From Nitrospirota bacterium (GTDB lineage: Bacteria > Nitrospirota > Leptospirillia > Leptospirillales > Leptospirillaceae): a stretch of DNA of 64,000 nt. Below the pieces are notes generated by a model. That model ran no database searches, had not been told where the DNA came from, and saw only the letters and a list, made by a program, of their open reading frames with translations. Shown in pieces: positions 1-64,000 of this stretch. The position numbers were made by a program, and so were the translations under genes. How positions within the stretch are numbered: the stretch's first letter is position 1; each line of letters starts with the position of its first letter. The stretch is from positions 52,737-116,736 of the forward strand of contig DAHVAL010000004.1 of the NCBI GenBank assembly GCA_027314645.1, given 5' to 3'.

Positions 1-1481
<1,481 letters not shown>

Positions 1482-1534
1482 TTACGTATGATTAAAAATA
1501 GTGTGAATCTCCCGGATCCTGTTTTTCCCGATTG

Positions 1535-1798
1535 TCAGGCGACAAACACGCCCAGGATATCTTCTTCTTTCAGAATGAGGTAATCCGTCCCATCAATGGA
1601 GATTTTCGATCCGGAATACTTGTCAAAGAGAATGGAGTCGCCCTTTTTAAGGGATTTGACATCGTCTCCGACTTCTTCCACCTTCCCTTTTTGGGGCTTT
1701 TCTTTGGCAGCGTCAGGAATATATAACCCGCCCTGAGTCTTTTCAGCCTCTTCGGCGTAGCTGACAAAAACACGATCCTTCAATGGCTTAAATTTCAT
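1535..1798 (-). CDS. groES: Co-chaperonin GroES
   Basis: MKFKPLKDRVFVSYAEEAEKTQGGLYIPDAAKEKPQKGKV..., a typical Hsp10; start taken at the internal Met of the track ORF. Confidence 0.97.
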   Translation of the reverse strand: MKFKPLKDRVFVSYAEEAEKTQGGLYIPDAAKEKPQKGKVEEVGDDVKSLKKGDSILFDKYSGSKISIDGTDYLILKEEDILGVFVA

Positions 1799-1834
1799 AC
1801 ATACCTCCATTAAGTTGGATGTTGAACCTGGGAT

Positions 1835-1861
1835 TTAGCACTCACACCTCATGAGTGATAG
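1835..1861. promoter_or_regulatory. CIRCE operator (HrcA-binding inverted repeat) upstream of groES-groEL
   Basis: TTAGCACTC-acacctcat(N9)-GAGTGATAG; consensus TTAGCACTC-N9-GAGTGCTAA, left arm perfect and right arm 7/9. Confidence 0.9.
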
Positions 1862-1914
1862 AATAATACCAAAGGATTGGAGGATTGGCAAGCCCTTTTT
1901 TTAAAAAAATTAAA

Positions 1915-1962
1915 GAAAATAGAAGGGCCAGCGAACCCAAATTCGTGGTCACTGGCCTTCAG
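1915..1962 (-). terminator. Rho-independent terminator downstream of ctpA
   Basis: Minus strand GAAGGCCAG...CTGGCCCTTC stem (one bulge) followed by a T-rich tail (CTATTTTCTTTAATTTTTTT), just after the ctpA stop. Confidence 0.7.
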
Positions 1963-1969
1963 GAAGGGA

Positions 1970-3292
1970 TCAATCAGAAATTTTTCGCTTCAGGATTCTG
2001 ATCGCAGCGGTAAGCTGGTTATCGGATTTCCCTTTTGGAAGGGGGTAAACAAGATGTTTCTGGATGTTTGCCTTGGGAATGACGACCCCGCGCACTTTGA
2101 CATCCGGATTGAGGAAGTGATGCTTCAAGTCGACCTCTCTCGGAACGGAAATTGCGCGAGACCCGTGGGGCACTATTTCTTTGATAATGACATCGGGCGT
2201 GATTCCATAATTCTGGATTGAGCGACCCGAGGGAGTGAAATATCGTGCCGTCGTGAGACGAAGCGCCGATCCATCGAAAAGGGGAAGAATGGTCTGCACC
2301 GATCCCTTTCCAAAGGTCTGAGTTCCAAGGATGGTGGCTCGATGGTAGTCCTGGAGGGCCCCGGAGACGATTTCCGCCGCAGAGGCCGTCTCCGTGTTCA
2401 CAAGCACAACGATCGGAATTTTGGGAAACGCCATCCCCCCATGCGACCGGAACGCCCTGTCCTGACGCCGCCCCTTCATTGACACGACGACCTTTTTGTC
2501 CGGAATGAAGAGAGAGGAAACATCCACAGCGCTTGTCAGCAATCCTCCCGGATTGTTGCGGAGATCAATCACAAGCCCCTTCATGCCCCGGCGATCAAGT
2601 TTTTTCAGGGTCGCATCGAGATCTCTCGCGGTATTTTCCGAAAATTCCCGGACAAGGACATATCCGATATGGTCTTTCAACATTCTGTACTTGACCGTAT
2701 GGATCTTGATCACTTCCCGAACAAGGTCAAAGTTGCGCTCCCTAAAGACCCCTTTTCGGAAGATCGTCAGAATAACATGCGTGCCCGGGCGGCCTCTCAT
2801 CGTTCTGACGGCCTTTGCGAGGCCCAGAGACGTGGTGCTCACGCCGTTGACCCGAATGATTTCATCCCCGGATTTGATTCCTGCCCGAAATGCGGGCGAG
2901 TCATCGATCGGAGCCTGGACAATAATGCGATTCCCCTGGGTGGTGATTTTGATCCCCACTCCTCCGAATCGCCCTTGGGTGTTGATTTCAAGGTCGTGGT
3001 ATTCTTGCGGAGACATGTACTCGGAGTGGGGGTCCAGGGAGGCAACCATGCCCCGTATGGCGCTGTCAAGGACGGGCTGTGCGGGGATCGTGTCGACATA
3101 ATCATTTTGAATCAGGGCGTACACCATGGAGAAAATCTTGAGGCTCTTGTCCGTTCCGCCATCTGCCAGCACCGCATGGCCCACCCCGCCGACCAAGATG
3201 CCGACGACCAAGACAAGAACAATGTTTCCTGTTTTCATGATCCATTTCCAAAGTGAACGGTTAGATCCATTTCCAAAGTCATTGAGACGCAT
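1970..3292 (-). CDS. ctpA: S41 family C-terminal processing peptidase (CtpA/Prc-like) with PDZ domain
   Basis: PDZ segment (GVGIKITTQGNRIIVQAPIDDSPAFRAGIKSGDEIIRVNG) and S41 core (VIDLRNNPGGLL, NTETASAAEIVSGALQDYHRATILGTQTFGKGSVQ). Start uncertain (3292 or 3238). Confidence 0.93.
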   Translation of the reverse strand: MRLNDFGNGSNRSLWKWIMKTGNIVLVLVVGILVGGVGHAVLADGGTDKSLKIFSMVYALIQNDYVDTIPAQPVLDSAIRGMVASLDPHSEYMSPQEYHDLEINTQGRFGGVGIKITTQGNRIIVQAPIDDSPAFRAGIKSGDEIIRVNGVSTTSLGLAKAVRTMRGRPGTHVILTIFRKGVFRERNFDLVREVIKIHTVKYRMLKDHIGYVLVREFSENTARDLDATLKKLDRRGMKGLVIDLRNNPGGLLTSAVDVSSLFIPDKKVVVSMKGRRQDRAFRSHGGMAFPKIPIVVLVNTETASAAEIVSGALQDYHRATILGTQTFGKGSVQTILPLFDGSALRLTTARYFTPSGRSIQNYGITPDVIIKEIVPHGSRAISVPREVDLKHHFLNPDVKVRGVVIPKANIQKHLVYPLPKGKSDNQLTAAIRILKRKISD

Positions 3293-3432
3293 AAACTCTT
3301 TTTCCTCACAATCACCCGATCTCCGATGACCGGAAGATCGGACCGCTTTCAAAATTGATGTTTTCCAGAGATCATTGTCTCAGATTATCACGCATTGTTA
3401 GCCTTTACAACAGAGTTCCCGGCGGATTTAAA

Positions 3433-4665
3433 TCACTCCTGGTGTCCTTGACGAAGAAAGCGCATTGGACTTAGCGGCTTTCCTCTTCGAGTCACCCCAA
3501 AAAACAGCGTCGATTTTCCTTGGGTCCCCCCCCTCCCAACCGTTCCAATGATCTCACCAATGGCAACCCTTTGCCCCTCGCGGGCAAAAATATGGTTCAG
3601 ATGACCGTAAAGGGTATAGAGATGCTTCCCGTGAGAAAGAATCACAAGACGCCCATAGCCGGAATAAGACTTGGCAAAAAGGACCTTTCCCGTCCAAGCC
3701 GCACGAACTTTCGATCCCACGGGGGCGGCTATATCGATCCCGTCATGAAACGGTCCGTATTTCTCGACGATCATTCCGGCGACCGGCCAACGAAAGACTG
3801 TTTTTCCAAGGATCGGGGGATTGCGGTAGATTTCTTTCAGATGTTTTTTTTCCCTCAGGCGCTCAAGCCGCAAGATCAAACCCATCAGTTCCCGGCGACG
3901 CTTCAAGATCGTCTGATTGTCCTGAGAAATGGACTCTTCCCTCTTTTTCAATCGGACAATTTCGGCTTGGATTCCGACCATCTTCTTCTTCAGTCGGGTC
4001 TCTTCCGCTTCCCGCTGCCTCAGAAGGTTTTTTTCATGGTTTTGAATCGATTGCAGCTGATCTCGGCTGACCTTTAGACGGTCCTGCTTGTGTTTGTATT
4101 GACGGAGCAAGGAGTCCAAATGATGGGTTTGGTCGGACAGGACGGAGGTGCGCAGAATCGCATCGGCCTGAATATCCGTTCCGTCAAGGTTCGCCAGGGC
4201 CTGCTCCGCCTTGCGCAAGAGCAGGCGGGACTCGAGAGCACCCTTTTGCAAAATGTCCGCGCTGACGACCACGTCGAGATGTGCGAGCGCATTTTCCAGC
4301 CTTTTGATTGCCCGTCTGTCCTGGATCTCGCGGATCTGAAGTCGTGACACCTGAAGGTGGAAGGAGGCCAATTGAACTCGCAGCTTAAGAATTCTGACCT
4401 TCAAATTCAATCGCCGCCCCTGATAGCGCTTCAATTCCAGACGGTTTTTTGAAAGGCGGCGTTTCAGTTCCGCGAGTTCGTGCTCGCGCACTGAGAGTTT
4501 TTTTTCGATGGCGCGAATGGAAGGCTCCTGATCGGAGGTGGCCTTGCAAGGAACGTTTAAAGCCAACACCAAAAACACTGCGGCAAAAATATACGCCACA
4601 CGTTTTAGGGGTCGGAGGGTCTCGGAGGCGGGGGAAGGGACAATATCACCAGGGTGATCATTCAC
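3433..4665 (-). CDS. Murein hydrolase activator, EnvC-like coiled coil plus M23 (LytM) domain
   Basis: Long coiled coil followed by an M23 domain (YGPFHDGIDIAAPVGSKVRAAWTGKVLFAKSYSGYGRLVILSHGKHLYTLYGHL). GTG start at 4665 overlaps the FtsX stop (GTGA). Confidence 0.88.
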   Translation of the reverse strand: MNDHPGDIVPSPASETLRPLKRVAYIFAAVFLVLALNVPCKATSDQEPSIRAIEKKLSVREHELAELKRRLSKNRLELKRYQGRRLNLKVRILKLRVQLASFHLQVSRLQIREIQDRRAIKRLENALAHLDVVVSADILQKGALESRLLLRKAEQALANLDGTDIQADAILRTSVLSDQTHHLDSLLRQYKHKQDRLKVSRDQLQSIQNHEKNLLRQREAEETRLKKKMVGIQAEIVRLKKREESISQDNQTILKRRRELMGLILRLERLREKKHLKEIYRNPPILGKTVFRWPVAGMIVEKYGPFHDGIDIAAPVGSKVRAAWTGKVLFAKSYSGYGRLVILSHGKHLYTLYGHLNHIFAREGQRVAIGEIIGTVGRGGTQGKSTLFFGVTRRGKPLSPMRFLRQGHQE

Positions 4666-5630
4666 GGAAGGGGCGAACCTTCTTTTCGGGTTGGAAAGGG
4701 GAGGAGAAGGTAGAGGATTCCCCCCAGCCATCCCACCAGTCCGCACGCCAGGATAAACGCGATCCACAAAGGATCCAAGTATGTCGTTGCCCCGATGAAT
4801 CCTGGACGAAATGGATTGTCCATTCCTGGATAAAGAAAAGTTCGGAGGATCCATGCCACGAACACCGCCACGCCTCCAGAAATAAACCCGCAGAATCCGG
4901 AGGCGAAAATGCGAACAATGCCTGAAGGCCCCGGGATTGGAGGCGGAAGACTTGGAAATTCGACCTGTTCGTCCGGGATCGATTCACGTTGAAAAAGCGG
5001 GCTCCGACGCTCGGAGGAGGATCGTCCTCCTGTGGAATGGGGCGAAAATAAGTGGCTCCATAAAGAATTCCCCCACGACGCCCAATACAGTCCGAGTCCA
5101 AGACAAAGGGCCCCGACGAGAATCTCGAGGGCCTTCTTCATCCCTTCCGAGATGCCGGCCAATAGATCGACCCGGGCCACCCATTGGGGATTGTAGACGA
5201 TCTCTTTAATCGAGGTGTCGTTTTTGACGATCTGCTGGATTGAACGGATCTGGTCTCCCAACGTCACAACCTGGCCGTGGGGCCCCTGGCCGAGCGACAC
5301 GGCGACGGAGAGGATCCTTTTGCTGTTCCTTTGCTCCGTTGGGCTTTTCGCATCCTGGGGATGAAACGAGGTGACAGTCCCGCTTCCAGATACCTTTTCC
5401 ATCGTCTTCACAAGCCCTTGAATTTCTGAGGGGGACGGGGGGGTGTCAAAGATGAGGAGCAAGTGCGCCGAAGAGGCCGCTTGAGTCCTCATGGAGTCCA
5501 GGCTCCAAAAAGAGGTCAGGGTCCAAAAAAGGAAAAGGAGGAGGAAGGAGGAGAAAAAAAGATGTGAAAAAAGGCTGAACCAAGTGCGAAACGAAAACTG
5601 GAAATCCTCGTTTGAATCAGAGTTTGGCAT
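4662..5630 (-). CDS. ftsX: FtsX-like cell-division permease
   Basis: N-terminal TM, periplasmic loop and three C-terminal TM segments; adjacent to EnvC-type M23 protein and ctpA, as in ftsEX-envC-ctpA clusters. Confidence 0.75.
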   Translation of the reverse strand: MPNSDSNEDFQFSFRTWFSLFSHLFFSSFLLLFLFWTLTSFWSLDSMRTQAASSAHLLLIFDTPPSPSEIQGLVKTMEKVSGSGTVTSFHPQDAKSPTEQRNSKRILSVAVSLGQGPHGQVVTLGDQIRSIQQIVKNDTSIKEIVYNPQWVARVDLLAGISEGMKKALEILVGALCLGLGLYWASWGNSLWSHLFSPHSTGGRSSSERRSPLFQRESIPDEQVEFPSLPPPIPGPSGIVRIFASGFCGFISGGVAVFVAWILRTFLYPGMDNPFRPGFIGATTYLDPLWIAFILACGLVGWLGGILYLLLPFPTRKEGSPLP

Positions 5631-5680
5631 TCGGTCGACTCTTTCATGATGCCGGAGAAATCGAGAAAACACTCACACGG

Positions 5681-6289
5681 TCACTCCCCAAGCACGTTCC
5701 GGCAAAAATGGATTCGATGATGCGACGAAAGCCCATGGTTCCGAATCGCTTTCCGATGTCTTTCCGTTCCATATCCCTTGTGGTCTGCAAACCCAAAGTG
5801 GGGGAATTGCAGGTCAAGGTCCACCATATAGCGGTCTCGGGCCACCTTCGCCAATATCGAGGCCGCAGAGATGGAAAGGACAAGACGATCTCCCCCAACG
5901 ACGGCCGTTTGAGGGTAGGAAAAATCGGGAAGAGAATCCTTTCCGTCCAGAACGAACAGGGTTGAACGTTGAGCTAAGAACTCTTCCGGAAGGGCCCTCA
6001 CGGCTCTCAACATGGCCAGAAGAGAGGCGTTACGAATGTTGAGACGTTCCACTTCCTCGACCGAGGCCCACCCGAGGCCGGTATAAAGGGCGCTCCGCTT
6101 AATCCATGTCGACAGGGCCTCCCTTTTTTCTGGGGACAGGAGTTTTGAATCGGTAACGCCATATCCTGCAAATCGGCTGACCGGGGGTTCAAACACCACG
6201 CATGCGGCCGTCACCGGGCCTGCAAAAGCCCCACGCCCAACCTCGTCAAGCCCCACAACAAAGAGATCGGAGACATCCCTGCCGGTCAA
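5681..6289 (-). CDS. rnhB: Ribonuclease HII
   Basis: VGLDEVGRGAFAGPVTAACVVF and SAASILAKVARDRYM motifs; follows rplS. Confidence 0.96.
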   Translation of the reverse strand: MTGRDVSDLFVVGLDEVGRGAFAGPVTAACVVFEPPVSRFAGYGVTDSKLLSPEKREALSTWIKRSALYTGLGWASVEEVERLNIRNASLLAMLRAVRALPEEFLAQRSTLFVLDGKDSLPDFSYPQTAVVGGDRLVLSISAASILAKVARDRYMVDLDLQFPHFGFADHKGYGTERHRKAIRNHGLSSHHRIHFCRNVLGE

Positions 6290-6347
6290 GACGCCTGCCT
6301 GATCTTCCCAGCATCCATCAGGGACGGGAAGGCTCCCGCGGATGGGA

Positions 6348-6695
6348 CTATTCCTCGCTGGTTTCCTTCAGACGCGCGGCCTTTCCTTTCTTGTCCCGCA
6401 AGAAATAAAGCTTTGCACGGCGGACTTTTCCTGCACGGACGCGGTCGATCTTAATGACTTGCGGTGAATGAACGGGGAAGGATCTTTCGACCCCGATTCC
6501 AAAGGAAATTTTGCGGACCGTAATCATTTCCCGTGTTCCTCCACCCCGGATTCCAATGACGACCCCTTCAAACACCTGAACGCGCTCTTTCTCCCCTTCC
6601 ACAACCTTAAAATGAACGCGCACCGTTTCTCCGACCGCCACCTTGGGGGCTTCATCTTTCATAAATAATTGTTCAACTTGATCAAGGACTTGCAT
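6348..6695 (-). CDS. rplS: 50S ribosomal protein L19
   Basis: [87 protein letters not shown]. Confidence 0.97.
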
Positions 6696-6736
6696 GTCTC
6701 ACCTCATTATTTTGCCCGTTTAAACAGACATTTTTG

Positions 6737-7462
6737 TTAACAGGAAACCTCAGTGGGGTTTCCACTCAAATCCGGCCTCACGGATTGCTGCTTTCTCCGT
6801 GAAACATCCTCCCGATAGCGACGAATCGCTTCATGGTCTCCCGAGAGAAGCACCGGCGGAACCTCATGTCCCCTGAACACCCGCGGCCGGGTATACTGGG
6901 GATAATCAAAACGGCTGTTCTCGAAGGTCTCGTTCATCGTTGCACTGTCGTTCGAAAGAACTCCCGGAACCAGCCGAACGACCGCATCCACCATCGACGC
7001 GCAGGGAAGTTCTCCTCCGGAAAGGACATAATCTCCCATGGACCATTCTTCGATAGCGTAGCAATCCAGGATTCGTTGGTCGATGCCTTCGTAATGTCCG
7101 CACAGGAACAGCAACGGCCGTTCTTCATCGGCCCATGTCCGGGCAATCTTCTGGTGAAAAACCCGCCCTTGGGGAGAGGGATAAATCAATCGGGGGCCTA
7201 TCTTCCCATGTCCCGCCAGATCATTCATGGAACGATCCAGCGCCTCTGAGATGGGCTCGGGTTTCATGATCATCCCCCCTCCCCCTCCAAAAGGATAGTC
7301 GTCGACGGAATGGTAAGACCCCGTTCCAAAGTCTCGGAGATTCCAGTAATGGAACCGGACCAGCCCTTTCGACTCAGCCCGTCCCAAAATACTGGTTTCA
7401 AAAATGGTCCGAAGCATGTCGGGGAAGAGCGAGATCACCCCTATGTGCCGACAATGCTCCAT
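6737..7462 (-). CDS. trmD: tRNA (guanine-N1)-methyltransferase
   Basis: MEHCRHIGVISLFPDMLRTIFETSILGRA... and LCGHYEGIDQRILDCYAIEEWSMGDYVLSGGELP. Confidence 0.96.
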   Translation of the reverse strand: MEHCRHIGVISLFPDMLRTIFETSILGRAESKGLVRFHYWNLRDFGTGSYHSVDDYPFGGGGGMIMKPEPISEALDRSMNDLAGHGKIGPRLIYPSPQGRVFHQKIARTWADEERPLLFLCGHYEGIDQRILDCYAIEEWSMGDYVLSGGELPCASMVDAVVRLVPGVLSNDSATMNETFENSRFDYPQYTRPRVFRGHEVPPVLLSGDHEAIRRYREDVSRRKQQSVRPDLSGNPTEVSC

Positions 7463-8022
7463 CGAACATGTACCTCCCCATTTTCTCGGTCCACAAGAGG
7501 AACAAGGGGTTCGACAAAAGGACAAAGAACCTCTTTCCCCTCCGCGTCAATCGCCAGAAGATCCTGTCCGGGTCGTTCGTAAAAATCAACCACCGTTCCG
7601 ATCTTCCGGTGTGACTCACAATCTCGGACCGTCATTCCGATCAGCTCCGAAATCCGAATATTTTCCGGATCTTCGGGACACCAATCGTCCACCCCTTCCC
7701 AAAAAATGTTCCAGCCGGAAATTTCCCGAAGGGTTTCCGGAGAGTCCACCCCCCTCCACTTCAGGAGAAGGGACTCGCCCTTCGGCTCAGTATCCTCCAG
7801 AATCAGTCTTCTGCGTCTTCCGGACCCCGGAGTCGCCGGAGCAACCCAGAAGGGCTTCCCGTGATCCCCTCCAAATCTGGCCGGGTTCTCAGAGAATATC
7901 ACGACCCTCCCGTAACCACGAACGCCAAAGGGCCGTCCCATTCGTCCTACAAGCAACAGATTTTCAGGACCACGGGGATCCTTATCGGACATTTCGTTCA
8001 TCCGGCGGATTCGTTCCTCCAA
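7441..8022 (-). CDS. rimM: Ribosome maturation factor RimM
   Basis: LVGRMGRPFGVRGYGRVVIFSENP with a PRC-like C-terminus, located between rpsP and trmD; start may be internal (7992). Confidence 0.9.
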   Translation of the reverse strand: MEERIRRMNEMSDKDPRGPENLLLVGRMGRPFGVRGYGRVVIFSENPARFGGDHGKPFWVAPATPGSGRRRRLILEDTEPKGESLLLKWRGVDSPETLREISGWNIFWEGVDDWCPEDPENIRISELIGMTVRDCESHRKIGTVVDFYERPGQDLLAIDAEGKEVLCPFVEPLVPLVDRENGEVHVRWSIVGT

Positions 8023-8091
8023 CGTCTGCGGACCTTCCGGCGAAGACAGAGAAGGTCTCCCATGGGCATCCCCGCTTGGAGGATACCGAAT

Positions 8092-8343
8092 TTAGGAAGC
8101 GGGGAGCGCCGATTTCTTGATCAGTCTCGCCACCGTATCGCTTGGAACCGCTCCCTTGGCGATCCAGGAATCAATCTTTTCAAGATTGATCTTAAGGTCG
8201 TGTCCTTCCTTTTGCTTCGGCGCATACGTTCCGAGAATTTCAATGAACCTTCCATCACGCCGGCATCTCGAATCCGCGACAACGATTCTGTATACCGGTA
8301 ATTTTTTCCTTCCACTTCTTGATAATCGAATGTGAACTGCCAC
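8092..8343 (-). CDS. rpsP: 30S ribosomal protein S16
   Basis: MAVHIRLSRSGRKKLPVYRIVVADSRCRRDGRFIEILGTYAPKQK. Confidence 0.97.
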   Translation of the reverse strand: MAVHIRLSRSGRKKLPVYRIVVADSRCRRDGRFIEILGTYAPKQKEGHDLKINLEKIDSWIAKGAVPSDTVARLIKKSALPAS

Positions 8344-8388
8344 TTGGCCTCCTTGTCCGGAATTTCGTTTTTTTGATCGTGAGACGTT

Positions 8389-9723
8389 CTAAAATGGAAA
8401 CATCGATCGCAGCGACCGAGTCCCTTTCGATTTCAGCGCTGTGCGCATCATGCGACGGGCTTGGTCAAACTGTTTCAGCAATTGGTTGACCTGCTGGACA
8501 CTGGTTCCCGATCCGGTGGCGATCCGCTTTCTCCGACTGCCATCGATTTTATCGGGATGGTCCCGTTCCTCATTGGTCATCGAGAAGATGATCGCTTCGG
8601 TCCGCTTCAGTTCTTTTTCGACCAACTGCATATCGACCTTGGATTTAAGCGATGTCCCCCCTGGGAGCATGCCCATAAGGTCTTCGAGTCCTCCAAGCTT
8701 CTTCATGCCCTGAATTTGTTCAAGAAAGTCACTCAGGGTCATCTGATTCGTCCCCATTTTACGGACCAGCTTTTCGGCCTGATCCTGGGAGACGACATTG
8801 CTGGTTTTTTCTATGAGGGTTTCAATATCCCCCATTCCGATAATCCGTGAAGCCATCCGTTCCGGAATAAACGGTTCCAAACGGTCGAGCTTTTCTCCGG
8901 AGCCGACAAACTTGATCGGCTTCTTTATCACACTTCGGATGGATAGAACGGCCCCACCCCGCGTGTCACCGTCAAGCTTCGTAAAAATGACGCCGTCCAC
9001 CCCAATCGACTGATCAAATCCCCTGGACACATTGACGGCTTCCTGGCCTTGCATCGCATCGACGACGAGGAGACATTCCTTTGGATTATACAGAGATTTC
9101 AGGTTCTTCAGTTCGATCATCAACTCTTCGTCGATCGAGAGACGGCCCGCCGTATCCACGATCACGATTTCATACATCCCTTCGAGGATGCGCTTACGGA
9201 CCGAAGCCACCATGTCCTGGGGACGGGTCACGCCTTCGGAGGGAAGGACGACCGGAACACCGATCTGCTCACCCAAAATCCGCAATTGGTCCACCGCGGC
9301 CAAGCGGGCCAAATCGCTCGCCACCAAGAGAACACGCCGTCCCTGCGTCTTGAAGTGAAGCGCGATCTTGGCACTGGTCGTGGTCTTTCCCGATCCCTGG
9401 AGTCCCATCATGAACACAATCGTCGGGGGCTTGGAGGCAAGGGCGATGTTGGCCCGATGATCCCCCAAGATATGAACGATTTCTTTGTAGACTTCGGTAA
9501 TGATCTGCTGGGCAGGGGTCAAGCCGGCCTTCACAGCTTGACCGACCAGACGTGCCCGCAGAGCTTCGGTGAATTCTTTGACCACCGCCAAGCTGACATC
9601 GGCCTCAAGCAGAGCGACACGCAACTCCCGGAGCGTGTCTTCTACGGCCGACTCCGAAAGGCCCCCTTTGCCTGTCAGTTTATGAAAAATTCCTTCAAGA
9701 CGGCCGGTCAAACTTTCGAACAT
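8389..9723 (-). CDS. ffh: Signal recognition particle protein Ffh
   Basis: SRP GTPase motifs GLQGSGKTTTSAKIA, DTAGR, TKLDGDTRGGAVLS plus an M-domain. Confidence 0.97.
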   Translation of the reverse strand: MFESLTGRLEGIFHKLTGKGGLSESAVEDTLRELRVALLEADVSLAVVKEFTEALRARLVGQAVKAGLTPAQQIITEVYKEIVHILGDHRANIALASKPPTIVFMMGLQGSGKTTTSAKIALHFKTQGRRVLLVASDLARLAAVDQLRILGEQIGVPVVLPSEGVTRPQDMVASVRKRILEGMYEIVIVDTAGRLSIDEELMIELKNLKSLYNPKECLLVVDAMQGQEAVNVSRGFDQSIGVDGVIFTKLDGDTRGGAVLSIRSVIKKPIKFVGSGEKLDRLEPFIPERMASRIIGMGDIETLIEKTSNVVSQDQAEKLVRKMGTNQMTLSDFLEQIQGMKKLGGLEDLMGMLPGGTSLKSKVDMQLVEKELKRTEAIIFSMTNEERDHPDKIDGSRRKRIATGSGTSVQQVNQLLKQFDQARRMMRTALKSKGTRSLRSMFPF

Positions 9724-9728
9724 CGAAA

Positions 9729-10022
9729 TTATCCTTTGACTTGGCTCGATTTAAGGCTTGACTTCAAAATTCGGCTTTGCTTGAAGTAAGGGACTTTTTT
9801 GGGGGCAACGACCACGGAAGACCCTGTTCGCGGGTTTCTCGCCTTCCTTGTCGCCCGTGTCCGCACACGCAGAACCCCAAAGTCACGCAATTCGACCGTA
9901 TCCCCCGACCGCAGGCCTGTCTTCATCGAGTCGAGAAAAAGATCAATCATCACCCGAGCATCTTCCCGGCGAATTCCCGGAAACTGTCTTGCCAATCTTT
10001 GAACAAGCTCACCTTTGGTCAT
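9729..10022 (-). CDS. HU/IHF family DNA-binding protein
   Basis: MTKGELVQRLARQFPGIRREDARVMIDLFLDSMKTGLRSGDTVELRDFGVLRVRTRATRKARNPRTG; position after rpsA-sppA resembles ihfB. Confidence 0.93.
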   Translation of the reverse strand: MTKGELVQRLARQFPGIRREDARVMIDLFLDSMKTGLRSGDTVELRDFGVLRVRTRATRKARNPRTGSSVVVAPKKVPYFKQSRILKSSLKSSQVKG

Positions 10023-10052
10023 TGTTCGTCCCGCTCCTTCATTGATTTGCGG

Positions 10053-10943
10053 TTAATGGAAAAATTCCGGCACCGGCAGTACGGACCAGAATCCAACCGG
10101 CGGTTGCTCGATGGACTCCCACAAGTGATTGACTTGAGAAGATACCATTTTATCCAGAAACCCTTTTTCATGAAAGGTCCGGATGACAGGGGGTCCACTG
10201 ATATGCGCCAATTTCGTTGCTGTATCGAGTGCATCTTGATAGTCTCCCAACTGATCCACCAAATGATTGGATATTGCGGAGGCTCCGGTAAAGACCCTGC
10301 CGTCGGCCAGGGGTTTCAAATCCGCGGGGGACATATGACGCCCTTTCGCGACGTCTTGAATAAACTGCTGATGCATTTCATTCAAGATGGCCTGAAGATA
10401 GGCCTTTTCTTCAGGTGTCATGGGGCGGAAAGGGGATCCGGCATCCTTCAATGCCCCACTTTTCATCACCTCACTCGAAATGCCGATCTTTTTTAAAAGA
10501 TCTTGGAACTCCGCCAATTCCATGATGACACCAATGCTTCCCGTGAGGGACCCCGGACTGGCCATGATCCGGTCACAGGCGGACGCAATATAATACGCTC
10601 CGGACGCCCCAACGGTCCCAATGGAGGCGATGACGGGCTTTCCTTTTTTCCGGGCTTTCAACACCTCTTCATAAATATCCTGCGATGGGACAACCGCCCC
10701 GCCGGGACTATTGATCCGGATCACAAGGGCTTTTATCCGGGGATCCCTGACCAGTTCCCGGATTTGCCGGATCGGTTTTTTGGACGAAATGATGACCCCC
10801 GAAATGCGGACCACCCCGATCTCGGCCCCTCCCACCAATGGAACAGACCGACTAAAAAATGCCGCCCCTCGTCCCAGGACCAAGATGGCCGCAAAAACAA
10901 CCAGGATGACAAAACCCGCCCGTAACATTTTTCGAACCATCAT
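10053..10943 (-). CDS. sppA: Signal peptide peptidase SppA (S49)
   Basis: SPGGAVVPSQDIYEEVLKARKKGKPVIASIGTVGASGAYYIASACDRIMASPGSLTGSIGVIME; start at internal MMVRKML. Confidence 0.93.
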   Translation of the reverse strand: MMVRKMLRAGFVILVVFAAILVLGRGAAFFSRSVPLVGGAEIGVVRISGVIISSKKPIRQIRELVRDPRIKALVIRINSPGGAVVPSQDIYEEVLKARKKGKPVIASIGTVGASGAYYIASACDRIMASPGSLTGSIGVIMELAEFQDLLKKIGISSEVMKSGALKDAGSPFRPMTPEEKAYLQAILNEMHQQFIQDVAKGRHMSPADLKPLADGRVFTGASAISNHLVDQLGDYQDALDTATKLAHISGPPVIRTFHEKGFLDKMVSSQVNHLWESIEQPPVGFWSVLPVPEFFH

Positions 10944-10973
10944 GCCATCACCCACGTTGCATTCATAAGCACT

Positions 10974-11053
10974 GCAAAAACAAAGAGAAGGGAATCCCCT
11001 TCTCCACAACGCAATGGAGCCCCTCAGCGCTTATCACCGCGAAGGGGCTCCAT
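10974..11053 (-). terminator. Tandem hairpins downstream of rpsA
   Basis: ATGGAGCCCCT/AGGGGCTCCAT (11-bp perfect, 11014-11053), then GAGAAGGG-GATT-CCCTTCTC followed by TTTGTTTTTGC on the minus strand (10974-11004). Confidence 0.8.
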
Positions 11054-11066
11054 AAAGTGCCTCAGC

Positions 11067-12707
11067 TCACTCGGTTGCCGCCTCTTCGACGCCTTTCACG
11101 GAGAGTCCAATTTTCCGTTCAGCCTTATCGATCTTGACGACCCTCACCGTGACCTCGGAGTCGACCGGAAACATCTGGTCGAGACGCTCTCCCGACGGCA
11201 GATCCACCTCACTCACGTGAACAAGTCCTTCCACACCATCCTCGATCTCGACAAAAAATCCGAAATCCATCACCTTGGTAACCTTGCCCCTCATGACGCG
11301 GCCCACAGGAAATCGTTCCGGAATTTCCGATTCCCAAGGATCCGGAGTCATTTGCTTATACCCCAAGGAAAGCCGTTGGCGTTCTTTTTCAATTTTAAGG
11401 ACGATGGCTTCAACCTTCTGCCCTTTTTTGAACACCTCTGAAGGATGACGCACATGGCGCGTCCAAGAAAGATCTGAAATATGGATCAGGCCATCGATTC
11501 CTTCCTCCAGACCGACAAATACGCCGAAGTCGGTGAGACTTTTGACCTTCCCGGAAACAATGGTCCCGATCGGGTATTTTTCTTCGACGACATCCCAAGG
11601 ATTGGGGCCAAGCTGTTTCAACCCAAGAGAGATCTTTCTGTTCTTCTCATCGATTTTCAAAACCTTGGCTTCAACCATATCGCCAACGTTCATGATCTTG
11701 CCAGGATGCTTCACCTCATGATTCCAGCTCATTTCTGTGATGTGCATCAGGCCTTCGACTCCAGGCTCGATCTCAAGAAATGCCCCGTAATCCGTGATTG
11801 AGACGACCTTGGCTGTGACCTTGGAACCTTCCGGATAGCGCTCGGCAACGGTGGTCCAGGGATCGCTTTTGAGTTGCTTGAGTCCCAAGGAAACACGACC
11901 GGTTTCCTTGTCGTGCTTCAAGACCATCACGTTGATTTTGTCACCAACCGCCATGAGATTCTGGGGACTCGAAACGCGGCCCCAGGACATGTCGGTGATA
12001 TGCAGAAGACCATCGACGCCGCCAAGATCTATGAAGGCTCCGTAGTCCGTGATATTTTTAACAATTCCCTCAAGAACTTCGCCCTCTTTGAGCGACTCCA
12101 TGGTCAGCTTCTTTCGGCGGTCGCGCCATTCTTCAAGGAGAACACGGCGGGACACAATGATATTCCCACGCTTCTTGTTCATCTTGATAATGCGAACCTG
12201 AATGGTCTGCCCCACCAGACGATCCATATCCCGGACAGGACGCAGATCGATCTGTGAGCCGGGGAGAAAGGCCTTGAGTCCAATATCGACCGTCATGCCT
12301 CCCTTGATCCGGCTGACCACCTTCCCTTCAAGGACCTCGCCCTTTTCCGACAGTTCCTCGAGGGAATCCCAGACCTTCATCCGGTCTGCCTTTTCCTTGG
12401 AGAGGATCAAATTCCCTTGAGGATCTTCCCGCTCCTCAAGGTAAACGCTGATCTTGTCTCCCACCTTGAGGGTGCCGATCTCTTCTTCGGAAAACTCCAT
12501 CTTGGCGATATGGCCTTCGGATTTGTATCCGATATCGACCACCACCTCGGTCGGATAGACCGCAATGACGGTTCCATCGACCACCGCGCCCTCCTCGAAA
12601 TTCCGGAGGGTTTCGGAGTACAGCTGATCCATTTGGTCGCGACCAAGATTCTCATCTTGATCGGAGACGACCTCATCTGAAAGATTGTTTTGGTTTGAAA
12701 GTAACAT
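11067..12707 (-). CDS. rpsA: 30S ribosomal protein S1 (multiple S1 repeats)
   Basis: Repeated S1 motifs (GIVKNITDYGAFIDLGGVDGLLHITDMSW; AKVVSITDYGAFLEIEPGVEGLMHITEMSW; GKVKSLTDFGVFVGLEEGIDGLIHISDLSW). Confidence 0.96.
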   Translation of the reverse strand: MLLSNQNNLSDEVVSDQDENLGRDQMDQLYSETLRNFEEGAVVDGTVIAVYPTEVVVDIGYKSEGHIAKMEFSEEEIGTLKVGDKISVYLEEREDPQGNLILSKEKADRMKVWDSLEELSEKGEVLEGKVVSRIKGGMTVDIGLKAFLPGSQIDLRPVRDMDRLVGQTIQVRIIKMNKKRGNIIVSRRVLLEEWRDRRKKLTMESLKEGEVLEGIVKNITDYGAFIDLGGVDGLLHITDMSWGRVSSPQNLMAVGDKINVMVLKHDKETGRVSLGLKQLKSDPWTTVAERYPEGSKVTAKVVSITDYGAFLEIEPGVEGLMHITEMSWNHEVKHPGKIMNVGDMVEAKVLKIDEKNRKISLGLKQLGPNPWDVVEEKYPIGTIVSGKVKSLTDFGVFVGLEEGIDGLIHISDLSWTRHVRHPSEVFKKGQKVEAIVLKIEKERQRLSLGYKQMTPDPWESEIPERFPVGRVMRGKVTKVMDFGFFVEIEDGVEGLVHVSEVDLPSGERLDQMFPVDSEVTVRVVKIDKAERKIGLSVKGVEEAATE

Positions 12708-12824
12708 GCGCGTAAATCCTCCTCTGACCATTCCCGCTTTTCTACGGTACGGAATCTTATCATTCTAATCACAAAAAAGAGGAAAATAAAGCCCTAATCC
12801 CATCATATTCATCTTTTGGCCCCT

Positions 12825-13526
12825 TCAAGGGGTCAAAGGGGGATTTTGGGATTTCTGTCGGGCCTTGTGACCGGCTCCCAGATGATGAAGGAGGGCCGTC
12901 ACGGCACGACGTAACCGTGGGGAAGGATTCCTCGCAAGGGCCTCTTCAAAATTTTTCTTCGCCTCTTTTGCCATCCCGAGACGATCATGGACGATTCCCA
13001 GATAAGTGAGCACCAAAGGGTTATTTGGATGTCTGTCATGAGCCTCGTGGAGATAGATGTGCGCCTCCCTGTCATGATGGAAGTCGATCTCAATTTTTCC
13101 CATCAAGGTTCTGAAACCAACCGGCCACTCCTCCTGCTCCACGAGGATCCTCGCCACGCGAAGGGCTTCCTCCTCATGGCCGTTTTTAAGCTCGACCCTT
13201 GCCAGGTTCAGCAAGATTTCCGAATTACCCGGGGCAATCCTGTGGGCTTTTTCCAGGAGCTTAAGGGCGGCCTTTTCATGACCGAGTCTTGATTGAACAA
13301 CAGCAAGATTGTTCATGAGGTCCGCATTTTCGGGAGAGAGGGACAACCCGCGAAGGTCAAGCTCCCGGGCACGCACCAGGTCCCCCTGCACGAACGCCTT
13401 GTGGGCCTCCACATCCAGGAAGTTCGGGCTGGAGGTGTCCGATGCGGTTTCGCAGGAGGAACAGAGGAGCAAGAATAAAGCCATTGCCATGAGTCCCGGG
13501 CGCCGAAACGTTTTTCCCTCTTTCAT
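12825..13526 (-). CDS. TPR-repeat lipoprotein
   Basis: Signal with lipobox-like LLLCSSC and TPR repeats (NADLMNNLAVVQSRLGHEKAALKLLEKAHRIAPGN). Confidence 0.8.
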   Translation of the reverse strand: MKEGKTFRRPGLMAMALFLLLCSSCETASDTSSPNFLDVEAHKAFVQGDLVRARELDLRGLSLSPENADLMNNLAVVQSRLGHEKAALKLLEKAHRIAPGNSEILLNLARVELKNGHEEEALRVARILVEQEEWPVGFRTLMGKIEIDFHHDREAHIYLHEAHDRHPNNPLVLTYLGIVHDRLGMAKEAKKNFEEALARNPSPRLRRAVTALLHHLGAGHKARQKSQNPPLTP

Positions 13527-13630
13527 CCAATGTGCCTTCTTGTTAACATGCCACCAGGTTCAGGGCGGCAAAACTATCCAACGATCGGGGAACTTTGCCC
13601 ATTCCCCTTCCACGCCCCCTTGGGAGTTCC

Positions 13631-14380
13631 ATGGACCCACCACAGAAAAATTTTTTAGGGGAACGGATCTATCGGCTCAGGGTGGGGATCCTGCTTGTTT
13701 TTTTTCTCCTTGCCATGATCGCCAATGGCCGGCACCCCCATCCATTGTGGGCCGCCATCCTGGCGAAATGCATCGGAGCACGGGAGAGCGGCATCACTCC
13801 CTTTCTGCGCCATGTGACACTCCTTGTCCCCCTCGGACTTTACACCCTGGCCTTGTTGCTCAGGCTGTCCGCTTCCTCATCCTTGGGGGGGCGGACCATC
13901 TGGGCAAAATCCCCCGTGACCGACGTCCTGACCCAGGAGGGGCTGTTTGCCCACATTCGCCACCCTCTTTATGCCGGATCGGCCGGAATGATTGTCTCAC
14001 TTTCGTTGATGTCCTCCCCTCAAGGGGCCGCCATCCTTGTTGGCGGGGGGCTTCCGTTTCTTGCGTTCCTGGCACGGTTTGAGGAAAAAATCCTTCTCGC
14101 GAGATTTCCGGAATATTCCGAATATAAAACACGGGTTCCGGCCTTTATTCCGACAAAGTTTGAAATAAAGAAGGGGTGGAACGCCCTTTTCGCCCCTCTA
14201 CACCAAAGGCTCGGAAAGTCACTGCGCTCCGAGGCTTTCAATGTGGCCCTTCTCGCAGGGTTCGGAGCCTTTTGGGCCTCCCCCACCCTCCCTCTTTTCT
14301 GGATCTCATTTTCCCTCGGATTAGCCCTTGCCTTTACCGCCCCTTTTTGGGCTCCTGAAAGAAATGAGGCCTCTTCATGA
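13631..14380 (+). CDS. Membrane isoprenylcysteine/phospholipid-type methyltransferase (ICMT/PEMT family)
   Basis: TM-rich with GLFAHIRHPLYAG and FEEKILLARFPEYSEYKTRVPAFIP signature segments. Confidence 0.8.
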   Translation: MDPPQKNFLGERIYRLRVGILLVFFLLAMIANGRHPHPLWAAILAKCIGARESGITPFLRHVTLLVPLGLYTLALLLRLSASSSLGGRTIWAKSPVTDVLTQEGLFAHIRHPLYAGSAGMIVSLSLMSSPQGAAILVGGGLPFLAFLARFEEKILLARFPEYSEYKTRVPAFIPTKFEIKKGWNALFAPLHQRLGKSLRSEAFNVALLAGFGAFWASPTLPLFWISFSLGLALAFTAPFWAPERNEASS

Positions 14381-15168
14381 CTCCATTCATCACCTTTACC
14401 TCGGATTTCGGGCAAAAAGACGTCTATGTCGCCTGCGTCAAAGCCGTCATCCTTTCGCGTCTACCCAACGCCGTCATCCTCGATGTCTCCCACGAGATCG
14501 CTCCTTTCCGGCCTCTCTTCGCTCTTCCTCCCCTGATCGAGATCCTCGAAGTCACTCCTCCCCATAGCATTCATCTCGTCATCGTCGACCCTGGGGTCGG
14601 AAGCGACCGGCGGGCGCTTGTGGGGGTGTCACCAACCCATCAATTCGTCTTTCCCGACAACGGACTTCCCTCCACGCTTCTCCGATGGGTGGGCGACATG
14701 CGCTTCTTCCATCTCGACGACCCTCGGATATTTGGAGGGTTCGCATCCCCCACCTTTCAGGGGAGGGATCTGTTCGCCCCCGCCGTTGCCGAGCTCGGAA
14801 AAGGAAGACGCCCGGAAGAGATGGGCCGAGAGGTTCCCAGTTCCTCCTTGTTTCAGTCTCCTTCGGGGAGACTCAATGAATCGGAGGAATATTTGGTCTG
14901 GAACATCGACCGTTTTGGGAATGTTCTTCTGGGATTCAGGGCCATTCGCCCTCCCGAAGAAGTCGCGGTCGAATGGAACGGTTTTTTGATCCCCTATGTC
15001 CGCCGGTATCAGGAGGTTCCGATCGGCCACCTTGGGGTATTATTCAACAGTTCAAGGTGGCTCGAAATTTTTTGCAGGGAAGGAAGCGCCTCTGAACAAA
15101 CGGGTCTTCAAATCGGGACTTTTCTCAAAATCCGCATCCGGGGAGGCACGGGCCAAACCTTGACCTGA
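14377..15168 (+). CDS. SAM hydroxide adenosyltransferase (DUF62 family)
   Basis: ITFTSDFGQKDVYVACVKAVIL...ILDVSHEIAPF...HLVIVDPGVGSDRRALVG...PDNGLPSTLL motifs. Confidence 0.88.
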   Translation: MTPFITFTSDFGQKDVYVACVKAVILSRLPNAVILDVSHEIAPFRPLFALPPLIEILEVTPPHSIHLVIVDPGVGSDRRALVGVSPTHQFVFPDNGLPSTLLRWVGDMRFFHLDDPRIFGGFASPTFQGRDLFAPAVAELGKGRRPEEMGREVPSSSLFQSPSGRLNESEEYLVWNIDRFGNVLLGFRAIRPPEEVAVEWNGFLIPYVRRYQEVPIGHLGVLFNSSRWLEIFCREGSASEQTGLQIGTFLKIRIRGGTGQTLT

Positions 15169-15189
15169 CCGGCCTTCCAAAAAGTGTTC

Positions 15190-15609
15190 CTACTGGTCCT
15201 TGCGAAGTTTGTATGGGAAGTTGTCGTAATAATATTCAGGGGGGACGCTTCGGAGAAGGTCCGGGATCTGGGTCACATCAACCTTCATCCACGGTCCTTT
15301 CAGATCCTCTGACCGATACCAGTAATCCTGATAGAACTGATAATACGCTCCATCCCGATAGTACAACGGCCGGCTTGAGGTCAAGAAAATATACAGGTTG
15401 GTATGAGGCAGCAGGACCGGTGTTGATCGGCCTTCGAACTGAATGGGCGTTGGCTGGTCTCCTTCGTCCATAAGAGCGGGGGTGTTTTCAGGCGTATTGC
15501 CTCCTCCCGAACAACCGGCAAGCAGAGACACCGCGCAGATCATAACCAGAGCGGTGATCATTCCCTTGACAGGATCTCCTCCCCTGCTTAGAATTTTATT
15601 CGTGAGCAT
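15190..15609 (-). CDS. Small lipoprotein of unknown function
   Basis: Lipobox LLAGC; Tyr-rich C-terminus (YYRDGAYYQFYQDYWYRSEDLKGPW); RBS AAGGAG 5 nt upstream of ATG at 15609. Confidence 0.75.
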   Translation of the reverse strand: MLTNKILSRGGDPVKGMITALVMICAVSLLAGCSGGGNTPENTPALMDEGDQPTPIQFEGRSTPVLLPHTNLYIFLTSSRPLYYRDGAYYQFYQDYWYRSEDLKGPWMKVDVTQIPDLLRSVPPEYYYDNFPYKLRKDQ

Positions 15610-15723
15610 ACCCTCTCCTTCAAATAAGAAACCTGTTCTCTTGGTTGCGGGATTGATCGCCCTGCTTCTTCTCGGGCTCTATCTTGCCTCCCAGGAGCTT
15701 CCCGCATTCAAACCTCTCGGTCC

Positions 15724-16185
15724 TTAGACTCCCTGTGTCTTGGATTTCTGCCTTTCCAAGCCAATCCGACATTTGGCACAGAGCCCTTCGATTTCAAATC
15801 GATGAATGGTGTCCGAATACCCTTCCTTCTTCACCAACTCCTCGACCTCTTCCTGGATGGGACAGAGGTCGATGTGCCGAACCTCTCCGCAACGCCGGCA
15901 TATGAGGTGATGATGATGCCCCGTCATGCCGACGATATACCCGTCCTCCGCAGATTCCCGGTGAACTTTTTCTAATACCCCCAACCGAACGTAAAGGTCG
16001 ATCGCCCGAAACAAGGTGGCGCGTCCTATATCAGGGTGCGAACGGGTCAACGTTTTTTGAAGATCTACCACGGAAAAAATTCCCGTGAAATTTGAAAGGA
16101 CCTCCAGGATTGCCTTTCTTTGAGGGGTGAGACGCACGCCATACCGCTCGACGGTCCGTCTCATCTCATCAATGGAATACACCAA
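15724..16185 (-). CDS. Fur family metalloregulator
   Basis: RLTPQRKAILEVLSNFTG, GRATLFRAIDLYVRLGVL, HHHHLICRRCGEVRHID, and C-terminal CAKC. Confidence 0.92.
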   Translation of the reverse strand: MVYSIDEMRRTVERYGVRLTPQRKAILEVLSNFTGIFSVVDLQKTLTRSHPDIGRATLFRAIDLYVRLGVLEKVHRESAEDGYIVGMTGHHHHLICRRCGEVRHIDLCPIQEEVEELVKKEGYSDTIHRFEIEGLCAKCRIGLERQKSKTQGV

Positions 16186-16228
16186 AGGAAAATCCTTTCG
16201 GGAAAATGCCCCCGGGAGGGCTTAAAAT

Positions 16229-16867
16229 CTATTCGACAACCAGAAACGAAAAAACCTTTAACGGACTCTGGGGATCGAGGACCTTTTGGATGAAATCTCC
16301 CACAAAAGTAAATTCATTCACCACCTTTGGGGTTCCTGGAGCCACGGAAAGGATCAACAGGGGATCGGTGCACCCGTTAATATAGTTCCCGATACCAATC
16401 CCCTTCTTGGAATCAACGGCGACCGGGGAGAGGGTCCGGAGGAACCGGTCAAGGTCGGGATGAAAATAGAATCTCCGGTCAATTCCATTGTTCCAGTCCG
16501 TTCCTTTGACCTCCACCGACTGAATGTATCCGTTTTCTCTCCCGATAAAGCGCACAAGGACTTTCTTGTAGCGGGAGGGCACCTTGACCACCCGGTTATG
16601 TTCACAATGAATCACAAACGGGTGATCTGAATCGAGCAGGATGCTGTAAGGAAGTTCGTAGGCAAGGGCCTTCTGGTTATAAAACGGGTTGATTGCACGA
16701 ACGATGATTCCATTTGGGCTGGCGTCGGGGGTCAATCCAGCCGTACTCAACGTCGGATGCGGTTGATTGTTGGAACACCCCGAAAGAAGCAACAGCAGTC
16801 CCGCAATGACCCCGGGGAGACCTGATTTTCCGGACACTTTGATGACTCCCATCCAATGCCTCCTCAT
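16229..16867 (-). CDS. Lipoprotein of unknown function, overlapping the RND permease stop
   Basis: Signal with lipobox LLLSGC; ATG overlaps the 3' end of the RND gene by 4 nt. Confidence 0.7.
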   Translation of the reverse strand: MRRHWMGVIKVSGKSGLPGVIAGLLLLLSGCSNNQPHPTLSTAGLTPDASPNGIIVRAINPFYNQKALAYELPYSILLDSDHPFVIHCEHNRVVKVPSRYKKVLVRFIGRENGYIQSVEVKGTDWNNGIDRRFYFHPDLDRFLRTLSPVAVDSKKGIGIGNYINGCTDPLLILSVAPGTPKVVNEFTFVGDFIQKVLDPQSPLKVFSFLVVE

Positions 16868-19800
16868 GAAGGATTTTCCTCCTCCCGCCCCATCGGCCTC
16901 CGAACCAGAGAGAGCCGTTCATAAACGACTGGAACTAAAAACAACGTGAAAAACATGGAGGATATGAGCCCCCCGATCACCACAACCGCCATCGACTGGC
17001 GAACTTGACCTCCTGCCCCCCAACCAACGGCCATAGGAGCCATTCCAAAGACCATGGCGAGAGTTGTCATGGCGATAGGACGAAGTCTGACGGCGGCGGA
17101 TTCAAGGACCGCCTCCCGGACCGATCGCCCTCTCCGAATCAGCGTGTTCGCGTAATCCACCAAGAGAATGGCATTTTTTGTGACGAGGCCAAAGAGGATT
17201 ATCAATCCTATGGCACCCATCATATTGACTGACACTCCGGAAATCCAGAGACCGAGGATCGCACCGACTAAGCTGAATGGAATGGAAATCATGATCACAA
17301 AAGGAAGAATCAGACTTCCAAACAGGAAGGAAAGGAGACCATAAACGACAAAAATGCCAACTGTCACGGCCATGGCGATCTGTCCTCTGGCATCATTCAA
17401 CACATCTGAATTTCCGGCATAGCGGATCCGGTACGGGGAGACGAGATTTGCCTTTGCCCACTCGTTCACCTTTTTCATCACCTCTCCGAGGGACGTTGAT
17501 CCATGAAGATTGGCGGTGATCGTGATGGAAGGCCTCCGGTCATCCCGGCTCATGCGCTGATCGGCCATTTCACGATCAATCGTGGCGATGGTCGAGAGTG
17601 GAAGAATCTTTCCAGGCCCGATTGGAAAGGGCAAATCGGAGATGGCTGGAAGGGACGCCACATTCAGAGGGTCAACCGACACCACCAGGGATCGCCACCC
17701 GTGGGACGTCTCCACAAGACCTGCCGAATAGCTGGTCGACATCTGAGAAATCCATTGGGCAATCCTTCCTGAGGAAATGCCCCATTCGGGAGGGTTGGAA
17801 GGTTTTGGCCGAACCATGATAATTTTCAGAGAACCGGCCCTCGATGAGTTCACATCCCGCACCCCAGGAATTTTCCTCATCGCCTCCTGAAGCTTTTCCG
17901 ATAACGATGCCAGGACCTTGGGGTCTCCTCCCATCAGAAAGCATGCGAAAGGCGTGCTGGCTCCTGTTCCTCCCAGGGGACTGAGGGCATCCACCGATCC
18001 CTTGAGTGCCGGGAATCCCGCCAGTATTGCCCGGGTTTTCTCCATGATCTCGGTGTCCGGTTCCGTTCGTTCGGACCGGTCGGACAAACTCACATAAAGA
18101 TATCCTTCCGAAGGCGGAACCCCTTGTGTCCCTCCGACCTGTTGAAACAAGGAACGGACCCCCGGAAGGGCCATAATACGGGAAGCAATGTCGGATGCGG
18201 TCCGATCGGTCCGGGCCAGGCTTGGGGATCCATCGAGGCGAAGATGGACGGTAAACGCATTTTGATCTTCGCCGGGAATCAGATTCCAGCCCAAGGTTTT
18301 CCCCATCGCCAGGGTTCCTCCCAAGAGGAGGAGGCAGCACACGGTCACCAGGACAGGGTGATGGAGGGCGTGTTCAAGCGTATACCTGTAGAAGGACTTT
18401 ACGGAGCCCCCCCAACCGCCAGCGAAAGCAAAGAGGTGTCGTTGTTCCTGAGTCCGGCCTTCGGCGCCGAGAACGGTCAACGAAGGGCTGACCGTGAGCG
18501 AAATGAGAAGGGAGGCCAGCACTGCAAAGGAGACCGTCCACCCGAATTCCCTGAAGAACTCGCCCAGGACTCCGTGCATCATTGCCATAGGGGCAAACAC
18601 AGCCACGATCGAAAACGTGGTGGCCAAGACGGCCCGACCGATCTCTCCCACCCCCCGGCGTGCGGCGAGAAGGGGGGACTGGCCCAAACTTCTGTGGCGG
18701 TGGATATTCTCCAGGACAACGATGGCGTCGTCGATCAAAATCCCGACGACGAGCGACAACCCCAGCATCGTGAGGTTATTGAGCGTGAAACGGAAAAAAT
18801 GAAGAAACGGAAATGTCAGAAGCACCGAGGCCGGAATTGCGAGTGCGGCAACCCCTGTCTCCCGAAAGTTTCCGAGAAATACCAGGATCACCAGAACCGC
18901 AAGCGCGGCCCCGATCATCAAGGTCTCCAGGAGTTCCTTGTTGTTTTGTCCGATCGGCTTGGACCGATCCATCCGGATCGTCGGATGGAAATCCGACGGT
19001 ACGGACACGCTCGGCCCCGTCCCCTTTTCAAGGCCGGTCAGGAGGCTCCTGATCCGGCCGGAAAGCCGGATCATATTCGATCCGGGAACAGGGTAAAGCT
19101 TGAGGGCGATGGCAGGCTTCCCCTCGAATCGGAATATGGTGGAAGAATTTGCCGGACCTTCGGAAATGCGGGCGATCGAGGAGAGAGGGGCGGTCCTGCC
19201 GGAGGGGAGCAGAACATGGAAAGACTCGAGCCCGGTCTTGGCCAGGGGATTCCCGCGCACACCAAGCGTCAGGCTGGTGTCATTGGAAGAGAGCGCCCCC
19301 GCGGGATATTCCCGGGATCTCTCCCGAAGTTGAAGAGAGACGGAGTCGGGGGAAAGCCCGAATGCGGCCATTTTTTTGGCGGATAGGTAGACGTGCATCA
19401 CCACGGGAGGAGGGGCGACAACATGGACTGACTGAATCCCTCTCACCCGCCGGATCCGAGGCAGGAACTCCCGAAAGACGAATTGCTGGACCTCCTCATC
19501 CTTCATGGAGGAGGTCTTTTCCGGCAGAGGAAGGATGATCCACATCAACGGGGAGCGTGTGAGATCCTTCCTGTGAATTTGGGGGGGCGCGATTCCTTTT
19601 GGAAGAATTCCTGAAAGGCTGTTGACGGCCTTTCTGACATCCCGCTCCGGCTGACCCGAAAGGCTGTCTTCCTTAAAGACAGCGGTAATGACGGCCGCCC
19701 CAGGCACAACCGTTGAATGGACGTGTTTGATTCCCGGCAAAGACTCCAGGGAACTTTCCACGGGGACGACAATTTTCTCGATGATCCCTTCCGGAGATTC

Positions 19801-19980
19801 CCCCGGATCGGTAAAGGTGGCGGTCACCAGCGGGAAACGGACCCTCGGAAAAAGATCCACCCCCAGGTCCAGGTAGGAATACACCCCAAACGCGCAGAAC
19901 ACTGTCAGCAAGGCCAGAACAAGCCATGGCCTTTTGAGTGCATAGTGCGTCAGGACCAGCGTCTCCCGCCGCTCGGACAA
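16864..19980 (-). CDS. RND superfamily efflux permease (HAE1/AcrB-like)
   Basis: 1038 aa; TM4 GILIDDAIVVLENIHRH and TM10 LFGLVTKNAILLVDYANTL; typical N-terminus (YLDLGVDLFPRVRFPLVTATFTDPGESPEGIIEKIVVPVE). Confidence 0.93.
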   Translation of the reverse strand: MSERRETLVLTHYALKRPWLVLALLTVFCAFGVYSYLDLGVDLFPRVRFPLVTATFTDPGESPEGIIEKIVVPVESSLESLPGIKHVHSTVVPGAAVITAVFKEDSLSGQPERDVRKAVNSLSGILPKGIAPPQIHRKDLTRSPLMWIILPLPEKTSSMKDEEVQQFVFREFLPRIRRVRGIQSVHVVAPPPVVMHVYLSAKKMAAFGLSPDSVSLQLRERSREYPAGALSSNDTSLTLGVRGNPLAKTGLESFHVLLPSGRTAPLSSIARISEGPANSSTIFRFEGKPAIALKLYPVPGSNMIRLSGRIRSLLTGLEKGTGPSVSVPSDFHPTIRMDRSKPIGQNNKELLETLMIGAALAVLVILVFLGNFRETGVAALAIPASVLLTFPFLHFFRFTLNNLTMLGLSLVVGILIDDAIVVLENIHRHRSLGQSPLLAARRGVGEIGRAVLATTFSIVAVFAPMAMMHGVLGEFFREFGWTVSFAVLASLLISLTVSPSLTVLGAEGRTQEQRHLFAFAGGWGGSVKSFYRYTLEHALHHPVLVTVCCLLLLGGTLAMGKTLGWNLIPGEDQNAFTVHLRLDGSPSLARTDRTASDIASRIMALPGVRSLFQQVGGTQGVPPSEGYLYVSLSDRSERTEPDTEIMEKTRAILAGFPALKGSVDALSPLGGTGASTPFACFLMGGDPKVLASLSEKLQEAMRKIPGVRDVNSSRAGSLKIIMVRPKPSNPPEWGISSGRIAQWISQMSTSYSAGLVETSHGWRSLVVSVDPLNVASLPAISDLPFPIGPGKILPLSTIATIDREMADQRMSRDDRRPSITITANLHGSTSLGEVMKKVNEWAKANLVSPYRIRYAGNSDVLNDARGQIAMAVTVGIFVVYGLLSFLFGSLILPFVIMISIPFSLVGAILGLWISGVSVNMMGAIGLIILFGLVTKNAILLVDYANTLIRRGRSVREAVLESAAVRLRPIAMTTLAMVFGMAPMAVGWGAGGQVRQSMAVVVIGGLISSMFFTLFLVPVVYERLSLVRRPMGREEENPS

Positions 19981-20140
19981 TCGTCAACCTCATGATCTGT
20001 GAATATTGGATTTTTTTCCCAAATTTACAAAACAATTGAGAGTACCTGAACACCGAGGGGCATGACAAGAGCGCTTCAATCGGATACCATGAATCGAGAG
20101 GCGCCGTGAGGAGGTTCCGGCGGGGTCAATTTCGGAGGTT

Positions 20141-20665
20141 ATGATGTCGTTCCTTAGAGTCGGATTGGTCCGAAGCATGTCGTTTTGGGGAGCCGCCTTA
20201 ACTATGGCAGCGGTAGTCTCCTTGACGTCCTGCGACTGGTTTCTCTCCTTTCCCAAGGCAGGGAGCCGGGCCCCTATCAGCCACAACCCCGTCCTCCAGG
20301 TCGGAGAACGGTTCGGCGATATTTGCACCATGAATGTCCCGGACCACCTCCATCGGGAAAGTTTTTCCCACGCCATTTACCATCACCGCCCGATCCTTGT
20401 ATTTTTTGGGGCTCCCATCCACTGTACTCCGTGTGTCCATGAAGACAGAGTTGTTCAGGGGCTCCAAGGGACCTACCACGAAGACATGGCCTTCATCCAC
20501 ATCGATGACTACGAGGATGATGAACAAAAAGTGGTCCGGGAATGGCGCGTTCACGGGGAACCGTGGGTCGCGGTCATCGACCAGGAGGGGGTCATTCGAA
20601 ATGTTATTCCGGGAGACGCAAATTATTATTCTCTGAACCGAATGATCAAAGGAGTTCTTCGGTAG
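20141..20665 (+). CDS. Thioredoxin-fold lipoprotein
   Basis: Lipobox-like LTSC; CTPC active-site-like motif; HGEPWVAVIDQEG (cis-Pro region). Overlaps 3' end of the convergent gene by 20 nt. Confidence 0.75.
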   Translation: MMSFLRVGLVRSMSFWGAALTMAAVVSLTSCDWFLSFPKAGSRAPISHNPVLQVGERFGDICTMNVPDHLHRESFSHAIYHHRPILVFFGAPIHCTPCVHEDRVVQGLQGTYHEDMAFIHIDDYEDDEQKVVREWRVHGEPWVAVIDQEGVIRNVIPGDANYYSLNRMIKGVLR

Positions 20666-22016
20666 CTTTTTTCCCGAGCCATACTCTTGCCTGACCGGGT
20701 TGGGTCAGGACCCCGGTCCGCTGAAGCACCCTTAGCTCGGCGAGGATCATCCCCCGTCTGGCCGGCGGGATGTCGGGGTATTTTAGAAGCTCTTCCCCTC
20801 CAAGCAAGGGGGGCGTCCACCGGTCACGGACAATGTAGTCCTTCCAGAATGTGAGATCTTCCTCCCGGGCGATCAGCAGGAGAAGAAGGACACGCGGGAG
20901 GTCGAGTCTGTCGGCGAGGGCCTGCATCCTTCCCGGCTCCCTCCCCGAGGCCTTCTCGAACCCCTCATAGAATCCTTCGAAAGGCCACCCATCTTTCTCG
21001 AACAGCACCTGATGAAGACGCTCCCGCATTTTTTCCCCGAGGCCCAGGCGCGCCATCAGGGTCCGGACCCCATTCCGGGGAATCCCGAAAAACAGGGCAA
21101 GATAAAACATATCGCGATCGAGAACCTCTCCCGAGGCAACACCCTGATTGAAGCCTCGCAACGCATTCCGGATCCCCATCCAACGCCGGATCCGAAGTCT
21201 CCTGACCGAAGAGAGCACGGATGAACCCCCGAGGGAGCGGATGATCCCGGCATCGAACAGACGCTCCAGAACTTCCAACGGGTCGGGCTCATCAAGAAGC
21301 CGGTCCATTTCTCGATAGACCCTCGCTCCTCCCACACACTCCCAAAGATCCGGCAGAAGGACGGCGGACTCGACGGATTTCTTGAGCGGTTCGCTGCTCT
21401 TTAGTCCCAAGCGGACGGACAGACGGGCCCACCGAAACAGACGGGTCGGATCTTCACGAAAAGTTCCGGGTTTGACGGGATGTACGACGCCCTCCCGAAG
21501 ATCCCGAAGTCCGTGGTGCGGATCCCTCATCCCCACGATTTGCTTTTTGGCCGTCGACCATTCAAGAAAAATGGCATTCATGGTAAAATCCCTGCGAATC
21601 GCATCGTCTTCAAGGCTTCCGGCGGCCACATGCGGAAGCTCCCCCGGACGTTCGTACCATTCCCGCCGAAATCGTGACATATCGATGCGAAGCGGCCACC
21701 CCCCGTCGCTTGGGACCAAGATTCTGGCCGTCAGAAACCCTTGTTCCACCCGAAGGTCCGCCTTGAAGGACGCCGCCACGGATCTGGCCCATGGATCGAG
21801 GTCTCCGTCGATCACTAGATCGATGTCTGGCCCGAGGGCTCTTGGTCCAAGCAAGAGGAGATCCCTGACCCACCCTCCGACAATATAGAAATTCTCTTTC
21901 GGGGGGGCGGGAACGCGGGAAAGGATTTGACGCCAGGGATGACCAGGGTCCGGAAGACGGAACACCTCCGCTCCTTCGCAGGAAAAATTCACCGGTGTGA
22001 GCTTGTGTGGATCCAA
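20646..22016 (-). CDS. tRNA nucleotidyltransferase / poly(A) polymerase family protein
   Basis: YIVGGWVRDLLLLGPRALGPDIDLVIDGD...RRDFTMNAIFLEW; class II nucleotidyltransferase motifs. Confidence 0.9.
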   Translation of the reverse strand: MDPHKLTPVNFSCEGAEVFRLPDPGHPWRQILSRVPAPPKENFYIVGGWVRDLLLLGPRALGPDIDLVIDGDLDPWARSVAASFKADLRVEQGFLTARILVPSDGGWPLRIDMSRFRREWYERPGELPHVAAGSLEDDAIRRDFTMNAIFLEWSTAKKQIVGMRDPHHGLRDLREGVVHPVKPGTFREDPTRLFRWARLSVRLGLKSSEPLKKSVESAVLLPDLWECVGGARVYREMDRLLDEPDPLEVLERLFDAGIIRSLGGSSVLSSVRRLRIRRWMGIRNALRGFNQGVASGEVLDRDMFYLALFFGIPRNGVRTLMARLGLGEKMRERLHQVLFEKDGWPFEGFYEGFEKASGREPGRMQALADRLDLPRVLLLLLIAREEDLTFWKDYIVRDRWTPPLLGGEELLKYPDIPPARRGMILAELRVLQRTGVLTQPGQARVWLGKKATEELL

Positions 22017-22106
22017 GCATATTCAGCTACAACTGTGATACCATCTTTATCCAAAAGAGACAAACGTCGGGCAATGAAATGCCTGCCAGGTTCAAGGGGG
22101 ACCGGT

Positions 22107-23804
22107 ATGCCGAAGACTGATCCTCTTCCGCTTCCCGCAGAAGAAGCCTACAAGAAAATTCAAGAAGGTCGCTATCTGGAAGGGTTGGCGTTGCTTGCGC
22201 CAATAAATTCCGGAAATCCTCTCCAGGTCGACAGTCGCATCGAAACACTGCGTGGACAGGCTCTCGAATCACTCGGCCGTCTTTCTGAGGCGGAGGCGGC
22301 CTATTGGAAGGCCCTTTCGACGGAGAAGGGCGGATCGTCCAAGCCTTATCTGATGCTCGGTCTGTTAAAGGATCGAATGGAGGACAGGGAAAAAGGGATC
22401 TGGGTTCTGGAGGAAGGCCTGAAACTCTATCCGAATGATGTCGATCTTTTGCGTGAGGCCGGCATTCTCTACGGGTTGACGGGACAATGGCACAGGGCTC
22501 TTCCTTACATCCTTGAGGCCTACAGGAGGAATCCGGAGAATCCTGAAAACATCATGGCCTTTGGGCCGGTTGTCGATCGATTGGAACTTGTTGAGCTTTA
22601 TGGGGAAATGCATCGGGCGTTCACGCGTTTGCTTGAAAAAAACCCAGGGAATCCGGATATTCAGGACTGGTATGGCAGGGCCTTGGAGAGAATCGAAAAG
22701 TCCGGACAGGCCCTCAAGTTCTTTCAAAAACTCCTCAGAAAATCCCCGCGGGACACACGGCTCCTCTCCCATGTGGCACGCCTCTCGCGAAACACAAACC
22801 AAACCGCGCGCGCCTTGGATACCTATCGTCTCCTTTCGGAGGAAACCGGCGAAACAGTGGACATTCTCCTCTCAATGGCCGAAACCCAAAAGATGGCGGG
22901 GAAACCGCTCTCGGCACTCTCTCTTATAAGGCAAGTCCTGGCGATCGAGCCGGACAACATGGAGGCCCGCCTTCTGCTCGCGCTGGCGCTCATCGATCAA
23001 GGGGATTTCGAAAAAGCGGAAGGGGCGCTTCAGGACATACATGTCGCGGCGGCCCATTATCAACTCGGGGAACTTTTCTTCCGGAAGAAGCATTTTATCC
23101 GCGCGGCCGGAGCCTTCGCCCGAGGATTCGCACTCCGCCCCGATCCCTATTATGCCGCGAATCTTCTCAAGCTTCTTCTCGAAGAAAACGAGGACCTCCT
23201 TTTTCTTGAAACGCTCGCCACGCTCAGGATCCTGTTTCCACGGACAAAGGTCTCGGTCTTCCTCCTCAAAAGCGCGAAGGAGCATTTCTCTCCATTGATG
23301 ACCAATTCCAGTATCCCGATCAATAACCCCGACAGACTCGCTCTCGCAGGTCTGGCCGAGGCCTTTCTTCCGGGCGGCAACCGGAAGAGAGCCTATCAGC
23401 TCCTGGAGCAGGCCGTCACCGTAGACCCCATGAGCGAAATTCTATTTTGGACCCTTGCGATGTTTGACGAAGACGCCGAGCGATGGGACTCTGCGGTCAA
23501 TTGGTACAAGAAAGTGAAACGATTTTCGAGAGAGCCCGTGACCCTCCTCCATAGGATCGCGGAAAACCAGCACAACGCCGATTCCTGGATGGACCCGTGG
23601 CCCCTTCTGAAGGAATTTAGCGATATTTACGGTCCGCGACCGGGATTTTTCCGAGTGCTTTTTGCCGTCTTGGCGCGATCGGGGGGAGAGGTTCCCCGGG
23701 AGATCTTGGAACGAGGAATGCAGGCATTTCCGGAGGACCCCTCCTTTTTCACCCTCTACCGCAGCCTCGAGCCGGAGCGCTGGACAAAGCTGGTTCAATT
23801 ATAG
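22107..23804 (+). CDS. TPR-repeat protein
   Basis: Multiple TPR-like repeats (RLSEAEAAYWKALSTEKGG; PLSALSLIRQVLAIEPDNMEARLLLALALIDQGDFEKAEGAL). Start at MPKTDPLP. Confidence 0.8.
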   Translation: MPKTDPLPLPAEEAYKKIQEGRYLEGLALLAPINSGNPLQVDSRIETLRGQALESLGRLSEAEAAYWKALSTEKGGSSKPYLMLGLLKDRMEDREKGIWVLEEGLKLYPNDVDLLREAGILYGLTGQWHRALPYILEAYRRNPENPENIMAFGPVVDRLELVELYGEMHRAFTRLLEKNPGNPDIQDWYGRALERIEKSGQALKFFQKLLRKSPRDTRLLSHVARLSRNTNQTARALDTYRLLSEETGETVDILLSMAETQKMAGKPLSALSLIRQVLAIEPDNMEARLLLALALIDQGDFEKAEGALQDIHVAAAHYQLGELFFRKKHFIRAAGAFARGFALRPDPYYAANLLKLLLEENEDLLFLETLATLRILFPRTKVSVFLLKSAKEHFSPLMTNSSIPINNPDRLALAGLAEAFLPGGNRKRAYQLLEQAVTVDPMSEILFWTLAMFDEDAERWDSAVNWYKKVKRFSREPVTLLHRIAENQHNADSWMDPWPLLKEFSDIYGPRPGFFRVLFAVLARSGGEVPREILERGMQAFPEDPSFFTLYRSLEPERWTKLVQL

Positions 23805-24758
23805 GAGGCTTGAGCTTCCCCCGTCGCCCAAATCGAGCACGACGCCCTCCCTAAGGCCATACGCCGAGACGACCAACCCGGCCTGATTGACAAAATCGAG
23901 AAGGGCAAGAAGGATCAATGTTCCGGCCAGGATGATGTCTTCCCTCCCTCGCTCGACTCCCGGAAGAAGGAGCCGATCCTTTGCTTTCATCGGGCGGATC
24001 TCGCAGAAGAGCTTGTCCACTTCCTGACGCATCAATCCCTGGCCATGAACGATGGCAGGATCATACCGGACGATTTTTCGGACCATTGCGAGAATCGTGG
24101 TGACCGAGCCTGCCGTGCCGACAGGGGTCACCCCCGCGGTGAGATAGGGTTGAAGAATGGTGACGACCTCCTTGAAGCGCTCTGTGAGATAATGGCGAAC
24201 CTGGACAATTTCTGAATCTGTGGGCGGATCGCTCCGAAACCACCCTTCCGTCAGGGTGACGACCCCGATCTCTACCGAGAAGGCTTTCCAAAACTTCATG
24301 GTGGTCTCCCCGACGATCAGTTCGCTCGATCCCCCGCCGATATCGATCACGAGAAAGGGTCCCCGAATCTCGTCCAACCCCAGAAGGGCTCCCCGATAGG
24401 TCAACGCCGCCTCATCCTCGCCGGAAATCACCTTTACCGAAACACCAATCTCCTGTTGGAAGCGGGACAGAACCTCTTCCCGGTTCGAGGCCTGTCGAAG
24501 CGCGGAAGTCCCGATATAGCAAATGCGATCGGGTGCGTAAGAACGGATGTGACCCGCATATTCGGACAACACCGCGATGGTCCGGTCCACTGCCGACCGG
24601 GAAATCTGTCCATTCTCCGCCAAGCCCTCGCCCAGTCGGGTGATTCGGCCGTCTTGAAGAAGAACGCTTTCGATCCGGAGCCCGTTCGCCACTGCGATCA
24701 CAAGCCGGACGGAATTTGTCCCGATATCCACCACGGCGATCCGCCTAAGACGGTTCAT
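23799..24758 (-). CDS. Ppx/GppA family exopolyphosphatase / guanosine pentaphosphatase
   Basis: VVDIGTNSVRLVIA, FLVIDIGGGSSELIVG, VGTAGSVTT motifs. Confidence 0.93.
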   Translation of the reverse strand: MNRLRRIAVVDIGTNSVRLVIAVANGLRIESVLLQDGRITRLGEGLAENGQISRSAVDRTIAVLSEYAGHIRSYAPDRICYIGTSALRQASNREEVLSRFQQEIGVSVKVISGEDEAALTYRGALLGLDEIRGPFLVIDIGGGSSELIVGETTMKFWKAFSVEIGVVTLTEGWFRSDPPTDSEIVQVRHYLTERFKEVVTILQPYLTAGVTPVGTAGSVTTILAMVRKIVRYDPAIVHGQGLMRQEVDKLFCEIRPMKAKDRLLLPGVERGREDIILAGTLILLALLDFVNQAGLVVSAYGLREGVVLDLGDGGSSSLL

Positions 24759-25120
24759 TGACCCTCCCCATCCCGATTATCGGCCCCCTTTTTGCCCTGC
24801 CCCTTAAACCAACCCAGCCCTTTCCGCTCTTCCGAAAGACGCGCGAGTTCCGTACGCATCAAGTCGAGCAGTGTGAGATCCCCTTCCTTCAGGGCGCCCT
24901 CCTGATGATGAGAATAAATGAAGTCCCCCAGGTTCCGATATCCCTCCTCGATATATCGGTCCAAAATCCGGAGCCTCATTCCTCGTTTAAGAAAGTCGTC
25001 GAGGTAAAAAATCCGCATGGCGCTTCTTCCAAGGATGCGCCGCATTCGCCGAAATCCCCGCGTCATCCCCCGGCGATAACTTTTGGGGACTTTCCCCCTT
25101 CTCACCTGATCGACAGCCAA
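24755..25120 (-). CDS. Hypothetical basic protein between recG and ppx
   Basis: ORF filling the recG-ppx gap with short overlaps at both ends; no family recognised. Confidence 0.55.
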   Translation of the reverse strand: MAVDQVRRGKVPKSYRRGMTRGFRRMRRILGRSAMRIFYLDDFLKRGMRLRILDRYIEEGYRNLGDFIYSHHQEGALKEGDLTLLDLMRTELARLSEERKGLGWFKGQGKKGADNRDGEGQ

Positions 25121-27339
25121 TTGTCCACCTCACTGTAGCGGAGCCGGATAAACTGCTCCAGACATGACAGGTTCCACACATCTTCCGGGTGTTGCGGGGA
25201 GTCTCCGAGAGAGCGGGCGGCCGCCTCCCTGGCCCGGACAAGCGTCTCGACGTCCCGCACGAGATCCGCAACGCAAAACATCGGAAGGCCCGACTGTTTT
25301 ACGCCCAAGAACTCTCCCGGCCCCCGCATCCGAAGATCTTCTTCCGCCACCCGAAATCCATCCGCAAAGGACTCGAGGACCTCAAGCCGCATCCGTCCTT
25401 CCGGACTGATCGCAGGACCAGGGACAAGATAGAAGGTCCCGGGGAGACTGCCGCGACCGATTCGGCCGCGCAACTGGTGCAGCTGGGCCAACCCGAATCG
25501 TTCGGCATTCTCAACCACCATCACCGTGGCATTGGGAATGTCCACACCCACCTCGATGACCGTCGTCGCGACGAGAACAGAGAGTTCTCGGCGCCTAAAT
25601 GCCTCCATGACGGCCTCCTTCTCCTCCCCTTCCATGCGTCCTGTCACGAGCCCCACGCGATGTCCGGGGAAAAGAGTCGACAGGAAGGCGTAGGTATCCG
25701 AGGCGTTTTTTGCCTCCACAGCCTCCGATTCCTCAATCAATGGAAGAACGACGAAGACCTGTTCGCCCTTCTCGAGGACCGGGTCGATTCTGGATCGCCA
25801 GAAGTCCTCGCCGGCATTCTTCACCACCCGCGTCGTAATCGTCTGGCGTCCCGGCGGAAGTTCATCAAGAACGGAAAGCTCAAGATCGCCGTAATAGGAC
25901 AGGGCCAAAGACCGTGGAATCGGCGTCGCGGTCATGACAAGAATATCGGGATTGACCCCCTTCGTCGATAGGGCCCGACGCTGGGCCACGCCAAATTTGT
26001 GCTGCTCGTCGATCACGATCATCCCAAGAGAGTGAAAGGGAACGCCTTCTTCAAGAAGGGCGTGAGTCCCCACCACAAGAGCATGCTCCCCCGTGGCTAA
26101 TCCGGACAGCAAGGCCCGTCGTTCGGGGCCGCGAACCGATTGGGCGAGCAGAACGGGTTCGAACCGTTTGTCCCCGGTCATTTCCAAAACGCGCGTTAAC
26201 GTGCGGGCATGTTGTTGAGCCAGGATTTCCGTGGGGGCAAGAAATGCCGCCTGCCGGCCTTCCCGAAGCGCAAGGAGAATGGCGAAGGCGGCAACAAGCG
26301 TCTTTCCAGACCCGACATCCCCCAACAAAAATCGGTTCATCGGATGGGAGGAGAAAAGGTCGTGCAGGATTTCATTGCACGCCCGCTTTTGTGCGCCTGT
26401 CAAGGGAAAGGGAAGCCCGCTCTCGAATGTCTCAAGAGGAGATTCCCCCTTTTCCGAAATGGTCCATGAACGCCCCGAGACAAGAACGGATTTCTTCCGC
26501 ATCATCATGAGGGATTCCAGCAGGAAGAACTCCTCGAAGATGATCCTGGATCGGGGAGGATAATCGGGGGCGAGAAACTCCTCCATCGGACGGTCCGTAT
26601 CCTTTGGAAAATGCATCTCCACAATGGCGGGAAACCAGTCCATCACGCCGGCGTCCCGGCGAACCGCCGGAGGAAGAGGATCAAAGGATTCCCCCCACAG
26701 GGACCGCAAGACATCCCCCGCGAGGCGACGGAAGACGGAGGAGGACACCCCTTCATTCTCGCGGTACACCGGAACGATCCGTCCCACATGATAGGACTTC
26801 CGAAATCCCTCTTCGGGATCGATGACCTCCGTCATTGGCGAGCGGAGCACCAAGGAACGCGCGTAGGAAGAGTATTCGACCTTTCCGAAGAAGAAGGCCT
26901 GGGTCCCCTCCGAAAGATGCTTCAGCAGATATTCCTGGCCGAACCAAACGACAGGGATCGACCCGGTATGGTCGAACACTTCGGCCTCGATAATCGGCGC
27001 CTTCAAACGGGGAACGACCTTCTTTCTGATTCGGCGGACCTCGGCGAGAAATCCCTGCTCCGTCCCTTCCGTCAACCCCGCGATTGTGATCCGCACACGA
27101 CGGTCCTCGTACCGGTACGGGAAGGTGTAGAGGAGGTCGAGGACGCTTCGGATCCCTCGTCGTTCGAGCCTTGCGAGCCGGCGAGGGCCGATCGACGGGA
27201 AGCGGTCCAACCCGGCGGTGAGTTTTAAAGGGCTTGTGAAGTTGCCGGACAAGGAAATCTCCGGATTGGGATTGAGGTGGTCGGCCGTTGTGGTCGTCGC
27301 CATTATAACAGCCTCGACCGCCCTTGTCCGTTCCCTCAC
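25102..27339 (-). CDS. recG: ATP-dependent DNA helicase RecG
   Basis: FLLGDVGSGKTLVAAFA, VIDEQHKFGVAQRRAL, MTATPIPRSLAL, VIEVGVDIPNATVMVVENAERFGLAQLHQLRGRIGRG. Confidence 0.96.
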   Translation of the reverse strand: MRERTRAVEAVIMATTTTADHLNPNPEISLSGNFTSPLKLTAGLDRFPSIGPRRLARLERRGIRSVLDLLYTFPYRYEDRRVRITIAGLTEGTEQGFLAEVRRIRKKVVPRLKAPIIEAEVFDHTGSIPVVWFGQEYLLKHLSEGTQAFFFGKVEYSSYARSLVLRSPMTEVIDPEEGFRKSYHVGRIVPVYRENEGVSSSVFRRLAGDVLRSLWGESFDPLPPAVRRDAGVMDWFPAIVEMHFPKDTDRPMEEFLAPDYPPRSRIIFEEFFLLESLMMMRKKSVLVSGRSWTISEKGESPLETFESGLPFPLTGAQKRACNEILHDLFSSHPMNRFLLGDVGSGKTLVAAFAILLALREGRQAAFLAPTEILAQQHARTLTRVLEMTGDKRFEPVLLAQSVRGPERRALLSGLATGEHALVVGTHALLEEGVPFHSLGMIVIDEQHKFGVAQRRALSTKGVNPDILVMTATPIPRSLALSYYGDLELSVLDELPPGRQTITTRVVKNAGEDFWRSRIDPVLEKGEQVFVVLPLIEESEAVEAKNASDTYAFLSTLFPGHRVGLVTGRMEGEEKEAVMEAFRRRELSVLVATTVIEVGVDIPNATVMVVENAERFGLAQLHQLRGRIGRGSLPGTFYLVPGPAISPEGRMRLEVLESFADGFRVAEEDLRMRGPGEFLGVKQSGLPMFCVADLVRDVETLVRAREAAARSLGDSPQHPEDVWNLSCLEQFIRLRYSEVDNWLSIR

Positions 27340-27418
27340 GCCAGGATTGATTTGAGGTCTTGAAGTCGGGTAGAATGAGCGCTTGTTGGATTAATGGACA
27401 TCTTTTGGGGGCATAAAA

Positions 27419-27610
27419 ATGGCGTCATGTTGCTTTGTATGTGGAAAGACGAAGGTGGTCGGCAATCAAGTGAGCCACTCCCACCGGGTCACAAAAAGGC
27501 TCTTCAAGCCGAACCTCCAGACAGTCCGGGCGATCGTCCAGGGACAGCCCCGGCGGATTCGTGTCTGCACCCGCTGCATCCGGAGCGGAAAGGTTCAAAA
27601 AGCCATCTAA
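27419..27610 (+). CDS. rpmB: 50S ribosomal protein L28 (Cys-containing form)
   Basis: MASCCFVCGKTKVVGNQVSHSHRVTKRLFKPNLQTVRAIVQGQPRRIRVCTRCIRSGKVQKAI. Confidence 0.96.
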   Translation: MASCCFVCGKTKVVGNQVSHSHRVTKRLFKPNLQTVRAIVQGQPRRIRVCTRCIRSGKVQKAI

Positions 27611-27622
27611 GACATTTCTTTG

Positions 27623-27662
27623 CTCCCTTCTGGCCCTCCATGTTTCCAGAAGGGAGTCTTTT
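27623..27662 (+). terminator. Rho-independent terminator of rpmB
   Basis: CTCCCTTCTGG-N12-CCAGAAGGGAG perfect 11-bp stem followed by TCTTTT. Confidence 0.85.
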
Positions 27663-27670
27663 CCCTCACA

Positions 27671-28093
27671 TCAGTCAGTGTTTTTCTCCCTTTCTCCCTT
27701 CCAAGCGATTGCATCGACCTCAAGGGCCGCTCCCTTCGGCAAGCCTGCCACTTCGATGGTGACACGGGCGGGATAGGGGGGAGAAAAATAGGCGGCGCAA
27801 AGATCGTTCACCGTCTGAAACTCGGAAAGGTCGGTCAAATAAAGGGTCAGTTTGACGACATCGTTCAAACTGTACCCGGCTTGCCCGAGGATTTGCCCCA
27901 GGCGATCGAAAATGAGTCTCGCCTCAGCCCCGGTGCCTCCTTCAACGATCTTCCCCTCCGACCCAAGGGCGATTTGGCCAGAAAGAAAGAGCCAGCCTCC
28001 CGCTTCGACCCCCGGGCTGTAAGGCCCCACCGGGGGAGGTCCACCGGGAGGGCCCTCGACCGCCCTTCGGCCGTTTCCCGCATCAGAACGCAT
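27671..28093 (-). CDS. RidA/YjgF family protein
   Basis: GPYSPGVEAGGWLFLSGQIAL...GYSLNDVVKLTLYLTDLSEFQTVNDLCAAYF...PARVTIEVAGLPKGAALEVDAIA. Confidence 0.93.
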   Translation of the reverse strand: MRSDAGNGRRAVEGPPGGPPPVGPYSPGVEAGGWLFLSGQIALGSEGKIVEGGTGAEARLIFDRLGQILGQAGYSLNDVVKLTLYLTDLSEFQTVNDLCAAYFSPPYPARVTIEVAGLPKGAALEVDAIAWKGEREKNTD

Positions 28094-28268
28094 GGAGGGT
28101 CAATCCCAGGCTCGCACCGATCACGGCATAATAAAACGTGGCGATTTTTGGGCTCCGGTTGATTCGGCAGGCCACCGCTCCACACCCGTCTCTCGTCAGA
28201 TAGGTGCTGATTAAAAACCCGAACACGGCGCCTCCGAAGCCTCCCAAAATCATCGCCTTGAAATCCAC
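28083..28268 (-). CDS. Small membrane protein, DUF6132-like
   Basis: GTG start at 28268 with GGAGG 7 nt upstream; FKAMILGGFGGAVFGFLISTYLTRDGCGAVACRINRSPKIATFYYAVIGASLGLTL resembles GC-(x)n-C-x-I-x3-P family pattern. Confidence 0.6.
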   Translation of the reverse strand: MDFKAMILGGFGGAVFGFLISTYLTRDGCGAVACRINRSPKIATFYYAVIGASLGLTLHAF

Positions 28269-28383
28269 GGTCAGACCTCCTCTGTTCTGCAACTCCTTCT
28301 CCCCCGGACAATAGATCCCACGTGAGAAGTCTCTGTATAATGGATGTATGAGCTCTTCACCCCTCTTGAACCAAGGAGTTTCC

Positions 28384-28635
28384 ATGGCCCAGGTCAAACT
28401 TGTTTATGCAAGCTGGTGCCCTTCCTGTCCTGCCGCAAAAAGTTTCTGGCAGCGGTTACGCCAGGAGGTGTCCTTCAGCTATGAGGAAATCGACATTGAC
28501 AGCCCCCGAGGGAAAGAACTGGCGGAACGCTATAACATCCAGTCCGTTCCAACATCCCTGGTGAACGACCGCCCCTATTTTGTCGGCCTGCCAGAACGGC
28601 AGCGGGCTCTCTTGCTCCTGAAATCCCCCCGCTAG
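28384..28635 (+). CDS. Glutaredoxin-like protein
   Basis: MAQVKLVYASWCPSCPAAKSFWQRL...SVPTSLVNDRPYFVGLPERQ; CPSC active-site motif. Confidence 0.82.
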   Translation: MAQVKLVYASWCPSCPAAKSFWQRLRQEVSFSYEEIDIDSPRGKELAERYNIQSVPTSLVNDRPYFVGLPERQRALLLLKSPR

Positions 28636-28672
28636 AATTTGCATCGCGTTCCTTGGGACCCCTCCGATCCTC

Positions 28673-30043
28673 CTAAGGCTGGGCCTTCGTAGGATCCGGC
28701 CAACCCATTCGCCCGAGGGAGGAGAGATACATGGCGAGATCATGCTGCTGCTGTTTCGTGAGAAAGGTGAAGTTCGGCATGATCGAATCAGGAAAATTCG
28801 CCTTGGAGTTCACGAATTGAACCTCAAGCCAGGAGAGGGGATGACCGACGAGCCCCTCTTCGGAGAGATCCGGTCCGATCTTTCCCCCTTTGCCGAAAAC
28901 AGCATGGCATCCAAGGCATCCGGAGTGATTAAAGACGACCTGCCCTCTTTGCATCGAAGCCCTGTCAACATCCACAAGCTTTTTATACCCATGTTCCGCC
29001 ATTAAGGAAAGAATGAGCATGGCCCCAAGGATAAACAGCGTCGACAGGACAGAAATCGGCCTTCTGAATGGGGAACGGACAGGCTTCTTGTCGATGAATG
29101 GGAGAAAGACAAGAACGATCCCGATCAGCACAGGGAGACCGACCACCCCGACAATTTCCGGGCGAACCATTTTGAGGAGCTGAAAGATCCAATCAAAGTA
29201 CCATGCGGGCGTCGGACTATAGGCGGCATTGGACGGATTGGCGACAGACTCGAGGCCCGGTGGGCGAAAGAGGGCCAACACCAGAATCAGGATGAACACC
29301 CCCAGCATCCCAAAGGAGTCCATCAGCACCTGTCGAGGATAAAACGTGTCCTTCGTCGCCTCGTTTTGTTCCGGCGACCCGGAGAAGGGCCCTGCGGGAC
29401 CGACACGACGGAAGATCACCATGTGGAGAATCACGAAGAGAATGAACAGCGTCGGCAGGATCATGGTATGAATCGTGAAGAAGTGGGACAGGGTGAGGGC
29501 TCCCAGACCCACGCCGCCCCGGATCGCGGCCTTGAGGATCTCTCCGACCACCGGAACGAGACCGATCATGTTCGTTCCCACAATCGTCCCCCAATAGGCC
29601 CGCTCATCCCACGGAAGGAGATACCCGGAAAAGGCGGCGATCATGGTCAAGGCAAAAAGGACCGTTCCGATCAGCCACATGATCTCTCTGGGCCGTTTGT
29701 AGGCTCCCCAAAGAAACACCTGGAGAAGGTGGAGTCCTACGGCGATCACCATGATCGAGGAGCCCCAAAAGTGGATTCCTCGGATCAGCCTTCCAACCGG
29801 GAAACCTCTATAGGTGAGGTGATCGATATAGTTGACGCTGTCCCACGCGTGGTCGGGGGTGCCTCCATAGTAAAAGGCCAGCATCATGCCGGTGACAAAT
29901 TGCAAGATCAGAACAAAGAGCACCATCGAGCCGGGAATGTAGGCCCAACGGGAGCCTCCGGGAATCGGCTCGTCGAGGAGAAAACTCATGAGGGCACGGA
30001 TACGAACACGTTCCTCCAGGTAAGCCAAAATTTTCTGTCCCAT
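28673..30043 (-). CDS. Fused cytochrome b6 / subunit IV / cytochrome c subunit of a bc-type complex
   Basis: Heme b ligand pairs H-x13-H (HFWGSSIMVIAVGLH) and H-x14-H (HTMILPTLFILFVILH); subunit-IV-like region with PAWYFDWIFQLL; C-terminal CLGCH c-heme motif. Confidence 0.92.
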   Translation of the reverse strand: MGQKILAYLEERVRIRALMSFLLDEPIPGGSRWAYIPGSMVLFVLILQFVTGMMLAFYYGGTPDHAWDSVNYIDHLTYRGFPVGRLIRGIHFWGSSIMVIAVGLHLLQVFLWGAYKRPREIMWLIGTVLFALTMIAAFSGYLLPWDERAYWGTIVGTNMIGLVPVVGEILKAAIRGGVGLGALTLSHFFTIHTMILPTLFILFVILHMVIFRRVGPAGPFSGSPEQNEATKDTFYPRQVLMDSFGMLGVFILILVLALFRPPGLESVANPSNAAYSPTPAWYFDWIFQLLKMVRPEIVGVVGLPVLIGIVLVFLPFIDKKPVRSPFRRPISVLSTLFILGAMLILSLMAEHGYKKLVDVDRASMQRGQVVFNHSGCLGCHAVFGKGGKIGPDLSEEGLVGHPLSWLEVQFVNSKANFPDSIMPNFTFLTKQQQHDLAMYLSSLGRMGWPDPTKAQP

Positions 30044-30060
30044 CGCAGCGTTCCTTTATC

Positions 30061-30999
30061 TCAGGCAAGGCGGACCTTGGCCGCAATTCCGATGGCGAAT
30101 TGTTCGTAGATCACCGAAATGGAGCCATCCGGACCGATCCGGACCGGAAGTTGGTCCATTGGACGAGGGGCGGGGCCGCTCACCCTTTTTCCATTGAGTT
30201 CGTAGACAGAGTGGTGGCAAGGGCAGATGAAAAGCTTCTGCCCGTTATGCCATTGAGGGGCACATCCCAAGTGGGGGCAAATTGGAGACAACACAGTGAG
30301 ACGAGGATCGGAGTTGCGTCTTTCGAGTGGAGAGTCGATGTTCTTGGTCTGATCTGCGGATCGGGACCAACGGTCGGACTCTCCCGTGTGCCGAATCAGC
30401 CACACCGACCGCTCTTCGGGAACCCGCATCCATCCGCTCACAGCAACGGCTCGAAACGCTTTCTGAACCGGCTCATCGACGGGAAGATCAAGAAGCTTCA
30501 CCCCGAGGTCCCGCCAGGTATCGGTGACGGGCGTGGTCGCCGCGGCCATGATATACCCTCCGATCGGCACAAGAAGTGTGAGGCCGATGGCGGCAGCCAC
30601 GATGCCAACGGAGCGCCCCATGAAGGCTCTTCTCGACAAGGCGCCCGCCTCCCCTCCAAGACGCACATCCAAGGGCTTGATCGTCATGAGAGCGCCCATT
30701 TCGATGCGGTAACCCGGTGGAAAGAACCAGGGAGGAACCTCTTCGTACTGGGAGGGATCAAAGATGGGGGAGGCATGCCAATCGGATTCGGTCAATGATG
30801 TCCGGATCTCTGAAGCGGTCACTGAGTTCACGCGGTCAAGGTCGATGATGCGCAGCGACTCCAGAGAGCGGACGACAATTCCGGTGACATGATGCAGTGA
30901 CGCGGAAAAAAGAACTTTTTCCATGCGTCCAAGGGTCTCCCCCCGGAGGTCCATCACAGGGATCCCCACCCTGTAAGTCACTTCTTCGCGCATGCGCAT
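30061..30999 (-). CDS. Rieske iron-sulfur protein with N-terminal PRC-barrel-like domain
   Basis: CPHLGC and CPCHHS cluster motifs; twin-Arg SRRAFMG before TM; N-terminal ~95 aa VGIPVMDLRGETLGRMEKVLFSASLHHVTGIVV resembles PRC-barrel. Confidence 0.9.
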   Translation of the reverse strand: MRMREEVTYRVGIPVMDLRGETLGRMEKVLFSASLHHVTGIVVRSLESLRIIDLDRVNSVTASEIRTSLTESDWHASPIFDPSQYEEVPPWFFPPGYRIEMGALMTIKPLDVRLGGEAGALSRRAFMGRSVGIVAAAIGLTLLVPIGGYIMAAATTPVTDTWRDLGVKLLDLPVDEPVQKAFRAVAVSGWMRVPEERSVWLIRHTGESDRWSRSADQTKNIDSPLERRNSDPRLTVLSPICPHLGCAPQWHNGQKLFICPCHHSVYELNGKRVSGPAPRPMDQLPVRIGPDGSISVIYEQFAIGIAAKVRLA

Positions 31000-31114
31000 C
31001 TCCCGAATTCAATTTTCAGCTTTCGACAACACCCTGCCCCGGGCATCCCCGAATTGCAAACCGATTGGCGAGACACTTCCTTAGATTGAAATCCGGAGAC
31101 CTCTTTCTGTCCGC

Positions 31115-31936
31115 TTAGACCATTCCCATTTGGCGGTATCCGAGATCCACGAAGAGGACCTCTCCCGTCACCGCGCGCAACAGTGGCGATAGAAGAGCCA
31201 CGGTCGCATCGGCCACCTCTTCCGCGGTGAGTTCCTGGTGCTTGAGGGGAGCGCGTTCGGCCACGGTTTTCTGCATATCTCCAAACCCTTTGATCGCCCT
31301 CCCGGACGCCGTTTTGATCGGTCCGGCGCTCACGGCATTCACGCGAATTCCCGAGACTCCAAGGTCGTAAGCCAGATAGCGGACTGAAGCCTCCAGGGCG
31401 GCTTTGGCGGCCCCCATCACATTGTAATGCGGGACGATGCGCTCCGACCCCAAGTATGTCATGGCCACAATCGAGCTTCCCGGAACCATGCAAGAGGCAA
31501 AGGCCCGACTCAGGGCGACAAGTGAAAAAGCGCTGATTTCCTGGGCCATGAGGAATCCGTCCCTGCTCGTATCAAGAAAGGCGCCATCGAGTTCTTCCCT
31601 CTTGGCAAAGGCGATGCTATGCACAAATCCATCCAAGGTGAGGCCTTCTGATTTCAGCGTCTCGGCCACGGCCGAAATTTCCGCATCGTTCCGGACATCC
31701 AAGGGAAGCAGCAAAGGAGCGCGATGGTGTTCCGGAAGGTCCTCCAGCATCTTCTGAATCGTCGATCGTTGGGCCTCTCCTTGGTATGTCATGGTCGCCC
31801 GCCCGCCGGCGCGCGCAATCGACTGGACCACGGCCCACGCGATGGACCAGCGGTTCGCGACCCCGGTCACGAGAATATGCCGGCCGGAAAGAAGTGGGGC
31901 CTGAAGGGGATTGGGGGCGGAAGAAGAAGGGGTCAT
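31115..31936 (-). CDS. fabI: Enoyl-ACP reductase (NADH), FabI
   Basis: LLSGRHILVTGVANRWSIAWAVVQSIARAGG; YLGSERIVPHYNVMGAAKAALEASVRYLAYDLG; RVNAVSAGPIKT. Confidence 0.94.
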   Translation of the reverse strand: MTPSSSAPNPLQAPLLSGRHILVTGVANRWSIAWAVVQSIARAGGRATMTYQGEAQRSTIQKMLEDLPEHHRAPLLLPLDVRNDAEISAVAETLKSEGLTLDGFVHSIAFAKREELDGAFLDTSRDGFLMAQEISAFSLVALSRAFASCMVPGSSIVAMTYLGSERIVPHYNVMGAAKAALEASVRYLAYDLGVSGIRVNAVSAGPIKTASGRAIKGFGDMQKTVAERAPLKHQELTAEEVADATVALLSPLLRAVTGEVLFVDLGYRQMGMV

Positions 31937-32985
31937 GGACGCGTCCTTACCTTGGAGGTGATTGACTGGCCGCTTGGTTGTTGGGAAATGATCGACAGCG
32001 GATAACCAAAAAGCCATGTCTCATCATGGTCCGGATCATTCATCACCACAAAAAGAATAGGCCAACTGGGGAAAATATACAAGCGGACCGGGCGGAAAGG
32101 AAAGCGTATCCTCTTTTTTTCTTTCAAGGTTGACGCTTCAAAAACAATCAAACTCTTGGATTTATGGAAGAGAGCCAGAACCTTTTCAGAGCCGGGAAAA
32201 AGGACGAGATCGCGCACCCCCCGTCTGAATCGGCCGCGCAGGGGGAATCGCAGGGTCTCTCCGGTAAGCCCCTCTCGAATGATGGCATCGTGGCAACCCG
32301 CCAAAAATCCTCCCTCGGGAAGAGGCAGAACGCGGACGGGGTCGATGCACCGGTCAAGATCGGTGGTTTTGATCACTGCAAGAGGATTGGTGCCGATTTC
32401 CATCACCGAATCTGTGAGATTGAGGGGAAGCCAAAGGTGTCCGTCCATCCCTGTCGATGCCTGCCCAAATGCTTCCCCTACAGCCATCCAAGAGGTGGGT
32501 TCATACCGATCCCGATCGAGCTCGTAAAGGATATGAACCCCTCTTGCCACCAAGTAAAAATGATCGTCCGGACCTCCAATGATCTGCCCGGGATTGAGCC
32601 CGACCGTCCGCAATAACGGAGGGCCCGCAGACACCGTCGGTCCGATCAGCAATGATCGACTTGAATCGAGATCGACCAGGAGTCGATGGCCAAAGCGGCT
32701 CACGGCCATATTCTCCGGGTGATTCAGTCCTTGAAGACGGGGGGTAAGGGTCCAGGTCTTTGTCGAGAGACGGGAAATTGTTCCATCGGGTTTGGAGAGG
32801 ACAAACAGATGACCGGCGCCTTCCGCAAGAATCAGCCTCCCCTCGTCGAAGGAGCGTGAAAAAAGAGGGGTCGGAGGCTTTTCAACGGCCCGGGCCGACA
32901 AAGAGAAGACCAACAGATAAAGGGCGCTTCCCAATAAAATGGAAGGGCGGCACCGAGGGATGAAGGACATGGACCTATACGACAC
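31933..32985 (-). CDS. Secreted hypothetical protein, possible beta-propeller
   Basis: Signal peptide; YVTN/NHL-like repeat segments (GHLFVLSKPDGTISRLSTKTWTLTPRLQGLNHPENMAVS). Confidence 0.6.
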   Translation of the reverse strand: MSYRSMSFIPRCRPSILLGSALYLLVFSLSARAVEKPPTPLFSRSFDEGRLILAEGAGHLFVLSKPDGTISRLSTKTWTLTPRLQGLNHPENMAVSRFGHRLLVDLDSSRSLLIGPTVSAGPPLLRTVGLNPGQIIGGPDDHFYLVARGVHILYELDRDRYEPTSWMAVGEAFGQASTGMDGHLWLPLNLTDSVMEIGTNPLAVIKTTDLDRCIDPVRVLPLPEGGFLAGCHDAIIREGLTGETLRFPLRGRFRRGVRDLVLFPGSEKVLALFHKSKSLIVFEASTLKEKKRIRFPFRPVRLYIFPSWPILFVVMNDPDHDETWLFGYPLSIISQQPSGQSITSKVRTRP

Positions 32986-34144
32986 CCAGGGAAAGGAACC
33001 TTCCCCCGCCTTTACGCTTATTCCACCGAACTGACAACCCCATCATCGACTCCATGATTCGGGGAACGTAATGTTCCATAAATTGTCCCACATATTCGTC
33101 CACGGCCAGAAACCTGAGAAGCGGCTCCGTGGGGTCGTTCCCATCGACTTCGATCCAGAGAGCGCGGTCGCGCCACACCGGCGTCATTCCAACCCGTTCA
33201 GGGTGAATCCTGCCCTCCTCAAGGGTCCGGGCCAGAAACGCCCCAAATTCGATCGTGGCGGCCATCGGCAGCATCAGTGACCATGGAACGATGGACACAT
33301 GGCCCCCGCCTGATTCCTCATCCCTCGGAAGGGGGGAGGAGAGGTCAAAGATCCCGGCAATCGCCGCCCCGATCTCCTCCTGGATCCCTCCAGAAAACCG
33401 TTCATCCAGGATCTCGCCCCACTCTCCCTCATAGGGAGGCGTTATCCGCACAACCCCGACCAGCGCTCCTCGACCCTGTTCCAGGGTCTGACCGAACACC
33501 TTGAGGACGGAATCCGACGGCAATAGAATCTCGTCGGCCGGATGATCCCAATCTCCGAGCAAGGATTCGGCAAGCATGACCGGAACCTCGTCGAGCGTTC
33601 CCGCCGATTCCATCGAAAATCCGAAATTCAGTCGCTCTTCGACAAATCCACGGCGACTATCATACGAAAAAGTATAAATATCTGCAAAAGAGAAGACGCG
33701 CGGATGGAGGAACACCTGAACGAGATGACCGCTGTCGGAGAGGGCCGTTTCCAGAAGGCGCGCCAGAGGGGCCAGATTATCCAGCGTCAACGCCTCGGAA
33801 AGAGGCTGGTCAAGATCGACCAGAAGCCCGATACCATAAACCGCCTCCTCCGAAGGGGTCTCCCCTGGCTCTCCCGATTCTTCGTCGGGAACCTCTCCCT
33901 CAAGGTCAAATCTGTCATGGGACATTTCGAGATAATTGCGGATGAAGAGGGACCATTCCGGGGTCAATCCCGGAAGGCCGACAAGCTCTCCAAGATCTCC
34001 TTCTTCGGCCAGAATGTCCAGAATATCCGAGAACCTCATGGAGGTTTCCTCATCCTCCAGCGTTTCGGAGGGAGAGCCTTTCCTGAGAATTCCCATCAAC
34101 TCCTCAACAAGCGAATCCTGGGGGTCCGACTCTTTGTCTATCAC
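32975..34144 (-). CDS. Acidic hypothetical protein downstream of mutS
   Basis: GTG start at 34144 overlaps the mutS stop (GTGA), with RBS AAAGGAGAG; no family recognised. Confidence 0.6.
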   Translation of the reverse strand: MIDKESDPQDSLVEELMGILRKGSPSETLEDEETSMRFSDILDILAEEGDLGELVGLPGLTPEWSLFIRNYLEMSHDRFDLEGEVPDEESGEPGETPSEEAVYGIGLLVDLDQPLSEALTLDNLAPLARLLETALSDSGHLVQVFLHPRVFSFADIYTFSYDSRRGFVEERLNFGFSMESAGTLDEVPVMLAESLLGDWDHPADEILLPSDSVLKVFGQTLEQGRGALVGVVRITPPYEGEWGEILDERFSGGIQEEIGAAIAGIFDLSSPLPRDEESGGGHVSIVPWSLMLPMAATIEFGAFLARTLEEGRIHPERVGMTPVWRDRALWIEVDGNDPTEPLLRFLAVDEYVGQFMEHYVPRIMESMMGLSVRWNKRKGGGRFLSLGVV

Positions 34145-36690
34145 TCTTCTCTCCTTTGAGAATCCCCCGGGGATTCGCCCGCTTTGGGCCCCTCCCGAGA
34201 AATTCTGTTTTTCCATGAGAACAGGGGCATCGAGAAATCCTTTTCCGGAGGAACCGTCCTGTTTTTCTGAAGCACGCGGCGGGACTGGCCCGCTTCCCAG
34301 AAGGTCAAAATTTCCGTTGCGCGCCCGATCACTTCAGGCGGCAGTCCCGCCAGCTTTGCCACCTCGATCCCGTAAGACTGTTCGGCCCGTCCATCGCAAA
34401 TCCGATGTTCAAAGACCAGTTCGCCGTCACGGATCGACACCCGGACCGTTTGATTCCGGACGCGGAGGTGGGATCGTGCCATCTCGGAAAGTTCGTGATA
34501 ATGCGTGGCAAAAAGGGTGCGGCAACGGATTCGGTCATGAATGAATTCGCTCACTGCCCAGGCGATTGCCATTCCATCGAAGGTGGCCGTTCCTCGGCCC
34601 ACTTCGTCTAGGAGCACCAGGGAGCGCTGGGTGGCCGAGAACAGAATTCGGGAGACCTCGCTCATTTCCACCATGAAGGTCGAGGCGCCCTCGAGAATGT
34701 TGTCGGAGGCTCCTACCCGGGCGATCACGCGGTCGACGACGGGAAGACGCGCCAAGTCGGCGGGAACGGGACTTCCCGCTTGCGCCATAAGAACAATAAG
34801 GGCGATCTGGCGCATATAGGTCGATTTGCCCGCCATGTTCGGTCCGGTCAAAACGATGAATTCCCCGAACGACAGGTCTGTATCGTTGGGCATGAAGACG
34901 CCCGGGTCCATACGGGCTTCCAGGAGGGGGTGACGGCCGTTCCTGATCTGTAAGGTCTCCTCGGCTCCGATAAACTCGGGGAGGACATACCGTCGGAGAC
35001 GTCCATTCTCGAAAAAGGCGAGAAGGGCGTCCGCGTGGGCCACAAAATCCGAGAGAAGGTGGATTCGTTCTCGCTCCGCCAGAACGTCCCTACGAAGATT
35101 CTCGAGGACCTCCCCTTCCCTTGAAAGGACTCTTGCCCGACCCTCCCGCAGTTCGCCTTCAAACTCGATCAGTTCAGACAAGGTGAAACGTTCCGTGTTG
35201 GTCAGTGTCTGTTTCCGGAAATAATTTTCCGGCATCTGCTTCGCTTGGGTCCGGGAGACTTCGATATAGTATCCGGCCAGCTGGTTGTAGCGGATCCTGA
35301 GGTTCTCGATGCCCGTGCGTTTCCTCTCCCTTTCTTCAAGACCGGAGAGGACGCGGTCTCCCTCCGACTCGATCCGGCGGTACCCGGCCAACTGCTCATC
35401 AAAAGTGTCCCGGATGATCGGTCCCTCCCCCAGGACAAGGGCTGGCTCATCCACAAGGGCGCGATCGAGAAGCGAGAGCAACCCGGACCCTTCGCTCACC
35501 AGGGTTTCCATTCCGGGGAACCCGGGAAAAAGGGCCCGAAGCTCGGAGAGACCGACAAGTTCCATGGCGTTCCGGTACGACCTTCTCATTTCGGACAGGT
35601 CTCTTGGCAGGCGATGTCCCATGGCCAATCGGGCAAGAATCCGCTCAAGGTCCCCCACTCCCCGCAACATTGGATTCATTGCATCCGGAAGGCGGGGATG
35701 GGAGGAAAATCCACGGAGAACGGCATGCTTTTCCGTGATCGGCCCCGCATCGGAATCGGGGGACAGAAGCCAACGTCGAAGCATGCGGCTCCCCATCGGA
35801 GTCTTGCAACGGTCCAGCAAGGAGACGAGGGTTGCCGGCGTCTTTCCGTCCAAACCTGCGCCATCCCTGGGAAGGACATCCAGGTGCCTGAGCGTCCATC
35901 GGTCGAGAAGTAGCGTGGGGGAATCGCCTTCAAGGTCGACTCCCCGAAGGTGCCCCAGGACAGTCCGTTCATGAGTCGACAGAAACCCGAACAGAAGTCT
36001 TAAGGCCTCATCGGACACTTCGGGAAGATCGGGAAAGCGGTAGGTCGCGGGAAGCCAGGGGGAGAAGTCGGCCTCGCAGGGAGAATCATACACCACGGAA
36101 GGAATGCCCGGAAACCGCTCCGAAAGGGTGTTCGATTCAAGAATCAGCTCCCTGGCCTCTTTGCGCGCCAACCAATCCCTTAAGCTATCGAAATCTTCGT
36201 GAGACGGAGGAGACCAGACAGCGATCCGACCGCTCGTCAAATCTAGGGAGGCGGCCCCCCAGGAATTTCCCCGTTGAACCAGCGCGATTCCGTTCTGAGG
36301 AGCCCCTTCATCGCGGGACGGATCTTCGAGGAGCGTGAACCGGGTCACGGTACGGACGATCTCTCGCGGAAATAGCCCCGAAGAGTCCGGTCCGCTTGTC
36401 GATTGTTCGGCGATTGCCACGGCATAGCCGGCATGGACCAATTTCGGGAGATAAAGATCCAGGCTTTTGGCAGGGATTCCACACATCGGCACAGGGTCGG
36501 GGCGATTTTTGTCGCGGCTTGTCAGGGTGACCCCCAACAGCCGTGAGGCCAGTTCGGCTTGGTCCCCGAAAAGTTCGTAGAAATCCCCCAGCCGAAAGAA
36601 GAGAAAGGCCTCTCCCGCCTGTTTCCTGAGCCCCAGATACTGCTGGAACAGGGGTGTGTCCGGATACACATGGCGGGAGTTGGTGTTCAT
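34141..36690 (-). CDS. mutS: DNA mismatch repair protein MutS
   Basis: FFRLGDFYELFGDQAELASRLLGVTLTSRDK, VLTGPNMAGKSTYMRQIALIVLMAQAGSPVPA, LVLLDEVGRGTATFDGMAIAWA. Confidence 0.97.
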   Translation of the reverse strand: MNTNSRHVYPDTPLFQQYLGLRKQAGEAFLFFRLGDFYELFGDQAELASRLLGVTLTSRDKNRPDPVPMCGIPAKSLDLYLPKLVHAGYAVAIAEQSTSGPDSSGLFPREIVRTVTRFTLLEDPSRDEGAPQNGIALVQRGNSWGAASLDLTSGRIAVWSPPSHEDFDSLRDWLARKEARELILESNTLSERFPGIPSVVYDSPCEADFSPWLPATYRFPDLPEVSDEALRLLFGFLSTHERTVLGHLRGVDLEGDSPTLLLDRWTLRHLDVLPRDGAGLDGKTPATLVSLLDRCKTPMGSRMLRRWLLSPDSDAGPITEKHAVLRGFSSHPRLPDAMNPMLRGVGDLERILARLAMGHRLPRDLSEMRRSYRNAMELVGLSELRALFPGFPGMETLVSEGSGLLSLLDRALVDEPALVLGEGPIIRDTFDEQLAGYRRIESEGDRVLSGLEERERKRTGIENLRIRYNQLAGYYIEVSRTQAKQMPENYFRKQTLTNTERFTLSELIEFEGELREGRARVLSREGEVLENLRRDVLAERERIHLLSDFVAHADALLAFFENGRLRRYVLPEFIGAEETLQIRNGRHPLLEARMDPGVFMPNDTDLSFGEFIVLTGPNMAGKSTYMRQIALIVLMAQAGSPVPADLARLPVVDRVIARVGASDNILEGASTFMVEMSEVSRILFSATQRSLVLLDEVGRGTATFDGMAIAWAVSEFIHDRIRCRTLFATHYHELSEMARSHLRVRNQTVRVSIRDGELVFEHRICDGRAEQSYGIEVAKLAGLPPEVIGRATEILTFWEAGQSRRVLQKNRTVPPEKDFSMPLFSWKNRISREGPKAGESPGDSQRREE

Positions 36691-36719
36691 GAAATCAGGG
36701 CCTCTGATAAAAACGTGAA

Positions 36720-36989
36720 TTAGTGGGAGGCATCGGGAGAATCGGAGTGGGAGGAGTCCATGCCCTGGGAGATTTTTTTCCTTTTGAAGCTCGCTCCGAT
36801 CCTGATAAGGATGCCGCCGAAGATGCTGAGCGCTATTCCCGTCAGGACCGATCCGATGACGATGACTCCGACAGAAAAGGGTCCGATCCTTCCGGATCCT
36901 GGAACAATGATATCGACGTGCTCCTGGTCGTTTTCCATCATAAAAAGCCATCCGGCGACCATCAAAAGCAGGACAAGAATGATCCTCAT
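36720..36989 (-). CDS. LapA-like small membrane protein (DUF1049-type)
   Basis: MRIILVLLLMVAGWLFMMENDQEHVDI...two TM segments and basic/acidic tail. Confidence 0.6.
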   Translation of the reverse strand: MRIILVLLLMVAGWLFMMENDQEHVDIIVPGSGRIGPFSVGVIVIGSVLTGIALSIFGGILIRIGASFKRKKISQGMDSSHSDSPDASH

Positions 36990-37681
36990 GGGCGATTCCT
37001 CCCGAGCCACGACATGACTTGTTTCAAGTCCTCCCATACCTCCCCCTTCGCGGAGGGATTTCTTAAAAGGTACGCCGGATGATAGGTCGGCATGACCCGG
37101 ATCTCAGGATGCTCTTTCATTCTCGATTCCTTCCCTCGGATTTTCTTAATTCCCGTGGTGTGGGCCAAAAGGGACACTGCAGCCGTTTGTCCCAGAAGCA
37201 CGATCGCTTTGGGCGCCACGAGGGAGATTTGACGATGAAGGAAAGGGAGGCACGACCTGCGTTCGATCTCTTCCGGAACCCTGTTCCCGGGGGGACGGCA
37301 TTTTACGATATTCGCAATGTAGACGTCCGGGCGCTCGTAGCCCATTGCCGTGATCATCCTTGTCAGAAGTTCCCCCGCCCTCCCCACGAAGGGACGTCCG
37401 GTGGCATCTTCGTCTGCCCCTGGCCCTTCTCCCACGAACATCAGGGACGCCCAGGGATTTCCCTCTCCAAAGACGACCTGCGTCCTCGTGGAAAAAAGGG
37501 AGCAGCGCTGACACGCCCGGGCCTCTTCCCGAAGCTCCGTCAAAGCCGTTTCTCTGTCGACCGTGTCCGCCCTATGCTGGATCAGGTAAAAATCTGGGAG
37601 GGAATCCCCCAGATATCGGAGGTAGGAGGAAAGCCCCTCGCGACCGTCCAAAGGAGTCTTTCTTCCTTCATGCTCGTTCAT
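36986..37681 (-). CDS. Uracil-DNA glycosylase, type 4 (Fe-S)
   Basis: CQRCSLF, FVGEGPGADEDATGRPFVGRAGELLTRMI, IANIVKCRPPGNRVPEEIERRSC, PTYHPAYLLR. Confidence 0.93.
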   Translation of the reverse strand: MNEHEGRKTPLDGREGLSSYLRYLGDSLPDFYLIQHRADTVDRETALTELREEARACQRCSLFSTRTQVVFGEGNPWASLMFVGEGPGADEDATGRPFVGRAGELLTRMITAMGYERPDVYIANIVKCRPPGNRVPEEIERRSCLPFLHRQISLVAPKAIVLLGQTAAVSLLAHTTGIKKIRGKESRMKEHPEIRVMPTYHPAYLLRNPSAKGEVWEDLKQVMSWLGRNRP

Positions 37682-39298
37682 CTAGGATCCCGATTTGCCA
37701 GCGGAAACCCCGGGGACCAGCAGAAAGGGATCCTTCTCCCGCTCCCAGGAGCTCATGTCCCGCGCTTCCCACTCGGCCAACACCTTTGGAAGAGCATCCG
37801 CCAATTCAGAAGAAAATTGTCCACGGGGGCATTCCGATCCGAGTCTCGCCCCCGCCGCGCCATGCAAAAAAGCCCCAAGACTCGACGCAATGAAGGGGTC
37901 AAGTCCCTGTCCAAGAAAGGACGCGATCATCCCGGTGAGGACGTCCCCCATGCCCGGTCCCGCCATCACCGGATGCCCGGTCAGGTTGACATAGCGGTTC
38001 CCTGCGGGGTCGACCACCAAGGTTCGCGCCCCTTTGAGGAGGACGACCGCCCCCGATTTTTGGGCGGCCAACATTGCTGTTTCCAATGGTTTGTCGAGAA
38101 CTTCCGGAATACCGACCCCGAGAAGCCGAGCAAGTTCGCCCGGATGAGGGGTGAGAACAAGGGGACGGGACCGCCGAAGCGCAGCGATCTTTTTCGGTTT
38201 TTTGGCAAAGATGCTGAAAGTCCCCGCATCTGCAACCACCGGGCCTGCATACTCCGAAAGAATCGTTTCCAGGACCATTTTACCGGCGGCATCATTCGGC
38301 AGCCCGGGACCACATCCCACGGAATCTTTTCCGTCAAGGGCCGCCCGCACATCGTCCACCTTCGGGGCGAGGGGATCATAAAAATGGGCCATCACTTCGG
38401 GAAAAGCGGCGGAATAATCAGCCAGGCTCTTGTCCCACAGCAAGGACACCAACCCGGAGCCGAGGCGAAGGGAGCCTCTGGCGGCAAGCAGGATGGATCC
38501 CGCCTTTCCCGGGCTTCCTCCCGCCAAAAGGACATGGCCCGCTTGGCCTTTGTGAATCACCGGAGAACGAGAGGGCAAAAGCCTCAGGGCCTCTTCGGGC
38601 GTCATGCAGGAGCCTTGTCCCCCTTCCAGGAGCAGTCGAGGGAAGCCGATCCGGGAAACCCGGATCTCTCCCGCATAGCGGGTTCCCGGATCGACCAGAA
38701 GGCCCCATTTCGGGGCGCCGAACGTGACCGTAACCGTGGCCCTGACAGCCAAGCTTCCGACTTGTCCGGTGAGGCCGTCGACGCCAGATGGAATGTCCAC
38801 GCTCACTACGGGAACACCTGCGTCTCCAGCGAGGTTGATTCCCCCGACCACCGGGGCCAGGGATTCTGAGAGAGCCCCGTGAAATCCCGTTCCGAGGAGT
38901 CCGTCGATCAGAAGTGCCGCATGGGTCAATCGATGCTTAAGACCATGATCATCTCCGGCATACCTGACTTCAACCCCCAAAAGCCTCAGTCTTTCAATTT
39001 CCCGAAGGAGGGCCGCGCTTCTGCGGGACGGATCTCCCTCCGTGACAAAGGCTTCCCCGCGATATCCTCGGCCGATAAGATCTCGAAGCGCCACAAGGCA
39101 ATCTGCCCCGTTATGGCCCCCGCCCGAGATCGCCAGGATCCGTCGTCCGGAAGAACCCGTCGTCCTTTGGAGAATTTCCAGACAGACGGAAGAAACGGCC
39201 ATCCCGGCCCTTTCCATGAGAAGCTCTTCCGTCAATCCGAATTCACGGACTGCACGGGAGTCGATCTCCCGCATCTCTTGGGGCGTCACCACTCTCAC
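37682..39298 (-). CDS. nnr: Bifunctional NAD(P)H-hydrate epimerase / ADP-dependent NAD(P)H-hydrate dehydratase
   Basis: ISGGGHNGADCLVALRDL (epimerase half); LLAGGSPGKAGSILLAA, LTPHPGELARLL, GHPVMAGPGMGDVLTGMIAS (dehydratase half). Confidence 0.94.
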   Translation of the reverse strand: MRVVTPQEMREIDSRAVREFGLTEELLMERAGMAVSSVCLEILQRTTGSSGRRILAISGGGHNGADCLVALRDLIGRGYRGEAFVTEGDPSRRSAALLREIERLRLLGVEVRYAGDDHGLKHRLTHAALLIDGLLGTGFHGALSESLAPVVGGINLAGDAGVPVVSVDIPSGVDGLTGQVGSLAVRATVTVTFGAPKWGLLVDPGTRYAGEIRVSRIGFPRLLLEGGQGSCMTPEEALRLLPSRSPVIHKGQAGHVLLAGGSPGKAGSILLAARGSLRLGSGLVSLLWDKSLADYSAAFPEVMAHFYDPLAPKVDDVRAALDGKDSVGCGPGLPNDAAGKMVLETILSEYAGPVVADAGTFSIFAKKPKKIAALRRSRPLVLTPHPGELARLLGVGIPEVLDKPLETAMLAAQKSGAVVLLKGARTLVVDPAGNRYVNLTGHPVMAGPGMGDVLTGMIASFLGQGLDPFIASSLGAFLHGAAGARLGSECPRGQFSSELADALPKVLAEWEARDMSSWEREKDPFLLVPGVSAGKSGS

Positions 39299-39672
39299 GC
39301 CAGAGCCCCTTCAAGGAGGACGACGGCCACCACATGATCCTTGTCATGGCTTAGGGTGGCCCAAATATTCTTGATTCCCCGGGCGTCGAGAAGGTGTTTG
39401 ACCCGTCCGTAGCATCGGATCGAGGGAGCTCCCGAAGGCAGCGTGATGGTCTCTATATCCCGCCATCTGAGGCCCCCTGCCAATCCGGTTCCCATCGCCT
39501 TGAGAAGGGCCTCCTTGATGGCAAACCGTCCCGCCAGAAACATCGCTTGACCTTTTGACATGTGCCGCTCTTCGGAGGTGTAGACCCTTTCTGCGAACCG
39601 ATCTCCAAAGCGGTGGACGGCCCGCTCGATCCTCGACACCGTCACAAGGTCGACACCGATCCCGCAAATCAC
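39295..39672 (-). CDS. acpS: Holo-ACP synthase
   Basis: MICGIGVDLVTVSRIERAVHRFGDRFAERVYT...LAGRFAIKEALLKAMGTG. Confidence 0.95.
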   Translation of the reverse strand: MICGIGVDLVTVSRIERAVHRFGDRFAERVYTSEERHMSKGQAMFLAGRFAIKEALLKAMGTGLAGGLRWRDIETITLPSGAPSIRCYGRVKHLLDARGIKNIWATLSHDKDHVVAVVLLEGALA

Positions 39673-40412
39673 CGTTGACCCCTTTCATAAGGCCGAAAGA
39701 GAAGGGTCCGGATTTCCTGAACGGCCTCCTGCAATCCGAAAAGAAGCGCCCGGGAGATGATGCTGTGTCCGATATTGACCTCCTCCAAATCAGGAAGAGA
39801 CAGTATCCTTGGAAGATTAAACAGAGTCAATCCGTGACCGGCTGCCACGATAAGGTCCAGTTGTGAGATCATGGCGGCTGCACCCATCAGTCTTTGAAAT
39901 TCGCCAGCCTCCGCATTCGATCCGAACGCCCTCGAAAATGGACCCGTGTGAAGTTCGATTTGATCCGCGCCCGTCTTGGAGGCTTTTTCGATCATCTCCA
40001 GGTCTGGGTCCATAAAAAGGCTGACCCGGATTCCCCGCTCCTTGCAACGCTCGGCGAAGGACCGAACCAGGTTCAGGTAATCGCTTGTGAGGACGAGCCC
40101 TCCTTCGGTTGTGCGTTCGGTTCGCTTTTCCGGAACGAGCGTCACGCGATCGGGGGCGAAGGACAGTGCAATGGACATCATTTCTTCGGTCAAGGCCATT
40201 TCCAGATTGATGGGAAGAGAGGCTGTTTCCCGAAACCGCCGAAGATCGGTTTCGTTGGCGTGGCGCCGGTCCTCACGGACATGAAGGACGATCTGATCCG
40301 CTCCTGCGAGGCGCGCGAGATGTGCGGCCGCAAGCGGGTCGGGGTCGAATTCTCCGCGCGCCTGCCTCAAGGTGGCCACATGATCGATATTGACTCCCAG
40401 GCGAACCGGCAT
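39669..40412 (-). CDS. pdxJ: Pyridoxine 5'-phosphate synthase
   Basis: MPVRLGVNIDHVATLRQARGEFDPDPLAAAHLARLAGADQIVLHVREDRRHANETDL. Confidence 0.96.
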   Translation of the reverse strand: MPVRLGVNIDHVATLRQARGEFDPDPLAAAHLARLAGADQIVLHVREDRRHANETDLRRFRETASLPINLEMALTEEMMSIALSFAPDRVTLVPEKRTERTTEGGLVLTSDYLNLVRSFAERCKERGIRVSLFMDPDLEMIEKASKTGADQIELHTGPFSRAFGSNAEAGEFQRLMGAAAMISQLDLIVAAGHGLTLFNLPRILSLPDLEEVNIGHSIISRALLFGLQEAVQEIRTLLFRPYERGQR

Positions 40413-40426
40413 GCCCGCTCCTGATC

Positions 40427-41755
40427 TCATTCCCGCTCTGGCCCCAGAATGCTGAGGGATCTGTGGGACACCCAATCCTGCTTTCTCGCAATGTGCAGAA
40501 GATCTTCTGTGGTTGTCTCGTCAATCCATCGTTCGAGGGTTTCAGGAGGAAGCTCCTCCCCCCAATAAAGGATATCCCGCCCCATTTTATTCATCCGGGT
40601 CAGGATGGACTCCAGACCGATCAGGAGAGAACTCTTAAGCTGGTTCTTGGCCCTCGTGAGCTCTTCCGAGGTGAGCGGAACCTTTTTCAGGCGGTCTAAT
40701 TCCTCGACAAGGATGGTGATCAACTCTTTCTTCTTCGAAGGTCTGGTCGAGGCCGCAACCCGCACGAGTCCGCCGTCGCGAAATGACTGGGACGTCGAAT
40801 AGATCGAATAGGCAAGCCCCCGTTTCTCCCGAACCTCCTGGAAAAGGCGAGAACTCATGCCCCCTCCTAAATGGAGATTCAGGAGGCGAAGGGCCGTCTG
40901 GTCCCGATCGGCAACCGGCAATCCGGGCATCCCGATGGCCACATGAACTTGTTCAAGGTCTCGGGGGATTTCATGTTCGCGATACACCGGCACGGGAACT
41001 TCCGTCTCCGGCGTCTGGATTTTGTCGGGGGAAAGGTTGGCAAAGGCGGATTCCAATGTTTCCCGGAGTTCAGGCCATTCAAAACGTCCTGAGACCGTCA
41101 AGAACAACGCACCCTGATGATAGTTTTTTCTGAAATAGCCTTGAACCATCTCCCTTGTAAAGCTGGAAACAGAGGATTCCGTTCCAAGAATCGGAAGCGC
41201 CAAGGGATGCCTTCCAAAATGGGCTTCGTAAAGCTGTTGAGTCACGGCGTCTTCCGGATCGTCCTGGGATTCTGCGATTTCTTCAATCACGACCCCTTTT
41301 TCTCGGACCATTTCTTCTTGGTCAAAGATGGACCGTGTGAGCAAATCTCCCAAGAGAGCCGCCGCGCGGGACCCGTTTTCGGAAAGAACATGCGCATAAA
41401 AACAGGTCATCTCCTGGGAGGTAAAGGCATTCATCTCGCCACCAAGGAGGTCCATCTCATTGGCGATCTGATGGGCGGATCGCGAGAGCGTCCCTTTAAA
41501 GCACATATGTTCGAGAAAGTGCGTCATTCCGGCTTCTTCGGCCGTTTCGTAACGTGATCCTGCCCGCACCCAAGCGCCTATCGCCACCGAGCGGGTCGTT
41601 GATACGGGGTCGCAATACACCGTGACGCCATTTCCAAGGGTCTGTTTGATATAGGGCACGTCGGATCTTTCTGAAGGCGTTCGGGCCTGAATAGGGTTCA
41701 GGGTTCTCTCCAAGATGAGTTCCCAAAGAAGGCCAGAAATCTCACGGAGACTCAA
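40427..41755 (-). CDS. M16 family zinc metallopeptidase
   Basis: HFLEH inverted zinc motif (AGMTHFLEHMCFKGT) and GLAYSIYSTSQSF region. Confidence 0.94.
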   Translation of the reverse strand: MSLREISGLLWELILERTLNPIQARTPSERSDVPYIKQTLGNGVTVYCDPVSTTRSVAIGAWVRAGSRYETAEEAGMTHFLEHMCFKGTLSRSAHQIANEMDLLGGEMNAFTSQEMTCFYAHVLSENGSRAAALLGDLLTRSIFDQEEMVREKGVVIEEIAESQDDPEDAVTQQLYEAHFGRHPLALPILGTESSVSSFTREMVQGYFRKNYHQGALFLTVSGRFEWPELRETLESAFANLSPDKIQTPETEVPVPVYREHEIPRDLEQVHVAIGMPGLPVADRDQTALRLLNLHLGGGMSSRLFQEVREKRGLAYSIYSTSQSFRDGGLVRVAASTRPSKKKELITILVEELDRLKKVPLTSEELTRAKNQLKSSLLIGLESILTRMNKMGRDILYWGEELPPETLERWIDETTTEDLLHIARKQDWVSHRSLSILGPERE

Positions 41756-41847
41756 AATTCAATTACTGGCTATGTGAAGCGTTGAGTCCGTATATTTGTT
41801 TAAGCGGAAGGGATCATCCGATCCCCGAAAGGACATCTTCACAGAAA

Positions 41848-41872
41848 GGGTGGCGCCATTCAGCGGCCACCC
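41848..41872 (-). terminator. Possible terminator/hairpin downstream of the 40-aa microprotein ORF
   Basis: GGGTGGC/GCCACCC 7-bp stem; only a short T tract follows. Confidence 0.35.
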
Positions 41873-41945
41873 CCTGCAAAAGAAGAATAGAATAAATGCT
41901 GAGAAAAATCACCGGAAAATAGCCGGAGACCCGATTACTCGGAAA

Positions 41946-42068
41946 TCAGTGGGACCCTTGAGGAAGGAAAAAAGGGAGGTTTCCAACATACGACGCCAGG
42001 CTTCCCCAAACGATCGCCATCACAATGGCAACAACCACCAAACCCGCAGCACCCTTGTTTACATCCAT
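41946..42068 (-). CDS. Putative 40-aa single-TM microprotein
   Basis: MDVNKGAAGLVVVAIVMAIVWGSLASYVGNLPFFLPQGSH; AGGAGG 8 nt upstream of ATG; below the ORF-track length cutoff. Confidence 0.6.
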   Translation of the reverse strand: MDVNKGAAGLVVVAIVMAIVWGSLASYVGNLPFFLPQGSH

Positions 42069-42177
42069 CGTCATCTCCTCCTAAATGAATGCCATTCCTT
42101 TCCCCCAGAGGGGAAAGCCTTTCCCAAGCTTATCGTGCATCGAGAGGGAGGGATAAAACACAAATAAACCCTCAAAA

Positions 42178-42265
42178 GATTCAGGCGCTCCCCATTATTG
42201 CAAACCACTTTTTAAAAAACAAGATGTGTTTTGCAAAGGGCAAAGAAAACCAAAACGCCTGAATC
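42178..42265. repeat. 88-bp nested inverted-repeat element downstream of pnp
   Basis: Outer arms GATTCAGGCG (42178-42187) / CGCCTGAATC (42256-42265), perfect; inner arms TTGCAAACCAC (42198-42208) / GTGTTTTGCAA (42226-42236), 10/11. Confidence 0.75.
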
Positions 42266-42288
42266 AAGGCCCGTTTAAGGGAGTGGGC

Positions 42289-44424
42289 TCAGTCCTGTTT
42301 TTTGGCAGCGGCGCGTTTTTCCCGCGCCTCGCCTTCCTCCGCGATCGCCTCCTTGCGGGAAAGACGAATCTTTCCTTGGCGATCCACTTCCAAAACCTTG
42401 ACGATGATTTCATCCCCTTCGTTCACAACGTCCGTGACCTTTTCGACCCGGCGAGGTTCGAGTTGGGAAACATGGCACAGACCCGTTGTCCCCGGCATGA
42501 TTTCGACAAACGCGCCATAGTCAGCGATCGTCTTGACCTTGCCGAGATAAATTTTGCCCACTTCCGCCTCGGCCACGATCTGATTGATCATTTCGATCGC
42601 CCTTTTCGCCGCCTCTTCATCTGCCGATGCGACATGGATCAACCCGGAATCCTCGATATCGATCTTGACACCCGTCTTTTCGGTAATGCTCCGGATCATC
42701 TTCCCACCCGGTCCGATCACCTCACGGATTTTGTCCTGCTTCACCTGAATTGTGAGAATGCGGGGCGCAAACGGAGACATGGTGGCCCGCACCGACGGGA
42801 GGGCTTCCTTCATCTTGCCCATGATATGAATCCGGCCTTCTTTCGCCTGATCCAGGGCTTTCTTCATGATTTCAAGGGTGATTCCTTTGATTTTGATGTC
42901 CATCTGAACGGCCGTCACTCCGGCGTCCGTTCCGGTCACCTTGAAATCCATATCCCCAAGGTGATCTTCGATCCCGAGAATATCGGAAAGAATGGCCACC
43001 CGATTCCCTTCCTTGATCAATCCCATCGCAATCCCCGCCACCGGAGCCTTGATCGGGATTCCCGCATCCATCATGGCCAGGGTCCCCCCGCACACTGTGG
43101 CCATGGAGGTCGACCCATTCGACTCGAGGATATCCGACACGAGGCGAATGGAATAGGGAAATTCCTCCTTCGAGGGCAGCACCGGCAAAAGGGCCCTTTC
43201 CGCTAAATTCCCATGTCCGATTTCTCTCCTCCCGGGACCCCGCATAGGCTTGACTTCGCCGACCGAAAAGGCCGGAAAATTATAATGGAGCATGAAGCGC
43301 TTCGTGGACTCTCCTTCCAACGCGTCGATTTTCTGCTCATCTTCCGAGGTGCCTAGCGTCGCCACGGAAAGGCTCTGGGTCTCTCCCCGTGTAAACAGGG
43401 CGGAGCCATGCGTCCGGGGAAGAATTCCCACATCGATCGTGATGGGCCGGATTTCCGTTGTCTTTCTTCCGTCGGCGCGAATTCCACGATCAAGCACCAT
43501 GGCGCGAAGCAATTCACGCTCGAGGTCGTGGAACCCCATGGAAAACTCTTTTTCTTCCAGCGCGTCCTTGAACCCATCCGGAACAAGGGTTCGCGCAAGG
43601 GAATCCCGCACTTCTTGCGTTTTCTCTTCCCGGGCCTTCTTATCGGATAACACAAGAACTGCCGACAAGCCTTCCTTGCCCCCCTTCCGAATCTGGTCCA
43701 TCAGTTCAGGACGGACCGGGACCTGAGGCAACTGCCGCTTGGCCTTCCCAACCCTCTTCTGAAGGGCCAGTTGTGCAGCGATGATCGGCTGACAGGCTGC
43801 ATGAGCGTTTCTAATGGCTTCCAGGAACAGGTCTTCAGACACTTCAGAGGCCTTCCCTTCCACCATCATGATGGCATCGGCGGTTCCGGCGACAACGAGG
43901 TCGATAATCGACTTTTCCTGCTGCTCAAGGTCCGGATTGATGACGAACTGCCCGTCGATATACCCGACTCGGACAGCTCCAAGAGGATCATGAAAGGGAA
44001 TGTCGGAGATCGTCAGAGCCGCAGAGGCCGCGACGACAGACATGACGTCGGTGACCCCGCCCCGATCCGCGGAGACGACGGAGGCGATGACCTGGGTATC
44101 GTAATAAAACCCCTCTGGAAACAGTGGGCGGATAGGACGATCAACCAACCGGCTGTTGAGAATTTCCCTTTCCGAAGGTTTCCCTTCCCTCTTGAAGAAC
44201 CCCCCGGGAATTTTTCCGGCCGCATAAGCACGTTCCTGGTAGTCGACTGTCAAGGGAAGGAAGTCGGTTCCAGGTTTAATGACCTTGGCTGCGACTGCAG
44301 TTGCGATAATCACAGTTCCTTCGACCCAAAGAACCACGGCCCCATCCGCTTGGCGGGCCATTCTGCCTGTTTCAATTCCGACCGTCTTTCCGCCGACGGT
44401 CAATTCCACAATCTCTGGTTTCAT
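42289..44424 (-). CDS. pnp: Polyribonucleotide nucleotidyltransferase
   Basis: Two RNase PH domains, KH (IREVIGPGGKMIRSITEKTGVKIDIEDSGLIHVAS) and S1 (GKVKTIADYGAFVEIMPGTTGLCHVS). Confidence 0.97.
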   Translation of the reverse strand: MKPEIVELTVGGKTVGIETGRMARQADGAVVLWVEGTVIIATAVAAKVIKPGTDFLPLTVDYQERAYAAGKIPGGFFKREGKPSEREILNSRLVDRPIRPLFPEGFYYDTQVIASVVSADRGGVTDVMSVVAASAALTISDIPFHDPLGAVRVGYIDGQFVINPDLEQQEKSIIDLVVAGTADAIMMVEGKASEVSEDLFLEAIRNAHAACQPIIAAQLALQKRVGKAKRQLPQVPVRPELMDQIRKGGKEGLSAVLVLSDKKAREEKTQEVRDSLARTLVPDGFKDALEEKEFSMGFHDLERELLRAMVLDRGIRADGRKTTEIRPITIDVGILPRTHGSALFTRGETQSLSVATLGTSEDEQKIDALEGESTKRFMLHYNFPAFSVGEVKPMRGPGRREIGHGNLAERALLPVLPSKEEFPYSIRLVSDILESNGSTSMATVCGGTLAMMDAGIPIKAPVAGIAMGLIKEGNRVAILSDILGIEDHLGDMDFKVTGTDAGVTAVQMDIKIKGITLEIMKKALDQAKEGRIHIMGKMKEALPSVRATMSPFAPRILTIQVKQDKIREVIGPGGKMIRSITEKTGVKIDIEDSGLIHVASADEEAAKRAIEMINQIVAEAEVGKIYLGKVKTIADYGAFVEIMPGTTGLCHVSQLEPRRVEKVTDVVNEGDEIIVKVLEVDRQGKIRLSRKEAIAEEGEAREKRAAAKKQD

Positions 44425-44468
44425 GCTTGATTATTCCTTTCCGATGACGGATCCTCGTCATGACTCAT

Positions 44469-44560
44469 AAAAAAATACGGGTTCCAGTCGGTCGTAAAAT
44501 CGACTTTCAGATTTTCCGAACTCCTCTTGGAAGTCGGCTTAACGCCCTTCTGAAACCCGT
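44469..44560 (-). ncRNA. Predicted multi-branched RNA structure/terminator between rpsO and pnp
   Basis: Outer stem ACGGGTTTCAG/CTGGAACCCGT (11 bp, one G-U) enclosing two hairpins (CCGACTTCC-AAGA-GGAGTTCGG; GTCG-ATTTTA-CGAC) and followed by ATTTTTTT. Confidence 0.6.
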
Positions 44561-44569
44561 TTTTCTGTA

Positions 44570-44839
44570 TTATCGGCGCAATCCAAGACGCTTGATCAGC
44601 TCTTGATATTTGGCAGGGTTTGTCGATTGCAGATACTTCAAATGACGCCTTCTTCTGCTCACCATTAATAGAAGACCACGGCGGGAATGAACATCCTTGG
44701 GAAATTTCTTAAAGTGTTCACCCAGCTGGTTAATCCTCTCGGTCAAAATCGCCACCTGCACTTCGACCGACCCGGTGTCGTTGTTTGAGATCTTGAAGGA
44801 GTTAATGACTTCCTGTTTTTTTTCCTTGCTTAATGCCAT
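44570..44839 (-). CDS. rpsO: 30S ribosomal protein S15
   Basis: [89 protein letters not shown] (89 aa); RBS AAAGGAG 10 nt upstream of ATG. Confidence 0.96.
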
Positions 44840-45901
44840 GCCTAATAATCTCCTTTTTCCGTTTTCATTGTTTAAGAGGACGCGATCCCCTTTCCAGGAG
44901 CGTCCGTTCGTCTTTCCCTGGGTCGAAGCCATCCGGACCCGGAAAACAAGGATCATTTTCGCAACCGGGACGCCTCCGGGAATTCGAGAGGCCTGTTCTT
45001 CGCTGATTAACGTCTGAGCCAACCCCAACGTTCGCCCACCAATCTCCATTATTCTAATCGTATCCTTTGCCTGAAACAATCCTTCCTTCCGAAAAATCCA
45101 TACACCAGGAATCAGGCTTCCCTTTTGAATGAAAAAAGGAGCATGAGGCAGGACCTCCACGGAAGGAAGCTCGGAAAAAATCTTTTCGGGCCCGAGCAAA
45201 GAGCGGGACAGATCTTCGCCTGTCCATGACCGTTCGATTTCGTCCAAGGGAACGGAGTTTTCAATCGAAAAACTGCCCACAGTAAGCCTCCTCAAACGGC
45301 TCACATGGCCGCCACATCCAAGGCTCTCACCAATTTCACGGGCAAGCACACGAACATACGTCCCCTTGGAACAGTGGACCCTGAGGGTGACAACCGGCCC
45401 GTCCAAAGACATGAGGTCGAGGGAATGAATCGTCACGGGACGGGATGGCCGTTCTGCGCTGATCCCTTTGCGGGCCAATTTATAGAGCGGGACTCCTTGC
45501 TGCTTCACAGCCGAAAACATCGGCGGCGTCTGCAGCCGCTCCCCCACAAACCCTAAAAGGACCTCACGGATTCGATCCTTGACCAACGCCTCCTGAACGG
45601 GAGCCCTGGAAAGGACCTTCCCCTCGCTGTCGTCCGTATCGGTCGTGACCCCCAGGGTAATATCGAACTCGTAAGACTTGTCATGGGCCTGGATAAACCC
45701 TGACATCTTCGTGGCTTCACCGATAAAAATCGGCAAAAGTCCGGACGCCAAGGGATCCAGTGTTCCTCCGTGGCCGATCCTTTCAATGCCGGATTTGCGC
45801 CGAAGCTTGTCGACAATATCATGGGAGGTGGGTCCCATCGGCTTGTCGACGAGAAGCACCCCGGAAATATGGGACGCCTCAGGTTCCTGAAAAAAGGTCA
45901 C
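44840..45901 (-). CDS. truB: tRNA pseudouridine synthase B; reading frame continues into rpsO without a stop
   Basis: [50 protein letters not shown] track 44570..45901 is one 443-aa frame including S15. Confidence 0.95.
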
Positions 45902-46263
45902 TCTTCTCCATCCTCCGACTCCTTTCCTTCAAGGAGCCTTTCGATTCTGTCGAGTGCGTTTTCTTCGGCATCCTCGACAAAATTGAGTTCAGGAATATAT
46001 TTGATGCGGATTCGACTGGCCAGCTCTTTACGAAGAGTCCCGCGATACCGAGTGAATGCCTCCTGGAAGGCGCCTGGATCTTCACCGGGGAAGACCCGAA
46101 AAAAAACGGTGGCTTTCCTGATATCGCTGGAGAGGGCGACACGGGTGATTGTCGCGCGCGATAGACGAGGTTCCTTGGAAAACCTGGAAAGGATGACCGC
46201 CAGAATTTCATGGATTTCAGAAGAAACCCTGTCAGCCCGACGAAATCCGGAATCCCTTTTCAC
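45898..46263 (-). CDS. rbfA: Ribosome-binding factor A
   Basis: [57 protein letters not shown] start overlaps the upstream stop (GTGA). Confidence 0.88.
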
Positions 46264-46580
46264 AAAAACTCCTGATGGGAGTCGCTCAATTCCAACTCGG
46301 GGAGAGAGGAGACCGTGTCGACAATTTTTCCGAAGACCCTCACCTGAACCACGGGGTCTTCGGAAATCATCACCGCTTCCACCACGGCTCGTTGCCAAAG
46401 ATCATGATACCCCGTTTCAGCAATGGAGACGGGGTACCGTTCGCGGATTCTTGCCAGGAGGCCTGAAAGAATCTGTCTCTTTTCCTTCAGGGAGTGGACG
46501 GTGGGAAAATGAAGGATCAGAATGAGATGCCCTATCTGGGAGCGCTTTTCGGGATTCTTTTCATGTCGTGATCGTTTCAA
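46260..46580 (-). CDS. DUF503 family protein (YlxP-like)
   Basis: LILHFPTVHSLKEKRQILSGLLARIRERYPVSIAETGYHDLWQRAVVEAVMIS, in the usual infB-rbfA position. TTG start at 46580 is tentative. Confidence 0.78.
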   Translation of the reverse strand: MKRSRHEKNPEKRSQIGHLILILHFPTVHSLKEKRQILSGLLARIRERYPVSIAETGYHDLWQRAVVEAVMISEDPVVQVRVFGKIVDTVSSLPELELSDSHQEFL

Positions 46581-49182
46581 GCTTGCCCGCAATCTTTTCC
46601 TGAATAAAGCATTCGATGAGATCTCCGACCTTGATGTCCCGGAAATTCTCGATCGAAATTCCACACTCATACCCAGCGGCAACTTCACGTACGTCATCCT
46701 TGAACCGTTTCAGGGCCTCGATCTTCCCTTCATAAACCACGGTGCCTTCCCGGATAAGTTTCAGAACGGTTCCTGCCCGCTGGATGATCCCCTCAGAGAC
46801 ATAGCACCCTGCGACCATGCCAACGCGACTGATGTTGTATACTTGGCGGACTTCCGCACGGCCAATAAACTTTTCGCGGATGGTGGGGGAGAGCATGCCT
46901 TCCATCGCCTTACGAATATCCTCGACGGCGTCATATATGACCGAATAGAATTTCATCTCGACCTTCTCGCGCTCTGCGAGAGCCAGTGCCTTCGGCTCTG
47001 GACGGACATTGAATCCGAAAATCACGGCATTCGACGCTTGAGCCAGGAGAACATCGGTCTCCCTGATTCCTCCAACCCCTTCATGGATAAACCGGACACG
47101 GACCTTTTTGTTTTCCAGTTTTCCAATGGCTTGCCGAATCGGCTCGATGGATCCTTGAACGTCGACCTTAAGAATCAGATTCAGTTCCTTGATGATTCCC
47201 TCTTCGATTTGCGAATAAAGATCCTCGAGTGTCACCTTTTTATTCTGAAGAAGAAGAGCCGCCCTCTGCCGGGCTTGTCTGGCCATCGCAACCTGACGCC
47301 CGAGCTTTTCGTCCTCGACGGCGATGAAGACATCCCCTGGTTGCGGCATCCCATCAAGACCGATCACCTCCGCCGAATGTGACGGCGTCACCTCCGACAC
47401 GCGGTGACCGAAAGGATCGGTCAGGCTGCGGACCCTGCCTACCTGAGCTCCGAGAACAAGAAAATTCCCCACCTTCAACGTCCCCTTCTGAACGAGGACT
47501 GAAGCGACAATCCCTCTTCCCTTGTCCAGCCGTGATTCGATCACGAGTCCACGGGCCCGACGATTCGGGTTTGCTTTCAGATCGAGGACATCGGCCTGCA
47601 AAAGGATCATTTCGAGAAGGAGATCGAGTCCGATGCGTTTCTTGGCAGAGACCGGACAATAAATCGTCGATCCTCCCCATTCTTCAGGAGTAAGTCCGTA
47701 TTCAGAAAGGGCTTGCTTTACCCGATCCGGATTGGCTTCGGGTTTGTCAATTTTATTAATCGCCACAACGATAGGAACGTCGGCGGCTCTGGCATGGTTG
47801 ATTGCCTCAATCGTCTGGGGCATGACTCCATCGTCTGCCGCGACCACGAGGACGACCACATCAGTCGCCTGCGCGCCTCGAGCCCGCATTGCCGTAAACG
47901 CTTCATGTCCGGGAGTATCAAGAAAAGTGATATCGCGTCCATTGATCGCAACGGTGTAGGCCCCGATATGCTGCGTGATTCCCCCTGCCTCTCCTTCCGC
48001 CACTTTGCTTTTCCTGATTGCATCAAGCAATGACGTCTTTCCGTGATCGGTATGCCCCATGATCGTCACGACAGGCGGTCGGGAGAGGAGATCTTCTTCC
48101 GAATCTCCCGTTTCCCCAAGGATCGATTCTTCCGGTTCTTCCTGCTGGATTTCCACTGAAATTCCAAGTTGTTCTGCAACAAGCAAGGCCGCCTCAGGGT
48201 CGATCGGCTCCGTGATCGTCGCCATCACCCCCATGGCCATGAGCCGCATAATCACGTCCTGGACTTTTACCCCCAGACGGTCAGAAAACTCTTTGATGCT
48301 TGTTCCGGCCTCGATCCGAATGGATTTCTTCCGCGCTTTCGTCCCGTCCACCGCGGGAAAATTATTTTTTGAATCCGCTCCCCCTTTACTTCTTTTCTTG
48401 CTGGAGGGAGGTTTCTTGAAAATTGGACGCGAAAATGCTGGGCGCGACGAGGAAAGAGATTCCGGGGGAGCTCCTGGAGCCACCACCCGATGGACCGGTG
48501 CCGAAGGGGCCGGGGGCTTTGCGAGAGGCTGCTCCTTTTCCCCTGTTTCGTCCAGATCGACAAAATCTTCTTCCTTCAGCATATGAAGGCGGTCAAGTTT
48601 CTGGTTTTTTTCACGCGTCACTTTTCCGACGCGGCCCCGCTTTTCTGCGGCAGCTCCCCGATCGCGCCCGGCCCCTTTTTCTTTTTCCCCGGCCTCTTTG
48701 GCCAAGGGAGAGAGAGGTGGCGGCATCCCGGGGGGGAACGTTTTTTTCGCAGACGCATCTTGTGTCAGCCCTTCAAGCGGAATTCGTGGAAGGACGGATT
48801 CTGGAGAAAGGGAAGATTCGCCCTGCGGGACTTCGACGGACGGCCCCTTCGAAGGAACCCCCCCGGACTCCCTGGAAATCTCAACCCCCTCCAAAGATTC
48901 TTTGAGTGTTATCTCTGATTCGGTGGGTGAAAGACCTTCTTGCGTTGACGGACCAGTCTCTGCATGAGAAATTTCCGCGGCGGCTTTCTTCTTGATCAGA
49001 ATGGGCTTTTTGGGACCCTCGGGAGCTTCTTCTCCCTTTTTGACCTTCTGCCGCACGATCGCAACGGTCCTCTCATCCAAGGTTGCCATATGCGTCGGGG
49101 CATGGATTCCCCATAGCTTGAGCTTGGAAACGAGGACTTTGCTTTCCATCTTCAATTCGCGAGCCAGTTCATAAACCTTCAA
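46561..49182 (-). CDS. infB: Translation initiation factor IF-2
   Basis: [71 protein letters not shown]. Confidence 0.97.
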
Positions 49183-49201
49183 AGAACCATCCCCCTCGTC
49201 T

Positions 49202-50548
49202 TTATACCGATCCCGAATCCGTTTCCGGGGTGGTTGTGGCAGACTTTGGATAACCCAGGAAATCTCTGGCAGTTTCGATCAACTTCGCAGCGGTTTTTGG
49301 CCCAAATTTCGGCAATTTTGCAATGTCTTCCGCGCTTGCGTTCGCAACTTTTTCCACTGAATCAAACCCTGCCGCTTTGAGAGCATCCGCCATGTTTCCC
49401 CCCATCCCTGGAAGATCTTCGAGCATGATCAGGGAAGGCTGCTGCTCCACAGGCTGTTCTGACAGAGCTTCATGCTGTTCTTCGGCCGAACGAGCCATCC
49501 GGTCGGCTTCGTACTGCTGCTCGCTGAAGATATCGATTTTCCAACCGGTCAATTTTGCCGCCAGACGCACGTTTTGGCCCCGCCGACCGATCGCAAGGGA
49601 AAGCTGCTGATTCGCGACGACCACGGTCGCAACCTTGTCGAATTCGCCGTCTCGCGTCGCAACACGAAGAACTTTGGCGGGGGAAAGGGCACGTGCGATG
49701 AACGTTCCAGGATCGGGGCTCCAATCAATGATATCGATCTTTTCGCCATGAATTTCGCGAACAATGGCCTGAACTCGCGAGCCTTTGACACCGACACACG
49801 ACCCCACGGGATCGACGTTCGGATCCCGGGAAAGGACCGCGACCTTCGCACGCTCTCCAGGATCCCGGACAACTCCCTTGATCTCGATGATCCCCTCACT
49901 AATTTCGGGAACTTCCTTTTCAAATAACCGCGCCAGAAAGTCTGGATGGGTTCTGGAAAGGATGAGTTGGGGGCCCCGGGTCGTTGTTCTGATATCAAGG
50001 AGAAGGGCCTTCACCCGGTCTCCCCGATGAAAAGACTCTCGAGGAATCTGCTCCTTAAAGGGAAGGATCGCTTCGGTCTTTCCTAAATCAATAATAAAAT
50101 TTCTTTTTTCCTGACCGATATAAACACCGGTAACGACATTTCCCTTCTTTCCTCCAAATTCCTTGGCAACAACAGACCATTCTGCTTCACGCACCTTCTG
50201 GAAAATCACCTGTTTGGCGGCCTGGGCGGCAATGCGACCAAAATCATCGATATCCAAAAATGACCCGATCTCGTCTCCGACTTCAGCGCCAGGATCGGAT
50301 TCCATCGCCTCCTCCAGGGAGATTTCTTCCATGGGAGAAAGAACGTTTTCAACGATTCGTCTGACATGAAGGATTTGAATCTCTCCAGTCTTCGGATCGA
50401 TTTCAACTTGAAAGTTGTCCCCCCCGCCAAACCTTTTTTTGGTTGCGGTCAGAATCGCTGACTGAAGTGCCTCCAAAAGCGTTTCCTGAGAAATTCCCTT
50501 CTCCCGTTGAAGCTGGTCAAGGACACTCAACAATTCCTGGTTAATCAT
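49202..50548 (-). CDS. nusA: Transcription termination/antitermination factor NusA
   Basis: SRTHPDFLARLFEKEVPEISEGIIEIKGVVRDPGERAKVAVLSRDPNVDPVGSCVGVKGSRVQAIVREIHGEKIDIIDWSPD. Confidence 0.97.
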   Translation of the reverse strand: MINQELLSVLDQLQREKGISQETLLEALQSAILTATKKRFGGGDNFQVEIDPKTGEIQILHVRRIVENVLSPMEEISLEEAMESDPGAEVGDEIGSFLDIDDFGRIAAQAAKQVIFQKVREAEWSVVAKEFGGKKGNVVTGVYIGQEKRNFIIDLGKTEAILPFKEQIPRESFHRGDRVKALLLDIRTTTRGPQLILSRTHPDFLARLFEKEVPEISEGIIEIKGVVRDPGERAKVAVLSRDPNVDPVGSCVGVKGSRVQAIVREIHGEKIDIIDWSPDPGTFIARALSPAKVLRVATRDGEFDKVATVVVANQQLSLAIGRRGQNVRLAAKLTGWKIDIFSEQQYEADRMARSAEEQHEALSEQPVEQQPSLIMLEDLPGMGGNMADALKAAGFDSVEKVANASAEDIAKLPKFGPKTAAKLIETARDFLGYPKSATTTPETDSGSV

Positions 50549-50626
50549 TCACCTCTCCCTTTGGTCCTGGTCTCTCCCTGCGTCAGCATTCTCAAAAGGC
50601 CGCCACCTTCGTTGTAGTCGATAATT

Positions 50627-51178
50627 TCACTGTAGCACATCAAAGTTATCCTTCCCTTCCGGACGGCGTTCGCCCGGGCCCGGAGAATCGGGAACAGGCC
50701 TCCAAAATTCGGCCTGACCACTTTTGATATTCGAGAACATCACCGGAACACTTGTTTTTTTCTTCCCAGATTCGATCATAAGATCAAACTGGTTTTCCAA
50801 AACATTTCCGATACGTCCCCGAAGAACCTTTTGTCCCGAAAGTGGCTCAATAAGCTTGAGACTGATCCATTTTCCTCTATTTTTGGCCAAGTCCCCCGGG
50901 ATTTTGAGGATCCGATCAAGTCCCGGAGAGCTGACCTCCAAATGATATCGTCCCGGAAATGGATCCAGCACATCGAGCAAGACACTGATGCGCCGACTCA
51001 CTTGCTCGAGTTGATCAAGCGTCACTCCCTCCGGTCCTTCGATGAAAACCCGCAATACACCGCCGCTTTTCTTGGGGAGCACGAGATCGTAAAGTGTCAG
51101 TCCCATTGAAACAAGGAGAAGAGAAATCTCTTCGGCCAAATGTTCGGAGGAGGGAGTTGTTACGAGGTTATCAGACAT
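50627..51178 (-). CDS. rimP: Ribosome maturation factor RimP
   Basis: LRVFIEGPEGVTLDQLEQVSRRISVLLDVLDPFPGRYHLEVSSPGLDRIL. Confidence 0.92.
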   Translation of the reverse strand: MSDNLVTTPSSEHLAEEISLLLVSMGLTLYDLVLPKKSGGVLRVFIEGPEGVTLDQLEQVSRRISVLLDVLDPFPGRYHLEVSSPGLDRILKIPGDLAKNRGKWISLKLIEPLSGQKVLRGRIGNVLENQFDLMIESGKKKTSVPVMFSNIKSGQAEFWRPVPDSPGPGERRPEGKDNFDVLQ

Positions 51179-51248
51179 ATTTTAACCTTCTCCCTAAAAA
51201 AATCAAGACGATCCCAAACAATGATCCCCCTCCTTGAGGGCCAGCCTC

Positions 51249-51491
51249 TTAATGTGTTTCAACAGGAGTTCCCAAAGGAGGCTTATCGGCATAGGGAACA
51301 AAGGAGTTTCCGCCACCAATTTGGCCGGGAAGAAGCGATGGAGGATTGGTCGTTCGGGATTGGGACGGTGCTTTCTCTTGCGCCTTACTTGACGTTTGGG
51401 CGGTGTTTTTGGAGGAATTGCAACCGAAAAGAACGATCATACACCCCAAAAGAACGATGCGTTGCATCTGTTGAGCGGACCACATGGTCAT
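51249..51491 (-). CDS. Small lipoprotein, unknown function
   Basis: Short signal with lipobox-like VLFGC; Ser/Thr/Pro-rich mature part. Confidence 0.5.
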   Translation of the reverse strand: MTMWSAQQMQRIVLLGCMIVLFGCNSSKNTAQTSSKAQEKAPSQSRTTNPPSLLPGQIGGGNSFVPYADKPPLGTPVETH

Positions 51492-51497
51492 TCTCCA

Positions 51498-52103
51498 TCA
51501 TAAGTGAACGAACATCAGGAAGCCATTGACGAACGCGATTGCTCCAAGAACCCCAAGCCCGATGCTGACAAACCAGAGGGAATTCCTTCTGAGCATGACG
51601 GCCATTGAAGACAATACAATGCTGATCTGGAAACAAACAACGCCCAACGCAAACGCATGGTGATGAGCAAGGGCGCGATCAGAAAGGTCGTTCATCCGGT
51701 CACGTTGCTGTTCAAAGCCGAGGGCCTGCCGCTTGATGTTCCCAACCTGGGTCTTATATTTTGCTATCAGCGTTGAAAGCCGGTCCCTTTCTCCCTTGGG
51801 AGAATGGAGAAACGCGATAAGATGGACCTGGTTTTCAGAAAGATGCAGCTTGATTTTTTTTGCCTGGTAAAAGGACCACTGGTCGGACGCCTTGGCTTGG
51901 TAGAAAATAGCCGAATTCTTCAACATGATGGCCTCTGAGGTCCTTTGTTCAGACTCAAGGTTCGAAAGTGCTGCAAAAACGGCCAGAATCGAGGTTGTCA
52001 AAGCGACTTTCACATTCCACTGATCGCGTTTTTCTTCTCTTTTTTCAATCGATTCGCTCAATGACTCCATCAATTCATGAGCTTCGATCGACTCCTGACC
52101 CAT
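51498..52103 (-). CDS. DUF4337-like membrane protein
   Basis: N-terminal TM, SNLESEQRTSEAIMLKNSAIFYQAKASDQWSFYQAKKIK..., two C-terminal TM segments. Confidence 0.7.
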   Translation of the reverse strand: MGQESIEAHELMESLSESIEKREEKRDQWNVKVALTTSILAVFAALSNLESEQRTSEAIMLKNSAIFYQAKASDQWSFYQAKKIKLHLSENQVHLIAFLHSPKGERDRLSTLIAKYKTQVGNIKRQALGFEQQRDRMNDLSDRALAHHHAFALGVVCFQISIVLSSMAVMLRRNSLWFVSIGLGVLGAIAFVNGFLMFVHL

Positions 52104-52286
52104 AGATTCCCCAGCATTCCTCTCTAAGTATTCATATTTCCTTGGATTCGGAAGAACGCAATGATCAATTTTCCTCGTTATTATTTAAACACAAAATGGG
52201 CACAAATGTCATTTTGTTCTCGTTAAACAATTTTTCTCATTCGCCATGGAAAGTGAAGGAGGGAAAAGAGGGGAAAAATAAATATA

Positions 52287-52362
52287 TGGAGCTCCTGCTC
52301 GGAATTGAACCGAGAACCTTCCGCTTACAAGGCGGGTGCTCTGCCGATTGAGCTACAGGAGC
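52287..52362 (-). tRNA. tRNA-Thr (anticodon TGT), CCA encoded
   Basis: GCTCCTGTAGCTCAATCGGCAGAGCACCCGCCTTGTAAGCGGAAGGTTCTCGGTTCAATTCCGAGCAGGAGCTCCA; cloverleaf folds by eye (one C-A mismatch at the top of the anticodon stem). Confidence 0.95.
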
Positions 52363-52814
52363 CGAAAGAAAAAAAATGAGTGAACCCGGGTACACAGGCT
52401 ACTCTATTCGCAGCAACGAATGCAAGATCACGCGCTCAAGGCGGTTTTCTTGGAGAATGACCTTGATGAAAGGCACCATCCCCTCTCTTTCGCCCAAAAT
52501 GAGCGGATCTCTGATAGATTGAATCTTTTTCGGTCGTTTGTTAGCATCGTCAAACAGTGGGTTTGACATTCGGCGAAATACTTCCGCTCCCATCCTATTC
52601 CGTTCATTAATGAGATACGCTGCGGCCTTCCCTAATTAGGTGAGGCGGAGTTGGATTGGTGTTTGAATGTCGATTTTTCTGGAGGGCGAAGTTCCCTCAG
52701 ACAACGTCTGAGAATGGGTTCTTCCTGCCCGATGTCTTTTGCTCCCAAGGAAAATTGATTGGACATGGCCACAATCAGGAAAGTCACCCATTCTGATTAG
52801 AAAGAGACAAGATC

Positions 52815-53849
52815 ATGCCATTCGTGCCATATTGTGGACCAATAGTTCCTTCCGCGCCTCCCACCTTGAGGCCACTCCTTCGAAGAGGACGGGAACTTCT
52901 CTTTGTGGGTGTTCTCATGTGTCTCACGGGAGTGTTCTCTAAAGTTGCCGTTGCTGCACCCAATACGACGGACCCGTCACAATCCTCCGCCCCCTTTGCG
53001 GATGATCCAGCGTCTCTTCAGAAAAGATTTGAAAAGGTCATCCTTGACTCCCTGGCGCGTCAGAGGATTCCCTATAAAGATTTTTCATGGCTTGCTCCAA
53101 AGGTGGTCGACAAAGATATTCTCGCCCTGCCATTTTCCATCGTTGTCGGCGCCCAGAAAATTGTCCTTCCGGTCTACATCATTAACCACAGGTATCTCGT
53201 GACAACGCCTCTCCTTGACATAACAAGGAACTATGCCGTTGTCCCCAGCATACCTCCCCCTCAGCCGGTCTCACTCATCCTCCCCACATCGGCGTTTGAG
53301 ATCGACAAGTTCCCAAGCACCGGACCAAACAATGCCCTCCACTCTGTGATCATGTTCGGAGACGAACAATGCTCCGCATGTCGCCGATGGAACCGGGAGG
53401 TTCAGGAGAAGGTCACAGAAAACCCGTCGATCCGTTTCACCTATATCCCCTACCCTCAGGTGGCCATGCATCAAAATTCTCTTGATGCAGCAATTTTTGA
53501 AATGTGTGTGTATCAGGAGAAACCCTCCGCGTTTTGGACCATCCATAATCAGATCGACCAAAAGGTCGACCTCAAAAACATTGACAAGGCCGGCTTGGAG
53601 CCAATTTTTTCCGGATTTATGGTTCAATCGGGGGTTCCCACTCCCAAAGTAAAGAAATGCATCGAACAGAGCCGCCCCTTGCCGGATATTTCGAAAGCAG
53701 GAGACACGCTGACCTCTCAAATCGGAGTTCCATCCACTCCGGTGTTTATCGTCGACGGACAGGTGAAATCGGGGTATCTTTCCTATAATGATATCCTTCA
53801 GATTTTTTCCCAGGAATCGACAAAGGCGATTTCCCAAAAAGGGAAGTAG
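52815..53849 (+). CDS. Periplasmic thiol:disulfide interchange (DsbA/DsbC-like) protein
   Basis: HSVIMFGDEQCSACRRWNREVQEKV (CSAC) and GVPSTPVFIVDGQ (cis-Pro); N-terminal start uncertain. Confidence 0.8.
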   Translation: MPFVPYCGPIVPSAPPTLRPLLRRGRELLFVGVLMCLTGVFSKVAVAAPNTTDPSQSSAPFADDPASLQKRFEKVILDSLARQRIPYKDFSWLAPKVVDKDILALPFSIVVGAQKIVLPVYIINHRYLVTTPLLDITRNYAVVPSIPPPQPVSLILPTSAFEIDKFPSTGPNNALHSVIMFGDEQCSACRRWNREVQEKVTENPSIRFTYIPYPQVAMHQNSLDAAIFEMCVYQEKPSAFWTIHNQIDQKVDLKNIDKAGLEPIFSGFMVQSGVPTPKVKKCIEQSRPLPDISKAGDTLTSQIGVPSTPVFIVDGQVKSGYLSYNDILQIFSQESTKAISQKGK

Positions 53850-53970
53850 TCTCGTCTTGCATTTTCAAACCGGATTGATCAGAACTCCCCCTTCGATTTA
53901 TGATGGAGAGACACCTTTGATCATGATTGTAGTCTAAACTTTCGAAGATCTATGAAGGAGAGTGGGTCCC

Positions 53971-54267
53971 GTGGCTTTTCGCTCTTGGACTGACATCGAC
54001 CGCTGGCCAGAGGTCGACATCGAATATATTATTGAGCAATCTTCCTCCCTCGCCAACGAGGAAAACAAGGATTCCATCAAGGACGCCATTACCACAATCA
54101 AGAACTCTCTCTCTCTCCTTGAAAAACAGAAAGCAAAAAAGGAAGATCGCGATAGGATGACAAAAGAGAGAATCAATATTCTCCTGAGGCTGGGCTTTCA
54201 AATCCGTCTCAAGAAACCCTCCCCGAAGGAGTCGGTCCCGGCACAGGAAACTGAAGTCCAGGCGTAG
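53971..54267 (+). CDS. Hypothetical small charged protein
   Basis: GTG start preceded by GAAGGAG; coiled-coil-like KNSLSLLEKQKAKKEDRDRMTKERIN. Confidence 0.55.
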   Translation: MAFRSWTDIDRWPEVDIEYIIEQSSSLANEENKDSIKDAITTIKNSLSLLEKQKAKKEDRDRMTKERINILLRLGFQIRLKKPSPKESVPAQETEVQA

Positions 54268-54310
54268 CGATCTCCCACGACATTCCTAATCAACTTCTCG
54301 GGAGCTTTAG

Positions 54311-55096
54311 ATGAACACCCTCCTCTTTGCCATCCTTGCGTTCCTTACGGGAGGAATTTGGGGGAGCTTTCTTGGGGTTGTCGCTGTGCGTATTCCGCAG
54401 GGCCTTTCCCTTGCCTTTCCTGCGTCACGGTGTGATCGATGCCTTTCCCCGCTTTCTCCGAGCGAATTGATCCCATTTTTTTCCTGGATCCATGCCAGAG
54501 GACACTGCAGGCACTGTCATTCCCCCATTCTTTTCGAAATTCCCGCCTCCGAACTTTTGACCGGAGCCTATTTCCTTTGCATTGCCCTCATTCCCGCCCC
54601 TTTGCATGAAAAAGGGCTTCTTCTTCTCTTTTTTTCCTTTGCCCTCCCGCTCACTCTGATCGACCTCCGACATCATCGTCTTCCTCATTTGCTGACTCTC
54701 TCGGGTACGGCTTCGGCCGTGCTTCTTTCTCTTTTGACCATGGGGGTCAAAGGCTTTTTGCTTGCCTTGGCAGGGGTCATCCTCGGATTTTTACCCATCG
54801 CCATTCTGGCGTTCTTTTATCCCAAGGGAATCGGCTTGGGGGATGCGTTCTGGCTAGGAGCCATCGGAGCATTTACAGGACCCCAGCGTCTTTCCATTGT
54901 TCTCATGGTCGCCTCCCTGACCGGAATCATCGCCATGATCGCCGTCCATCTCGCCAGCGACCGGGAAAATCGCACGTCGATCCTGGAGCGACCCCTTCCA
55001 TTTGGCCCTTTTCTGAGTCTGGGGGGAATTCTTGCCCTCGCCTTTCCAGGGCTTGCCCAGATGATGAACTCTTTACTGATGGGGATCCGACTATGA
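54311..55096 (+). CDS. pilD: Prepilin peptidase / N-methyltransferase (A24)
   Basis: CxxC...CxxC (RCDRC, CRHCH), LIDLRHHRLP and GLGDAFWLGAIGAFTG catalytic Asp motifs. Confidence 0.92.
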   Translation: MNTLLFAILAFLTGGIWGSFLGVVAVRIPQGLSLAFPASRCDRCLSPLSPSELIPFFSWIHARGHCRHCHSPILFEIPASELLTGAYFLCIALIPAPLHEKGLLLLFFSFALPLTLIDLRHHRLPHLLTLSGTASAVLLSLLTMGVKGFLLALAGVILGFLPIAILAFFYPKGIGLGDAFWLGAIGAFTGPQRLSIVLMVASLTGIIAMIAVHLASDRENRTSILERPLPFGPFLSLGGILALAFPGLAQMMNSLLMGIRL

Positions 55097-55983
55097 ATCT
55101 TACCTTCATCGGGATAGGACATATGGGATTTCCCATGGTTGACCGTCTCCTTGATGCGGGAACGAGCGTCACGATTTACAACCGAACCAAAGAAAAGGCC
55201 CTCCCTCTCCTCAATAAGGGCGCACATTGGGTCGCTTCCCCGAAAGAGGGAGCGTCCCGATGTGACATTCTCGCGACAATGGTGTCGAATGACCAAGCCC
55301 TTGAACAACTTCTGACGGAAGACGGGATTCTGGACGCCCTTCCCCAGGGAGCCATCCACCTCTCCTTCTCCACGCTCAGTGTAAATTTGGCGAAATCGTT
55401 ACTCTCCAGACACACGGCTCGGGGTCACGGGTTCGTTTCCTCGCCTGTATTCGGGCGGCCGGATGCAGTCTCGGAAGGGCGGCTTCGCCTCCTTTGCGCA
55501 GGAGAGAATGCGGTTGTTGAGAGAGTCATGCCCATCTTGAAGGCCCTTGGACCAGAAATTTTCCATGTGGGAGAGGAGCCTTTTGTTGCAAACCTCATTA
55601 AGATTTCAGGGAACTTCCTGATCGCTTCCACCCTAGAAATGCTTGGGGAGGCCTTCGCCCTTGTGCGCAAAGCGGGGGTCGATCCCTCACTCTTCCTTGA
55701 CATTGTCAACAGCTCCATTTTTCATTCTCCTCTCGTGGAAAACTATGGGAAAATCATGGCCGGGCGACATTTTGAAAAGGCGGGATTCACAATGGATCTC
55801 GGTCTCAAGGATATTTGCCTTGCGCTGGAAGCCGCAGCCGAACTCAGGGCTCCCCTGCCGTTTGGTGGGATCGTGAAGGACTCCCTCCTGTCAGGACTTT
55901 CCCATGGGAGAGAGGCGTTGGATTGGTCGGGAATTGTCCTTTCTCATTATGAACGGGCAGGACTGGATGGCGAACACGGTTAG
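55093..55983 (+). CDS. NAD(P)-dependent beta-hydroxyacid dehydrogenase family protein
   Basis: FIGIGHMGFPMVDRLLDAGTSVTIYNRTKEKA and GFVSSPVFGRPDAVSEGRL, LIKISGNFLIASTLEMLGEAF. Confidence 0.9.
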   Translation: MNLTFIGIGHMGFPMVDRLLDAGTSVTIYNRTKEKALPLLNKGAHWVASPKEGASRCDILATMVSNDQALEQLLTEDGILDALPQGAIHLSFSTLSVNLAKSLLSRHTARGHGFVSSPVFGRPDAVSEGRLRLLCAGENAVVERVMPILKALGPEIFHVGEEPFVANLIKISGNFLIASTLEMLGEAFALVRKAGVDPSLFLDIVNSSIFHSPLVENYGKIMAGRHFEKAGFTMDLGLKDICLALEAAAELRAPLPFGGIVKDSLLSGLSHGREALDWSGIVLSHYERAGLDGEHG

Positions 55984-56270
55984 AGAACCCGCCAAACGGG
56001 ACCGGCAGCCCCCCCTAGGGGAACGTTATACAATGATAGGGCCGGAATGAATGGGGTGTCCTCGACGCGTCGGCATGTCCCGGCCCTTTCCCCTGATCCT
56101 TTGACGGAATTTTGATCGGAGAGCCTCCAAGGAGTTCCGATTCTTCAACATCATCGCGCCGCCTCATGAGCCAAGTGATGGTTCACTCTTTCTCTCCTTC
56201 CCCACGGAAGCATTTTATTCCCCTCTAAAAATTTTCCTTCACGCCTTTTTGGGGAGGGACGCGCGCGATC

Positions 56271-56308
56271 GTCAATTTCATTGACAAATCGATTTGAAGG
56301 GTTATGTT
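56271..56308 (+). promoter_or_regulatory. Putative sigma70-type promoter with overlapping palindromic operators
   Basis: -35 TTGACA (56281-56286), 16-nt spacer, -10-like TATGTT (56303-56308); palindromes GTCAAT-TTC-ATTGAC (56271-56285) and AAATCGATTT (56286-56295) abut. Confidence 0.5.
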
Positions 56309-56314
56309 TGAAGT

Positions 56315-56440
56315 ATTCCCGCGGATTTTTCTCTCAAAGACATCATTGAATATGAGAGAATGAGAGGTTTTATTAATTTTTTTCACATTTTTTCATGATG
56401 CGCGGGAATCATAAAGACCAATGACTTTTATTCGAGTCAT
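56315..56440 (+). promoter_or_regulatory. Structured 5' leader of the cytochrome c gene
   Basis: Nested arms ATTCCCGCG (56315-56323)/CGCGGGAAT (56401-56409) and TCTCTCA (56330-56336)/TGAGAGA (56353-56359); then ATGACT/AGTCAT hairpin (56421-56440). Confidence 0.5.
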
Positions 56441-56472
56441 AAACCCTTGGAACATTTAGGTAGGAGGAAAAC

Positions 56473-57060
56473 ATGCAGAGATGGCGCTGGATTCATGCGA
56501 GTATGGGTTTGGCAGGTCTGTTTCTTTTATCAACAACGGTCAATGCAGCTGAACTTGACATCTTAAAACCTCGCGTTCCTGCCGATCAGATCGCAGCGGC
56601 CAAAGCCATGAAACCACCCTTTTCGGTTTCTGCCGCAATAATCGCCAAAGGGAAAGACGTATTTAACGGTGCAGGGACATGTTATACCTGCCATGGTGCG
56701 GGAGGTAAGGGGGATGGGCCGGGAGCAGCAGGAATGGATCCGGGTCCACGCAATTTTACGAATCACAAATTTGACCAGGTACGAACCGCCGGCGAGATGG
56801 TATGGGTCGTGACCAACGGATCTCCTCTTCAACCGGCCATGGTCGGTTTTGTGACGGCGGGGCAAATTACGGATAAGCAGGCATGGGAAGCCGTCATGTA
56901 TGAACGAAGCCTCGGATGCGGCGGGGACATGGATTGCGTGAACGGGACCGCGGATTGGATCGGGAAGCAGCCCGTTCATGAAGAGTCTTCCATGATCAAT
57001 ACTCTCTCCACAAAGCCATTGGCTGAAAATTCCTCCTCTCCTAACCTCTCCTTGCATTAA
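56473..57060 (+). CDS. Secreted class I c-type cytochrome
   Basis: Signal peptide; CYTCH heme motif, GAGGKGDGPGAAGMDPGPRNFTNHKF; RBS TAGGAGG. Confidence 0.9.
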   Translation: MQRWRWIHASMGLAGLFLLSTTVNAAELDILKPRVPADQIAAAKAMKPPFSVSAAIIAKGKDVFNGAGTCYTCHGAGGKGDGPGAAGMDPGPRNFTNHKFDQVRTAGEMVWVVTNGSPLQPAMVGFVTAGQITDKQAWEAVMYERSLGCGGDMDCVNGTADWIGKQPVHEESSMINTLSTKPLAENSSSPNLSLH

Positions 57061-57077
57061 GGGGTCTCCATTTTCGC

Positions 57078-57120
57078 AGGGGCGAACAGTTCCCGGTGAG
57101 CTGTCCGCCTCTTAATTTTT
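57078..57120 (+). terminator. Rho-independent terminator of the cytochrome c gene
   Basis: AGGGGCGAACAG/CTGTCCGCCTCT stem (one G-U, one mismatch) followed by TAATTTTT. Confidence 0.7.
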
Positions 57121-57263
57121 GTCCCCTGCCTTTCAGGTGTCCCCTTTCACTGTCTCTCCCCGTTTCAGGCTTCAATTGGATCAAGAGGACCTAGCTGTGT
57201 TATTCTGATGCGGCGGACAGCCTGAAATTTCGGACGAATCATTGAAGGTTAAGGTGGCTCTGG

Positions 57264-57797
57264 ATGGCGCGTTTCTTCAGGCGAATCCTATTTCCTTCCG
57301 ATCTTACTCCCCTTTCTCCCGAACTGATCCGCCAGATTCAGGAGATCGCCGGAAACGATTTGGACGAACTTCATATGGCCTTTGTCCTGGAGGCTTTTCA
57401 TGAAATCCCTACGGATTTTCCCTTGCCTGGTGTCTCACTAGAGCCGGTCTCACAAGAAGCGATGGTACGGCTTACCCGCATCGCCCGCTCCCTTCGTCTG
57501 GCTTCTGGCCGACTTTCCGCCGGTGTCTACACGGGAAGAGCGGACCAAACGCTGGCGTCATTGGCCCTTTCCGGAGACTTTGATCTCATTCTCCTCGTGT
57601 CTCATGGAAGAAACCTTCTCGGGAGGCTTATGGTAGGATCTGTCTCCACCTCTGTCATGCACATTTCTCCGATTCCTGTCCTGATCATCAAGGAGCCCGC
57701 GACCCGCGAAGGATTGACCAAATCGTTGCCCCCCCCCCATTTAGGAAAAAATTCTCTCGTCCCCTTGGCGATCAACACAGATATTCGGCAAAACTGA
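57264..57797 (+). CDS. Universal stress protein (UspA) family
   Basis: RRILFPSDLTPLSPE...DLILLVSHGRNLLGRLMVGSVSTSVMHISPIPVLIIK. Confidence 0.85.
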   Translation: MARFFRRILFPSDLTPLSPELIRQIQEIAGNDLDELHMAFVLEAFHEIPTDFPLPGVSLEPVSQEAMVRLTRIARSLRLASGRLSAGVYTGRADQTLASLALSGDFDLILLVSHGRNLLGRLMVGSVSTSVMHISPIPVLIIKEPATREGLTKSLPPPHLGKNSLVPLAINTDIRQN

Positions 57798-58822
57798 TGG
57801 CAATCCGACAGAATCTCGACCTTCCTCCCAACCTCGACACCGCTGGATTCCTGGGAGAAATGAACCGCCACATTCATCTCTTTGAAGAGGCCTTCCGCCT
57901 CCGGATCTCCGTCAATGGTCCGGTGTTGACAATGGTTGGAGAAGAGGAGGATGTCGTTCAGGGATCACGCGTCATCAATGAATTAACCTCTCTCATGGCT
58001 GCAGGGTTCACGATTCGTGAGGAGGAGATCCGGCAGGCTATATCGGTGTCCCGGAGTTCTCCCCAACTTTCTCTCAAGGACCTTCTTTCCGAATACGTCC
58101 CGATCAACAGCAAAAAGAGGGTCATTTTCCCCAAATCCCTCCATCAACTCCAATACATTCAGGCAATGAAAAAAAAGGATATCGTCTTCGGCATCGGGCC
58201 GGCAGGGACGGGAAAAACCTATCTGGCCGTCGCATTGGCAGTCCACCATCTCCTGAAAGGATCATTTCGAAGAATCATTCTGGTCCGTCCCGCCGTCGAA
58301 GCAGGGGAAAAGCTTGGTTTCCTTCCAGGGGATATCGCGGAAAAGATCAACCCCTACCTTCGGCCGTTGTATGACGCGCTCTTCGACATGATCGATGTCG
58401 AAAAAGTGAATAAGATGATGGATCGAAGAGAGATTGAAATTGCCCCCTTGGCATTCATGAGGGGACGGACGCTCAACGATTCGTTTGTGATCCTCGACGA
58501 GGCCCAAAACGCCACCGTGGAGCAGATGAAGATGTTTCTCACCCGCATCGGATTTAATTCCAAGGCGGTCATTACCGGGGACACCACCCAGATCGACCTT
58601 CCCCAGGACAGATACAGCGGCCTGCTCGAAGCCCAGGAAGTGTTAAAAGGTATCGACGGGATCTCTTTCACTTTTTTTTCGGATGTCGATGTCGTCAGAC
58701 ATCGTCTTGTCCAGGAAATCATCAAGGCGTACGAACGATATGAGTCTCCCCGTAAAACCCTCGAATCCGCTCAGGAAAAATTCTCGAAAAAACCGTCAAA
58801 ACCGCCGCGGATCGGAAAATAA
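57797..58822 (+). CDS. PhoH-like ATPase
   Basis: DIVFGIGPAGTGKTYLAVALAVHHL, RIILVRPAVEAGEKLGFLPGD, NDSFVILDEAQNATVEQMKMFLTRIG. Confidence 0.95.
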   Translation: MAIRQNLDLPPNLDTAGFLGEMNRHIHLFEEAFRLRISVNGPVLTMVGEEEDVVQGSRVINELTSLMAAGFTIREEEIRQAISVSRSSPQLSLKDLLSEYVPINSKKRVIFPKSLHQLQYIQAMKKKDIVFGIGPAGTGKTYLAVALAVHHLLKGSFRRIILVRPAVEAGEKLGFLPGDIAEKINPYLRPLYDALFDMIDVEKVNKMMDRREIEIAPLAFMRGRTLNDSFVILDEAQNATVEQMKMFLTRIGFNSKAVITGDTTQIDLPQDRYSGLLEAQEVLKGIDGISFTFFSDVDVVRHRLVQEIIKAYERYESPRKTLESAQEKFSKKPSKPPRIGK

Positions 58823-58829
58823 CTCCTCA

Positions 58830-59321
58830 ATGGACGTCGTTATTATCCCGTTACAGAGGAAAATCCCATGCGACATGGAACGGCTTAAACGGCACGCTGT
58901 CTGGGCTCTGAGATCCGCAGGAAAACCGTCCGCCTCCGTCTCGCTTGTTCTCGTGAACGATCGGAGGATGAGATCCCTCAACACCCTTTATCGGGGGAAA
59001 AGAAAAACCACGGATGTCCTCTCCTTTGAAGCGGGGGACACGGTCCCGGGCCGTTCCCCAAATTTTCTGGGAGATGTTGTCATCTCCCTTCCCCAGGCCC
59101 TTCGACAATCTCAAGACCTGAACATTCCGTTCGAGGATGAACTGACGAACCTGGCGATCCATGGACTGTGTCATCTCTTGGGATATGATCATGAAAAAGA
59201 CGAAGGATCGGCCTTGGAGATGAAGCTCCTCGAGGAAAAGATGGCAAAGGCGATCCGTAAAAAGGAGGGGAACTCCCATTCCCATGATAAGATAACAGGA
59301 AAAATCACACTGAACGCTTGA
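58830..59321 (+). CDS. ybeY: Endoribonuclease YbeY
   Basis: YRGKRKTTDVLSFE and NLAIHGLCHLLGYDHEKDEG (H-x3-H-x5-H). Confidence 0.95.
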   Translation: MDVVIIPLQRKIPCDMERLKRHAVWALRSAGKPSASVSLVLVNDRRMRSLNTLYRGKRKTTDVLSFEAGDTVPGRSPNFLGDVVISLPQALRQSQDLNIPFEDELTNLAIHGLCHLLGYDHEKDEGSALEMKLLEEKMAKAIRKKEGNSHSHDKITGKITLNA

Positions 59322-59340
59322 AACGGGGGAACCATTTCTG

Positions 59341-60252
59341 ATGGGGTTATTTGAAAAAATCAAGGAGGGGTTGCTCAAAACACGGGTGAAAATCGCATCG
59401 TCCGTGGATGCCCTTTTTAGGAAAAAGGATCCGGCCTTCTATCACGATCTCGAAGAGGTCCTGATCTCTGCGGATATCGGGCCGGTTGTCGCACAGCAGC
59501 TCGTCCTGGATCTCCAGGAATGGGAAAAAAATCATCCTGAGGCAACCGCAGAGGACAGTCTCTCCCATCTTGAGGCAAGGATGGCCCAAGAGTTTCCCAG
59601 CTCCCAACCCATTTGGGAAAAAGAATCCCCGCATGGCCCGCAGGTTCTCCTGTTGGTGGGAGTCAACGGGGTGGGAAAAACGACAACGACAGGCAAGCTT
59701 GCCGCCTACTTCAAAAGCCAAGGAAGAACGGTGATTCTTGGGGCCGCCGATACGTTCAGGGCCGCCGCGATCGATCAACTCAGAAGGTGGGGAGAACAAC
59801 TCGAGATTCCGGTGGTCCATCAAAAACCGGGAGCCGACCCTGCATCCGTTGCGTTTGACACGGTTCGGGCGGCGAGAGCAAGAAAATTGGACATGGCCCT
59901 CATCGATACCGCGGGCCGCCTTCAAAATAAGCACAACCTCATGGCCGAGCTTCAGAAAATCGGCTCGGTCATCCGCAAGGAGGACCCTGAAACTCCCGTC
60001 GAGATTCTTTTGGTCCTGGACGCGACAATTGGTCAAAATGCCCATTCCCAACTGGAAGAATTTCGAAAGATCACCCCTCTCAGCGGACTCGTGCTGACCA
60101 AACTCGATGGAACTTCCAAGGGGGGGGTAGCGGTCGCCCTGGCCCAGAAGTATCGTCTCCCCGTGCGGTTTATCGGCGTTGGGGAAAAAGCCACCGACCT
60201 TCTCCCATTCGATCCCGGCTTGTTTGCTCGATCCATTTTAAGGGAGGACTAA
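59341..60252 (+). CDS. ftsY: SRP receptor FtsY
   Basis: LLVGVNGVGKTTTTGKLAAYF, DTFRAAAIDQL, DTAGRLQNKHNLMAEL, TKLDGTSKGG. Confidence 0.97.
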   Translation: MGLFEKIKEGLLKTRVKIASSVDALFRKKDPAFYHDLEEVLISADIGPVVAQQLVLDLQEWEKNHPEATAEDSLSHLEARMAQEFPSSQPIWEKESPHGPQVLLLVGVNGVGKTTTTGKLAAYFKSQGRTVILGAADTFRAAAIDQLRRWGEQLEIPVVHQKPGADPASVAFDTVRAARARKLDMALIDTAGRLQNKHNLMAELQKIGSVIRKEDPETPVEILLVLDATIGQNAHSQLEEFRKITPLSGLVLTKLDGTSKGGVAVALAQKYRLPVRFIGVGEKATDLLPFDPGLFARSILRED

Positions 60253-60264
60253 AATCCCGCCTGA

Positions 60265-60525
60265 TTAATCGACCTCCCGAAAAACGAACCGATAGACGAT
60301 CCACACAAGAAGCCCGGCAAAAATGGACACCCCTCCCGCCAATACACCTTTGGGCCCACTGGCCATCATGAAAAAGAAAAAGACAGCGACCGCCAACCCC
60401 CCGATGAAATACCGAAAGAGCCCGAACCATTCCTTTCGGTTCATCGGCTCTTCGGTGGGTTTTTCATCAGAATCTGCGGGATCCAAGGAATCGAGTTTTT
60501 TTTCCTCTTCCATTGCACTCTCCAT
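60265..60525 (-). CDS. Small membrane protein, hypothetical
   Basis: Acidic N-terminus and two TM segments (FRYFIGGLAVAVFFFFMMAS; LAGGVSIFAGLLVWIVYRFVF). Confidence 0.6.
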   Translation of the reverse strand: MESAMEEEKKLDSLDPADSDEKPTEEPMNRKEWFGLFRYFIGGLAVAVFFFFMMASGPKGVLAGGVSIFAGLLVWIVYRFVFREVD

Positions 60526-60684
60526 TTACTCAAACTCCAATCACAGGAGTGTCGCTCCATGGTAAACTGATCTCAAGAAGAAAGTTCCGCGACACCACCT
60601 TGGTTCTCTTTCCTCTTTCCCATTATAAGGGACACCTCTTTTCTCAACAATAAGATCGAGGTATTCCGACCAAAGCGGGTTATT

Positions 60685-62556
60685 ATGGATGGACCGATGG
60701 AAAAAGCATCCCCCTATCCTCCTCATTTGGCAGAAAAACTAACACTGCTCCCAGACGCTCCTGGTGTGTACTTGATGAAGGAAAGCTCCGGAAGCGTCCT
60801 CTACGTTGGCAAATCGAAAAGCTTGAAGGACCGGGTGCGGTCCTATTTTCAAAAAGCCCGGCCCGCGTCTCCCAGAATTCGAAAGATGACAGATCGGGTC
60901 AGCACCATTGAGACCCTGGTCACACGCACCGAACTCGATGCCCTCATTCTTGAAAATACCCTCATCAAGAAATATCGTCCCAGCTTCAATGTCTTGTTTC
61001 GGGATGACAAGACCTATCCCTACCTGCGTTTGTCCTGGTCTGAAAAGTTTCCCCGGCTAAGCGTCACGCGAAGGGTCTTGCCTGGAGGCGATCTCTATTT
61101 CGGTCCGTTCGCAAATCCTGGCGCCCTGCGGGAGACCATAAAATCCATTTCCAGGTTGTTTCCATTGGCCTCTTGCACCCTCGACCTTGAAAAAACGATC
61201 GAACGGCCTTGTATCGAATACCAGATCCACCGGTGCCTCGGTCCGTGTGCAGGTCTCGTTCACCCGGAGGACTATCGGAAGATGGCTGAAGGCGTTCGTC
61301 TGTTTCTGGAAGGGAAGAACAAAGACCTGGAAGTTCATTTTCATGCCGAAATGCAGCGATATGCCCAGGCGCTCGAATTTGAAAAGGCCGCGATGGTTCG
61401 CCAAAGATTGGCAAGCATCAAAACGGTTCTCGAACGTCAAACAGTCGAATTTTCCCTTCGCCATTCCATTGATGCCATCGCCTTGGTCCAGGAGCACTCC
61501 AATGTTCAGATTCAACTTCTGGCAATCCGGAATGGCGCCGTTTCCGGACGAAGGGCGGTTCATCTCAAGAATCCTGAGGATGATACGCCAGAAGACCTTC
61601 TCGTGGCCTTTCTCGAACAGCATTATTCCCAAGAAAACATTTTGCTGCCGGACGAAATCCTCCTCTCCCATTCCCTTACCCCTTCCACGCTCATATCTCT
61701 CGGATGGATAACCGAAAAGAAGGGTGAACGCGTAATTCTTCAGTTTCCCAAACGAGGAGAAAGGAAGTTCGTGCTGGATCTCGCTCTGAACAATGCGCGG
61801 GAGGCGCTTCGGGAACGGGTGAAAAGTCAGGAAGACCGTCTCCGCACCCTCGAAGAGGTGCAAGAGCTCCTTTCCTTGCCCGTCTTGCCCCGATCGATCG
61901 GATGCGTCGACATTTCCAATACCGGCGACGCCTATCCAGTCGCCTCCTATGTCGTCTTCGTCGAAGGGATGCCCGACAAACAACGGTACCGGCGCTTCAG
62001 AATTCACTACAGCAAAGGACAGGACGACTTCAAAATGCTTGCCGAAGTCATGCGTCGGCATTTCGACGACCAGCCCCTGCCGGACCTTCTTCTCATTGAC
62101 GGAGGGGCCCCCCAACTGCGCGCTGTCATGAGCGCCTTCAAAGAAATGGGGATTTCACCTCGCCCGTCCCAAGTGATGGGGCTCGCCAAGGAACGCTCGA
62201 GAACGGGTCACCTTGAACGGATTGTGGGGGGAGACACCCCCGAGCCGCTCATCCTTCCCCCGCACCGGGCGTCGACTCACTTGCTCCTCCGCGTTCGGGA
62301 CGAAGCGCATCGATTTGCCAACACATACCATCGAAAGGTCCGCGAGGAGGCCTTCACCCGTTCGAGGCTCCTCGAGATTCCTGGAATCGGCCCGTCCCGC
62401 GAAAAACAGCTGATTCAGTCATTTGAATCTGTGGAACGCTTGAAGGCGGCTTCCGTTGAAGATATCTCCCGACAATGCTCGCTTCCCAAAGGGTTGGCGG
62501 AAAAAATCCTTGCCGCATTAAAAGAAGAACCGAAGGAAGAGACGGGGATCGACTGA
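60685..62556 (+). CDS. uvrC: Excinuclease ABC subunit C
   Basis: PDAPGVYLMKESSGSVLYVGKSKSLKDRVRSYF; GCVDISNTGDAYPVASYVVF; C-terminal HhH (LLEIPGIGPSREKQLIQSF). Confidence 0.97.
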   Translation: MDGPMEKASPYPPHLAEKLTLLPDAPGVYLMKESSGSVLYVGKSKSLKDRVRSYFQKARPASPRIRKMTDRVSTIETLVTRTELDALILENTLIKKYRPSFNVLFRDDKTYPYLRLSWSEKFPRLSVTRRVLPGGDLYFGPFANPGALRETIKSISRLFPLASCTLDLEKTIERPCIEYQIHRCLGPCAGLVHPEDYRKMAEGVRLFLEGKNKDLEVHFHAEMQRYAQALEFEKAAMVRQRLASIKTVLERQTVEFSLRHSIDAIALVQEHSNVQIQLLAIRNGAVSGRRAVHLKNPEDDTPEDLLVAFLEQHYSQENILLPDEILLSHSLTPSTLISLGWITEKKGERVILQFPKRGERKFVLDLALNNAREALRERVKSQEDRLRTLEEVQELLSLPVLPRSIGCVDISNTGDAYPVASYVVFVEGMPDKQRYRRFRIHYSKGQDDFKMLAEVMRRHFDDQPLPDLLLIDGGAPQLRAVMSAFKEMGISPRPSQVMGLAKERSRTGHLERIVGGDTPEPLILPPHRASTHLLLRVRDEAHRFANTYHRKVREEAFTRSRLLEIPGIGPSREKQLIQSFESVERLKAASVEDISRQCSLPKGLAEKILAALKEEPKEETGID

Positions 62557-64000
62557 TGTTACTACCAATAATCGTTATGATTGTTGGGCTCTCATGGGTT
62601 TCGGGCTCCCTCTTCTTTCGGCGGGAGATCGATCCGGTCTATCACCAGTTTCCTCTTTTGTCCAGCATGGTGATTCTCTTCTTAGTGGCGCTCCACGCGA
62701 CGGTCCTTCTCACCATCGGCAGAAGTCTCGGTCGCCCCTATCTTCCGACAAAAAAGAGGGGGGACCCCAAAGGGATTCCTCCGCCTTCGCATTTCTTTGT
62801 CACAATTTGGAGCATTCCCTCTCTCCTCCTGATCGGGGCCGGCTTCCTGTTTGGTGCATCCGACTGGCCTTTGTCCATAGCATTCTGGGCCATTGGCGGG
62901 ATCATTCTTCTTTCCTCTCTTTGCTTTCTCCTGATTCCAACACAGGTTCATTCCGAAAATGCCCAAGGCGACATTGTTTTTACGCCCAATCCGGTTCGCA
63001 TGGCTCCCAAAGCGGTCTACTTCTGGAGTTCTTCCAATGTGTACGGGTCCTTCTTCCTCATTGCAGGGGCCATGCTCAAAGCGACGGCGGCCTTCAGTGC
63101 GATGATCAGTATCGGAACCGGAATAGGATGGCTTGCGGGGGCGATGATTCTATCCATCGTCGCCCTTCTTCGCATGGGAATCGGAGGAGATGATCATGGA
63201 GTCTCAAAAACAAAAATGTTGGTTCCGGAGGAAAATTATACCCAAATCAGCGGGGGCGGGGAGATCAAGAACGAACTTGCCCAAATCCTCTCCCAGGTCG
63301 CGTCTGCCCAACAATCTATGGGAAGCGTCCCTAATGGCATCCTTTTGACGGGGGAGTCCCCCGTCAGTCATCTCGTTTACGCTCGAGCCCTTTCGGGCGA
63401 ATTTCGACGTCCGTTTTACCCATTCTCACTGAAATCCCTTCTTGGAGTCGATCCCAAGGCCTTGGACAATTCCTGGAAGGGGTTTCTTGTCAAGATAAAG
63501 CCTTTCAATCCTCTGGTCATTTATATCGAAGATTACGGCTCCACCATTTCCATGGTCACCAACTCCAATCCCCAAGGGCTCAACAATCTCAATTTTTTTC
63601 TCTCGCACCTTTCCAAAAACAGAACGCATCTCCTGATTGCCTCCGCAGAAAAGGCGGACAATCTTCCAAAGCCCTTCGTGACCCCGCCCATCATTCATTG
63701 GATTCTTCCGGTTCCTTTGCCAGACATGGAAATGAGACAATCCATTCTTGGAAAATTCCTGCTCGAGGAGACAAAAAAACAAGAACTCCTTCCGGGAGAC
63801 ATCCCTTTGTTGACACCTGAGATGGTCAGAGAGTTCGATCTTGGAAAGCTCGCGGCCCTCATGGAGGGTTTTAAACCGGAAGACATTCGCGACGTCGTCA
63901 CCCACAGCAGCGATTACGCAAAAAAGCTTCGACGGTCCCTCCGCCAACTTGATGTGGATGTCGCCATACGGAGAAAAGCCCAAAACTGGAAAGATCCGAC
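62556..64000 (+). CDS. Polytopic membrane protein with degenerate FtsH-like AAA domain; 3' end beyond window
   Basis: ATG overlaps the uvrC TGA (TGATG). Hand translation is open to 64000: MLLPIIVMIVGLSWVSG...YTQISGGGEIKNELAQIL...NGILLTGESPVSHLVYARALSGEFRRPFYPF...PLVIYIEDYGS... Confidence 0.75.
   Translation, partial: MLLPIIVMIVGLSWVSGSLFFRREIDPVYHQFPLLSSMVILFLVALHATVLLTIGRSLGRPYLPTKKRGDPKGIPPPSHFFVTIWSIPSLLLIGAGFLFGASDWPLSIAFWAIGGIILLSSLCFLLIPTQVHSENAQGDIVFTPNPVRMAPKAVYFWSSSNVYGSFFLIAGAMLKATAAFSAMISIGTGIGWLAGAMILSIVALLRMGIGGDDHGVSKTKMLVPEENYTQISGGGEIKNELAQILSQVASAQQSMGSVPNGILLTGESPVSHLVYARALSGEFRRPFYPFSLKSLLGVDPKALDNSWKGFLVKIKPFNPLVIYIEDYGSTISMVTNSNPQGLNNLNFFLSHLSKNRTHLLIASAEKADNLPKPFVTPPIIHWILPVPLPDMEMRQSILGKFLLEETKKQELLPGDIPLLTPEMVREFDLGKLAALMEGFKPEDIRDVVTHSSDYAKKLRRSLRQLDVDVAIRRKAQNWKDP

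Follow-up and report, generated by a model that had tools for sequence, protein, structure and literature searches.

A candidate membrane scaffold with three degenerate AAA modules, encoded next to uvrC

The ORF at the end of the window (the whole stretch of DNA analysed, 64,000 nt) appears to be the 5′ half of a gene that encodes an inner-membrane protein of about 1025 aa, in which six transmembrane (TM) segments would be followed by three dead AAA modules (D1, D2 and D3), the whole acting as a non-hydrolysing scaffold or adaptor. Judged from sequence, the chances that this reading is right are about even; a role as scaffold or adaptor, rather than motor, seems the most likely one.

The locus and its distribution

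The target ORF (62556-63998, + strand, 481 aa) is open to the end of the window, and its ATG shares one base with the uvrC TGA (62554-62556), both as described in an earlier note on this DNA. The contig itself (C44, with the window at G000:C44:52737-116736) stops at the window end, so that the assembly, and not merely the window, truncates the ORF and with it the protein.

60685..62556, + strand: uvrC, the upstream gene, its stop overlapping the target start codon; within a few bases of the target start in 19/19 homologous loci
62556..63998, + strand: N-terminal 481 codons of the predicted ~1025-aa membrane triple pseudo-AAA protein; 3′ end lost at the contig end

Retrieval of the 3′ continuation, which that note had proposed, succeeded in part. 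The 3′ third of the gene was found at the end of a different contig of this genome (G000:C69:74290-74856(-)), in a frame open to the contig end and 57% identical to homolog residues ~829-1017, while the middle, about 1 kb (about 350 codons) between the C44 and C69 ends, is absent from the assembly.

In the window phoH is followed directly by ybeY; ftsY comes after, then uvrC and the target. A small ORF of 86 aa with two hydrophobic stretches lies between ftsY and uvrC (60265-60525, − strand); similar ORFs occur at the same spot in other genomes of the family, and a Pfam search with it gave no match. In sister genera an ORF of 540-560 aa separates phoH from ybeY (L047:1880-3505, L051:2638-4323); it possibly encodes a 7TM-HD protein and is absent in the window.

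The source genome's own family (f1), probably kin of the iron oxidiser Leptospirillum (Leptospirillaceae), was sampled with 21 genomes, the source and 20 relatives. The gene is present in all 20 relatives and full-length in 19 (1022-1030 aa), the copy in G007 being split over two contigs. With a profile of the TM region, searched over 396 genomes of the phylum, the target was found in 21/21 family members and in none of the 375 others, apart from one weak match (G217, E 7e-5) judged spurious, a 77-aa frame containing a stop. Beyond the phylum, coverage extended to plasmids, among which the TM region had no matches, and to contigs scanned with the single target protein (close-relative patterns), of which one matched. 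In the PDB the TM region had no meaningful match. One homolog is found in record DAHXNG010000052.1 ("Nitrospirae bacterium").

The target abuts or overlaps uvrC in 19/19 homologous loci, and its identity between genomes tracks that of uvrC (r = 0.97, 36 pairs of 9 sequences). Together with its presence in 21/21 genomes, this indicates a vertically inherited core gene. The constant position after phoH-ybeY-ftsY-uvrC could also be taken to suggest a scaffold for membrane-protein biogenesis, with a client tied to these operon neighbours. This is quite unlikely, however, as the neighbours are housekeeping genes of unlike roles (uvrC belongs to DNA repair) and co-location says little.

Downstream of the target, genes vary between genera. 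In genus g1 a convergent gene for a hydrophobic protein of 284 aa overlaps or adjoins the 3′ end of the target (L036:8339-9190(-), L118:7440-8294(+)), and a Pfam search with the protein gave no match; other genes take its place in g2-g5, perhaps thiC. Also beside the target 3′ end, frames at L118:7012-7443 adjoining a run of N yield GDLNPHGFPRQILSLVRLPFRHSR on translation, as typically results when a tRNA gene is translated like a coding sequence.

Membrane part and assignment of the modules

The earlier note had counted about six hydrophobic segments, and hydropathy of the family alignment also gave six, listed here with the loop after the second.

62559..62615, + strand: TM1, residues ~2-20
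62655..62723, + strand: TM2, residues ~34-56
62724..62795, + strand: TM2-TM3 basic loop, mean 5.7 K+R vs. 0.2 D+E, predicted cytoplasmic by the positive-inside rule
62796..62858, + strand: TM3, residues ~81-101
62874..62942, + strand: TM4, residues ~107-129
63027..63095, + strand: TM5, residues ~158-180, boundaries soft
63105..63179, + strand: TM6, residues ~184-208

From the six segments and the basic loop, the N and C termini are both predicted to be cytoplasmic.

The full-length protein has three AAA-type modules after the TM part, not one. The window sequence by itself stays below the Pfam AAA cut-off (E 0.049, 14.5 bits against 21.2), but with 20 family members the assignment appears secure: PF00004 is matched in 20/20 (best E 2.1e-21) and PF07724 (AAA_2), in the region of D3, in 19/20 (best E 3.2e-15). 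The best PDB matches of the D1 profile are p97/Cdc48 chains (E about 1e-26), and D1 also matches the FtsH profile at 97.9% probability, aligned across 223 columns. D2 (residues about 486-670) matches Cdc48/p97 chains in the PDB (E about 6e-11), TIGR01243 in 19 members, and the FtsH profile at 96%. D3 (residues about 708-1010) matches ClpB D2 structures (E about 2e-24) and, nearly end to end with the small domain included, the Clp profile (99.8% over 272 columns). By these profiles D1 is FtsH/Cdc48-like, D2 Cdc48-like and D3 ClpB-D2-like. The FtsH-like AAA module on a polytopic protein that the earlier note had proposed thus stands as the degenerate D1, but it is one of three, with p97/Cdc48 as its nearest structures. 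The AAA fold rests on profiles because AlphaFold runs on a full-length homolog and on D1 alone gave low mean pLDDT (33.2 and 39.1); with only two sequences as input each, these runs were uninformative.

By profile similarity the target falls within the AAA superfamily, as an inactive member, and the match to a known non-AAA family that the note had named as a refuting outcome did not occur. Nor does an M41 (HEXXH) domain follow, for which the note had advised a check: none was matched in the full-length homologs, which run on into D2 and D3, and the sole M41 match of the source genome is a separate FtsH. A weak AAA cross-match in PADLOC, to IetA only, was dismissed as evidence of a defence function.

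Comparison with known systems places the protein outside each of them. Like FtsH it is predicted to be membrane-anchored with a cytoplasmic AAA module, but it has six TM segments rather than two, lacks M41, carries two extra AAA modules and has lost all D1 catalytic motifs; it reaches 36.8 bits against the 600 cut-off of the FtsH NCBIfam equivalog. As in Cdc48/p97 and other type II AAA proteins there are two tandem classical AAA modules, D1 and D2 both matching p97, but the target adds a membrane domain and a third, ClpB-type module and has no intact active site (TIGR01243, 25.1 bits against 802.65). D3 resembles the second AAA module of ClpB/Hsp100, the only region to match the ClpB equivalog (46.4 bits against 1232.1), but it is fused to a membrane protein, without N-domain or middle domain, and its motifs are degenerate (see below). 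By these comparisons the target belongs to none of the three families FtsH, Cdc48 and ClpB.

In chloroplasts, selection maintains the inactive FtsH-related proteins FtsHi and Ycf2 as components of membrane complexes (PMC8197885). By analogy, it is these chloroplast envelope proteins that the target most resembles in its presumed mode of working; FtsHi, however, owes its name to the lost protease site. We know of no ClpB-like module in FtsHi/Ycf2 proteins. EccC/EssC of type VII secretion, also a membrane protein, carries several ATPase domains in series, of which some are degenerate. A degenerate ATPase domain has been reported in EccC5 (PMC11154593). Unlike the target modules, those of EccC/EssC are FtsK-type ATPases of a different branch, and one is active.

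State of the active sites

Motifs were compared between 19 homologs and controls comprising 28 FtsH and 20 Clp sequences. The D1 features in the window are as follows.

63213..63998, + strand: D1, degenerate FtsH/Cdc48-like AAA module by profile matches, residues about 219-485
63351..63374, + strand: D1 Walker A position by alignment, GESPVSHL in the window; GxSxxGRT-like in most homologs, Lys in none
63516..63533, + strand: D1 Walker B position by alignment, VIYIED in the window (DE to ED; EN or xD in homologs)
63681..63701, + strand: D1 arginine-finger position by alignment (RPGRFDR in FtsH), TPPIIHW in the window
63834..63974, + strand: D1 lid and, from the alignments, a strongly conserved RRSLRQLDxDVxIRRK stretch into D2

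The motifs quoted in the earlier note were all located (NGILLTGESPVSHL, which ends at 63374, PLVIYIEDYG at around 63510-63542, and a lid-like region after about 63717), and its description of D1, with Walker A turned into GESPVSHL, the Walker B DE into ED and RPGRFD missing, is borne out by the alignment. The note had further asked whether the degeneracy is conserved, and an intact Walker A is found in no homolog; sequencing error as the source of the broken motifs is ruled out, since they are degenerate in all of them. In homologs the D1 Walker A Lys is R, Q or C, although most retain G-x4-G-R. Sensor-1 Asn and the pore loop are lost from D1, and both finger arginines are absent in 19/19, replaced by PxxxW with an invariant Trp. 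The window copy is eroded further at Walker A than its homologs, which argues that D1 has no need of nucleotide.

D2 has Arg for the Walker A Lys and DP for the Walker B DE, each in 19/19; its first finger arginine is retained and its pore loop deleted. In D3 the Walker A Lys is retained in 18/19 and the next Thr lost in 19/19, and Walker B is DN in place of DE in 19/19 (Asp retained in all); the pore loop is deleted, and neither the arginine finger nor the sensor-1 Asn is preserved. The catalytic Glu is thus replaced in all three modules.

Retention of the D3 P-loop Lys and Walker B Asp, and the full-length alignment with Clp D2, might be read as a slow but active ATPase, in which D3 would bind and hydrolyse ATP with unusual residues and move the membrane part. 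That D3 has invariably lost its catalytic Glu and P-loop Thr, along with finger, sensor and pore loop, makes this decidedly improbable. Because the D3 P-loop is near-complete and most homologs preserve G-x4-G-R in D1, nucleotide may nonetheless still be bound or weakly hydrolysed.

In the scaffold reading, the six TM helices would carry a cytoplasmic chain D1-D2-D3 that, its catalytic residues and pore loops being gone along with most of the arginine fingers, would neither hydrolyse ATP nor thread substrates. It would form a fixed scaffold beneath the membrane, perhaps ring- or tower-shaped, on which other proteins dock, chiefly through D2; in D3 a nucleotide might still be bound in a structural or sensing role. 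Loss of the arginine fingers could also mean that no ring forms at all. The docked partner may be FtsH, which in chloroplasts forms mixed complexes with FtsHi, or some other client.

A closer tie to FtsH is conceivable, with D1 inserting into or capping FtsH hexamers and tuning substrate choice, like FtsHi in chloroplast FtsH12 complexes. D1 does match the FtsH profile, mixed active and inactive FtsH complexes are known in chloroplasts (PMC8197885), and an intact, separate FtsH is encoded in every family genome searched, bar one incomplete genome. Such a subunit or regulator is still unlikely: the best D1 structures are p97 chains, the arginine fingers and pore loop that face neighbours or substrate in FtsH rings are gone from D1, the TM domain is unlike that of FtsH, and the gene is not linked to the true ftsH. 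Clp ATPases are likewise found in all family genomes searched, and since both they and intact FtsH are encoded separately, the target is not their replacement.

Selection and meaning for the family

Whole-protein dN/dS is 0.065-0.104 in six pairs, with the lowest values, 0.010-0.037, in D2; purifying selection is strong along the entire chain. As the least AAA-like and most constrained module, D2 is the one best placed to provide a binding surface. The further erosion of D1 Walker A in the window copy could be taken as a sign that an old AAA membrane protein is decaying into a relic and being lost. The selection data contradict this and make it highly improbable, with dN/dS near 0.07, the frame intact in 19/19 full-length loci and the gene kept in 21/21 genomes.

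No published description of such a protein was found in the literature searched, which covered few subscription papers. Tentatively, and with somewhat less than even confidence, the target is proposed to represent an undescribed, lineage-wide bacterial family, in which six TM segments are joined to three dead AAA modules, two of the classical AAA branch and one of the Hsp100 branch. The whole would serve as a static platform at the membrane, the bacterial counterpart of pseudo-AAA components in the chloroplast envelope machinery. If so, inactive AAA assemblies would be retained as membrane scaffolds in bacteria too, and modules of the classical AAA and Hsp100 types would be able to fuse in one chain. 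Linkage to uvrC and presence throughout the family make the gene easy to find, delete or tag in culturable relatives, and the role of pseudo-AAA proteins outside plastids would then become testable.
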